NCBI RefSeq assembly: GCF_900119185.1
Contig: NZ_FPJE01000034.1
Coordinates: 1-42,683, forward strand
DNA from: Sinomicrobium oceani
GTDB lineage: Bacteria > Bacteroidota > Bacteroidia > Flavobacteriales > Flavobacteriaceae
Direction: 5' to 3'
Length of the DNA stretch: 42,683 nucleotides
In this document: positions 1-42,683 of the stretch, one piece after another
Numbering within the stretch: position 1 is the stretch's first letter
How the letters are laid out: every line of letters starts with the position of its first letter
The notes under the pieces: model-generated
The model's input: only the letters and a program-made list of their open reading frames with translations
Database searches by the model: none
Told to the model about the DNA's origin: nothing
Program-made: the position numbers and the translations under genes

Positions 1-1228
<1,228 letters not shown>

Positions 1229-1259
1229 TTAAAGTAGAGAATAGTTTGGCAAAACTAAC

Positions 1260-1267
1260 TATTTTTG
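1260..1267 (+). promoter_or_regulatory. Candidate Bacteroidota -7 box (TATTTTTG) for the lipoprotein gene
   Basis: TATTTTTG fits the TAnnTTTG consensus of the Bacteroidota housekeeping sigma factor and lies 25 bp before the ATG at 1293. No TTTG -33 element at the usual spacing was found; a TTTG at 1245-1248 is too close. Assignment rests on the -7 box and its position. Confidence 0.4.
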
Positions 1268-1292
1268 TTATGTTCAACAATAAAATTTTGCA

Positions 1293-2423
1293 ATGATGAA
1301 TACTTTAAAAAATATTAAAAAGTTCCGTTTTCTACTGGCTGGTACAGTATCCGGAATTTTTCTCGTATCCTGCGGGTCCTATCAGCAGGCCTCGTATTAT
1401 GACTCGGACGGTATTTACGGAAATACCACAGACTACGGTTACGCCGAAGCTCCGCAACAGCGTACCAGGACTACACCATCGTCATCGTCTTCCAACACAT
1501 ACCAGTCTTATTTTGCAAGACAGTCAGAACAATTGGAACAAATGACGAGTAACGACTACATCTTTACGGATATCGATTCTTATTCCAGCAACCAGGTAAA
1601 CGACTCTACGGATGTCGTTGCGGATAATTATGCTTATGATTATCAGAACGGTTATGCCGGATGGGGCGACAACCCGCAATCCACCTCGGTAAACATATAC
1701 AACAATTCCTGGGGCATGGGTGGCTGGTATGGCGCCGGATGGGGTGGCTGGTATGGTCCAGGAATGGGCTGGGGAGGTTTTTACGGCCCCGGAATGGGCT
1801 GGTACGACCCTTACTGGAATATGGGTATGGGTTGGGGCTGGAACAACTGGTATTATGGCGCCGGCTGGGGACTTGGATGGAGCTACTGGGGCGGATACCC
1901 CGGGTACTACTACAACCGTCCGTATTATTATAACAACCCCAGAAGGAGCTATGCCTATACCAACTCCAGAAGATATTACAACAGGAATAACATTACTCGT
2001 TCTACAGACAGAAGAAATGCTTCCGCTTACAGGAACTCTTCGACGTCCAGAAGGTCTTACCGCAACAGTTCCAATGTCGGAACCGACAGAAGTAGCACCA
2101 GCAGAAGAACGTACAGAAACAGTGCCAATGTAGGAACCGACAGGAATAGCACAAGCAGAAGAACATACAGGAACAGTTCTGATGTAAATGCAAACCGAAA
2201 CAGTACGAGCAGAAGAACATACAACAGTAATTCTTCATACAACAGCCGTAACAGTTCTACCCCGTCCAGGGCTACGCGTTCATCTTCCACAACACGAAGA
2301 TCCTACAGTACGCCCACCAGGTCGAGCAGCGGTTCTTCCATGCGTTCCTCTTCTCCTTCCAGATCCTCCGGTGGAGGAGCCACACGTTCTTCGTCGAGAG
2401 GTGGCGGACGCGGCAGAGGCTAA
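1293..2423 (+). CDS. Putative lipoprotein with Gly/Tyr/Trp-rich and Ser/Arg-rich low-complexity regions
   Basis: No defined function. The protein has 376 residues with a lipoprotein signal peptide ending at a lipobox (LVSC, Cys27), so it is probably a membrane-anchored lipoprotein. Residues 28-120 are polar and Ser/Gln/Asp-rich. Residues about 125-215 are strongly enriched in Gly, Trp and Tyr, with repeated GWGGWYGPGM-like blocks. Residues about 215-376 are Arg/Ser/Asn/Tyr-rich, contain 18-residue tandem repeats (TSRRTYRNS...), and end in an Arg/Gly tail. Similar Bacteroidota proteins are often left hypothetical or given misleading vitellogenin-like names. Two adjacent ATGs are possible starts; the first is used. 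The gene stands alone, with its own promoter-like box and a strong hairpin after the stop. The composition suggests a disordered, possibly adhesive surface protein, which is inference. Confidence 0.75.
   Translation: MMNTLKNIKKFRFLLAGTVSGIFLVSCGSYQQASYYDSDGIYGNTTDYGYAEAPQQRTRTTPSSSSSNTYQSYFARQSEQLEQMTSNDYIFTDIDSYSSNQVNDSTDVVADNYAYDYQNGYAGWGDNPQSTSVNIYNNSWGMGGWYGAGWGGWYGPGMGWGGFYGPGMGWYDPYWNMGMGWGWNNWYYGAGWGLGWSYWGGYPGYYYNRPYYYNNPRRSYAYTNSRRYYNRNNITRSTDRRNASAYRNSSTSRRSYRNSSNVGTDRSSTSRRTYRNSANVGTDRNSTSRRTYRNSSDVNANRNSTSRRTYNSNSSYNSRNSSTPSRATRSSSTTRRSYSTPTRSSSGSSMRSSSPSRSSGGGATRSSSRGGGRGRG
2043..2228 (+). repeat. In-frame 54-bp tandem repeats inside the lipoprotein gene
   Basis: Three full 54-bp units start at 2043, 2097 and 2151, and a partial fourth starts at 2205. 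Each encodes 18 residues of the pattern TSRR(S/T)YRNS-x-x-V-x-x-x-R-x-S. A decayed half unit (AYRNSS) precedes the array. The unit length is a multiple of three, so copy-number changes would keep the reading frame. Confidence 0.9.
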
Positions 2424-2466
2424 AATATAATGTTGAACAAACAAGCGTATTGATCATTGCAACAAT

Positions 2467-2511
2467 GGTAAAAAATAATCGTGATATCAGCTATCATGAT
2501 TATTTTTTACC
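2467..2511. terminator. Long near-perfect hairpin, likely terminator after the lipoprotein gene
   Basis: Two 20-base arms (2467-2486 and 2492-2511) differ from perfect complementarity at one position, which can form G-U, and enclose a 5-base loop. The arms run GGTAAAAAATAATC... and ...GATTATTTTTTACC. The hairpin lies 43 bp after the stop at 2423 and before the next gene. Its A/T-rich arms carry runs of A and T on both strands. Confidence 0.7.
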
Positions 2512-2549
2512 TTAATATCACATCTTCCTTTTTTATAAATCTTATACTT

Positions 2550-4064
2550 ATGAAAAAAATCCTGGTTATACTTATAATTTTCGGTGCTGCTGCGCAATCT
2601 CAGGCGCAGACTATCAACGACGTACTGCGGTACGGATCGGAAAATTTACAGGGAACGGCAAGATATCAGTCGATGAGCGGTGCATTCGGTGCTTTGGGCG
2701 GAGACCTTTCTGCACTGAATACCAATCCGGCCGGATCGGCTGTCTTTACCAATGGAAGCCTTACGATTTCCGGAACCAGTTACAACACTAAAAACAAGAC
2801 CAATTATTTCGGAACACAGACATCTACGGATATTTCCGATTTTGATCTCAACCAGCTCGGTGGAGTACTGGTTTTCCACAACACCAATAGAAATGCGGGG
2901 TGGCAAAAGTTCTCGCTTGCTTTTAATTTTGAAAGGGCAAATAATTTCGAAAACGAATTTTTAGCTGCAGGCCGGGGTAACACCTCGATAGACCAGTATT
3001 TTCTCAATTTTGCCCAGGGCGTCCCCCTTGGAGATCTCGCCATATTCTCCGACGAAAATATAGAAGACGCATATCTAAACATCGGTTCTTCATATGGTTT
3101 CGGAACACAACAGGCTTTTCTCGGATATTACGGAGGAGTTATCGATCCGCTATCCAGCGGCGACAACAATAGCGATTACGTATCGAATGTGAATATGGGA
3201 AGTAACGGCACCGTAAACCACAGGTTTCTTCAAAGCACCTCAGGATACAATAATAAGTTTACAGTCAATTTTGCAGGACAATACCTCGAAGATTTTTATG
3301 TAGGAGCATCCCTGAATTTCCACGATGTGCAATACGAAAAATATACACAGCTCGATGAGGATGGTTATGGTTCCGGGAACAATCTTGACTATGTGAATTT
3401 TGACAACCTTCTCCGTACGGACGGTAACGGATTTTCGTTCTCCCTGGGTGGTATTGCACGTGTAGGTGAAATGGTACGGGTAGGTCTCACCTACCAGTCC
3501 CCAACCTGGTACCGCCTTACGGACGAACTATCCCAGAGGATAGGATCAGGACTGGAAGACAACAGAGTAGGATATATAAACTTTAACCAGGTGAATGTCT
3601 TCCCCGATCACAAAATACAGATCCCTTCCAAATATACCGGTAGTATGGCCGTCGTCTTCGGAAAACAAGGACTTTTAAGTGTCGACTATAGCTATCAGGA
3701 TATGAGTAATGCCAAACTGAAACCCGAATCCAATCCGGATTTTTCAGCAGAGAACGATTATATCAGTGATGTTTTGAAAGCTGTATCCACCGTTCGGGTA
3801 GGCGGCGAATACCGAATTCAGCGATTCAGTCTTCGCGCAGGTTATCGTTACGAACAAAGCCCATACGATAATGATATGATAGGAGACCTCAATGGATATT
3901 CTTTCGGTCTCGGGTATGATTTCGGATCGGCAAGACTCGACGCGGCCTTCAATCAGTTTATGCGTGACTATAAATCGCAACTGTACGAAACAGGATTAAC
4001 TTCAACGGCAGATATAGACAGCCGTAACACCAACGTCACCCTTTCCCTTACATTCAACCTGTAA
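2550..4064 (+). CDS. OmpP1/FadL-type outer-membrane transport protein (often annotated hemin receptor)
   Basis: Predicted beta-barrel outer-membrane protein of 504 residues, similar to the FadL/OmpP1 family that admits hydrophobic compounds; the substrate is unknown. The chosen ATG at 2550 gives a clean signal peptide (MKKILVILIIFGAAAQSQAQ). The in-frame ATG at 2481 would add 23 hydrophobic residues and sits within a terminator-like hairpin. The mature N-terminus has the hallmark GTARYQSMSGAFGALGGD followed by LNTNPAG, typical of this Bacteroidota group. The C-terminus (NTNVTLSLTFNL) ends in alternating hydrophobic residues and a terminal aromatic/hydrophobic pattern expected for barrel insertion. 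Hemin receptor names for this group are not well supported. It is probably monocistronic, with hairpins on both sides. Confidence 0.85.
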   Translation: MKKILVILIIFGAAAQSQAQTINDVLRYGSENLQGTARYQSMSGAFGALGGDLSALNTNPAGSAVFTNGSLTISGTSYNTKNKTNYFGTQTSTDISDFDLNQLGGVLVFHNTNRNAGWQKFSLAFNFERANNFENEFLAAGRGNTSIDQYFLNFAQGVPLGDLAIFSDENIEDAYLNIGSSYGFGTQQAFLGYYGGVIDPLSSGDNNSDYVSNVNMGSNGTVNHRFLQSTSGYNNKFTVNFAGQYLEDFYVGASLNFHDVQYEKYTQLDEDGYGSGNNLDYVNFDNLLRTDGNGFSFSLGGIARVGEMVRVGLTYQSPTWYRLTDELSQRIGSGLEDNRVGYINFNQVNVFPDHKIQIPSKYTGSMAVVFGKQGLLSVDYSYQDMSNAKLKPESNPDFSAENDYISDVLKAVSTVRVGGEYRIQRFSLRAGYRYEQSPYDNDMIGDLNGYSFGLGYDFGSARLDAAFNQFMRDYKSQLYETGLTSTADIDSRNTNVTLSLTFNL

Positions 4065-4073
4065 AAATATCAG

Positions 4074-4114
4074 CTTCTGTCCGTATGAAAGTTATACCAT
4101 TTTACGGACAGAAG
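4074..4114. terminator. Stem-loop after the FadL-type porin gene
   Basis: A perfect 12-bp stem (CTTCTGTCCGTA at 4074-4085, complement at 4103-4114) encloses a 17-base loop and starts 9 bp after the stop at 4064. There is no T-tract on either side, so it may be a terminator helped by other factors or an mRNA 3'-end stabiliser. Confidence 0.5.
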
Positions 4115-4277
4115 TAGATTAAAGTTATAAGAGCATTGTCATTATCTATACTTCAAAAAAACAATTGTCCTATATAAATACTTATCTTTGCCATTCCTTT
4201 TGCCCGAGATGCCAAAAGTGTTTTTCTGAAAGGTTATTTTCCTTCGGTATTGCCGGGAATGTCCTTTAGAAAATAGC

Positions 4278-4285
4278 TATATTTG
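4278..4285 (+). promoter_or_regulatory. Candidate folE -7 box (TATATTTG)
   Basis: TATATTTG is a full match to TAnnTTTG and lies 78 bp before the folE ATG at 4364. A TTG at 4250-4252 is a weak -33 candidate at a rather long spacing. A second full match (TATCTTTG, 4183-4190) lies further upstream. Because this box sits at the position of an alternative in-frame ATG (4283), it argues for the downstream start. Confidence 0.45.
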
Positions 4286-4299
4286 CAACCTTGTAGCAA

Positions 4300-4339
4300 A
4301 AGACAAGCGAGATTAAAAAATGGAACTCTCGTTTGTTTT
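4300..4339 (+). promoter_or_regulatory. 5'-leader hairpin of folE
   Basis: Arms 4300-4312 and 4327-4339 pair over 13 positions with two G-U pairs (core ACAAGCGAGA with TCTCGTTTGT) around a 14-base A-rich loop. It would form at the start of a transcript from the TATATTTG box and end 24 bases before the folE ATG. It does not match a riboswitch that I recognise. Confidence 0.4.
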
Positions 4340-4363
4340 CAGGAAATTATAAATTCCGAAACG

Positions 4364-5044
4364 ATGAAAATAGACAAAGCCTTGGAAGAACACTTTGAAG
4401 AGATTGGTGATGACCACGTTTCATCATCTGCAGACACCCCTTTGAGGGAGGATGCTTTTGAATTGTCTGACGATGAAAAAATAGAAAAAATTCAGCAGGA
4501 TGTCTACAATATCATGGAAACTCTGGGTCTCGATCTTACCGATGACAGCCTCCGGGGAACTCCGAGAAGGGTAGCCAAAATGTTTGTAAAGGAGATCTTT
4601 GCCGGCCTGCATCCGGAACGCAAACCCAAAGCCTCCACATTCCAGAATAAATACAAGTATGGCGAAATGCTCGTAGAAAAGAACATTACGGTTTATTCTA
4701 CCTGCGAACATCACCTGCTGCCTATCGTAGGACGTGCCCATGTAGCTTATATCTCCAAAGGAAATGTCATCGGACTTTCCAAAATGAACCGTATCGTAGA
4801 TTATTTTGCCAAACGCCCTCAGGTTCAGGAACGAATGACCATGCAGATCGTTCAGGAGCTCCAACAGGCACTGGGAACCAAAGACGTTGCTTGTGTAATA
4901 GATGCCAAACACCTTTGTGTAAATTCCAGGGGAATACGGGATATCGAAAGCAGCACCGTTACTGCAGAGTTCGGAGGAAAATTCAAGGATCCCGCAGTAC
5001 GAAGAGAATTCCTGGATTACATCAAGTTAGAAACCGAATTTTAA
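4364..5044 (+). CDS. folE: GTP cyclohydrolase I (FolE, type IA)
   Basis: Converts GTP to 7,8-dihydroneopterin triphosphate, the first step of folate/pterin synthesis. The protein has 226 residues, the usual length. Visible features are the active-site/zinc region STCEHHLLP (Cys114, His117), the second zinc cysteine in [10 protein letters not shown] (Cys185), and the substrate-pocket block [20 protein letters not shown]. The acidic N-terminal 40 residues are variable in this family. The start at 4364 is preferred over an in-frame ATG at 4283 because the upstream extension is not family-like and would begin inside the predicted promoter. cysS follows after 28 bp, so the two may be co-transcribed. 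Confidence 0.97.
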
Positions 5045-5072
5045 TAACACCCCGATATTCAACTCACCGAGA

Positions 5073-6560
5073 ATGCAACTGTACCAGAACCAGAAACTAA
5101 AGCTCTATAACTCGATTACAGGAAACAAGGAACTGTTTGAACCCATCAACGAAGGCTACGTAGGCATGTATGTTTGTGGCCCCACAGTGTACAACTACGT
5201 GCACCTGGGGAATTGCAGGACCTTTATTTCTTTCGATCTCGTGTTCCGGTACCTGAAGCACCTCGGTTATAAAGTAAGATACGTCCGCAATATTACCGAT
5301 GCGGGACATCTCGAAAACGATGCAGACGCAGGAGAAGATCGTATCGCCAAAAAAGCAAGACTGGAACAGATAGAACCCATGGAAGTAGTACAGCGGTATA
5401 CGGTTGACTTCCATAACACCCTGGCACGTTTTAATAATCTTCCACCAAGCATTGAGCCTACGGCAACAGGACATATCATCGAACAGATCGATATTATCAA
5501 AGATATCCTCGATAAAGGATTTGCCTATGAGATCAACGGTTCGGTATATTTTGATGTCATTAAGTTCAACACGACCACAAAATACGGAAAGCTGAGCGGT
5601 CGTAATATAGAAGACCTCATTCACAATACCCGGGAGCTCGACGGACAAACCGATAAAAAAAATCCACAGGATTTTGCCTTATGGAAAAAAGCCGAACCCC
5701 AGCACATTATGAGGTGGCCTTCGCCCTGGAGTGACGGTTTTCCAGGATGGCACCTGGAATGCACGGCGATGAGCACCAAATACCTCGGGGAAAAATTTGA
5801 TATTCACGGCGGTGGAATGGATCTGAAATTCCCGCATCACGAATGCGAGATCGCTCAGGCCGAAGCCTGCAACGGGCATACACCCGTAAACTATTGGATG
5901 CATGCCAACATGCTTACCCTCAACGGTAAGAAAATGGCAAAATCCACGGGAAACAATATTCTTCCCAACGAAATATTCACCGGAGACAACGATATCCTCA
6001 GCAAGCCGTTTTCTCCGGCTGTAGTACGGTTTTTTATCCTTCAGGCCCACTACCGCAGCGTGCTGGATTTCAGTAATGACGCGTTACTTGCCTCGGAAAA
6101 GGGATTCAACAGGCTTATGGAAGCTATTCACCTGCTGGATGAACTTCGCGTCTCCCCACAAACATCAGGAACCGATACAGCATCCTGGAGACAAAAATGC
6201 TATGATGCGATGAATGATGATTTCAACAGTCCCGTTCTCATCGCTCATCTGTTTGATATGGTAAAATATATCAATCAGGTCAAAGAAGGTAAAGCATCGA
6301 TCTCCGAAGCCGACCTCACCCTGGTCAAAGATACTATCCACGCTTTTGTTTTTGATGTGCTCGGACTGGTAGATGTATCAGCTTCACAGGAAGACAGTAC
6401 CGATAAACTGTCCGGTGTGGTAGAATTGCTTATCCGTTTGCGTGCAGAAGCCAGGGCCAATAAAGATTTTGCTACATCCGACAAAATCAGGGACGAATTG
6501 GCTGAGATGGGCATTCAGCTTAAGGATGGAAAAGAAGGCACTACCTTTTCTGTTTCCTGA
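5073..6560 (+). CDS. cysS: Cysteinyl-tRNA synthetase
   Basis: Class I aminoacyl-tRNA synthetase that charges tRNA-Cys; 495 residues, full length. The N-terminal block [17 protein letters not shown] holds the first zinc cysteine (Cys35) and the HIGH-type motif HLGN. Further zinc ligands lie in [10 protein letters not shown] and [10 protein letters not shown]. The KMSKS loop appears as KMAKSTGNN at residues 287-291. The C-terminal part has the usual helical DALR-type region ending ...[11 protein letters not shown]. It lies 28 bp after folE and 30 bp before yidD, on the same strand. Confidence 0.97.
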
Positions 6561-6590
6561 TATCCGGATCATTTTTGAAACCGCTATGCG

Positions 6591-6833
6591 ATGAAACTCT
6601 TACTGAAAATACTCACGTACCCGTTTATATTTTTGGTAAAAATATACCAGCATCTCATATCTCCTCTAACCCCGGCAACTTGCAGATACACGCCCACCTG
6701 TTCTCATTATACGGTAGAAGCCCTGCAAAAACACGGACTTTTCAGAGGAGGAAAACTTGCCGTGAAAAGAATTTTCAGTTGCCATCCCTGGGGAGGTTCC
6801 GGTTATGATCCGGTTCCTGAAAAGGAAAAATAG
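6591..6833 (+). CDS. yidD: Membrane protein insertion efficiency factor YidD
   Basis: Small membrane-associated protein of 80 residues thought to assist YidC-dependent membrane protein insertion. The family core is clear: an amphipathic/hydrophobic N-terminus ([20 protein letters not shown]), then [24 protein letters not shown] with the conserved cysteines, then [26 protein letters not shown]. The length is typical. An overlapping frame starting at 6575 is a shadow. In my recollection of other flavobacteria yidD is often followed directly by lgt; here about 1.96 kb separates them. Confidence 0.95.
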
Positions 6834-7161
6834 TGATAGACCCTGTAAATAACAAAAAAGCCTTCTTCCTTTACCATTAAACCACTATAGACCTAAGGAT
6901 CATAAGTTTATACAAATCATGAAATTACTGTCCCGGTCACTCATCATTAAGCTATTCAGGCAACAACCTAATACCCCAATAGCGTATTAACTCAATCCAA
7001 TCGTATCATAACTTTTTTAGAAACCAAAGCGAAATACAGTAAAGTACATAGGTTTGACTCCGGATGAGACCCCTAAAAAAACAATCTGGCACATATACTA
7101 CCGAAAAACTTCTTACAGTCTTCCGGCAGCATATATATATTAACTCGATGCCCCGGTATCC
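6834..7161. other. Intergenic gap of 328 bp between convergent yidD and the AhpD-like gene
   Basis: A/T-rich, with no credible coding frame, repeat, tRNA or strong hairpin visible. It marks the left edge of the segment inserted between yidD and lgt. I could see no target-site duplication or attachment-like repeat here. Confidence 0.6.
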
Positions 7162-7614
7162 TTAAACTTTAACCTTATATTCCCCGGGCCTGGATCTCAT
7201 GACCTGCTGAAGACGATTCCAAGAATTGATCTGAGCTATAGCCAATGTGAGCAATGCTATCTCCTGCACATTAAAAAATTGCTTCAACTTTTCAAAAAGA
7301 GTTTCTTCGATATGATGACGAGGCAGGTCGGTAAGAGCTTCAGCCAGCTCCAGCGCCACCTGCTCTTTTTCGGAGTAATACGGACATTCTCTCCAGGCCG
7401 AAACCGAATACAGTCGAAGAGGCTCTTCTCCCATATTTAACGCCTCTTTGTAATGCATATCAAGACAGTATGCACAGTGGTTCAGCTGAGATATCCTATA
7501 CTTCAGCAACTCTACCAGATGGAGGTCTATACCACTTTGATGAAGATAGTTTTCCACCCCGGCCATAACCTCATACATACCTTTGGGAAGGTCCCCGTAA
7601 CGTATTCTTTCCAT
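7162..7614 (-). CDS. Carboxymuconolactone decarboxylase/AhpD-like protein, partner of the ECF41 sigma factor
   Basis: Small all-helical protein of the AhpD/carboxymuconolactone decarboxylase superfamily, 150 residues. The AhpD-type redox motif is complete: Cys47-x-x-Cys50-x-x-x-His54 in NHCAYCLDMHYKEAL, which suggests peroxidase or thiol-redox chemistry. The substrate is unknown. Genes of this superfamily are the classic neighbours and targets of ECF41 sigma factors (the COE group: carboxymuconolactone decarboxylase, oxidoreductase, epimerase), and an ECF41 gene lies 63 bp upstream on the same strand. Its upstream region has an ECF41-like promoter at 7648-7674 that matches one before the sigma gene. 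Cytoplasmic; no signal peptide. Confidence 0.9.
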   Translation of the reverse strand: MERIRYGDLPKGMYEVMAGVENYLHQSGIDLHLVELLKYRISQLNHCAYCLDMHYKEALNMGEEPLRLYSVSAWRECPYYSEKEQVALELAEALTDLPRHHIEETLFEKLKQFFNVQEIALLTLAIAQINSWNRLQQVMRSRPGEYKVKV

Positions 7615-7647
7615 AATAGCTTATCTTTTTAAGTTATATGCATCTAA

Positions 7648-7674
7648 GACAAACCAACTATAAAAAACGTGACA
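7648..7674 (-). promoter_or_regulatory. ECF41-type promoter before the AhpD-like gene
   Basis: On the minus strand the -35 element is TGTCACG (7668-7674) and the -10 element is TGTC (7648-7651), with a 16-base spacer. The known ECF41 consensus is close to TGTCACA with a CGTC-like -10. The site begins just after the sigma gene stop (7678-7680) and 34 bp before the target ATG (7614). The same layout recurs at 8595-8621. The shared pattern is GTCACGTT, 13 bases, TTGTCTT. Confidence 0.75.
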
Positions 7675-7677
7675 CCT

Positions 7678-8532
7678 TTAACGGTTTTTGTGAAGATTTT
7701 TTAGCTTATCTGGGTTACGGACAAAATAAACATTTCTAATCTTTCCCTCCCGAATATCAACAGGCATACAACTGATCAATTCCTCACCGATATAACAAAA
7801 AACGGCAGGATAATGATTCACCCTTTCAATCTCAAAATGCATACCGGGAGTATTCATGTAGAATTTCCTGAAAATTCCCATAAGCAACCGGGATACATCT
7901 GTTTTTCCTTTCACCATATTTACTGCCGCCGAAACCTTCCCACCTCCGTCGGAAGTAGCATGAACATCATCGTGCAAAAGGGATTCCAGGCTACTCATCT
8001 CACCAGCCTTTATGACGTTCAACAGCGTAAAGAGACCTTCCTCATGCCCTCTCCCATCCTTCGAAGGATTCATTTCTCTCCCGAGTCTCCCCTTCCCCCT
8101 ACTGAAGAGCTGCCTGGAATTATCTACCGTTATTTCCAGTGTCTCGGCAATTTCGGAATGTGTATAGTTATACCCCTCCTTAAGGATAAAAACAGCACGT
8201 TCCCTGGGGGTAAGTTTTTCAAGTAATATCATCAGGGCATAAGACAATATCTCGGTCCGTTCCAGAAAAATATCAGCACGATCCGTAGCTATCGGTTCCG
8301 GAAGCCAATGTCCGGGATATTCTTTTCTAAACTTATCCTGCCTTTTCCTTACGTTAATAGCATGGTTAATAACGGAACGTATCAGGTAAGCCTTCACATT
8401 GGCTACTCCGTCAACCGGATGCTCCAACTGCTTCAACCATACATCTTGAACCACATCTCTGGCATCTTCATAAGACCCCAGTATATTGTAGGCATAAGTC
8501 TCTAACAAAGGTCTTAAACTGTCTTTAATCAT
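7678..8532 (-). CDS. ECF41-family RNA polymerase sigma factor with C-terminal SnoaL-like regulatory domain
   Basis: Extracytoplasmic-function sigma factor of 284 residues. Region sigma2 spans about residues 5-70 (NILGSYEDARDVVQDVWLK) and sigma4 about 100-155 (LTPRERAVFILKEGYNYTHSEIAETL). About 120 further residues form the NTF2/SnoaL-like extension that defines ECF41. All three family signatures are present: WLPEP (76-80) in the linker, DGGGK (195-199) and NPDKL (273-277). In this family the extension modulates sigma activity and no classical anti-sigma factor is needed; none is encoded here. The AhpD-like gene follows on the same strand. Matching promoter sites before both genes indicate autoregulation. 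What ligand or stress controls it cannot be read from the sequence. Confidence 0.95.
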   Translation of the reverse strand: MIKDSLRPLLETYAYNILGSYEDARDVVQDVWLKQLEHPVDGVANVKAYLIRSVINHAINVRKRQDKFRKEYPGHWLPEPIATDRADIFLERTEILSYALMILLEKLTPRERAVFILKEGYNYTHSEIAETLEITVDNSRQLFSRGKGRLGREMNPSKDGRGHEEGLFTLLNVIKAGEMSSLESLLHDDVHATSDGGGKVSAAVNMVKGKTDVSRLLMGIFRKFYMNTPGMHFEIERVNHYPAVFCYIGEELISCMPVDIREGKIRNVYFVRNPDKLKNLHKNR

Positions 8533-8594
8533 CTTAATCTAATTTTACGCATATCCGTTACGTTAAAAAAGTCTGCATGGTTTTAATCATACAA

Positions 8595-8621
8595 GACAAT
8601 AATCACATCTCGAACGTGACC
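8595..8621 (-). promoter_or_regulatory. ECF41-type autoregulatory promoter before the sigma gene
   Basis: On the minus strand the -35 element is GGTCACG (8615-8621), followed by a 16-base spacer and TGTC at 8595-8598. It lies 63 bp before the sigma ATG (8532). It shares GTCACGTT, 13 bases, TTGTCTT with the site before the AhpD-like gene, including identical spacing, while the spacer bases differ. Confidence 0.72.
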
Positions 8622-8687
8622 CCAATAGTGTTAAAATAATACTTTTAATTTAGTTTTTCGTTTGTACTCATTTCAATCCGGTTTGCC

Positions 8688-8695
8688 TATATTTA
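8688..8695 (+). promoter_or_regulatory. Possible lgt promoter (TATATTTA -7 box)
   Basis: TATATTTA matches TAnnTTTG except for the last base and has a TTTG at 8661-8664 at 23-base spacing. It lies about 100 bp before the lgt ATG. It is weaker than the other promoter calls in this window. Confidence 0.3.
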
Positions 8696-8791
8696 CACCA
8701 ATAAACGAAAAGCGCGGGATTTTACAGCCTGTTTCTAATCGACTTGCCTGTTACAACCGTCTTTGCAACCGTAACCTGATAATAGAAAAAC

Positions 8792-9619
8792 ATGCACTTT
8801 TTAAGTATAAACTGGAATCCGAGCGAAGGTCTGGACCTCGGTTTTTTTATGTTGAGATTCTACAGTCTGATGTTTGTCGTAGCTTTTGTTCTCGGCTGGT
8901 TCCTGATGAAAAAGATCTATCTGCGTGAAGGGCTCACTGTTAAGGAACTCGACTCTCTTTTTATATACACCGTACTGGCTACCCTGATCGGGGCACGACT
9001 GGGACATTTTCTCTTTTACGAGCCCGAGATGTTCATCAAAGATCCGTTACATATATTTCTTCCTGTAGAGTTCAGTCCCAAGTTCCGTATTGTCGGTTTC
9101 CGCGGACTCGCCAGTCATGGTGCTGCCATAGGGATTATCATAGCCATGTACTATTACAGCAAAAAGATCATACACAAACCCATACTCTGGATACTCGACC
9201 GCGTCGTCATCCCCGTTTCCATTGGCGGTGTATTTGTCCGCCTCGGTAATTTCATGAACTCTGAGATTATCGGTAAGCCTACAAACAGTGATTACGGTAT
9301 CATATTCCGGAAACTCGGAGAAACATTTCCGCGACACCCTTCGCAATTATATGAAGCGGGAGGATACGTCATTGTCTTTCTGATCCTTTGGTACATCTAC
9401 TGGAAAACAGACAAAAGGAATAATCTCGGGTATATATTCGGATTGTTTCTTGTACTCCTGTGGGCCGTACGGTTTATCGTTGAGTTCTTCAAGGAAAACC
9501 AGGTTGCTTTCGAAGACCAGCTTTCCCTGAATATGGGGCAATGGCTGAGTATCCCTTTTATCCTTATCGGATTTTACCTGATATACCGAAGTAAAAATAA
9601 AACTGTCAAAAGCGCATAA
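8792..9619 (+). CDS. lgt: Prolipoprotein diacylglyceryl transferase
   Basis: Inner-membrane enzyme that transfers diacylglycerol from phosphatidylglycerol to the lipobox cysteine of prolipoproteins. The protein has 275 residues with about seven membrane segments. Family marks are GLASHGAAIG (His109 in the conserved HG position), the Lgt signature RLGNFMNSEIIG at about residues 150-161, and RHPSQLYEA. Several lipoproteins in this window (1293, 9633, 11561) would be its substrates. A DUF192 gene follows after 13 bp. Confidence 0.97.
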   Translation: MHFLSINWNPSEGLDLGFFMLRFYSLMFVVAFVLGWFLMKKIYLREGLTVKELDSLFIYTVLATLIGARLGHFLFYEPEMFIKDPLHIFLPVEFSPKFRIVGFRGLASHGAAIGIIIAMYYYSKKIIHKPILWILDRVVIPVSIGGVFVRLGNFMNSEIIGKPTNSDYGIIFRKLGETFPRHPSQLYEAGGYVIVFLILWYIYWKTDKRNNLGYIFGLFLVLLWAVRFIVEFFKENQVAFEDQLSLNMGQWLSIPFILIGFYLIYRSKNKTVKSA

Positions 9620-9632
9620 CCGTAAAATCATC

Positions 9633-10121
9633 ATGTTTAAAGCACCTGTATTTCTCGTTTTGTCCGCCCTGTTCCTGTTTTTATCCTGTAAGGATACCGG
9701 TTCGGGGAACAACGAGGTGAAAAAGGCAGAGATTTCCTTTACCAAAGAAGGGGAACTTCAATTATACAAACCGGACAATAGCCTGGTAAAAAAACTGGAC
9801 ATAGAGATTGCTGACGACGAGTATAAAATTCAGACAGGCCTGATGTACCGTACTGCCATGAAAGAAAACCGAGGTATGCTTTTTATTTTTGAGAACGAGG
9901 AGCCCCGTTATTTCTATATGAAGAACACCAATATCCCTCTTGACCTTATTTACTTCGATGCTTCCAAAAAAATTGTAAGTATCAGCGCAAATGCAGAGCC
10001 CCTGAATGAAGAATCGATCCCTTCCGGAAAACCTGCACAATACGTTCTTGAAATCAATGCCGGACTGGCCCGTAAATGGGGGCTGGAAACCGGCGATTAC
10101 ATGATTTTCGAGCGGAAGTAA
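9633..10121 (+). CDS. DUF192 family lipoprotein
   Basis: Protein of 162 residues with a lipoprotein signal (lipobox LFLSC, Cys19) followed by a complete DUF192 domain (about residues 50-160). Recognisable blocks are GLMYRTAMKENRGMLFIFE, FYMKNTNIPLDLIYFD and PAQYVLEINAG. The molecular function of DUF192 is not established. It lies 13 bp after lgt, which would modify it, and ends only 9 bp from the convergent DUF5723 gene, with no obvious terminator between them. Confidence 0.9.
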   Translation: MFKAPVFLVLSALFLFLSCKDTGSGNNEVKKAEISFTKEGELQLYKPDNSLVKKLDIEIADDEYKIQTGLMYRTAMKENRGMLFIFENEEPRYFYMKNTNIPLDLIYFDASKKIVSISANAEPLNEESIPSGKPAQYVLEINAGLARKWGLETGDYMIFERK

Positions 10122-10130
10122 GAGAAACGA

Positions 10131-11561
10131 TCAGTAAGGGTCTCCGAAATGTGGAAAAACATAATTGAATCCGAGCTGTAAAGCCGCATAATGGGTTTTG
10201 GCCAGGTTGAATAGACCCGGAATATTATCTGCAATTACGTAAAAATGTATATTTTTTATATAAGCCGAAAGCCCTGCCCCAATATTCGTTTTTGAAAACT
10301 TATCCGCCGTATAGGTAATCTTGGCCGTTATTGACGGACTCAACTCCCTGCTGAAAAACCCCGTAATAGCCGGTAAAGGTCCATGAGGACGATTGACCAT
10401 GAAAAACTGGGCCCCCATGGTATTGATATGATGTTCATAATCGGTAAGATAATAACGCTTCTTATTCCGACGGATACCAAAAGCATGTTGCACGGAAGCA
10501 TTTAGTTTCCACGGACGTATTACGGTATACCCATCGTGTAGTCTCTTATAAGGTAACTGTGCTTCGATCTCCTCCCGGAGTTCTTCCCAGGAATCCCTCA
10601 CCGCCCCCGAATCATCCAGTATAGAAGGCAGCACCAATTCAATCCCTTCCAGTTCATAAGCCCCTTTAAGGCTATAGGATTCTACATTTTCCTTATATTT
10701 TATGAACCCGAGATCCTGCAGGCTTCCTGTGACAGTCCATTGTTTGTGCGGATGATATGTAAACCCGAGATCGAGGCCCACTCCCATATTTCCTCCGAAG
10801 AAAGCACGGCTGCGGAGTTCCTTCCAGCCATTTTTTACCTGATTCCCATCATTTTCTATATCGCGCAGCGAAGTATATCCGGAAGTATGTATAACCACAT
10901 CTGATACTACGCGATGCCTGTAAAAGTTTTCTACTCCGGTCTCGGTAACAAAATAACCGGAGTTACCGGTACTGCTAAAATTGATCATTCCCGAATACAG
11001 CTTGGCTCTTGCCCCTACAAACAAACGATCATTAATCTTTTTCCGGACTCCGAAATGCAGCACGGTAAGCATTTCGGCAGAACCGCTGAGATGTCCGAAA
11101 TCAAAACGTTTCCCGAGATAATCCCTGTTGCCTTCGTAAGCCAGAACAGCCAGGTCCCTGGGCCAGTACATCAGGGCATCCGTCTCCTGGTACATCCCGA
11201 AGGAGTAATAATACTTCCCCTTCCAGTTATTTTTAAACCCGATATTAAATAGTTCCAGTTGCTGGTTTACCATCACCACATCCCGAGACGACAGGCGAAA
11301 CACCAGGTCCCTGACCTTATCGCTAAAACTCACTTCATTATCTGCAAAGAGGTCATAAACAGAAAATCCGTTGCTCCCTGCCCCTGCACGAATACCGGAC
11401 AACAACGGTATGCCCGCATACCAGCGATTATCAACCTCGGCAGCAGGGTTCAGCAGCAATGACTGGGGAATTCCGGTAAAATCATATAAGACAGGGTTAT
11501 TTTGCCCATGCACAAAAACAGAAAGAAAAACCCAGCATATAAATACAATCCACTTCTTCAT
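10131..11561 (-). CDS. DUF5723 family putative outer-membrane beta-barrel protein
   Basis: Protein of 476 residues with a signal peptide (MKKWIVFICWVFLSVFVHGQ). The region after it (LYDFTGIPQSLLLNPAAEVDNRWYAGIPLLSG) matches the Bacteroidota DUF5723 family. Alternating hydrophobic stretches through the protein fit a beta-barrel. Function unknown. Its ATG overlaps the stop codon of the upstream lipoprotein gene by one base (TAATG), so the two are probably translationally coupled and may work together at the outer membrane. That last point is inference. Confidence 0.8.
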   Translation of the reverse strand: MKKWIVFICWVFLSVFVHGQNNPVLYDFTGIPQSLLLNPAAEVDNRWYAGIPLLSGIRAGAGSNGFSVYDLFADNEVSFSDKVRDLVFRLSSRDVVMVNQQLELFNIGFKNNWKGKYYYSFGMYQETDALMYWPRDLAVLAYEGNRDYLGKRFDFGHLSGSAEMLTVLHFGVRKKINDRLFVGARAKLYSGMINFSSTGNSGYFVTETGVENFYRHRVVSDVVIHTSGYTSLRDIENDGNQVKNGWKELRSRAFFGGNMGVGLDLGFTYHPHKQWTVTGSLQDLGFIKYKENVESYSLKGAYELEGIELVLPSILDDSGAVRDSWEELREEIEAQLPYKRLHDGYTVIRPWKLNASVQHAFGIRRNKKRYYLTDYEHHINTMGAQFFMVNRPHGPLPAITGFFSRELSPSITAKITYTADKFSKTNIGAGLSAYIKNIHFYVIADNIPGLFNLAKTHYAALQLGFNYVFPHFGDPY

Positions 11562-12106
11562 TACTCAATATGCAGATAAAAGGTTCCTTTCGATTTTAAT
11601 TTCACATAAGCATTCTCATTACGGTTGGAGATATACGGAATATCCACGCTGAAGGCTACATGGGTCACGTATGTGAGTTGTTCGACATTTTCTTCTGTGT
11701 AAATGAGTTCTTCTGCCGAAACTTGTTCCGTTTGTCCGTCAGAGGGAGGTAAAGACATGGCGACTTCCTGCAATACCACAAAATTGTCATCCATCAACTG
11801 TATTTCGAGGGATAAAGGCTGTCCTACAGTACTCAGCGTTTCAAAATAAAGCACTGCTTTCTTTAGGTTATCTACCGTAAACGAATTGGAGAACAATTCG
11901 ATACCGGTAGTATCGGATATCATCAATCCTAATGGAATACTGTCCATCACGACCGGAACGGGATATTCCAGATAAACCAGACTGTTCTCTACCACCGGCT
12001 CCATTTCAAAATCATTGACCTGGTCAAAATCGACATCGTTCAGGCAAGACACCAGGAAACCGCATACCCATAGCAGCAACACTCTATATATGCCTTGAAA
12101 ACGCAT
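11561..12106 (-). CDS. Hypothetical lipoprotein coupled to the DUF5723 gene
   Basis: Not recognised by family. It has 181 residues with a lipoprotein signal peptide and lipobox LVSC (Cys21), then an acidic segment (DVDFDQVNDFEMEPVVE) and a predominantly beta-type sequence with no catalytic motif visible. Its ATG overlaps the HAD gene stop by one base, and its stop overlaps the DUF5723 start by one base, giving a tightly coupled three-gene unit. A lipoprotein partner for the DUF5723 barrel is a reasonable guess from context only. Confidence 0.7.
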   Translation of the reverse strand: MRFQGIYRVLLLWVCGFLVSCLNDVDFDQVNDFEMEPVVENSLVYLEYPVPVVMDSIPLGLMISDTTGIELFSNSFTVDNLKKAVLYFETLSTVGQPLSLEIQLMDDNFVVLQEVAMSLPPSDGQTEQVSAEELIYTEENVEQLTYVTHVAFSVDIPYISNRNENAYVKLKSKGTFYLHIE

Positions 12107-12816
12107 TACAGGTAGGATTTGATTTCGAGAAGGCTGTGAATGGTAATAACACCATCTCCCTGCTTTTCATTCCGGGTATTGTAATGAATGGCATGCATTC
12201 CTGCTTTCAGGGCTCCGTGAATATCAGCTTCGAGATCATCGCCGATCATAACGGCATTTTCCGGAGCGGCCTGTGCCTTCTCCAGTGCATGCTGAAAAAT
12301 GCCCGGGTGCGGTTTTTTCACCCCTGCAATCTCCGAATTCACCACATGGGTAAAGTAGGAATGAATACCGGAATTCAGGAGTTTTTTGTCCTGTACCTGA
12401 TCAAAACCATTGGTTATAATGTGGAGCTTATACCCCTGTTTCAGGTAGGAGAGAATTTCTACGGTATGCTCAAAAAGATGATTGTGTTCTGTCAGGTATT
12501 CTATATAATCCTCGGACATCCGGTCGACGAACTCCTTGTCCAGCTCCCTTCCGAGCCTGCAAAAAGTCTGGTGCAGCCTTCCGAAACGCAACGCTTCCTG
12601 GTCAATACGTCCCTCCCTGTAATCTTCCCAGCATTTGCGATTTACCGGAATATATATTTCCAGAAAATCATCCAGGGAAATCCCCACACTGTTCTTCTCC
12701 AGTATTCTGCCGAAAGTAAGAGCGGAATTCTTTTCAAAATCCCATAAGGTATGATCCAGATCAAAGAAGACATCCGTTACACTATCAGTTCCTTTCCATT
12801 CCTTTTTTATGTACAT
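12106..12816 (-). CDS. HAD-superfamily hydrolase, YjjG-like nucleotidase
   Basis: Haloacid-dehalogenase-fold phosphatase of 236 residues, closest in appearance to YjjG, which dephosphorylates non-canonical pyrimidine nucleotides. All HAD motifs are present: motif I DLDHT (Asp19, Asp21), motif II as IITNGF, the motif III lysine in VKKPHPGIF, and motif IV MIGDDLEADIHGA. The capsule-type cap domain lies between motifs I and II. The residues before motif I are a little longer than usual, but no better start codon was seen. It is followed with one-base overlap by the lipoprotein gene. Confidence 0.9.
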   Translation of the reverse strand: MYIKKEWKGTDSVTDVFFDLDHTLWDFEKNSALTFGRILEKNSVGISLDDFLEIYIPVNRKCWEDYREGRIDQEALRFGRLHQTFCRLGRELDKEFVDRMSEDYIEYLTEHNHLFEHTVEILSYLKQGYKLHIITNGFDQVQDKKLLNSGIHSYFTHVVNSEIAGVKKPHPGIFQHALEKAQAAPENAVMIGDDLEADIHGALKAGMHAIHYNTRNEKQGDGVITIHSLLEIKSYL

Positions 12817-12863
12817 TGAAAATTTTATTTACATCATTGCATACCGCAATGGTTCATATCTCA

Positions 12864-14162
12864 CTAATTGTCCGCTGCATAAGCGATCCAGTCCATATAG
12901 ACTTTTTTCAGATCCACACGGCTCTCTTCTGTCCACCGTTCATTGGAAAATACTGTAATAAAATTTCCCCCGACCTGTTTTACGCGATCGTACAGCACTT
13001 TCATTTTATCCAGGGCTTCGCGCTCGTTTTCCAATAGCATCAAAGCAGAATCCTGCACACAAAACGGGTTTACCTTCAAGGGTAATTGTATCTCATAACT
13101 AATATCATAAAAATAGAACGGCGTACATGTCCCGGCCCGGAATCCCACGTCATTCGAATATCCCATGGTGTAGTCTTCATTGAACCCGGCCTCTACGGCA
13201 GCTTTGTAAGTATCAGGGATATGAAGCCGGTTATATCGTGCCCGGGCCCTTTTTACCGGCCTGTTTATGATATTAATCAGACGTTCTCTTTCTTTCTTTA
13301 GCCGTACCGTATCATTCACGGCGTAATAGGACGTCATCAATGACACGATGTGATAATCCGCCACCGACTTGATCAGGGTACGAAAAGAAGCCTTATTATA
13401 AGGTATATTTTTGTCGAAAGCCGAATAATCCCCAAGCAAAAAAAAGAAGATAGCTTCGGTACCCAGGTGCTTATGTGCTGCTATCAATTCTTCAAAATGA
13501 TCATAGGGATCTTTTTTAAGTCCGAGAAGAACCAGGTATCTCTCCGGGATCTTATACAGCTTCAGGGCTAAACCGTCTACAATAGTTCCTGCGAGTGTAC
13601 GGATAATCCCTTTTTTGCGATAGGCATAAGCCGCTGCTATATCCATGACCGAAATATAACCGGTCTTTTTCTTCGTAAATTTTTCTTCGGGGAACCGTTT
13701 ACCGAGTGCCACCGCCAGTTTCCGGACCCAATAATCGACTACCGGGATCTCGAGAAAACCGTGCTCCATGCCCATACTTTCCCTTGCGGGGTACCTGCCA
13801 TGTTCGTCTTTTACATGCGGAAGATATTCTTCATACCGGCTCAGCAAATAGAAGGTGGCGGCAAAAATATCGAAGGGAATACTTCCTTTGTCACCTATTC
13901 CGAAAAAACAGGGAACATCATCCCACATCTGTACATTGATCTCCAGTGTGGTAATCCCCTGCTCGAAAAGAATATCATGACTACGCACGAAAAATTCGTT
14001 CTGCAAAGGATTTTTCGTATATGTAATCTTAGGCCCGGTATGAGCAATAAAATCTTCCACCTTAGCTGTAATCCCTACTTCAATCTGAAGCATATTTTTA
14101 AAGATATGCTTCATGACATAGGTTACTCTCGGTGTAATTTTATGTGTGTAAACTAACAGCAT
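12864..14162 (-). CDS. Polysaccharide-deacetylase-like protein lacking metal-binding residues
   Basis: Protein of 432 residues resembling the flavobacterial polysaccharide deacetylase family with an extra N-terminal domain (start MLLVYTHKITPRVTYVMKHI). The C-terminal part has the family block EDYTMGYSNDVGFRAGTCTPFYFYDI. However, the DxD position of the NodB motif reads MDIAAA (residues 173-178), and the usual histidine motif (GLHPSY-like) reads VSLMTSY (273-279). The metal ligands Asp and His are therefore gone. It is probably not an active deacetylase, or has another chemistry. From memory, some related flavobacterial proteins share this loss. It has no signal peptide and sits between radC and the HAD gene on the same strand. 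Confidence 0.8.
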   Translation of the reverse strand: MLLVYTHKITPRVTYVMKHIFKNMLQIEVGITAKVEDFIAHTGPKITYTKNPLQNEFFVRSHDILFEQGITTLEINVQMWDDVPCFFGIGDKGSIPFDIFAATFYLLSRYEEYLPHVKDEHGRYPARESMGMEHGFLEIPVVDYWVRKLAVALGKRFPEEKFTKKKTGYISVMDIAAAYAYRKKGIIRTLAGTIVDGLALKLYKIPERYLVLLGLKKDPYDHFEELIAAHKHLGTEAIFFFLLGDYSAFDKNIPYNKASFRTLIKSVADYHIVSLMTSYYAVNDTVRLKKERERLINIINRPVKRARARYNRLHIPDTYKAAVEAGFNEDYTMGYSNDVGFRAGTCTPFYFYDISYEIQLPLKVNPFCVQDSALMLLENEREALDKMKVLYDRVKQVGGNFITVFSNERWTEESRVDLKKVYMDWIAYAADN

Positions 14163-14256
14163 GATTACTTTTTACATAGTACGTTTTCCGGAAAAAGTAC
14201 AAAAAAAAGGACCTTGTGGCATTGTATTTCCATACACACCGAAGTCCTGTATATCA

Positions 14257-14952
14257 TCAGAGTATTCTTTGATCTGCAAAACTGAAATAGCTTTCCTCCG
14301 TAATGATCAGATGATCGAGCACATGAATATCAAGGCTTTCCGACGCTGTTTTCAGCTTTTTTGTCAATTGTTTATCGGCATCACTTGGCAACAGGGTCCC
14401 GGAAGGGTGGTTATGCACCAGTACGATAGCGGTTGCCCCGAGCTCTAATGCCCTTTTCATAACCAGGCGCACATCGACCAGGGTGCCGGTAATCCCACCT
14501 TTACTCAATTGAGTATATTGAAGTACTTTATGCGAATTGTTCAGGTATATTATCCAGAATTCTTCATGGGGAAGTTCGCCGATAACAGGCTGCATCAGCT
14601 CAAAAACCGATTTGCTGTTCGAGATTTTCACTCTTTCCAGAGCCTGCTCCAGCCTGCGCCTTCTTCCGAGCTCCAGTGCAGCGGCAATTGTTATTGCTTT
14701 GGCATCTCCTATACCTTTAAATTGGGTAAGTTGTGCCAGGGAAAATTTCCCCAATTCATTGAGATTGTTATTGGCGGCAGATAATATTCGCTTGGAAAGA
14801 CCTACGGCACTCTCATCCCTGTTTCCACTTCCGAGCAGAATGGCAATAAGCTCGGCATCGGTAAGGACCTCTCTCCCTTTCCGGGATAGTTTCTCCCTGG
14901 GCCTGTCATCTTCTTTCCACTTTTTTATGGAAAAGGACTCCGTTTTCTCCAT
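14257..14952 (-). CDS. radC: RadC family JAB/MPN-domain protein
   Basis: Protein of 231 residues with an N-terminal helix-hairpin-helix region (LSKRILSAANNNLNELGKFSLAQLTQFKGIGDAKA) and a C-terminal JAB1/MPN domain. The JAMM metal site is complete: the Glu in HEEFWIIYLN, HNHPSG and SDAD in LVHNHPSGTLLPSDADKQL. Despite the name, a role in DNA repair is not established for most members. The adjoining genes on both sides are degenerate cell-envelope enzyme homologues. Confidence 0.93.
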   Translation of the reverse strand: MEKTESFSIKKWKEDDRPREKLSRKGREVLTDAELIAILLGSGNRDESAVGLSKRILSAANNNLNELGKFSLAQLTQFKGIGDAKAITIAAALELGRRRRLEQALERVKISNSKSVFELMQPVIGELPHEEFWIIYLNNSHKVLQYTQLSKGGITGTLVDVRLVMKRALELGATAIVLVHNHPSGTLLPSDADKQLTKKLKTASESLDIHVLDHLIITEESYFSFADQRIL

Positions 14953-15025
14953 GCGATCGTATTTTGCATAAAGATATAGTTTTTGATGGGATTTTTAAAA
15001 ATTTCCCACCCCCGATAATCCTTCA

Positions 15026-15889
15026 TTAACCTTTATGTTCATACGCCGCAAGTGCCTCGTAAAAATCATCTTCATCTATCCCCATATGCTGACAGATCCA
15101 CTGGGCGCCGATCAAATGCCTTACCACCTCTGTATCGGGCAGTGCTACCGGCATCGGCCCTTCGGATGTTTCCAGGACAAAATCATCCCCGTCTCTTTCG
15201 TATTCGGGTTGCCTGTAAGGATGCTTTCTTATGGGATTCTCCGAAGCTTCTACTATAGTTTTCAGCACTTCATCCTCTTCATTATATACGATAATTCCGC
15301 CTTTGACGATACTGTCGACAAATATCTTATAATCCGATTCGGCTTCTGAACCTCCTGAAATTCCGGTGAGCAATGCTATATTTGGCTTATACCAATGAAA
15401 TTCCGGAGTGGCATCCTGTATCGAAGACGGCCGGTGACTTCCTGTGAGCAGTATAAAATCATTTTCTCCGGTGAGGGAAGCCATATCTCCCGAATCTCCG
15501 GATACCAGGTAGTCGGTCGGCCTGTTGTGATACTCCAGTATATGTAATATCACGGATACTATATAAGCACTGTCCGGAAGCCCTCCTGCTACTACCCTGG
15601 TTTTATAACGGGAAAATTCATATAAAAATTCGGGAATGGTGTATGTACTGATTCCCATATCTGTCGCAGCCTGTAGCAACAGGTTATCAGAAGATATTTC
15701 AGCTCCTGTAATTACAGCCTCGATATCTGCTGTAATTTGCCCGGCATACCATCCGTTCTCTTCCATCTCCAATCTGCGATCGGCAGCAACCTTTTCTCCA
15801 CTACCGCTAATGACATGCCCGTCCTTTCTCAAAGCCCGGGCCAGGGTATACAATCTGTCTTCCCCGATTCCTATACAATGTATACGCAT
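15026..15889 (-). CDS. Truncated, degenerate Mur-ligase (Mpl-like) homologue
   Basis: Protein of 287 residues clearly homologous to the N-terminal and part of the central domain of Mpl (UDP-MurNAc:tripeptide ligase, normally about 450 residues). Matching blocks are MRIHCIGIG, TIPEFLYEFS, VILHILEYHNR, FHWYKPNIALLTGI, GGIIVYNEEDE and IDEDDFYEALAAYEHKG. The ATP-binding loop, normally GTHGKT or GSHGKT, reads GGLPDSA (102-108), and the following acidic motif (EGDEYLSS-like) reads TGSHRPSS. The C-terminal domain is missing and only 73 bp separate the stop from radC. It should be unable to ligate. The frame is intact over 287 codons, so it may be a retained pseudoenzyme rather than a fresh pseudogene. 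Confidence 0.82.
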   Translation of the reverse strand: MRIHCIGIGEDRLYTLARALRKDGHVISGSGEKVAADRRLEMEENGWYAGQITADIEAVITGAEISSDNLLLQAATDMGISTYTIPEFLYEFSRYKTRVVAGGLPDSAYIVSVILHILEYHNRPTDYLVSGDSGDMASLTGENDFILLTGSHRPSSIQDATPEFHWYKPNIALLTGISGGSEAESDYKIFVDSIVKGGIIVYNEEDEVLKTIVEASENPIRKHPYRQPEYERDGDDFVLETSEGPMPVALPDTEVVRHLIGAQWICQHMGIDEDDFYEALAAYEHKG

Positions 15890-16005
15890 TCCAGTTTTTT
15901 TTTCTTGGTGTAAAGGTAAAAAAGGAGTGTCACAAAAGCATTAAAAAACATCAAAACTATAGCACTTTCCCAGCCGGATCAGGGTAGAATATACATGCCC
16001 TTCCC

Positions 16006-16620
16006 CTACTGTTCGTTTTTTCCGTAAATGCTCGGAAGTGCCAGCTTAAATTTCACGGCAAGTAACCGGATGGTAATCACAATGACCACAGAAATGATAA
16101 AAACAACATCGTCGGGCACAGGAAGTAACCGCATCAGGAAGTAAGATGTCGCCCCGGCTACACAGGCCGTAGCGTAAATTTCCCTGTGAAAAATCACCGG
16201 GATATCATTGCACAAAATGTCACGCACTACTCCACCGAAACAGGCCGTAATAGTACCAAGTGCTATACACATTACCGCACTGAGCTCTGCCACCATACCT
16301 TTTTCCACACCGACGAGTGTGTAAAGCCCGATACCGATAGTATCGAAAAGAAAAAGTGAAGTTCGCAGGTATTTGAGTTTTTCTTTGAAGATCAATGCAA
16401 AAATAACGGTAACAATAATAGTGTACATATATATATTGTCCTGTAACCAGGTTACAGGCTCTATCCCAATGAGGATATCCCGTATGGTCCCGCCTCCTAC
16501 CGCAGTGACAAAAGCAATAATAAAAACCCCAAAAATATCAAGCCGCTTCTGTAATGCAGCCAGCACACCGGATATCGCAAAAGAAACCACCCCGAGAAGA
16601 TCTATAATAAGGTAATACAT
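16006..16620 (-). CDS. TRIC-type (YadS/UPF0126) membrane channel family protein
   Basis: Integral membrane protein of 204 residues with about seven helices in two similar halves. Each half carries the family signature: GGGTIRDILIG in the first and GGVVRDILCND in the second. Prokaryotic members form trimeric potassium-permeable or related cation channels; some are named glycine transporter-like, so the substrate stays open. It lies 39 bp after the RDD gene on the same strand and ends near the start of the Mpl-like gene region without an obvious terminator. Confidence 0.9.
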   Translation of the reverse strand: MYYLIIDLLGVVSFAISGVLAALQKRLDIFGVFIIAFVTAVGGGTIRDILIGIEPVTWLQDNIYMYTIIVTVIFALIFKEKLKYLRTSLFLFDTIGIGLYTLVGVEKGMVAELSAVMCIALGTITACFGGVVRDILCNDIPVIFHREIYATACVAGATSYFLMRLLPVPDDVVFIISVVIVITIRLLAVKFKLALPSIYGKNEQ

Positions 16621-16659
16621 GAATTCGCATTTTTAGTTTTGTCGCTAATAAATCCGTAG

Positions 16660-17403
16660 TTACATTTTCTGAGTGAAATAATTATAATCCTTCAGTACCC
16701 TGTCTATAAAAGCATGAACATCGGGCTCAGTCGCCTTAACCTGGATCACATCTTCTATCTTCGTTTTCAGCTTGAGCATAACCTTGTAATCTCTGGATTT
16801 TTTTGCCGACATAAATGTCTCTTTAATAATCCTCGCATCATTGTCGGAAAGCCTGATAACAGATGGATATACAGGCTGGTATTCTTCTCCGATATCCTCG
16901 AGGATCGTATGATCTATAGTGACTTTATTTTTAAGACTTATGACAGATGTTCCGGCAGTCATGTCTCCCAGTCGCTGGCTTTTCTGGCTGGCCACTATAC
17001 TGATAATGGCTATAACCCCGCTCATCATATCGATATCCACGATCCGCAGAAACCACCGGATCAGATAATCCGGTAAAGAAGCCTGGTATCCGTCTATTTT
17101 TACAACTTTGATCTTCAGAAGTCTTTTCCCGGGGGTCTGCCCTTCGAGCATAGATTCAAACAACAGGGTGTAAAAAATAAAGGGGAGCAAGAAGATAAGG
17201 ACCACAGCTATCTGAGACCATTGATCCATTCCGTTCAGGATAAGATCCATTTGAAAAAGCCGGAAAAGGATCTGATACATGACCACGAGATAAGCGATCT
17301 TGATCAGCATATCCACAGCATAGGCAAGAATACGTTCTCCTATGGAAGCCGCGGTAAAACTGATATTAACATTCTGTGTCGTATTGATTTGCAATTCTGC
17401 CAT
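16660..17403 (-). CDS. RDD family membrane protein
   Basis: Protein of 247 residues with an RDD domain. The first membrane segment follows IGERILAYAVDMLIKIAYLVVM (Arg and Asp positions of the family). Further helices and the loop GQTPGKRLLKIKVVKIDG are typical. A cytoplasmic C-terminal tail of about 90 residues follows. The ATG at 17403 is preferred because the upstream ATG (17451) adds 16 basic residues not usual for the family. It diverges from the SpoIIM-MoxR operon and probably belongs to that module, since RDD proteins recur beside MoxR/DUF58/SpoIIM genes. Function unknown. Confidence 0.88.
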   Translation of the reverse strand: MAELQINTTQNVNISFTAASIGERILAYAVDMLIKIAYLVVMYQILFRLFQMDLILNGMDQWSQIAVVLIFLLPFIFYTLLFESMLEGQTPGKRLLKIKVVKIDGYQASLPDYLIRWFLRIVDIDMMSGVIAIISIVASQKSQRLGDMTAGTSVISLKNKVTIDHTILEDIGEEYQPVYPSVIRLSDNDARIIKETFMSAKKSRDYKVMLKLKTKIEDVIQVKATEPDVHAFIDRVLKDYNYFTQKM

Positions 17404-17647
17404 TCGTGTTTTATATAAACGGCGAATCCCGGTAAAAATATTTCCGGTCACTCCGTGTTATGATGTCTCCAAAGTACTGTACCCGCAGTAATCCTGTCCA
17501 TCCCTTAAAACCGGTATATTTAGACAAAATAACCCGCAGCCCGGTGTAAAAGTATCAGTTTTATTTTAACTTTACACTTTCGACCCGTCTTACCGGTCAC
17601 GGGAGCAAACCGCGGTTCCAAGCTAAATTACGACCATTTACAGGACT

Positions 17648-18616
17648 ATGAGAGAAGTAGCCTTTATAAAACAAAATAAAGAAAAATGGCTCAATTTTGA
17701 AAAAGCTATTTTTAATCAACGGTTTAAAAACCCGGATGAACTGGCAACTTTGTATATACATCTTATCAATGACTTGTCTTATGCAAAGACCTACTATCCG
17801 AAAAGCAAGGTCATTACTTATCTGAATCAGCTTGCAGCACGTGCATTTCAACGAATATACAAGACCAAAAGGCAGGAAACCAATCGCTTTCTTTATTTCT
17901 TCCAGATCGAAGTTCCTATGGTAGTCTATCAATATCGAAGGTACTTCGCTTATGCTTTTATCCTGTTTTTCTCATTTGCAGCCATAGGTGCAGTTTCCGC
18001 AGCGTATGACGACACTTTCGTACGTCTTATCCTCGGGGATAATTATGTAAATATGACCATGGAAAATATACGGAACGGAGACCCTGTTGCCGTATATAAA
18101 AGCGGAAGTAACTGGGGAAGTTTCATCGGGATCACACTGAATAATATCTATGTAGGCATAAGGGCTTTTGTCTATGGTGTCTTCGGAGGATTGGGAACCG
18201 GATGGATTTTATTACAAAACGGTATTATGCTGGGAGCTTTCCAGTATATGTTCCACACAGAAGGTGTATTATGGGAGAGCGTCCGGGGAATATGGATACA
18301 CGGTGCCATGGAAATTTTCGCCATCGTTGTCACGGGTGCGGCAGGTTTTATTCTGGGGGCCGGAATACTGTTTCCGGGGACCTACTCGAGAAAAACCTCT
18401 TTTAAAATGGCTTTTAAAGACGGAATGAAAATTTTACTCAGCACTTTTCCTTTCTTTGTCGCCGCAGGTTTCCTCGAAGGCTTTGTCACACGGTATTCCA
18501 ATGCCATGCCCGATGCGTTGTCAATAACCATTATTCTCAGTACCCTGGCTTTTATAAGCTTTTATTACCTGGTCTATCCCTTTATGGTCACCCGAAAAAG
18601 CAACCCACATTTATGA
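17648..18616 (+). CDS. SpoIIM (stage II sporulation protein M) domain membrane protein
   Basis: Protein of 322 residues: a soluble N-terminal helical part (1-95), then about five membrane segments with the SpoIIM pattern (NNIYVGIRAFVYGVFGGLGT, WIHGAMEIFAIVVTGAAGF). The organism shows no sign of sporulation. In non-spore-formers this domain is found with MoxR/DUF58 operons, as here, and its role is unknown. Its last four bases overlap the start of the next gene (ATGA). The 244 bp before it separate it from the divergent RDD gene and should hold both promoters, but I found no full TAnnTTTG match there. Confidence 0.9.
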   Translation: MREVAFIKQNKEKWLNFEKAIFNQRFKNPDELATLYIHLINDLSYAKTYYPKSKVITYLNQLAARAFQRIYKTKRQETNRFLYFFQIEVPMVVYQYRRYFAYAFILFFSFAAIGAVSAAYDDTFVRLILGDNYVNMTMENIRNGDPVAVYKSGSNWGSFIGITLNNIYVGIRAFVYGVFGGLGTGWILLQNGIMLGAFQYMFHTEGVLWESVRGIWIHGAMEIFAIVVTGAAGFILGAGILFPGTYSRKTSFKMAFKDGMKILLSTFPFFVAAGFLEGFVTRYSNAMPDALSITIILSTLAFISFYYLVYPFMVTRKSNPHL

Positions 18617-19566
18617 TACAGCTTTATAAAAAAAGAGATTTCGGAGAACTGTTTTCCGATACGTTTGCCTTTATTCGTCAGAACGGTGGGCATTTTTTCA
18701 AAAACTACTTTCTCATCAACGGTGCGTTTATACTCATTCTGATGGCCATAATGTATGTATTTGTCAAAGTGTACAGTGCTTTAATGACCTCTTCGCTAAC
18801 ACCCGGCGGCGGAGCTCCCGACCATGCTATTGAAAACTATCTCAATGACAATGCCATCCTCGTCTTTCTTTTTTTCTGTCTGTTCCTGGCTATTGCGGTC
18901 TTTGTCGGTTTTATTACCTATATGTACACTCCGATCTACATGCTGCTCTGCGCGCGGCATTCTTCCAATGCGTTCGGCACAAGAGATATCATCAAAGAAA
19001 TGACCGGGAAGACAGGAAAACTGATCGTCTTTATCCTCGCTTCCGTAGTATTGTCTATGGCAGTGTTTTTAGGAGCAGGCATAGCCATGTTTATTTTGAT
19101 GATTACGTTTATAGGTATCTTTTTCATCCCTGTAATTATTGCTGCCATCACATTAATGTACAACAATGCACTCATGGAATACCTGAATTCGCGCAAAGGC
19201 GTTTTTGAGTGTTTCAGCTACGGTTTTCAACTCATATTCAAGAACTTATGGACTTCGGTAGGCTGCGTAGCCCTGTTTTATCTTATGGTTCAGGTAGTAC
19301 AGGGAGCTATTATCATTATTCCGTATATCGCGGGCATCTTCTCTATACTCATAAATCCCTCTGCCCTGGAAAACAATACCGAAGAAAGCGTAGCCCTGAT
19401 TTTTACGATCATGATGTTTGTGTACATGCTTGCCTTCCTGATAAGTTTACTGGGCAATACGATTATTCAGATCAACCAGGGGATTATTTACTTTACCCTG
19501 AAGGAAGAGACCGAAAATATAAACACTACTTCTGTCATCGATCAGATAGGCCAGTCACAGCATTAA
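18613..19566 (+). CDS. Unnamed multi-pass membrane protein of the MoxR operon
   Basis: Protein of 317 residues with about six hydrophobic membrane segments. It begins with a short cytoplasmic region (MIQLYKKRDFGELFSDTFAFIRQNGGHFFKNY) and ends with a polar tail. Such proteins next to SpoIIM genes resemble glycerophosphodiester-phosphodiesterase membrane-domain or DUF4013-like helices, but I cannot name a family safely. Stop/start overlap with the SpoIIM gene and 11 bp to the DUF4129 gene place it firmly in this operon. Confidence 0.85.
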   Translation: MIQLYKKRDFGELFSDTFAFIRQNGGHFFKNYFLINGAFILILMAIMYVFVKVYSALMTSSLTPGGGAPDHAIENYLNDNAILVFLFFCLFLAIAVFVGFITYMYTPIYMLLCARHSSNAFGTRDIIKEMTGKTGKLIVFILASVVLSMAVFLGAGIAMFILMITFIGIFFIPVIIAAITLMYNNALMEYLNSRKGVFECFSYGFQLIFKNLWTSVGCVALFYLMVQVVQGAIIIIPYIAGIFSILINPSALENNTEESVALIFTIMMFVYMLAFLISLLGNTIIQINQGIIYFTLKEETENINTTSVIDQIGQSQH

Positions 19567-19577
19567 AAACCAGCGTG

Positions 19578-20303
19578 TTGAAGAAATTTATTTTACTTTT
19601 TATATATAGTATCGTCGGTACCTTTTCTTTCGCCCGGGAAAATGTACGGGACAGTCTCCGTACAGACCAAAGCATGCCGGAACAACGAAGTTTTGCACGG
19701 GATTTTAAAGAACGTTACTCCGGTACAGAATACCAGTACGACACCACAAATTCCACAGGGTGGTTCACCCGTCTCAAAGAAGCCTTTATCCAGTTTATCT
19801 TAGACCTGTTCCGGCTGGGATCTCGCCATGAAGCACAGAATATCGCAGATATTTTTCTCAAGATCTTTTATGTACTAATTTTCATCGCTGTCGTATATTT
19901 TATTGTCAGGGCTATTATGAACAAGGAAGGCCAGTGGATCTTTCGCAAACCATCCGACCGCAAAATCATTACGGCCCGGGATATCGAAAACAATATACAT
20001 GGTACGGACTTCCATGAGCTTGTGAGTCATGCCGTAACCGCGGGCAGGTATCGCGAAGCAGTACGGTATTATTACCTATGGCTTCTCCAAAGACTCTCGG
20101 AAAAAGAACTGATCGATTACGATGTGGAAAAAACCAATTCCGATTACCTCCGCGAACTTGAACATCACGGATTACAACAGGAATTCCGTTACGCATCTTA
20201 CCTGTATAATTATATCTGGTACGGGGAGTTCTCGATAGACAAACAACAATATGACAATGCCGCCCGGACCTTCTCGGCACTTATTAATTCTATAGACCAA
20301 TGA
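19578..20303 (+). CDS. DUF4129 domain protein (non-ATG start)
   Basis: Protein of 241 residues, read from a TTG at 19578 (a GTG lies one codon upstream at 19575). This start gives a signal-peptide-like N-terminus (KKFILLFIYSIVGTFSFA). No ATG occurs until well inside the protein, after the signal. One membrane segment (KIFYVLIFIAVVYFIVRAIM) is followed by a cytoplasmic DUF4129 domain with the typical HELVSHAVTAGRYREAVRYYYLWLL and DYDVEKTNSDYLREL blocks. DUF4129 is often fused to transglutaminase or found beside MoxR ATPases; its function is unknown. Its stop overlaps the next ATG (ATGA). Confidence 0.87.
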   Translation: MKKFILLFIYSIVGTFSFARENVRDSLRTDQSMPEQRSFARDFKERYSGTEYQYDTTNSTGWFTRLKEAFIQFILDLFRLGSRHEAQNIADIFLKIFYVLIFIAVVYFIVRAIMNKEGQWIFRKPSDRKIITARDIENNIHGTDFHELVSHAVTAGRYREAVRYYYLWLLQRLSEKELIDYDVEKTNSDYLRELEHHGLQQEFRYASYLYNYIWYGEFSIDKQQYDNAARTFSALINSIDQ

Positions 20304-21511
20304 AAAACAGCATAAAGATCTACATCGGACTGTTAGTGCTGCTTTTTATTGTGGTAGCCGTATTCGAACTGTCGGGACCCGATCCTGTAAACTGGACACC
20401 GACCTTCAATGAACAGCAGAGCAGGCCTTATGCACTGAAAGTTCTTTACTCCGAACTCCCGGAACTGTTCCCGGGGGGTATCGAAGATGTCAAAGTCACA
20501 CCATACGAACATCTCCGCCCCCTGTACCAGCCATGGGACTCCGTATATTCCTCAGAGAACAGCTACATATACATCAACAGGATATATGTGCCCGATGTTA
20601 CATCTACCCATGAGCTCCTTAACTATGTGTCATCGGGAAATACCGTTTTTATCGCTTCCGAAAGTATGCCGCAGGAACTCACCGATTCCCTTGATTTCAC
20701 TACGGAGTACGACTTCGGTATAAAAAGAAAAGGAAGTCTCTATCTGGCCAATAGAACCCTCAAAAAAGACTCCGTTTCCCTGGAAGAAGGCATGACAGGC
20801 AGCTACTTCACTACACTCGATTCGGTCAATACCACCGTACTGGGGTATCAGGATTTCGGCACGAAAAGAATCAACTTTGTGAAAATTGCTTACGGTAAAG
20901 GATATTTTCTCCTCCACTCGTACCCGTATGCTTTTACCAACTACTATGTGCTGAAGGATAAAAATTACAGGTATGTTGCCGATGTGCTTTCTTATATCCC
21001 GGGAGACACTGTTTATTTTGATTGTCGTGACCGGGTGCATGAAGAACTCGGAAATTCGCCTTTGCGGTATATCCTTTCGCAACCTGCCCTTCGGTGGGCG
21101 TGGTATATAGCGCTGGCCAGCTTACTCGTATTTATGATCTTTAATGCCAAACGCAAACAGCGTATCATCAAAGTAATCCCCCCTGAGGAAAACACTACGG
21201 TGGCCTTTACAAAAACCATAGGGAATCTCTACTACGAAACCCGGGACCACACCAATCTTGTAGATAAAAAAATCACCTATTTCCTCGAAAAAATACGAAG
21301 TGAATACCTGCTGGACACCAATGAGCTCGATGACCGGTTTATCCGTTACCTCGCTGCCAAGACCGGGAAGAATAAAGATACGGTTAAAAAACTCGTGAGC
21401 CTGATCGTGCGTCTTCAATCCAAAACACATGCTACGGAAGAAGACCTGCTGGAACTGAACCGGGCTATCGAACAATTTTATATGACAAACACTATCAGAA
21501 AAGAACAGTAA
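20300..21511 (+). CDS. DUF4350 domain membrane-anchored protein
   Basis: Protein of 403 residues: an N-terminal membrane anchor (about 7-24), then an extracytoplasmic DUF4350 domain (PYALKVLYSELPELFPG, then NTVFIASESM, GKGYFLLHSYPYAFTNYYV). A second membrane segment (about 260-278, ALRWAWYIALASLLVFMIF) and a cytoplasmic tail of about 120 residues follow. DUF4350 has a glutamine-amidotransferase-like fold, but no catalytic cysteine motif is apparent here, so a binding or scaffold role is possible. It overlaps DUF4129 by four bases and is 3 bp before the MoxR gene. Confidence 0.87.
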   Translation: MKNSIKIYIGLLVLLFIVVAVFELSGPDPVNWTPTFNEQQSRPYALKVLYSELPELFPGGIEDVKVTPYEHLRPLYQPWDSVYSSENSYIYINRIYVPDVTSTHELLNYVSSGNTVFIASESMPQELTDSLDFTTEYDFGIKRKGSLYLANRTLKKDSVSLEEGMTGSYFTTLDSVNTTVLGYQDFGTKRINFVKIAYGKGYFLLHSYPYAFTNYYVLKDKNYRYVADVLSYIPGDTVYFDCRDRVHEELGNSPLRYILSQPALRWAWYIALASLLVFMIFNAKRKQRIIKVIPPEENTTVAFTKTIGNLYYETRDHTNLVDKKITYFLEKIRSEYLLDTNELDDRFIRYLAAKTGKNKDTVKKLVSLIVRLQSKTHATEEDLLELNRAIEQFYMTNTIRKEQ

Positions 21512-21514
21512 ACT

Positions 21515-22606
21515 ATGAGTGAACAAGAATATACACCGGAAGAAACCCATGAGCAAAATCCGAATTCCGTACCGGAAAACACAGAAGTTCCCGGAAAACA
21601 GCAGGAAACAGGTACGGCACCGGCAGATCCCGATACCCTTGAATTCCGATCCCGCATAGACCTTTCCGGACTCCAGACTGCAATAGAGCAGATACGGGGA
21701 GAACTTTCGAAAGTTATCGTCGGTCAAAAACACATGATCGATATGCTCATCACCGCTCTCCTGGCGGACGGACACGTACTGATCGAGGGAGTGCCGGGTG
21801 TGGCAAAGACCATCACCGCCAAATTGCTTGCCAAAGCGCTGACGGTAGATTTCAGCCGTATACAGTTTACCCCGGACCTCATGCCATCGGATATTCTCGG
21901 AACATCGGTATTTGATCTGAAAAAATCGGAATTCGAGTTCAAAAAAGGGCCGGTTTTTGCCAATATGCTGCTTATCGATGAGATCAACAGAGCTCCTGCA
22001 AAAACCCAGGCCGCCCTGTTTGAGGTGATGGAAGAAAGACAGATCACCATGGATGGTCATCGTTATGTCCTCGAACCTCCTTTTATCGTCCTGGCCACAC
22101 AAAACCCGGTAGAACAGGAAGGAACCTACCGCCTTCCGGAAGCGCAACTCGACCGCTTCCTGTTCAAGGTAGAGGTAGCGTACCCTTCACTGGAAGAAGA
22201 AGTAGAGATCATATCGCGCGAGCACCTGCTTAAAGAAACTAAAAAGACAGAAAAGATAACCGCTTTTCTCAGTCGGGAACAGGTACACACCTATCAGCAA
22301 CTGGTCAATGAGATCCTGGTAGAACCGCACCTGCTCCGATATATAGCCGAACTCATCGTGAATACCCGGAGCAACCCTTTCCTTTATCTCGGGGCTTCCC
22401 CCAGGGCATCTATAGCCATACTCAAGGCCTCCAAAGCCTATGCGGCCATTAACGGAAGGGATTTTGTAACACCCGAAGACATCAAACAAGTGGCGGTTCC
22501 CGTATTACAGCACCGCATCATCATTACACCGGAAAGAGAGATGGAGGGCGTTACCGGAAAACAGGTTATTCAACAGATCATACAGGCTGTAGAGATCCCG
22601 AGATAA
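21515..22606 (+). CDS. MoxR family AAA+ ATPase
   Basis: Cytoplasmic AAA+ ATPase of 363 residues. An N-terminal Glu/Gln/Pro-rich extension of about 50 residues looks disordered. Walker A is GVPGVAKT (92-99) and Walker B is MLLIDEINRAP (151-161). The sensor/arginine region ATQNPVEQEGTYRLPEAQLDRFLFK and the lid domain with GASPRASIAILKASKAYA are all intact. MoxR ATPases are thought to act as chaperones that remodel or mature partner complexes, usually with DUF58 or VWA proteins. DUF58 follows 30 bp downstream and four membrane proteins precede it. Confidence 0.95.
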   Translation: MSEQEYTPEETHEQNPNSVPENTEVPGKQQETGTAPADPDTLEFRSRIDLSGLQTAIEQIRGELSKVIVGQKHMIDMLITALLADGHVLIEGVPGVAKTITAKLLAKALTVDFSRIQFTPDLMPSDILGTSVFDLKKSEFEFKKGPVFANMLLIDEINRAPAKTQAALFEVMEERQITMDGHRYVLEPPFIVLATQNPVEQEGTYRLPEAQLDRFLFKVEVAYPSLEEEVEIISREHLLKETKKTEKITAFLSREQVHTYQQLVNEILVEPHLLRYIAELIVNTRSNPFLYLGASPRASIAILKASKAYAAINGRDFVTPEDIKQVAVPVLQHRIIITPEREMEGVTGKQVIQQIIQAVEIPR

Positions 22607-22636
22607 CCCTTAGTATTAATCCAGAACAAGAAGCGA

Positions 22637-23968
22637 TTGAAAATTTTCAGACCCTTATACCTGCCAAACCGTTTTTTTTACTGCTGCATAGCGGTAATTA
22701 TCCTTTTTATTGTCAGCTTTATATTTGACAGGATGTTCTTTATGGCACAACTGGCACTGGTTGTTTTTATGGCCTTTACCGCTCTGGATGCACTGATCCT
22801 CTTCTTTACCCGTACAGGTATCGATGCGGAAAGAATACTCCCGGAGAAGCTGTCGAACGGAGATGAAAATCCGGTACAAATAAAGATACACAACTATCAT
22901 ACCTTCCCGGTCTACGCGCGGGTCATAGACGAGATCCCGGAACAGTTTCAGGTAAGGAATTTCCGTATAGACCGAAAAATAAAAGCTTCGGATGTCCATA
23001 CCCTGGAATATGATCTGAGACCAACCGAAAGAGGGGAATACCATTTTGGTAAACTGAATATCTTTATATCATCGGCACTGGGGCTTATTTCCAGGCGTTA
23101 TATCTTCTGTGACCATGCCATGGTGCCCACCTATCCCTCATTTCTGCAACTTAGAAAATACGACCTGATGGCATTTTCGCATCGCCTGCTTCAATACGGT
23201 ATCAAGAAAATACGCCGTATAGGTCATACCATGGAGTTCGAACAGATCAAAGAATATGTGCAGGGCGATGATCTCCGTACGCTCAACTGGAAAGCCACGG
23301 CGAAAAAAAACCAGTTGATGGTCAATCAGTTTCAGGATGAGAAATCCCAACCCGTCTATTCCGTAATTGACAAGGGACGTGTCATGAAAATGCCCTTTAA
23401 CGGACTGAGCCTGCTCGATTATGCCATTAATGCGACCCTTGTCATCAGCAATGTCGTCCTTAAAAAACAGGATAAAGCAGGGATGTTTACCTTTTCCAGG
23501 AAGGTGGAAAACATCGTAGTCGCAGAACGCAGGTCTTCACAAATGGGACTTATTCTGGAAACACTATACAACATAGAGACCGATTTTTTCGAATCGGATT
23601 TCGGCAGGTTGTACGCAGATATAAAGCGTAACATCACCAATCGGAGCCTGATTATGCTCTATACCAATTTTGAGACACTCGATGGCCTTCATCGTCAACT
23701 TCCTTACTTAAAAGGTATTGCCAAAAATCATTTGCTGGTAGTTGTATTTTTCAAAAACACCGAACTTAACGACCTCATAGACAACCGTGCAGAAACCATT
23801 CAGGAGGTCTATGACAAGGTCATCGCAGAGAAATTCGCTTTTGAAAAACGTCTTATCGTCAACGAGCTCCGGAAGTACGGTATATATTCGATTCTGACCA
23901 CCCCGGAGAACCTCACTATAGATACTATAAACAAATACCTGGAAATCAAGGCCAGGGGGCTTTTATAA
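22637..23968 (+). CDS. DUF58 domain protein with degenerate VWA motif
   Basis: Protein of 443 residues with two N-terminal membrane segments (about 14-57) and a C-terminal DUF58/VWA-like domain. The DUF58 core EYVQGDDLRTLNWKATAKK is clear. The following VWA metal site, usually DxSxS, reads IDKGRVMKM, so the MIDAS serines are missing. DUF58 proteins are the usual partners of MoxR ATPases. The start is a TTG at 22637; no ATG precedes the first membrane segment in frame. It is the last gene of the operon and ends 138 bp before a hairpin that is shared with dps. Confidence 0.9.
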   Translation: MKIFRPLYLPNRFFYCCIAVIILFIVSFIFDRMFFMAQLALVVFMAFTALDALILFFTRTGIDAERILPEKLSNGDENPVQIKIHNYHTFPVYARVIDEIPEQFQVRNFRIDRKIKASDVHTLEYDLRPTERGEYHFGKLNIFISSALGLISRRYIFCDHAMVPTYPSFLQLRKYDLMAFSHRLLQYGIKKIRRIGHTMEFEQIKEYVQGDDLRTLNWKATAKKNQLMVNQFQDEKSQPVYSVIDKGRVMKMPFNGLSLLDYAINATLVISNVVLKKQDKAGMFTFSRKVENIVVAERRSSQMGLILETLYNIETDFFESDFGRLYADIKRNITNRSLIMLYTNFETLDGLHRQLPYLKGIAKNHLLVVVFFKNTELNDLIDNRAETIQEVYDKVIAEKFAFEKRLIVNELRKYGIYSILTTPENLTIDTINKYLEIKARGLL

Positions 23969-24106
23969 AGAAAACAAGTTCGGTTTACGTAACCTCCGGA
24001 TCCCGGACTGGATATGCAAAACCTGAAGATTACACAGAACGACACACAGCGAGGGCATAGCTACCGAAGCATACATGAGTTACCTTACCCCATCAGGAGC
24101 AAAAAA

Positions 24107-24133
24107 ATAAGGGGTAGTACAACCACCCCTTAT
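24107..24133. terminator. Convergent terminator between the DUF58 gene and dps
   Basis: A perfect 9-bp stem (ATAAGGGGT with ACCCCTTAT) encloses a 9-base loop. Read on the minus strand it is followed by seven T residues, which makes a good intrinsic terminator for dps, whose stop lies 25 bp before it. On the plus strand only a weak T-rich stretch follows. Confidence 0.75.
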
Positions 24134-24158
24134 ATCTTTATACCACATTACCGGAACG

Positions 24159-24638
24159 TTATATCTTTTCGTCCAGCCATGCTTTCATCATCCATACGGT
24201 CTTTTCCTGTTCCGTAATAAAATCACTCATCATTGCATTTGTACCTTCATCACCTGCATCGGCAGACTCATCGAGTATAACACGTTCTATCTTGAGCAAT
24301 TCCGTCAACGAATCCACAACCAGGGTTACTGCCGCCTCATCCTGATGTACATTTTTACCTACCGGCACCTTACCGGCCTTGATATAATCTTCGAACGTAT
24401 GCAGCGGAGTGCCTCCGAGTGTCAGTACACGCTCTGCTATGAGATCTATTTTTTCCTGACTGTCATTGTACAGTTCCTCGAATTTCGGGTGGAGATCAAA
24501 AAAGCGTTTCCCTCGAATATTCCAGTGAATTCCTCTTAAATTCTGATAATATAATTGAAAATTAGCCAGCAGATTATTGAGGTCTTTCACCAGGTTCTCG
24601 GTTTTTTTAACGTCCAGTCCTAAGCTGTTTAATTGCAT
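24159..24638 (-). CDS. dps: Dps family ferritin-like DNA-protection protein
   Basis: Dodecameric mini-ferritin that oxidises and stores iron and protects DNA from peroxide. The protein has 159 residues. The ferroxidase ligands have the exact Dps spacing: His38 (GIHWNIRG), His50 (DLHPKF), Asp65 and Glu69 (KIDLIAERV). The N-terminus lacks the long lysine-rich tail of E. coli Dps, so DNA binding may be weak. It diverges from an OxyR-type regulator; peroxide induction is expected from this arrangement. Confidence 0.95.
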   Translation of the reverse strand: MQLNSLGLDVKKTENLVKDLNNLLANFQLYYQNLRGIHWNIRGKRFFDLHPKFEELYNDSQEKIDLIAERVLTLGGTPLHTFEDYIKAGKVPVGKNVHQDEAAVTLVVDSLTELLKIERVILDESADAGDEGTNAMMSDFITEQEKTVWMMKAWLDEKI

Positions 24639-24673
24639 AATTTTATATTTTTAAGTTCCTAATCAATTTACAA

Positions 24674-24681
24674 CAAATTTA
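24674..24681 (-). promoter_or_regulatory. dps -7 box (TAAATTTG)
   Basis: On the minus strand TAAATTTG is a full match to TAnnTTTG, 35 bp before the dps ATG (24638). No TTTG -33 element occurs at normal spacing, which fits a promoter that needs an activator such as OxyR. Confidence 0.5.
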
Positions 24682-24718
24682 CGGATTATTTAAGGGGGCA
24701 GAGGCATAACATTTATCA

Positions 24719-24750
24719 ATAGTTTTTATATTTTTATCGAATAAAACTAT
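24719..24750. promoter_or_regulatory. Candidate OxyR operator dyad between dps and oxyR
   Basis: An inverted pair, ATAGTTTT (24719-24726) and AAAACTAT (24743-24750), lies in the A/T-rich divergent intergenic region, about 38 bp upstream of the dps -7 box. The ATAG...CTAT ends recall the OxyR/LysR binding pattern, but the spacing is not that of the E. coli four-part site. Confidence 0.35.
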
Positions 24751-24821
24751 AAAAAATACCGGGAGGGTAGGATGTAGAAACCGGTTTGCATCCGTCTCCC
24801 TTAAGTTTAGATCATACGACA

Positions 24822-25763
24822 ATGACCATCACGCAATTGCAATATGTACTGGCCGTAGCCGAGTACCAGAATTTCACCCTTGCTGCCGAAAAAAGTTTTG
24901 TAACGCAACCGACCTTGAGTATGCAGATACAAAAACTGGAAGACGAACTCGATATTATTATTTTCGACCGGAGCAAGAAACCCATTCAGCTTACGGAGGT
25001 CGGTAAGAAGATCGTGGCACAGGCCCGGAATATCGTCAGCGAATCCGGCAGGATAAAAGACATCGTTCACCAGGAAAAGGGTTATATCGGCGGAGAATTC
25101 AGGCTGGGGATCATCCCTACGGTCATGCCGACACTTCTCCCCATGTTTCTGAGGAACTTTATCAACAAATATCCCAAAGTACAGATCAGGATCGAAGAGC
25201 AAAACACGGCTACACTCATCCAGAAACTTACGGACGGACATCTCGATGCCGCTATAGCAGCAACACCACTCGAAAATGAGAATATCAGGGAACGGGTATT
25301 GTATTACGAACCCTTTGTGGCTTACATTCCCGAAAACCATCGTCTTCACTCCAATATGAAGATAGATACTTCCGACCTTAAGATAGAAGATGTCCTGCTT
25401 TTGGAAGACGGGCATTGTTTCCGTGACGGAGTCATCAACCTCTGCCATGCTGAAAAAGATTTTAAAGACGATCGTTTTCAACTGGAAAGCGGCAGTTTTG
25501 AAACGATGATAAGACTGGCAGACGAAGGCATGGGTATGACACTACTCCCCTATCTCCATACGTTGGGACTAAACGAAAAAGAAAAGAAACACCTTCATTT
25601 TTTTAATGATCCAAGTCCGGCTCGTGAGGTCAGCCTTATCTACCACAAGAGCGAACTAAAACTACACATCACCGAAGCCCTTAGAGAAGTTATATCCGGA
25701 GTTATCCGGGGGGCTATCGCTTTTCAGAATGTTCAGATCATAAGTCCGATCGGTAAGAAATAA
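24822..25763 (+). CDS. oxyR: OxyR-type LysR-family peroxide-sensing regulator
   Basis: Transcription regulator of 313 residues: an N-terminal winged helix-turn-helix (TITQLQYVLAVAEYQNFTLAAEKS, QPTLSMQIQKLEDEL) and a C-terminal periplasmic-binding-like sensor domain. The peroxide-reactive cysteines of OxyR fall exactly at Cys199 (EDGHCFRDG) and Cys208 (INLCHAE), the E. coli numbering. The ATG at 24822 is chosen because it matches the usual family start (MTITQLQYV) and gives this numbering; an ATG at 24786 would add 12 residues. It is divergent from dps, its expected target, and ends at a bidirectional terminator. Confidence 0.95.
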   Translation: MTITQLQYVLAVAEYQNFTLAAEKSFVTQPTLSMQIQKLEDELDIIIFDRSKKPIQLTEVGKKIVAQARNIVSESGRIKDIVHQEKGYIGGEFRLGIIPTVMPTLLPMFLRNFINKYPKVQIRIEEQNTATLIQKLTDGHLDAAIAATPLENENIRERVLYYEPFVAYIPENHRLHSNMKIDTSDLKIEDVLLLEDGHCFRDGVINLCHAEKDFKDDRFQLESGSFETMIRLADEGMGMTLLPYLHTLGLNEKEKKHLHFFNDPSPAREVSLIYHKSELKLHITEALREVISGVIRGAIAFQNVQIISPIGKK

Positions 25764-25821
25764 AAAAACGGACTGTGGAGACCGGTTAAAACACAACGGG
25801 TATTTGTGCCCTGAGAACAAA

Positions 25822-25843
25822 AAATCCCGCAATTGCGGGATTT
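25822..25843. terminator. Bidirectional terminator between oxyR and the 65-residue gene
   Basis: A perfect 22-bp palindrome whose half is AAATCCCGCAA is followed by a T-rich run on both strands (TTTGATTTTTT on plus, TTTTTTGTTC on minus). It lies between two convergent genes whose stops are at 25763 and 25850. Confidence 0.85.
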
Positions 25844-25849
25844 GATTTT

Positions 25850-26047
25850 TTATGATTTCAGGTGAATCAGACACTGTGAAAGTTCGGGTTTCCCCGTTAT
25901 AAACTGGTCAAGCCAGATTTTTAATTCTTCCAGTTCATATGGTAATAATCGGTGAACCGCTTTTTCTACTTCTTTGCAGAAGAGAGCGGAGTCAAAGCTC
26001 ACTTTCTGGAGTACGACTTGGGTATACTCATACATAGCTCTAGCCAT
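25850..26047 (-). CDS. Small hypothetical protein, 65 residues
   Basis: Not recognised. It starts MARAMYEYTQVVLQKVSFD, followed by CKEVEKAVHRLLPYELEELKIWLDQFI, and looks helical and soluble with two cysteines. Reality is supported by context: a full TATATTTG -7 box 57 bp upstream at 26104-26111 and a bidirectional terminator right after the stop. It resembles small helical proteins seen in flavobacterial genomes, but I cannot assign a family. Confidence 0.7.
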   Translation of the reverse strand: MARAMYEYTQVVLQKVSFDSALFCKEVEKAVHRLLPYELEELKIWLDQFITGKPELSQCLIHLKS

Positions 26048-26103
26048 AATTATGAACGTTTTTTAGGGTTAGTTACCGGCCATAGGCCAGATCTTAATTA
26101 CAC

Positions 26104-26111
26104 CAAATATA
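26104..26111 (-). promoter_or_regulatory. -7 box (TATATTTG) of the 65-residue gene
   Basis: A full TAnnTTTG match on the minus strand, 57 bp before the ATG at 26047. An 8-bp inverted repeat (TAACGATT at 26110-26117, AATCGTTA at 26141-26148) covers the region immediately upstream and touches the box, so it could be an operator. Confidence 0.5.
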
Positions 26112-26237
26112 ACGATTTTTTGTTATCGATTATTTTAGCCAATCGTTAAATATTTACTAATTAACTGATTTGCAAATGCATGAAACTTATAATTCCCAAA
26201 CCTTACGTACTGAACTTCCGGATGATTCCCTTTTCCT

Positions 26238-26627
26238 TTATTTCTCAAGACGATCTTTAACATACTCTATCTGCGTTTTACCATGAGGCATCGGCTTACC
26301 GTCCTCGCCCAGGTTTACCATCACAATACGCTCTATCGATATAATGGTCAGCCGGGTCATTTTATTACGAACTTCGCACCGCAGACTGAGGGAACTTTTT
26401 CCGAAATTCACGACATCGATCCCGATCTCTATAATATCACCCTCCCTCGCCGAATCCACAAAATTGATATCGGACATAAATTTGGTAACCACTTTTTTAT
26501 TTTCGAGTTGAATAATGGCATAAAGAGCCGCTTCTTCGTCTATCCATTGTAAAAGACGTCCTCCGAACAATGTACCGTTTGGATTCAGGTCTTCGGGCTT
26601 AACCCATTTACGGGTGTGAAATCTCAT
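26238..26627 (-). CDS. Acyl-CoA thioesterase, hotdog fold (YciA-like)
   Basis: Protein of 129 residues with the single hotdog domain of the YciA/BFIT-type acyl-CoA hydrolases. The family core is NPNGTLFGGRLLQWIDEEAALYA, including the N-x-x-G-x-x-F-GG region with the conserved Asp in the central helix. FMSDINFVDSAREGD follows. It hydrolyses acyl-CoA thioesters in the cytoplasm; the chain-length preference cannot be inferred. It is divergent from the TIGR02757 gene. Confidence 0.92.
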   Translation of the reverse strand: MRFHTRKWVKPEDLNPNGTLFGGRLLQWIDEEAALYAIIQLENKKVVTKFMSDINFVDSAREGDIIEIGIDVVNFGKSSLSLRCEVRNKMTRLTIISIERIVMVNLGEDGKPMPHGKTQIEYVKDRLEK

Positions 26628-26744
26628 AGTAAAGGTATTATGTTTATCCCCTAAAATTATTTATTTTGCACGACATAACCTAATGGAAATCTCTATCGTT
26701 AAAAACCCGAAACACCATACGATTTGGAACTTAGTAACAATACA

Positions 26745-27515
26745 ATGGCACTGCCCGGACCCGAACTGAAGGAGTTTCTGGATATCAAGGCAGCAACATA
26801 TAACACTACCGATTTTATAGCGACAGATCCCATACAGGTACCCCATGCGTTTTCCCGTAAAGAAGATATCGAAATTGCCGGGTTCCTGGCTGCAACCATC
26901 GCCTGGGGTAACCGGAAAAGTATTATAAGTAACAGCCGGAAGATCATGGAACTCATGGGAAATGCTCCCTATGAGTTTGTCATGGCCCATACCGCTGAGC
27001 AACTCGAAAAATTAACCACTTTCGTACATCGTACCTTCAACGGATCGGATCTTCAGGGTTTTGTAAGGTCTCTTCGCCATCTTTATACGGCTCACGGAGG
27101 ACCGGAAGCCGTTTTTGCCCGACATGCCCGGGAGGGATCTCTCCAGGAAGCCATTCATCACTTCAAAAAACACTTTTTTGAGATCCCGCACCTGCAACGT
27201 ACGGAAAAACACGTATCGGACCCGCTGAAAGGTTCTTCCGCCAAACGCATAAATATGTACCTCCGGTGGATGGTCCGTAATGACAATACCGGTGTGGATT
27301 TTGGTATATGGAAGAAATTATCTCCGGCACAGCTTTCCTGCCCGCTCGACGTACACTCGGGGAACGTAGCACGAAAACTGGGATTGCTACACCGTAAACA
27401 AAACGATGCCAAAGCCCTTGCCGAACTCGATACCAGCCTGAGGAAACTCGACCCCGACGACCCGGTTAAATACGATTTTGCACTATTTGGACTCGGGGCT
27501 TTTGAAAAGTTCTGA
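26745..27515 (+). CDS. TIGR02757 (DUF2400) family protein
   Basis: Protein of 256 residues matching the TIGR02757 family, common in Bacteroidota and of unknown function. Recognisable blocks are ELKEFLDIKAATYN, ATDPIQVPHAFSRKEDIEIAGFLAATIAWGNRKSI, and the C-terminal block with LSCPLDVHSGNVARKLGLL and YDFALFGLGAFE. The C-terminal half recalls helix-hairpin-helix DNA glycosylase-type sequences, but this is only a suggestion. The ATG at 26745 is preferred to a TTG at 26724, as the extra seven residues are not family-like. Confidence 0.9.
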   Translation: MALPGPELKEFLDIKAATYNTTDFIATDPIQVPHAFSRKEDIEIAGFLAATIAWGNRKSIISNSRKIMELMGNAPYEFVMAHTAEQLEKLTTFVHRTFNGSDLQGFVRSLRHLYTAHGGPEAVFARHAREGSLQEAIHHFKKHFFEIPHLQRTEKHVSDPLKGSSAKRINMYLRWMVRNDNTGVDFGIWKKLSPAQLSCPLDVHSGNVARKLGLLHRKQNDAKALAELDTSLRKLDPDDPVKYDFALFGLGAFEKF

Positions 27516-27672
27516 TCATTTATGCCAATTCAAAAAATACTACACCTATAGACTGAAGTACATCGCCTTGTAAAAAAGATAATATCCGGCCTTGTAAATT
27601 TCGTATATCCGTATCAAAACCCATATCTTTAACTGTACAATAAAACATATCCTAACCCAACAAATAATCTCG

Positions 27673-29160
27673 ATGAAAAAGAAAAATACATTTTTACTCT
27701 TTGCTTTTTTATGCTGTTCGGCATTGTTTGCCCAGAAACGCACTATTCCTGCAGACACTACCGTAACCACGACACATCAGGTAACAGTCGACGGAAAACG
27801 TTTTTCATACGCAGCCACTACCGGGACCCAACCGGTATGGAATGAAAGCGGTGATCCGGTCGCGACACTATACTACACCTATTACGAACGGCAGGATATC
27901 AAAGACAGGGCCGCAAGGCCACTCGTCATATCCTTCAACGGTGGCCCCGGATCGGCTTCGGTATGGATGCATATTGCCTATACCGGTCCGCGGTTGCTCA
28001 ACATCGACGATGAAGGTTATCCGGTACAACCTTATGGCATCAAAGAAAACCCGTATTCCATACTTGATGTTGCGGATATCGTCTATGTAAATCCTGTGAA
28101 TACAGGATATTCCCGTCTTATCGAAACTGAAGAAAAAAAAGCGGAAAAATCAGACTTCTTCGGGGTCAATGCCGATATCAAATACCTTGCGGAATGGCTG
28201 AACACCTTTGTCACACGCTCCGGCAGATGGCAATCGCCCAAATACCTCATCGGTGAAAGCTATGGAACAACAAGGGTTTCCGGACTCGCCCTGGCATTGC
28301 AAAACCAACAATGGATGTACCTCAACGGGGTTATCCTCGTTTCTCCTACCGAACTCGGCATCAAGAGAGACGGTCCTGTAGAAACAGCCAACCGCCTTCC
28401 TTATTTCGCAGCGGCAGCCTGGTATCACAACATGTTGCCATCCGATCTGCAGCAGAAAAAGCTGGAAGAAGTTTTACCGGAAGTAGAAGATTACACCCTC
28501 AACGAGCTCCTTCCAGCTATTGCCCTGGGCGGACATCTCGACCAGGGAAAGAAAAAAGCGGTAGCCGCCAAAATGGCCAGGTATTCCGGTTTATCCGAAA
28601 AAGTATTACTACAACATAATCTCGATGTATCGTATTGGTTTTTCTGGAAAGAGTTGCTCCGGGACAAAGGGTACACCATAGGTCGGCTCGATTCGCGTTA
28701 TCTCGGAATAGATCGCGAAGACGCCGGAGATGCTCCCGATTACAATGCCGAACTCACCTCCTGGTTACATTCCTTTACTCCCGCCATGAATTATTACGTT
28801 CGCGAACACCTCAATTTTAAAACAGATGTTAAATACAACATGTTCGGGCCTGTACATCCCTGGGACCGGTCTAAAGATAATACAGGTGAAAACCTCAGAC
28901 AGGCTATGGCGCAAAATCCGTATCTGAAAGTCATGGTACAGTCGGGCTATTTTGACGGGGCCTGTACTTATTTTAACGCAAAATATACCATGTGGCAAAT
29001 GGACCCGGCAGGAAAAATGAAAGACCGTATGCGGTTCGAGGCTTATCACAGCGGCCACATGATGTACCTGCGTAAGGAGGACCTGAAAACCGCGAATGAA
29101 CACATCCGTGAATTTATAAGGAACTCCCTGCCCGGAAAAAACACTCCGGCCAAATATTAA
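27673..29160 (+). CDS. Peptidase S10 family serine carboxypeptidase, secreted
   Basis: Protein of 495 residues with a signal peptide (MKKKNTFLLFAFLCCSALFAQ), so probably periplasmic or exported. S10 marks are the oxyanion segment SFNGGPGSASVWMH, the nucleophile in GESYGTTR (Ser196), Asp in SGYFDGACTYF (about 428) and His in HSGHMMYL (about 462), giving a complete Ser-Asp-His triad. It removes C-terminal residues from peptides, typically at acidic pH. Followed after 19 bp by a patatin gene on the same strand. Confidence 0.94.
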   Translation: MKKKNTFLLFAFLCCSALFAQKRTIPADTTVTTTHQVTVDGKRFSYAATTGTQPVWNESGDPVATLYYTYYERQDIKDRAARPLVISFNGGPGSASVWMHIAYTGPRLLNIDDEGYPVQPYGIKENPYSILDVADIVYVNPVNTGYSRLIETEEKKAEKSDFFGVNADIKYLAEWLNTFVTRSGRWQSPKYLIGESYGTTRVSGLALALQNQQWMYLNGVILVSPTELGIKRDGPVETANRLPYFAAAAWYHNMLPSDLQQKKLEEVLPEVEDYTLNELLPAIALGGHLDQGKKKAVAAKMARYSGLSEKVLLQHNLDVSYWFFWKELLRDKGYTIGRLDSRYLGIDREDAGDAPDYNAELTSWLHSFTPAMNYYVREHLNFKTDVKYNMFGPVHPWDRSKDNTGENLRQAMAQNPYLKVMVQSGYFDGACTYFNAKYTMWQMDPAGKMKDRMRFEAYHSGHMMYLRKEDLKTANEHIREFIRNSLPGKNTPAKY

Positions 29161-29179
29161 TTTCAAATCCTATGCCGAC

Positions 29180-29968
29180 ATGTTAAGTTCCATATTCCCC
29201 GGTAAAACACCTGCCCCATACCGTTACGGCATAGCACTCGGCGGAGGTGGTGCAAGAGGGTTTGCCCATCTCGGGGTTCTTAAAGCACTGGAAGAGCTGG
29301 GCATCAAACCCGATATCATTTCGGGCGTAAGTGCAGGAGCTATCGTAGGAGCCTTTATTGCAGGCGGTTTCTCACCCGAAGAGGTCTTTGGAATCATGAA
29401 AGAAAACCGGCTGGGAAATTTTACCAGCATACAATTCCCAAGGGACGGGTTGCTTAATTTCGACAAGCTGCAACACACTATTGCCAGGTATATTCCGGCA
29501 AAGAATATCGAAGATCTTCCTGTTCCTTTTTATGCGGCAGCCTCCAATCTGAACGATGGCATTATAGAATACTTCGATAAGGGCGACCTGGGAAAGATCG
29601 TGCAGGCATCGTCGTCCATACCCGTATTGTTTTCGCCGGTGAGAATTAATGGTAAAAAGTATGTAGACGGTGGGATTTTTGACAATATTCCCATTGCTCC
29701 GTTAAGAGGAAGGTGCGACAACATTATTGCCATCAATATCAGTCCGTCTCACAAAGCGGACAAACTTAACAATCTCATAGATATAGCAACAAGGACTTTT
29801 CATCTCAGTGTGGAATCGACCTCGATACGAAAAAAGGAAGAATGTGACATTTATATAGAACCTCCGGAATTATACAATTATCCTATACTCGATGCTTCGA
29901 AAGCCGAAAAAATGTTTCAGATCGGTTATGAATACACCCGTATGCTGAAGGTATTCAACCCGGAATAA
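29180..29968 (+). CDS. Patatin-like phospholipase
   Basis: Cytoplasmic-type patatin of 262 residues (RssA/YchK-like). The glycine-rich oxyanion motif is GGGGARGFAHLGVL (21-34), the nucleophile elbow GVSAG (Ser51), and the catalytic Asp lies in VDGGIFDN (Asp163). It hydrolyses acyl lipids. No signal peptide is visible. It ends 9 bp from the convergent DUF4097 gene without a clear terminator. It may be co-transcribed with the upstream carboxypeptidase gene (19 bp gap). Confidence 0.94.
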   Translation: MLSSIFPGKTPAPYRYGIALGGGGARGFAHLGVLKALEELGIKPDIISGVSAGAIVGAFIAGGFSPEEVFGIMKENRLGNFTSIQFPRDGLLNFDKLQHTIARYIPAKNIEDLPVPFYAAASNLNDGIIEYFDKGDLGKIVQASSSIPVLFSPVRINGKKYVDGGIFDNIPIAPLRGRCDNIIAINISPSHKADKLNNLIDIATRTFHLSVESTSIRKKEECDIYIEPPELYNYPILDASKAEKMFQIGYEYTRMLKVFNPE

Positions 29969-29977
29969 TCGGGGAGA

Positions 29978-31276
29978 TTATTGAAATTTCAATTCGCTGT
30001 ACCTCGCCTGTACGGTAATTTCCCGGGAGGAATCACTTTTTTTACGATATCCTTTAATGACTTTTTTCTGCGAATCCCCGGAAGAGGAAACCTTGAGACT
30101 TCGGGGGGTTTTAACCGAAGAATTATCTCCGTGGACCAAAAGCCGGAAATCCGATTCCGGCAGTACGATCAATGCATTGGTATTATCCAGTATGACCTCG
30201 AGTTTGTGAAAGTCGGTCCCGATAGTATCCACGGTGAGATTACTAAATGTACCGCGGATATACCCGGTGCCCGATAAGTGGCCTACCCGGACATCGGATG
30301 TATTGGATATCAGGTCAAGGCGACTTACATTGCCCAGGTTAACATGGTCTACATAATTCACTTTCAGAGTACCCCCGTTCCAGTTTTTAACAAGAACGGG
30401 AGCATAAGAAGTTTCTATGGAAGTCTCTTGTCCGTCTACACGGGCGGCCAGTAAACTGGCATGAGACAAAGTAGCCCGTATATTCTCCGAATTTTCTGCG
30501 AGCTTTACTTCACCATGGCGTACATTCATTTTCAGTTTTGCCTTCTCGGGAATCCGGATCAGGATGCGCTTTTTTATTTTTATGTGTTTTCTTCCGGAGT
30601 CACCTCCTTCGATACGGACCTCTTCCGGACCGTTTTCACCGGACAGGTAAATAACTTTCATGTTGGCATATTTCTTAGCAGCCTCCTTTCCTATTTTTTC
30701 TGCCTGTGTCCGGATCTCTTTCGACCGTTTTTCCATCTCCTTATTCCATTCCGCCATACTTTTCTTGAAATCCTCATTGAAAGTCCCCTTGATTTTCTCT
30801 TTCCATTCCTCCATATAAGCTTCCCCATCTTTCTGATAGGCTTCGTAATCGAAACTGAGTGCGGACATATCCGGCATTTGAGGAGGTATGGGAGGCAGAG
30901 GTGGAAGGACCTCAATAGTCTTCGGAACATCCGGAACTTCGGGGATGCCGGGAAATACAAACACATTCCCCGGATGCGTGGATATTTTAACCAGGCTTTT
31001 GTCTCCCTCTGCACGGAAGTCCCAACGTTCGAAATACCTGCTCGCCTCCTCTGCGGAGAGTCCTTCCGTTTCTATGGTCGCTACGATTTCTACTTTATTT
31101 TTATTCCAGGTCTCAAATTGTATATCGGAGTGACTGGTATTCACCTCCACGGTTACGTCTTTAGCCACCGGAAAGCTTTCCCGGAATGTTTTTGTTTCTT
31201 TTTGGGCCTGTAAAGACAGGGCACAAAACCCGGCCAGTAAGACACTACACCTGTACATCAGAAAATTTTTCATCAT
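29978..31276 (-). CDS. DUF4097-like secreted protein with coiled-coil insert
   Basis: Protein of 432 residues with a signal peptide (MYRCSVLLAGFCALSLQA). N-terminal and C-terminal beta-helix-like segments (VTVEVNTSHSDIQFETWNKN; SNLTVDTIGTDFHKLEV) resemble DUF4097 adhesin-type domains. Between them are a Pro-rich stretch (PPLPPIPPQ) and a charged helical, probably coiled-coil region of about 75 residues (YEAYQKDGEAYMEEWKEK and following). Its start overlaps the anti-sigma-like gene by 32 bp. DUF4097 genes often follow ECF sigma/anti-sigma pairs in Bacteroidota, so it is probably part of that regulon; function unknown. Confidence 0.82.
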   Translation of the reverse strand: MMKNFLMYRCSVLLAGFCALSLQAQKETKTFRESFPVAKDVTVEVNTSHSDIQFETWNKNKVEIVATIETEGLSAEEASRYFERWDFRAEGDKSLVKISTHPGNVFVFPGIPEVPDVPKTIEVLPPLPPIPPQMPDMSALSFDYEAYQKDGEAYMEEWKEKIKGTFNEDFKKSMAEWNKEMEKRSKEIRTQAEKIGKEAAKKYANMKVIYLSGENGPEEVRIEGGDSGRKHIKIKKRILIRIPEKAKLKMNVRHGEVKLAENSENIRATLSHASLLAARVDGQETSIETSYAPVLVKNWNGGTLKVNYVDHVNLGNVSRLDLISNTSDVRVGHLSGTGYIRGTFSNLTVDTIGTDFHKLEVILDNTNALIVLPESDFRLLVHGDNSSVKTPRSLKVSSSGDSQKKVIKGYRKKSDSSREITVQARYSELKFQ

Positions 31277-31847
31277 TTTTGCTTTTTAATTCCTGTAATT
31301 TGTTTTTCAACCGGTAGAGCAATTCTAACCTCAGTTTCAAATTATCTATCAAAGCAACAACCGTCTGTTCGTTGGGCCCTATATCGTTCAGTTCCCGGTT
31401 CAAAGCCTGATATTCTTTATTGAGTTCGCCAAGTCTGGCCATATATTCGTCGAAAAGCTGTTTGTTTTCGCTGTCCACTTCTACCTGAGACAATTCCCAG
31501 TTTATTGCCGTAACATAGTATTCTTCTACTTTTTTGAGGTCGGGGGAAAGATCGCCTAACGAAATCTTACGGGCATATTCCTCCGTCTTGTCCTTACCAC
31601 CGGCTACCTGGCGGGTATCAGGGATATCTTTGTCGTGTTGCAGGCCGTAAAAAAGAACGGCGGCTACACCTCCCAGGAGCAGGAATGAGGCAGCAATTTT
31701 CCACACTTTCCCGGTTTCCTTTTGCTTACGCTGTTTAGCCGGTGGTATCTCGCGATCAAGCCTGTCCAGAAACCGCTCTTCATGCCCCTCCGGCATGTGG
31801 TCTGTCTCCTTATATCCTTTCTCTAACAGTTCCCTGATATCTTTCAT
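31245..31847 (-). CDS. Putative anti-sigma-type membrane protein
   Basis: Protein of 200 residues with one membrane segment at about 49-68 (VWKIAASFLLLGGVAAVLFY). The cytoplasmic N-terminus (EGHEERFLDRLDREIP) is a pattern common in Bacteroidota anti-sigma-like proteins. The extracytoplasmic part is helical and charged. No zinc ZAS motif (HxxxCxxC) is visible. It lies 18 bp after the ECF sigma gene and overlaps the DUF4097 gene, so anti-sigma function is inferred from context. Confidence 0.78.
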   Translation of the reverse strand: MKDIRELLEKGYKETDHMPEGHEERFLDRLDREIPPAKQRKQKETGKVWKIAASFLLLGGVAAVLFYGLQHDKDIPDTRQVAGGKDKTEEYARKISLGDLSPDLKKVEEYYVTAINWELSQVEVDSENKQLFDEYMARLGELNKEYQALNRELNDIGPNEQTVVALIDNLKLRLELLYRLKNKLQELKSKNDEKFSDVQV

Positions 31848-31865
31848 ACAACCTTCATTTTTACA

Positions 31866-32402
31866 TTAAACCGTTTTCGCTGTCAATAATTCCTTTAATT
31901 TTTTCTTTCCCCGGAACAGTAATGTCCTCGAGTTTACTTCGGTTATTCCCATGATCTGCGCAATCTCCTCATGATCATAACCTTCGAGCAAGAACAGCAT
32001 CACAACGTACCTGCAACTGTCCGGAAGCTGCTCCATAGCCCGGATCACCATTTTCGGTCGTACATGGTCGTCTACCATCCAGCCACCCGGATCATCTTCC
32101 ACCGGTTGCGGGTAGATCTCGTCCAGCGACAGCAGTTTTTCCTTTTCCAGCTTTATCTTGTCCAGACAATAGTTGATCACTATCCGTTTCAGCCAGGCTC
32201 CGAAAGCTACTTCTTCCCGGTATTGGTGTAGTTTCCGGAACACTCGTATAAAAGATTCCTGTACGGCATCTTCGGCATCCTCTCTATTAGGCAGATAACG
32301 CTTAGCCACGCAAAACATAGCATCGCAATACTTCCTGTAAAGCACCCATTGTGCCTTACGGTCATTATTTCTGCATTTTTCAATGAGATCTGTCTGAAAC
32401 AT
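31866..32402 (-). CDS. ECF RNA polymerase sigma factor
   Basis: Sigma-70 family ECF factor of 178 residues. Sigma2 is visible as YCDAMFCVAKRYLPNREDAEDAVQESFIRVFRKL, and sigma4 as LPDSCRYVVMLFLLEGYDHEEIAQIMGITEVNSRTLLFRGKKKL. There is no C-terminal extension, in contrast to the ECF41 factor at 7678. It is the first gene of a three-gene unit with the anti-sigma-like and DUF4097 genes. Its signal and target promoters are unknown. Confidence 0.95.
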   Translation of the reverse strand: MFQTDLIEKCRNNDRKAQWVLYRKYCDAMFCVAKRYLPNREDAEDAVQESFIRVFRKLHQYREEVAFGAWLKRIVINYCLDKIKLEKEKLLSLDEIYPQPVEDDPGGWMVDDHVRPKMVIRAMEQLPDSCRYVVMLFLLEGYDHEEIAQIMGITEVNSRTLLFRGKKKLKELLTAKTV

Positions 32403-32808
32403 TCCAGCCGGTTTGTTCTTAATTTATAAAATTACGGTTCCTGAGATCGCTATAGCTTTCAATAGTATAGACGACACAAAAAAACAGGTGTTGCAAATAT
32501 TCGTATTTTTTTGCGAATAAAAATTTCTACCTCAAAAACTATTCCCCCATAAAAAACTGAAAACAAGATAGCTAAGCCGTACTTTTCTCCTACCAGAAAG
32601 TTATTACGGCTAAAGCCAAAGGACAAAGGTTCCGTAATCCATAGAATGTCATATTTTCAATATCGGTGTACGACGATGGCAACACCGGAATACCCCGGCT
32701 GTGGCATACAGTCCGTAAATTTGTTTTATTTGAAACACACAAAGCCTGTGAATACCGGGTTTTTGTATTTTAGCCCCTTGCAAAAACGATTTACGATTTC
32801 CCGAAAGG
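32403..32808. other. Divergent intergenic region of 406 bp between the ECF sigma gene and galM
   Basis: No credible coding frame. It contains a short A/T-rich dyad (TATTCG at 32499 and CGAATA at 32514, a probable sigma-gene promoter region) and the candidate galM -7 box at 32716. No tRNA or repeat was seen. Confidence 0.5.
32716..32723 (+). promoter_or_regulatory. Candidate galM -7 box (TAAATTTG)
   Basis: A full match to TAnnTTTG, 85 bp before the galM ATG; no -33 TTTG at normal spacing was found. Confidence 0.35.
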
Positions 32809-33792
32809 ATGTCGTATCCTAAAAATATATTCCCAGTGAAACATACCATTAAGAATGCCCATATCAGCTTAACAACCTTGACTTACGGCGCTACCATCCA
32901 GCAACTTCTCGTAAAAGACAAATATGAGAATGACATTAATGTCGTGCTTGGCTTCGAAACCGAAGATGACTATAAAGACAATCCCTTTTATATCGGGGCG
33001 TCTATCGGACGCTATGCCGGAAGAATAAGTAAAGGAGGTTTTGCACTCGACGGGGAACACTATACATTGTACCAGGACAACGGTGTCCACCTTCATGGTG
33101 GCAAAAACGGATTCGATAAAAAAGACTGGACTGTAGAACATATCGATACGAATCACAACCATCCTTACATCACGTATACCCTGACCAGTCCGCATCTGGA
33201 AGAAGGATATCCCGGAACACTAAAAGTGAGCGTTACATACCGACTCGTCGGGAATGGCCTGAAAATTACTTACCAGGCAACAACCGATAAAACGACGGTA
33301 ATCAATCTTACCAATCATGCCTATTTTAACCTGGAAGGGAAGCATTCTATCCTGAACCATGAACTTACGTTACACAGTGAAGCCTTTGTAGAACTCGACA
33401 GCAAACTTTTACCCACGGGAGATTTTTTGCCCGTAAAAGACAGTCCGTATGACTTTCTGGAACCGGAGATTATCGGGGATAAACCCGGATTTTCCGGAAT
33501 AGACGATGTTTTTGTACTTCATGAGGATGAGCCGGCTGCTATATTATATTCGCCCGTTACAGGTATTGAAATGGTGGTAAATACCGACCAAAGAGCTACG
33601 GTTGTGTTTACACCCACGGATCTCGGTGACCGGAATTTTGTGAATGGAGTTAAGTACGGAAATTATTCTTCGATTTGTTTTGAGGCACAGACTTTTCCGG
33701 ATGCTCCTAATCAACCCAATTTCCCGTCTGCCGTACTGCAACCCGGAGAAACCTATCACAACAAAACGATATTACAATTCGGTATTCGATAA
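32809..33792 (+). CDS. galM: Aldose 1-epimerase (galactose mutarotase)
   Basis: Interconverts alpha and beta anomers of aldoses, chiefly galactose, in the cytoplasm. The protein has 327 residues, slightly short for the family but with all core blocks: TYGATIQQLLV, IGRYAGRISKGGF, VHLHGGKNGFDKKDW, the catalytic His in LTNHAYFNL and the catalytic Glu in FEAQTFPDAPNQPNFPSAVLQPGETY. There is no signal peptide, unlike many Bacteroidota mutarotases that are exported. It stands alone, with no galK/galT or sugar transporter nearby. Confidence 0.94.
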   Translation: MSYPKNIFPVKHTIKNAHISLTTLTYGATIQQLLVKDKYENDINVVLGFETEDDYKDNPFYIGASIGRYAGRISKGGFALDGEHYTLYQDNGVHLHGGKNGFDKKDWTVEHIDTNHNHPYITYTLTSPHLEEGYPGTLKVSVTYRLVGNGLKITYQATTDKTTVINLTNHAYFNLEGKHSILNHELTLHSEAFVELDSKLLPTGDFLPVKDSPYDFLEPEIIGDKPGFSGIDDVFVLHEDEPAAILYSPVTGIEMVVNTDQRATVVFTPTDLGDRNFVNGVKYGNYSSICFEAQTFPDAPNQPNFPSAVLQPGETYHNKTILQFGIR

Positions 33793-33939
33793 TACCGTTT
33801 TCACCTGTTTGAACAGAGGAGTTTTTGAATTCACGGTGAAAAAAGACCGGGAAATTGTATTTTTACAACAATAACTTATCGGGAACAAAAGGGGTTTATT
33901 CCACAAACCCAAAATATTAAGCATTCAAAGGACGGGATT

Positions 33940-35037
33940 TTGGCAGCAGAACAAGAACATCATAAAGCGTTACGACAAGGACCGGAGCATTCTTCTCCGG
34001 CCCGATCGGTTACACCCCATCTGCAACGAAGGTTGAAACACGTCCGGATCGTTCCCGAAAAATTAGCTGAAAACATTATTTCTGGGGACATCGTCGCCCT
34101 TAGCCGCGCTATAACACTAATAGAAAGCACCCATCCGGACCACGCCGAGGATGCCTCGAAAATAACGGAGATGTGTCTGCCGTATGCCAACAAATCCGTC
34201 CGCATAGGTATTACCGGGGTTCCCGGTGCAGGAAAAAGTACGTTTATAGAAACTTTCGGTAAATTCCTGACGGCTTCGCACAAAAAGGTTGCCGTACTGG
34301 CGGTAGATCCCAGTAGTACGATCAGCAGGGGGAGTATACTCGGCGATAAAACCCGTATGGAAGAACTGGTTAAAGACCCGAATGCTTTTATACGCCCTTC
34401 TCCTTCCGGAAACTCTCCGGGAGGCGTCGCACGAAAAACCAGGGAAACCATCCTGTTGTGCGAAGCCTGTGGGTTTGATACTATTATAGTAGAAACCGTG
34501 GGGGTAGGCCAGGGAGAAACCGCCGTACACAGTATGGTCGATTTCTTTCTTTTATTGAAACTGGCCGGGGCAGGCGATGAATTGCAGGGTATCAAGCGCG
34601 GAATCATGGAGATGGCAGATGCCATCGTCATCAATAAAGCTGACGGCGATAACCATAAAGCCGCAGACCAGGCAAAAACGGAGTTTGCGAGAGCCTTGCA
34701 CCTGTATCCGCCCAAAGAAAACGGATGGATTCCAGAGGTATTGACAGCTTCGGCACTCGAAAACCGGGGTATTCCCGAAATATGGAGGCTTATCTGCTCC
34801 TATATTAACGAAGCCCGAAAACATCATTATTTTGAACAGAAACGAACAGAACAGAATAAATACTGGCTGATACAAACCATCGAAGACAGACTTAAAACCC
34901 TTTTTTACCAGGACAAAAAGATAAAAAAACAGCTTGTCAAAGAGCTTTCAGCCCTGGAACGCAATGAAACCACTCCCTTTGCTGCTGCACGCAGACTACT
35001 GCATATATGGAACGCCGAAAATGCGGACCAGCCATAA
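33940..35037 (+). CDS. meaB: MeaB/ArgK-type G3E GTPase (methylmalonyl-CoA mutase chaperone)
   Basis: GTPase that protects and reloads adenosylcobalamin-dependent methylmalonyl-CoA mutase. The protein has 365 residues from a TTG at 33940. A second TTG at 34033 would give 334 residues and a more usual N-terminus (KHVRIVPEKLAENIISGD). G1 is GVPGAGKST. The G3E blocks VDPSSTISRGSILGDKTRM and PSPSGNSPGGVARKT follow, then ETVGVGQGE and the base-specificity motif NKADG. No mutase gene is in the window, so its client should be encoded elsewhere. Confidence 0.93.
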   Translation: MAAEQEHHKALRQGPEHSSPARSVTPHLQRRLKHVRIVPEKLAENIISGDIVALSRAITLIESTHPDHAEDASKITEMCLPYANKSVRIGITGVPGAGKSTFIETFGKFLTASHKKVAVLAVDPSSTISRGSILGDKTRMEELVKDPNAFIRPSPSGNSPGGVARKTRETILLCEACGFDTIIVETVGVGQGETAVHSMVDFFLLLKLAGAGDELQGIKRGIMEMADAIVINKADGDNHKAADQAKTEFARALHLYPPKENGWIPEVLTASALENRGIPEIWRLICSYINEARKHHYFEQKRTEQNKYWLIQTIEDRLKTLFYQDKKIKKQLVKELSALERNETTPFAAARRLLHIWNAENADQP

Positions 35038-35163
35038 AAATAAATACATAAATGTTCCTAATCGGGATATTTACAACGGATATCACATATTTTTTTTTCA
35101 TCTTTGCGTGTTAAAAGCAGCCAGAATAATCCGTACAGGATTTCTGCTATTATTAATCGGAGA

Positions 35164-35877
35164 ATGAATTACCAGTTTACCATTATAGTTCCTATCTACA
35201 ACGAAGAAGATAACCTCGAGCGTTTAGAAAAAGAACTTTCCAGGTATATTTCCAATACACAAACCGCTACTCGTATACTTCTTGTGAATGACGGCTCCAA
35301 AGACCGGAGCCAGGTACTTATCGAAGCAATATGTCAGCGCAACGAAGCTTTTCACTTTTTACAATTTGCAGAGAACAGGGGATTAAGCGCTGCCATTAAA
35401 GCGGGCTTCGATCATGTAGACACCCCTTTACTGGGTTATATGGATTCTGACCTGCAAACTTCTCCGGAAGATTTTGATCTTCTGCTCGAACATATCGGCG
35501 CTTATGACCTGGTTACCGGTGTGCGGGCAGACCGGAAAGATTCTTTTGTTAAAAATATGTCCTCTCTCATTGCCAACAAGATCCGAAGGACATTTACGCA
35601 CGACGGTATGGACGACACCGGATGTCCGTTAAAAGTCATCAAGACAGATTATGCCAAAAGAATTCCCATGTTCAAAGGACTCCATCGTTTTCTGCCTGCC
35701 ATGATACTGCTTCAGAACGGTAAGATTATCCAGATACCCGTCCGCCACTTTCCCCGAACGGCCGGACAAGCTAAATTCGGGTTGTGGAACAGACTATTCG
35801 GACCTTTGGTAGACTGTTTTGCCTACCTCTGGATGAAAAAGAAATACATCAACTACACCATAGCCAATAAGGGATAA
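35164..35877 (+). CDS. GT2 family glycosyltransferase, DPM1/ArnC-like
   Basis: Protein of 237 residues with a GT-A fold: FTIIVPIYNEEDNLERL (start of the Rossmann core), LLVNDGSKDRS, and the metal-binding DSDLQTSPEDF. It has no C-terminal membrane segment pair, unlike ArnC. Enzymes of this type make polyprenyl-phosphate sugars from nucleotide sugars. The ATG at 35164 is chosen; an ATG at 35104 lies within a promoter-like CATCTTTG stretch (35099-35106). The LAB_N gene starts at the next base after its stop, and an ArnT-like GT39 follows, so it probably supplies the lipid-linked donor. Confidence 0.92.
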   Translation: MNYQFTIIVPIYNEEDNLERLEKELSRYISNTQTATRILLVNDGSKDRSQVLIEAICQRNEAFHFLQFAENRGLSAAIKAGFDHVDTPLLGYMDSDLQTSPEDFDLLLEHIGAYDLVTGVRADRKDSFVKNMSSLIANKIRRTFTHDGMDDTGCPLKVIKTDYAKRIPMFKGLHRFLPAMILLQNGKIIQIPVRHFPRTAGQAKFGLWNRLFGPLVDCFAYLWMKKKYINYTIANKG

Positions 35878-36501
35878 ATGCAAGAGTGGATCATTTACGC
35901 TATCGGTTTTTTCGCCCAGATCCTGTTTTCCAGCCGACTGCTGCTACAATGGATCGTCTCTGAAAAAAACAAGGTTGTTCTCACTCCACGACTGTTCTGG
36001 CAACTCAGCCTGCTCGCTTCGTTCCTGCTCTTTATCTACGGATACCTGAGACATGATTTTGCGATCATGCTGGGGCAGACACTAACGTATTTTATTTACA
36101 TCCGAAATATTCAAATCCAGGGAGATTGGATTAAATTCCCAAAAGTTTTCCGGGTTTTTTTATGGATTTTTCCGCTGATCATTGTAGCTTACTATTATAA
36201 TAACAATACATTTGATATACAGAACCTGTTCCGAAATGAAAACATTCCGTTATGGTTGTTAGCATTAGGGAGCATTGCCCAGATTATTTTTACGTTCCGC
36301 TTTATCTATCAATGGATATATTCGGAACGCAAAAAAGAATCTGTTTTGCCGGCAGGGTTTTGGCTGCTCAGTCTTATCGGGGCATTACTGATACTGGTGT
36401 ATGCCGTATTACGAAAGGACCCCGTATTACTAATAGGCCACCTGTTTGGAAGTATCATTTATTTCAGAAACCTGATGATCTTAAGAAAACAACATGGTTA
36501 A
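35878..36501 (+). CDS. Tandem LAB_N domain membrane protein
   Basis: Protein of 207 residues built from two copies of the lipid-A-disaccharide-synthase N-terminal (LAB_N) domain, about residues 5-75 and 120-200. Parallel blocks are AQILFSSRLLLQWIVSEK and AQIIFTFRFIYQWIYSERK, then FWQLSLLASFLLFIYGYLRHD and FWLLSLIGALLILVYAVLRKDP. About five or six membrane segments. It carries no LpxB catalytic domain. Its place between a polyprenyl-P-sugar synthase and a GT39 suggests a lipid carrier, flippase-like or accessory role, which is inference. Its last 8 bases overlap the GT39 gene. Confidence 0.9.
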   Translation: MQEWIIYAIGFFAQILFSSRLLLQWIVSEKNKVVLTPRLFWQLSLLASFLLFIYGYLRHDFAIMLGQTLTYFIYIRNIQIQGDWIKFPKVFRVFLWIFPLIIVAYYYNNNTFDIQNLFRNENIPLWLLALGSIAQIIFTFRFIYQWIYSERKKESVLPAGFWLLSLIGALLILVYAVLRKDPVLLIGHLFGSIIYFRNLMILRKQHG

Positions 36502-38137
36502 AAACCTGGAAAGATATCCGGTAATCACACTTTTACTGGTATGCCTCATTATTTTTTTCTGTAATCTGGACGAATTATACGTCAATATCATGGAAGCGCG
36601 GAACTTTATTACGGCACGCGAAATACTTTCGGAGAACAACTGGTTACTCACCACGCTTAACGGGCTTCCCCGTTATGAAAAACCTCCTCTGCCCACCTGG
36701 CTTACCGCGATCTCAGCAGCAACATTCGGGATGAAGAGCCTTTTTGCCCTGAGGCTTCCCGCAGCACTGGCTGCCACACTGATGGTAATGATGATGTACA
36801 GGTTTACTCTTAAACTACATCTGAACCCCCGGCTAAGCCTGTATTCCGGACTGATCCTGGCTACGTCTTTTTACGTTATTTTTTCGGGACGAAACGGACA
36901 ATGGGACATATTTACTCACGCGTTTATGCTCACCGCCATTTATTTCCTCTACAACCTATTTCGCGGGGAGCACTTATGGAAAAATGCATTGTTTGCAGGG
37001 CTGTTCGCCGGAGCTTCTTTTCTGAGCAAAGGCCCGGTTTCGCTTTATACCTTACTGCTTCCTTTTATAATAGCTTATGGTATCGTCTATAAATTCGGTG
37101 GTTTTCGGAAACGTCTTCTGCCGCTAATCTTCTTCCTGCTGATCATGGTTGTCACAGGTCTCTGGTGGTTTGTCTATGTCCGCATAGCCGATCCGGAAGC
37201 CTTTATAGCCATAGCTTCGGAAGAGGCGGCCAACTGGGGGAGCTACAACATACGTCCCTTTTACTACTACTGGAGTTTCTTTACACAGAGTGGTATATGG
37301 ACCATTCCCGCCTTTATAGGTTTATTGTATCCGTACCTGAAAGACAGGGTCAGCAACAAGAAAGCATATCTCTTTTCACTGCTCTGGACGTTGAGCGCTG
37401 TAGTGTTACTCTCTCTCATTCCAGAGAAAAAATCGCGCTACCTGCTTCCCGTATTATTGCCATTGGCTATGAATACCTCTTTTTACATCGAGTACCTCAT
37501 TAATAAATTTGGTGTAATCAAAGACAAAAAAGAGACCTTCCCGGTGTATTTCAATTTCGGACTCATCGCGCTTATCGGTACGATATTTCCGGTTGCGGGA
37601 TATTTCTTTTTCGGAAAAGAACTGGAAGGTTTCATGCTGGCTTTCCTGCTTACATCTATACTGTTGTGTACCACGGGATTATTGATGTACCGTAACCTTT
37701 TCAGGAAAAACATACGTAATGTTTTTTTCCTTACCATAGCGTTTATCCTTATTATTATAGGAATTGGGTTACCGCTGGAAAACACCTTTAGTAATGACAA
37801 TAAAGATTTTCACAATATCGACCAGCTTGCGGATAAGGCAGCTCAACACGGCATAAAAGTGTACTCCTTCGGAGAGATCGCACCTGAGACGGTTTGGGAA
37901 TACGGCAAGGTTGCTCCGCGTCTGGATGCTTTCCACACGTTGAAGTACCCCGAAGAAACGAGTTTCGGGGTTTTGGTAGCCCCTGCTGACGAAACCGAAT
38001 TTAACCGTATCTTTGCTTCCGGCTTTGATCTTCGTCTCGAAGATGTCTTTGACATCAACTACACCGCCGGGAAAGATGAAAAAGACTATAAGCAACGATT
38101 GGTAAGCCGGTATTATATCGTAACAAAAAAATTGTAA
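36494..38137 (+). CDS. ArnT-like GT39 membrane glycosyltransferase
   Basis: Protein of 547 residues with about 12-13 membrane segments, of the GT39/ArnT/PMT type that transfers a sugar from a polyprenyl-phosphate donor on the periplasmic side. The N-terminal loop has the conserved acidic site NLDELYVNIMEARNFITAREIL with NGLPRYEKPPLPTWLTA. FLSKGPVSLYTLLLPF follows later. Lipid A, another glycolipid or protein could be the acceptor. The overlap with the LAB_N gene and the upstream GT2 point to one pathway. Confidence 0.92.
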   Translation: MVKNLERYPVITLLLVCLIIFFCNLDELYVNIMEARNFITAREILSENNWLLTTLNGLPRYEKPPLPTWLTAISAATFGMKSLFALRLPAALAATLMVMMMYRFTLKLHLNPRLSLYSGLILATSFYVIFSGRNGQWDIFTHAFMLTAIYFLYNLFRGEHLWKNALFAGLFAGASFLSKGPVSLYTLLLPFIIAYGIVYKFGGFRKRLLPLIFFLLIMVVTGLWWFVYVRIADPEAFIAIASEEAANWGSYNIRPFYYYWSFFTQSGIWTIPAFIGLLYPYLKDRVSNKKAYLFSLLWTLSAVVLLSLIPEKKSRYLLPVLLPLAMNTSFYIEYLINKFGVIKDKKETFPVYFNFGLIALIGTIFPVAGYFFFGKELEGFMLAFLLTSILLCTTGLLMYRNLFRKNIRNVFFLTIAFILIIIGIGLPLENTFSNDNKDFHNIDQLADKAAQHGIKVYSFGEIAPETVWEYGKVAPRLDAFHTLKYPEETSFGVLVAPADETEFNRIFASGFDLRLEDVFDINYTAGKDEKDYKQRLVSRYYIVTKKL

Positions 38138-38209
38138 GACAGACATCAATTTACCTTCTCCAGTATCCCACCGGGTACCGTATAAGGGAAAGGATTAACA
38201 GAAATTTCA

Positions 38210-38893
38210 ATGAAAAATTTAAGCAGAATAGAAGTTTTCGGGTATATGTTCCTCATTATTACTTTTGTGAACAGCCTTTATTTCGGTTTTACCGACGCCT
38301 CACTTTTTAACGAGCATTATGCGCAGGAAGATGGTCTCGTGGAGAACGAAACCGCACTGATGCTGCTCTTAGTATCTGTCCTGAGTGTTTATCACCTTAT
38401 TAAGTTATGGAAATTTAAAAAACCGCTATGGAAAGTCGGCACCCTCATTTTTGCCATTCTGTTTTTCTTTGCCGCAGGGGAAGAGATCTCATGGGGACAA
38501 AGAATATTCGGCGTGGAGTCGAGCGAGTTTTTCCTGCAGAACAATGCACAGGGAGAAACAAACCTTCATAATATGGTTGTCGGAGACACCAAAATAAACA
38601 AACTTATATTCAGCCAGATACTTATGATAGTAATGGTTTTATACCTGGTTTTCGTACCCGTGCTGTACAGGAAGGTCCGGGCCATAAAAAACCTCGCAGA
38701 CACCTTTGCCGTACCTATCGTAGAATGGCGTCATACCATAGCATTTATCGTATGTACCATATTGGTAAGCATCATTCCGGCAGACAGAAAATGGGAAGTT
38801 TATGAGCTCGCTTTCGGAATTATATTTTTCCTGATCTTCCTGAATCCGCTCAACAGACATATTTTCCAGAAAAACGACGCTGCAGAACAGTAG
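38210..38893 (+). CDS. Hypothetical membrane protein with GEEISWGQ and NLHN motifs
   Basis: Not assigned to a named family. The protein has 227 residues with about six membrane segments. Next to the third segment is a polar conserved-looking block AAGEEISWGQRIFG, then NNAQGETNLHNMVVG before the fourth. Such acid/His/Asn clusters at membrane borders often mark an enzyme active site. It lies 72 bp after the GT39 gene on the same strand and faces the PAP2 gene. A role in envelope lipid chemistry is inferred from context. Confidence 0.8.
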   Translation: MKNLSRIEVFGYMFLIITFVNSLYFGFTDASLFNEHYAQEDGLVENETALMLLLVSVLSVYHLIKLWKFKKPLWKVGTLIFAILFFFAAGEEISWGQRIFGVESSEFFLQNNAQGETNLHNMVVGDTKINKLIFSQILMIVMVLYLVFVPVLYRKVRAIKNLADTFAVPIVEWRHTIAFIVCTILVSIIPADRKWEVYELAFGIIFFLIFLNPLNRHIFQKNDAAEQ

Positions 38894-38903
38894 TTATAAA
38901 CGT

Positions 38904-39494
38904 TTACCGAGCAGAAGGTTTTTCCATTGACTTAAAAAAAACCTTCTTGCTCGTCCAACGCAGCAATACGAGGAACAGGAATCCTGCTGACACACCCACA
39001 ACCATACCGGTAAGGACATCGGTCGGAAAATGTACGCCCAGGTATATACGGCTATAAGAAACCACCAAAGCCCATAACACCAGTATCGCAGTGAGAGATC
39101 GGTAATATCTCCCGAGCAGGAGTGAGAAAAAAGTGGCTACGGCAAAAGTACTGCCCGCATGGGCCGAAAAATATCCAAATTTACCCCCGCATTTTACTAT
39201 ACGCATCTTCCCCTGAAGCAACGGATCGTGACAAGGGCGCAAACGTTCAAAACCATATTTAAAAACGTTGGCTACCTGATCGGTAAAAGCGATCATCAGG
39301 CCCGTAGCTGCCAATACCAGTAAGGTCATCCTCCATCCGAGTTTTTTTACACAAAAAAACAAGAGCACCAGGTAAAGCGGTACAGATGTAAACTTATTCG
39401 TAATAATCAACCAGAAACCGTCCCATCCTTCGGAGCCAAGGTTATTGAGAAAGAGAAACAATTCGTGGTCGTACTCTACAATTCTATCCAGCAT
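38904..39494 (-). CDS. PAP2 family lipid phosphatase
   Basis: Inner-membrane acid phosphatase of 196 residues. The three PAP2 signature motifs are KYGFERLRP (KxxxxxxRP), the SAHA block in FSAHAGSTFAV (usual PSGH) and SRIYLGVHFPTD (SRxxxxxHxxxD). About six membrane segments. Members remove phosphates from undecaprenyl pyrophosphate, phosphatidate or lipid A (LpxE/F types). Its position facing the GT2/LAB_N/GT39 locus makes lipid A or undecaprenyl-PP likely substrates. Confidence 0.93.
   Translation of the reverse strand: MLDRIVEYDHELFLFLNNLGSEGWDGFWLIITNKFTSVPLYLVLLFFCVKKLGWRMTLLVLAATGLMIAFTDQVANVFKYGFERLRPCHDPLLQGKMRIVKCGGKFGYFSAHAGSTFAVATFFSLLLGRYYRSLTAILVLWALVVSYSRIYLGVHFPTDVLTGMVVGVSAGFLFLVLLRWTSKKVFFKSMEKPSAR
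38908..38953. terminator. Hairpin covering the 3' end of the PAP2 gene
   Basis: Arms 38908-38923 and 38937-38953 pair over 16 positions with a single bulged base (core CGAGCAGAAGG with CCTTCTTGCTCG). It starts 15 bp after the stop of the plus-strand membrane protein gene and lies within the last PAP2 codons. It probably ends transcription from the plus strand. There is no clean T-tract after it. Confidence 0.45.
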
Positions 39495-39522
39495 ACGAAA
39501 TGAGGTTTAAGAACGGTAAATA

Positions 39523-39747
39523 TTATTCGTACCTGCTTATCTCGCGATCGTAGAAATCGTTAGCCTGCTGTATGAGGTTACCGGCTTCGGTTTCGAGCTC
39601 TTGTTCATCGGACGGATCAAAGTCTTCCAGCCATTCCACCTCATCATTTTCCAGGTTTATAATAAAACGGGGATAATCCGTATGAATTATAAATATCGCA
39701 TCCGGATAATCGGTGTTATCCCCCAATAAGAATTTAGGAAGTTCCAT
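39523..39747 (-). CDS. Small acidic hypothetical protein, 74 residues
   Basis: Not recognised by family. It begins MELPKFLLGDNTDYPDAIFI, contains HTDYPRFIINLENDEVEWLEDFD and ends in an acidic helix. It is rich in Asp and Glu with no cysteine. It reads as a compact folded protein and recalls small conserved proteins of Flavobacteriaceae; I give no function. It lies between PAP2 and MATE, on the same strand as both. Confidence 0.72.
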   Translation of the reverse strand: MELPKFLLGDNTDYPDAIFIIHTDYPRFIINLENDEVEWLEDFDPSDEQELETEAGNLIQQANDFYDREISRYE

Positions 39748-39793
39748 AATATCAAATATGTTATATCAAAAAAATCGTGTGTTGTAATCCGTT

Positions 39794-41167
39794 TTATGCA
39801 CTATCGCGTATAAGTTTCCTCGTCAGGTTGTTAAACCTGATAAAAAGCAGTACGGCCGAAACCGAGAGTCCGGCCAGTAATCCCATCCAGATCCCTGCGC
39901 TTTCCCATTCGGTATGCAGACCAAGGTAGTAAGAAACCGGGAAACCTACGATCCAATAGGCTACAAAAGTAATAAAAGTAGGGATCTTTACATCCTGTAA
40001 TCCTCTCAGTGCCCCAAGCACAGCCACCTGTACTCCATCGGAAATCTGGAATACGGCAGCCACCATAAGCAGGCCGGATGCTGTTGTCATTACTTCTGTA
40101 ATATCAGCCCTGTTGGCGATATCGTGCTGATCGAGGTACATGGTCGGCAACCAATCTCTGAACACCCAGAAACAAAGAGCAAATATAACATCGAGAATAA
40201 TGGTCAGGACAAATACGGAAAAAGCAATTCGTCGCAATTCGTGAAAATTACGCAGTCCTTTCTGGTTTCCTACCCGTATCATCGCCGCCACGCTGAGACC
40301 GGTAGCTACCATAAAGGTCATACTGGACAGGTTTAAAGCAATCTGATTTGCAGCCTGAGGGTTTTTACCAAGCACTCCGCTGAGCCATATAGCAGAGGTA
40401 AATATCCCGACCTCAAAAAGCATCTGTAATGCAGAAGGAAAACCGAGATTTATTATTTTGGAAAACATAGACTTGCTGTACTCCCGAAGCTTAAACCCGG
40501 TAATATAAGCATGAAATTTGGTATTACGCCGAAACATATACCACAGAAAGATCACCATACCTATCCGCGAAACCAGGGTCCCAATAGCCGCACCTATAAT
40601 CCCCATTTCAGGAAAGCCGAAATTACCGAAGATCAGGAGGTAGTTAAGGAGGATGTTTATAATATTGGCCACTACCGTAGCATACATAGGGTATTTGGTC
40701 TCGGAAAGCCCGTCCGAAAATTGTTTTAATGCCTGGAACATAATAAGAGGCACTAATGAAAATGCCACCAGATCCAGGTAGGGCATGGCATATTCTACCA
40801 CCTCTGCCGGTTGATCCATTATATGCATCAGCGGTTTGGCGAACAGCAGGATCGTAAAAAGCATAAGACCAAGGCTCGTACACAGTAAAAGACCGTGTTT
40901 TAAAGCTGCTTTACCTCTTGCTACATTTCCTTCTCCGTCCGCCTCGGCTACAAGAGGTGTAATCGCCGTGGAAAAACCGATTCCAAGCGACATCGCTACA
41001 AAAACAAAACTGTTTCCCAATGATACTGCAGCCAGTTCTGCCGTACCGAGCTGCCCGACCATAACGTTGTCGGCAAAAGCTACGAAAGTATGTCCCAGCA
41101 TCCCCAGCATTACCGGAAATGACAATTTCAGATTATAGGAAAATTCCCTGGCGTATTGTGAAAGCAT
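39794..41167 (-). CDS. MATE family efflux transporter
   Basis: Multidrug/toxin extrusion-type inner-membrane antiporter of 457 residues with 12 membrane segments in two similar halves, NorM-like. Recognisable are the N-terminal LSFPVMLGMLGHTFVAFADNVMVGQLG and the QALKQFSDGLSETKYPM block. The substrate is unknown. The ATG at 41167 is supported by a TATCTTTG promoter box at 41185-41192, which lies downstream of an alternative in-frame ATG at 41227. Confidence 0.94.
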   Translation of the reverse strand: MLSQYAREFSYNLKLSFPVMLGMLGHTFVAFADNVMVGQLGTAELAAVSLGNSFVFVAMSLGIGFSTAITPLVAEADGEGNVARGKAALKHGLLLCTSLGLMLFTILLFAKPLMHIMDQPAEVVEYAMPYLDLVAFSLVPLIMFQALKQFSDGLSETKYPMYATVVANIINILLNYLLIFGNFGFPEMGIIGAAIGTLVSRIGMVIFLWYMFRRNTKFHAYITGFKLREYSKSMFSKIINLGFPSALQMLFEVGIFTSAIWLSGVLGKNPQAANQIALNLSSMTFMVATGLSVAAMIRVGNQKGLRNFHELRRIAFSVFVLTIILDVIFALCFWVFRDWLPTMYLDQHDIANRADITEVMTTASGLLMVAAVFQISDGVQVAVLGALRGLQDVKIPTFITFVAYWIVGFPVSYYLGLHTEWESAGIWMGLLAGLSVSAVLLFIRFNNLTRKLIRDSA

Positions 41168-41184
41168 GACTCCGAATTGAGGGG

Positions 41185-41192
41185 CAAAGATA
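41185..41192 (-). promoter_or_regulatory. -7 box (TATCTTTG) of the MATE gene
   Basis: A full TAnnTTTG match on the minus strand, 17 bp before the ATG at 41167, giving a very short leader. It excludes the in-frame ATG at 41227. Confidence 0.5.
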
Positions 41193-41333
41193 GAAATTTG
41201 ATACCGGTAAAATCCCGGGAATATCACAATTAATATTCTTTTAAAAGAAAGCCTTCGTCTCCTTATTTCTATTGAAAAAACTGTTCAGAAGACAATTAAA
41301 ACACAGGACTACAGCCATATCCTTCCGAATTTA

Positions 41334-42113
41334 CTACCGGAAGAATTCTTTAGCCTCATTCCAGTATACGTCCATTTCCTCCAGCGACATATCCCGGAGT
41401 GCTCTTTGGGAGGCCGCTGCTTTCTCTTCGAGATACCGGAAACGGTTTATGAACTTCTTATTGGTTCGCTCCAAGGCATTTTCCGGATTTATTTTCAGAA
41501 AACGGGCATAGTTGATCATACTGAAAAGTACATCTCCGAATTCGGCTTCCATTTTATCACTATCTCCTCGTTTTACCTCTTCGTAGAATTCACGGAGTTC
41601 TTCCTGCAGTTTTTCCCATACTTGCGAAGGCTCCTCCCAATCAAACCCCACTCCGGCTACTTTATCCTGTATCCTGTTAGCTTTTACCAAGGCCGGAAGG
41701 CTCCGGGGAACTCCTTCGAGCACACTTTTTTTGCCTTCCTTCAATTTGAGGTTTTCCCAGTTACGTTTTACATCTTCTTCATCAGCTACTTTCACATCGC
41801 CATATATATGCGGATGCCGTGCAATGAGTTTATCACAAATGGCGTTGGCAATATCGCCGATATCAAAAGCAGAGGTTTCACTTCCGATCTTCGCATAAAA
41901 AACGATATGCAACAAAACGTCTCCAAGCTCTTTTTTTACTTCTTCCAGGTCGCTGTCCAGAATGGCATCTCCCAGCTCATAGACCTCTTCAATGGTCAGG
42001 TGACGCAGGCTCTCGAGTGTTTGCTTCCTGTCCCATGGACATTGTTCGCGAAGTTCATCCATTATCGTAAGCAGCCTGTCCATCGCTTTCAGGTTCTCTT
42101 CCCTGGAATTCAT
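41334..42113 (-). CDS. mazG: Nucleoside triphosphate pyrophosphohydrolase MazG
   Basis: Hydrolyses (d)NTPs to NMP and pyrophosphate. The protein has 259 residues with two MazG repeats. The N-terminal repeat has the substrate and metal residues (REQCPWDRKQTLESLRHLTIEEVYELGDAI, then ELGDVLLHIVFYAKIG). The second repeat has WEKLQEELREFYEEV and EFGDVLFSMINYARF. Full length. It lies 166 bp upstream of the MATE gene and 213 bp downstream of an insertion-sequence end. Confidence 0.95.
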   Translation of the reverse strand: MNSREENLKAMDRLLTIMDELREQCPWDRKQTLESLRHLTIEEVYELGDAILDSDLEEVKKELGDVLLHIVFYAKIGSETSAFDIGDIANAICDKLIARHPHIYGDVKVADEEDVKRNWENLKLKEGKKSVLEGVPRSLPALVKANRIQDKVAGVGFDWEEPSQVWEKLQEELREFYEEVKRGDSDKMEAEFGDVLFSMINYARFLKINPENALERTNKKFINRFRYLEEKAAASQRALRDMSLEEMDVYWNEAKEFFR

Positions 42114-42326
42114 AAGTTTTGTATTTATTTGTGTTTAAATGTTCCGAAGTTCGTTTTGCGATATTAATGATATCTGCCGAATATTAAAAATATAGGGGCT
42201 AAAAAACGATGTAACTTCCTATACAGCGTCTGTTTACTATGTACTTCCCAGCTTCAGGTAAACTATACAATCAGTGATCAGAAAGTTCCCGGGCACATAC
42301 ATAGTTGAATTTTAACCTCAAAAAAA

Positions 42327-42354
42327 GAGGCCGTCTAAAAAGTTTTAGGCGGTC
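42327..42354. repeat. Putative IS terminal repeat that can fold as a terminator hairpin
   Basis: GGCCGTCTAA (42329) can pair with TTAGGCGGTC (42345-42354), with two G-U pairs, followed by a T-run (42355-42359). The terminal repeat therefore doubles as an intrinsic terminator-like structure on the plus strand. Flanking A-run and T-run make it also possible on the minus strand. Confidence 0.6.
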
Positions 42355-42444
42355 TTTTTATATTTAGGCTATTTTCTTGCTTTCAACCTACAAGGAGCAA
42401 GAGTTGCGTGTTAAAAAGTTAATGAGTTAATAGAAGTTGTGGGA

Positions 42445-42683
42445 TTACGCCCTTAACCCAACCTTTTTAAGATTGTGTGCCATAGCCACAAGCCCTATTT
42501 CGGTTTCCACTTTATCCAGTCCTCTGAGCATAAAGCGCTTGAAGCCCATATTCTGCTTTATATTCCCAAAGACAGCCTCCACCTCCCAGCACCTCCTTTT
42601 TCGGTGGGCAATGCCCTGTTCTGAGAGCAACAGTGCTTTGGCCTTGGCCTTTAACCGTATTAGCTCATGGTTTCTCTGGATGG
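42445..42683 (-). CDS. Transposase, C-terminal part (IS1182/DDE type), partial
   Basis: The frame is open from the window edge down to the stop at 42445, giving about 79 codons. Visible are EQGIAHRKRRCWEVEAVFG, with the third catalytic Glu position of the DDE triad in VEAVFG, then NIKQNMGFKRFMLRGLDK and ETEIGLVAMAHNLKKV, typical of the IS1182 transposase C-terminus. The N-terminal domains and DD residues are beyond the window. No frameshift is seen in this part. Confidence 0.88.
   Translation of the reverse strand, partial: IQRNHELIRLKAKAKALLLSEQGIAHRKRRCWEVEAVFGNIKQNMGFKRFMLRGLDKVETEIGLVAMAHNLKKVGLRA

Follow-up and report, generated by a model that had tools for sequence, protein, structure and literature searches.

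The question raised by this locus is why an ECF41-type sigma factor gene and the CMD/AhpD-like gene behind it are each preceded by a promoter-like string of the same form, and why both strings carry a T where the published ECF41 -10 element begins with C. The window, that is, the whole 42,683-nucleotide stretch of Sinomicrobium oceani contig NZ_FPJE01000034.1 that was analysed, most probably holds a compact, self-driven ECF41 regulon in which the sigma factor starts transcription from twin promoters, its own and that of the CMD gene, and in which Asn60 of the sigma factor sets T over C at the first -10 base. We also lean, with less assurance, towards a broader reading in which Asp or Asn at residue 60 would be a causal and evolutionarily reused switch for this base, separating the promoters of close paralogues (as in Embleya L214 and L217) and letting a promoter cassette either be kept when its target is swapped or, in one Sinomicrobium, be copied ahead of a new gene pair for an RND efflux pump.

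Membership of the sigma protein in the ECF41 family is supported by its sequence features. The domain order is sigma2, a linker with WLPEP, sigma4 and a SnoaL-like C-terminal extension of about 100 residues that has NPDKL close to its end; WLPEP is the linker hallmark of ECF41 factors in the available part of Wecke et al. (PMC3426412), and Pfam detected no region 3 at E 0.001. A profile built from 27 homologues matched Mycobacterium tuberculosis SigJ (PDB 5xe7) over positions 2-276 of 282 (E 2.3e-55), with the alignment reaching residue 297 of 312 and covering the C-terminal domain. The Pfam SnoaL_2 match of the window protein was weak and under the cut-off (E 0.0097), and eight of the 27 homologues matched this model at E <= 0.01. 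The top-scoring NCBIfam models were SigX4 (239.5 bits, curated cut-off 323.25) and SigJ (226.5 bits, curated cut-off 271); as both cut-offs were missed by the best models, the protein is read as a divergent ECF41 member, and the ECF41 literature consulted (e.g., the available part of PMC3426412) does not give these cut-offs as a defining feature of the family. The closest sigma relatives, with 65 and 71% identity, are encoded on contigs of two other Sinomicrobium genomes (G297 and G298). The CMD gene adjoins the sigma gene as a COE-type partner, on the same strand and 63 bases away, and encodes a CxxC and a His within HCAYCLDMH; no obvious anti-sigma gene was found nearby when the open reading frames of the neighbours were read. 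Other near neighbours resemble what we take to be lgt, yidD and cysS. A second ECF sigma gene lies elsewhere in the window (31875-32300, minus strand, 185-residue frame).

Table 1. Positions of the genes, promoters and codon discussed in the text; entries with a locus prefix belong to other Bacteroidota loci.
Feature	Position	Strand	Basis or remark
ECF41 sigma factor gene, 284 aa	7678..8532	minus	Pfam Sigma70_r2 and Sigma70_r4; SigJ profile match
CMD/AhpD-like gene, 150 aa, predicted target	7162..7614	minus	Pfam CMD, 61.3 bits; ahpD_dom TIGR00778
Codon AAC for Asn60, sigma factor region 2.4	8353..8355	minus	Predicted to set the first -10 base (column 60 separation)
ECF41 gene promoter	8595..8621	minus	-35 GGTCACG 8621-8615, 16-base spacer, -10 TGTC 8598-8595, then TT
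CMD gene promoter	7648..7674	minus	-35 TGTCACG 7674-7668, 16-base spacer, -10 TGTC 7651-7648, then TT
YCII protein behind promoter	L033:1082-1426		Pfam
Flavodoxin-fold reductase behind promoter	L034:2387-2971		Pfam; L032, L037, L039 and L077 look alike
120-residue protein behind promoter	L036:2449-2811		No Pfam match

An earlier sequence-only reading had described a TTGTCTT-type block before both genes, with equal spacing and unlike spacer letters, and both sites were located on the minus strand as described: GTCACGTT-N13-TTGTCTT occurs exactly at 7646-7673 and 8593-8620, with 16 bases between the -35 7-mer and TGTC in each. The coordinates of that reading (7648-7674 and 8595-8621) are off from these by one to two bases because their frame runs from the -35 7-mer to TGTC. 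The sigma-gene site differs from the family -35 by one mismatch (G for T), and only three bases separate the sigma stop codon from the -35 of the CMD promoter. The assignment to ECF41 promoters was borne out: when compared to the consensus TGTCACA-n16-CGTC, derived from 285 sequences (available part of Wecke et al., PMC3426412), the spacing and the GTCAC and GTC cores are as published, while the last -35 base and the first -10 base differ, the latter being T for C. The consensus is not without departures, as the Bacillus licheniformis promoter reads TGTT (same source). From published motif-to-start distances, the predicted minus-strand start sites lie near 8585-8586 and 7638-7639, giving leaders of approximately 53-54 bases for the sigma gene and 24-25 bases for the CMD gene; leaders of 22-23 bases are given for the mapped ECF41 cases (PMC3426412, in part), and the Sinorhizobium meliloti motif lies nine bases ahead of its start site (PMC3616915, in part).

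The same reading had taken the -10 variant to be possibly specific to Bacteroidota, and this part of it fell. Among Bacteroidota loci whose ECF41 factor has Asp in region 2.4, all 12 with an exact spacer-16 site read CGTC, L167 having a TGTC site in addition; all 13 Asn loci from other phyla, one from Azospirillum and 12 from Actinomycetota, read TGTC or GGTC. The variant as a phylum trait was therefore rejected: in the sequences compared, it follows residue 60, not phylum. What is typical of Asn-type Bacteroidota loci is an extension of the -35 element, GTT after TGTCAC, seen in 83-86% of 36 sites. No prior description of the resulting Bacteroidota consensus, TGTCACGTT-n14-TGTCTT, or of a residue-60 rule within ECF41 was met in the openly licensed papers searched.

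The association between residue 60 and the first -10 base was assessed in 108 loci, of which 71 (70 Asp or Asn loci and one Ser locus) show an exact spacer-16 site. The idea arose in the Bacteroidota alignment, where TGTC loci have Asn and CGTC loci Asp; loci from plasmid records and paralogues were then added, the first 16 of which had already been examined when the idea was recorded. Among the 70 Asp/Asn loci, 34 are non-Bacteroidota, and 22 of these (11 Asp, 11 Asn) were fetched after the idea had been noted. The set includes partial profile matches (e.g., L170, L167, L213, L221 and L245) and leaves out matches to sigma2 and sigma4 only (L152-L157), a fragment with a stop (L169), a locus with the same sigma as L210 (L216) and duplicates (L093, L094, L135-L138, L140, L141, L158-L162, L164, L187 and 13 further loci). 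Counted by site, Asp goes with C 37 times and T once, Asn with T 45 times, G nine times and C never, and Ser with C once. Counted by locus, with the majority of sites deciding, C was found in 33 of 33 Asp loci and T or G in 37 of 37 Asn loci; all 70, which together span four phyla, agree with the rule. Of the 284 columns, column 60 alone sorts C from non-C -10 elements with no error, the next best making seven.

The rule has its edges. An exact spacer-16 site is absent from 37 of the 108 loci, including the Asp locus of Cytobacillus (L171), which reads CGTT twice. When spacers of 15-17 bases are pooled, the first base is non-C in 39 of 39 Asn loci and C in 37 of 41 Asp loci. L091 and L144, from a spacer-15 subclade, depart from the rule, as do L218 and L244, with odd and doubtful spacer-15 non-C sites. 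In that Bacteroidota subclade (L091, L142, L143 and L144) the rule fails, GGTC or AGTC being read irrespective of residue 60, with Asp occurring with GGTC at L091 and with AGTC at L144. The Asp locus L167 is mixed, with one TGTC beside two CGTC sites.

The most serious alternative, which we regard as unlikely, is that residue and base are linked by shared ancestry alone, and that another residue, or none, sets the base. Of the 37 Asn loci, 24 are indeed Bacteroidota that group together on the tree, and only five or six changes are independent. On a maximum-likelihood tree inferred with column 60 removed, residue and base each change six times, together; all six independent pairs agree, five of them on well-supported branches, while the sixth agrees as all 70 loci do (sign test p 0.0625 for the five supported pairs, 0.031 for six of six). 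The ordinary Fisher value of 1e-20 ignores relatedness and is unfit for use. Against ancestry alone stands, besides the lack of any other error-free column, the Azospirillum locus L181, where residue and base change together and Asn sits inside an otherwise Asp-type helix (LCLNELKSAR). The same holds for Embleya, in which L214 (Asn, TGTC) is identical in 262 of 307 aligned residues to L215 of another strain (Asp, CGTC), with similar spacers, and in 245 of 307 to its paralogue L217 on the same record (Asp, CGTC); within columns 50-75, N60D is the sole change common to both comparisons.

A structural basis for a role of residue 60 can be proposed, with one point against it. The available part of PMC6411747 reports a bond between N92 of sigma-H and the template C that faces the -10 G, and gives Arg as the sigma-J residue at the N88 position. 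In our SigJ alignment an Arg stands four residues ahead of the Asp equivalent to residue 60; N60 of the window protein should therefore equal sigma-H N92 and would therefore adjoin the variable base pair. The base pair that N92 contacts (same source) is, however, the adjacent G:C pair rather than the variable one, which counts against the residue-60 reading. Asp60 might accept a hydrogen bond from the amino group of C, and Asn60 might donate one to the keto group of T or G; such major-groove contacts would perhaps explain the base pattern. The 2019 sigma-L structure paper of Lin et al. (PMC6372665), in its available part, leaves the preference for a C-G step unexplained and proposes sigma-L residues 78-82 as possible contacts, without demonstration. 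Later papers may already have settled this question.

Regarding the two promoters, a second alternative holds that sigma and CMD genes form a single operon read from the sigma promoter, the second site being a relic without a role. The shared strand and the short distance between the genes are what such an operon would look like, and a single promoter is common among ECF41 loci (Table 4 of PMC3426412, available in part). We nevertheless judge it improbable, since the element precedes both genes at five of five orthologous Sinomicrobium loci (one mismatch allowed); the finding that the second site is the sole one at five Asn-type Bacteroidota loci carries only mild weight, the upstream site being the sole one at four. 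Across 48 Bacteroidota ECF41 loci, again with one mismatch allowed, 18 have twin sites, five a downstream site only, five an upstream site only and nine none; at the remaining 11 the sole match is exact and lies 250-900 bases ahead of the sigma gene. The next frame behind this site, read at seven of the 11 (L082-L086, L089 and L092), matches CMD in five (L083-L086 and L092). The sigma promoter of Sinomicrobium G297 reads TGTCCGG, without TT after TGTC.

The family itself is patchy in its distribution, occurring in five of six genomes of the genus (the window genome counted), in 10 of 296 genomes of the order sample (E <= 1e-50) and in 18 of 392 of the phylum sample (1e-30); a scan of viral contigs found no relatives. 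In 15 genomes, the 29-base form occurs 32 times with at most one mismatch, 25 times at ECF41 loci and seven times elsewhere, six of the latter inside frames of the mechanical ORF list and one as an intergenic copy. G299, the genus member without an ECF41 match, has one such site, inside an ORF. The gene behind the second promoter is CMD in Sinomicrobium and at L078, and varies at other loci (Table 1), with an epimerase at L080, which has a downstream promoter only; as far as these sequences go, the promoter cassette is steadier than its target gene.

In genome G296 (L076 and L133), a second ECF41 paralogue has its own CMD gene, and the promoter was found before the CMD gene only. In the Sinomicrobium genome G300, an 85-base copy of the CMD promoter, including the first CMD codons and 88% identical, lies at L125:1070-1154 (C12 near 843384). 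A TetR gene flanks it on one side and, on the other, genes encoding an HlyD-type adaptor and an AcrB-type pump; the ECF41 locus is about 33 kb away. The copy may represent a recruited third regulon member. On a Streptomyces NBC_00841 plasmid (L201), five exact TGTCACA-n16-[T/G]GTC sites lie within 4.4 kb around the ECF41 gene, a cluster hinting at a larger local regulon.

In the window genome (5.02 Mb), the search proposed with the sequence-only reading returned two exact matches to GTCACGTT-N13-TTGTCTT, one ahead of the ECF41 gene and one ahead of the CMD/AhpD-like gene, none with one mismatch and 13 with two. That the twin strings are chance matches or sites of another regulator is hardly credible, with approximately 0.01 exact sites expected by chance (15 fixed bases, 2 x 5.02 Mb) against two seen, both where predicted. 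Exact spacer-16 sites outside the sigma gene number 93 in the 108 ECF41 loci (856,478 bases), while 27 control ECF loci, scanned on both strands (184,470 bases), have none. With up to three mismatches, 79+90 sites were found, compared to 106+88 for a reversed-pattern control, so the weaker matches do not rise above noise. On this ground, and for want of one-mismatch sites, the idea of a wider regulon in this genome was rejected. A plus-strand string with three mismatches (8557-8584) was likewise rejected as a third promoter, as 10 of 100 shuffles equalled the match count.

The proposal that the sigma factor drives its own two-gene regulon is well supported by ECF41 membership, agreement with the published motif and spacing, conservation in relatives and genome uniqueness. 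In the self-driven regulon that we favour, the SnoaL-like extension would hold the sigma factor in check, by analogy with the ECF41 proteins whose C-terminal control is described in the available parts of PMC3426412 and PMC8999054. On activation by a signal, the factor would bind RNA polymerase and drive its own promoter, a positive feedback, together with that of the neighbouring CMD/AhpD-like redox enzyme. Asn60 in region 2.4 would favour T over C at the first -10 base, with Asp reading C and Asn reading T or G.

ECF41, its promoter and twin promoters are already known. Todor et al. (2020) reportedly derived a general ECF specificity code, with amino acid-base pairs, from ECF sigma factors taken together with the promoters associated with them, and the pairing of Asp/Asn with C/T may already be known through that code. 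How the C-G step is read becomes testable by a single swap in near-twin ECF41 factors whose difference at one contact residue is matched by a difference at one promoter base, and a residue-60 switch, if true, would be a convenient means of obtaining insulated sigma-promoter pairs. For Bacteroidota, which contributed two of the 373 proteins in the 2012 ECF41 survey (PMC3426412, in part), a promoter consensus and a predicted regulon are supplied.

When compared to known systems, the locus resembles Ecf41Bli-ydfG of B. licheniformis and Ecf41Rsp-RSP_0606 of Rhodobacter sphaeroides in its large C-terminal extension, WLPEP linker and CMD partner, as well as in a promoter of the form TGTCACA-n16-xGTx and in the partner being the sole target detected (PMC3426412, in part). 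The promoters of these two species, determined by 5' RACE, both have TGTCACA, with TGTT in B. licheniformis and CGTC in R. sphaeroides (same source). In contrast to these systems, both genes in the window carry a promoter, the order is sigma-CMD, the -35 element continues as CACGTT, and T stands first in the -10 element, alongside Asn60. Twin promoters are nevertheless not new in kind, as the same survey found the motif before both genes in 20% of the loci where the ECF gene precedes the COE gene. S. meliloti RpoE9, also an ECF41 factor, shares the CMD target and a mapped promoter of the same form (available parts of PMC6180224 and PMC3616915), which our promoter scan returned letter for letter; it differs in gene order, with CMD upstream of the sigma gene, in its single promoter, in reading CGTC and in the Asp found at the residue-60 position. 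Finally, M. tuberculosis SigJ is alike over nearly its full length, including the C-terminal domain, and differs from the window protein at the residue-60 position, where the alignment shows Asp.
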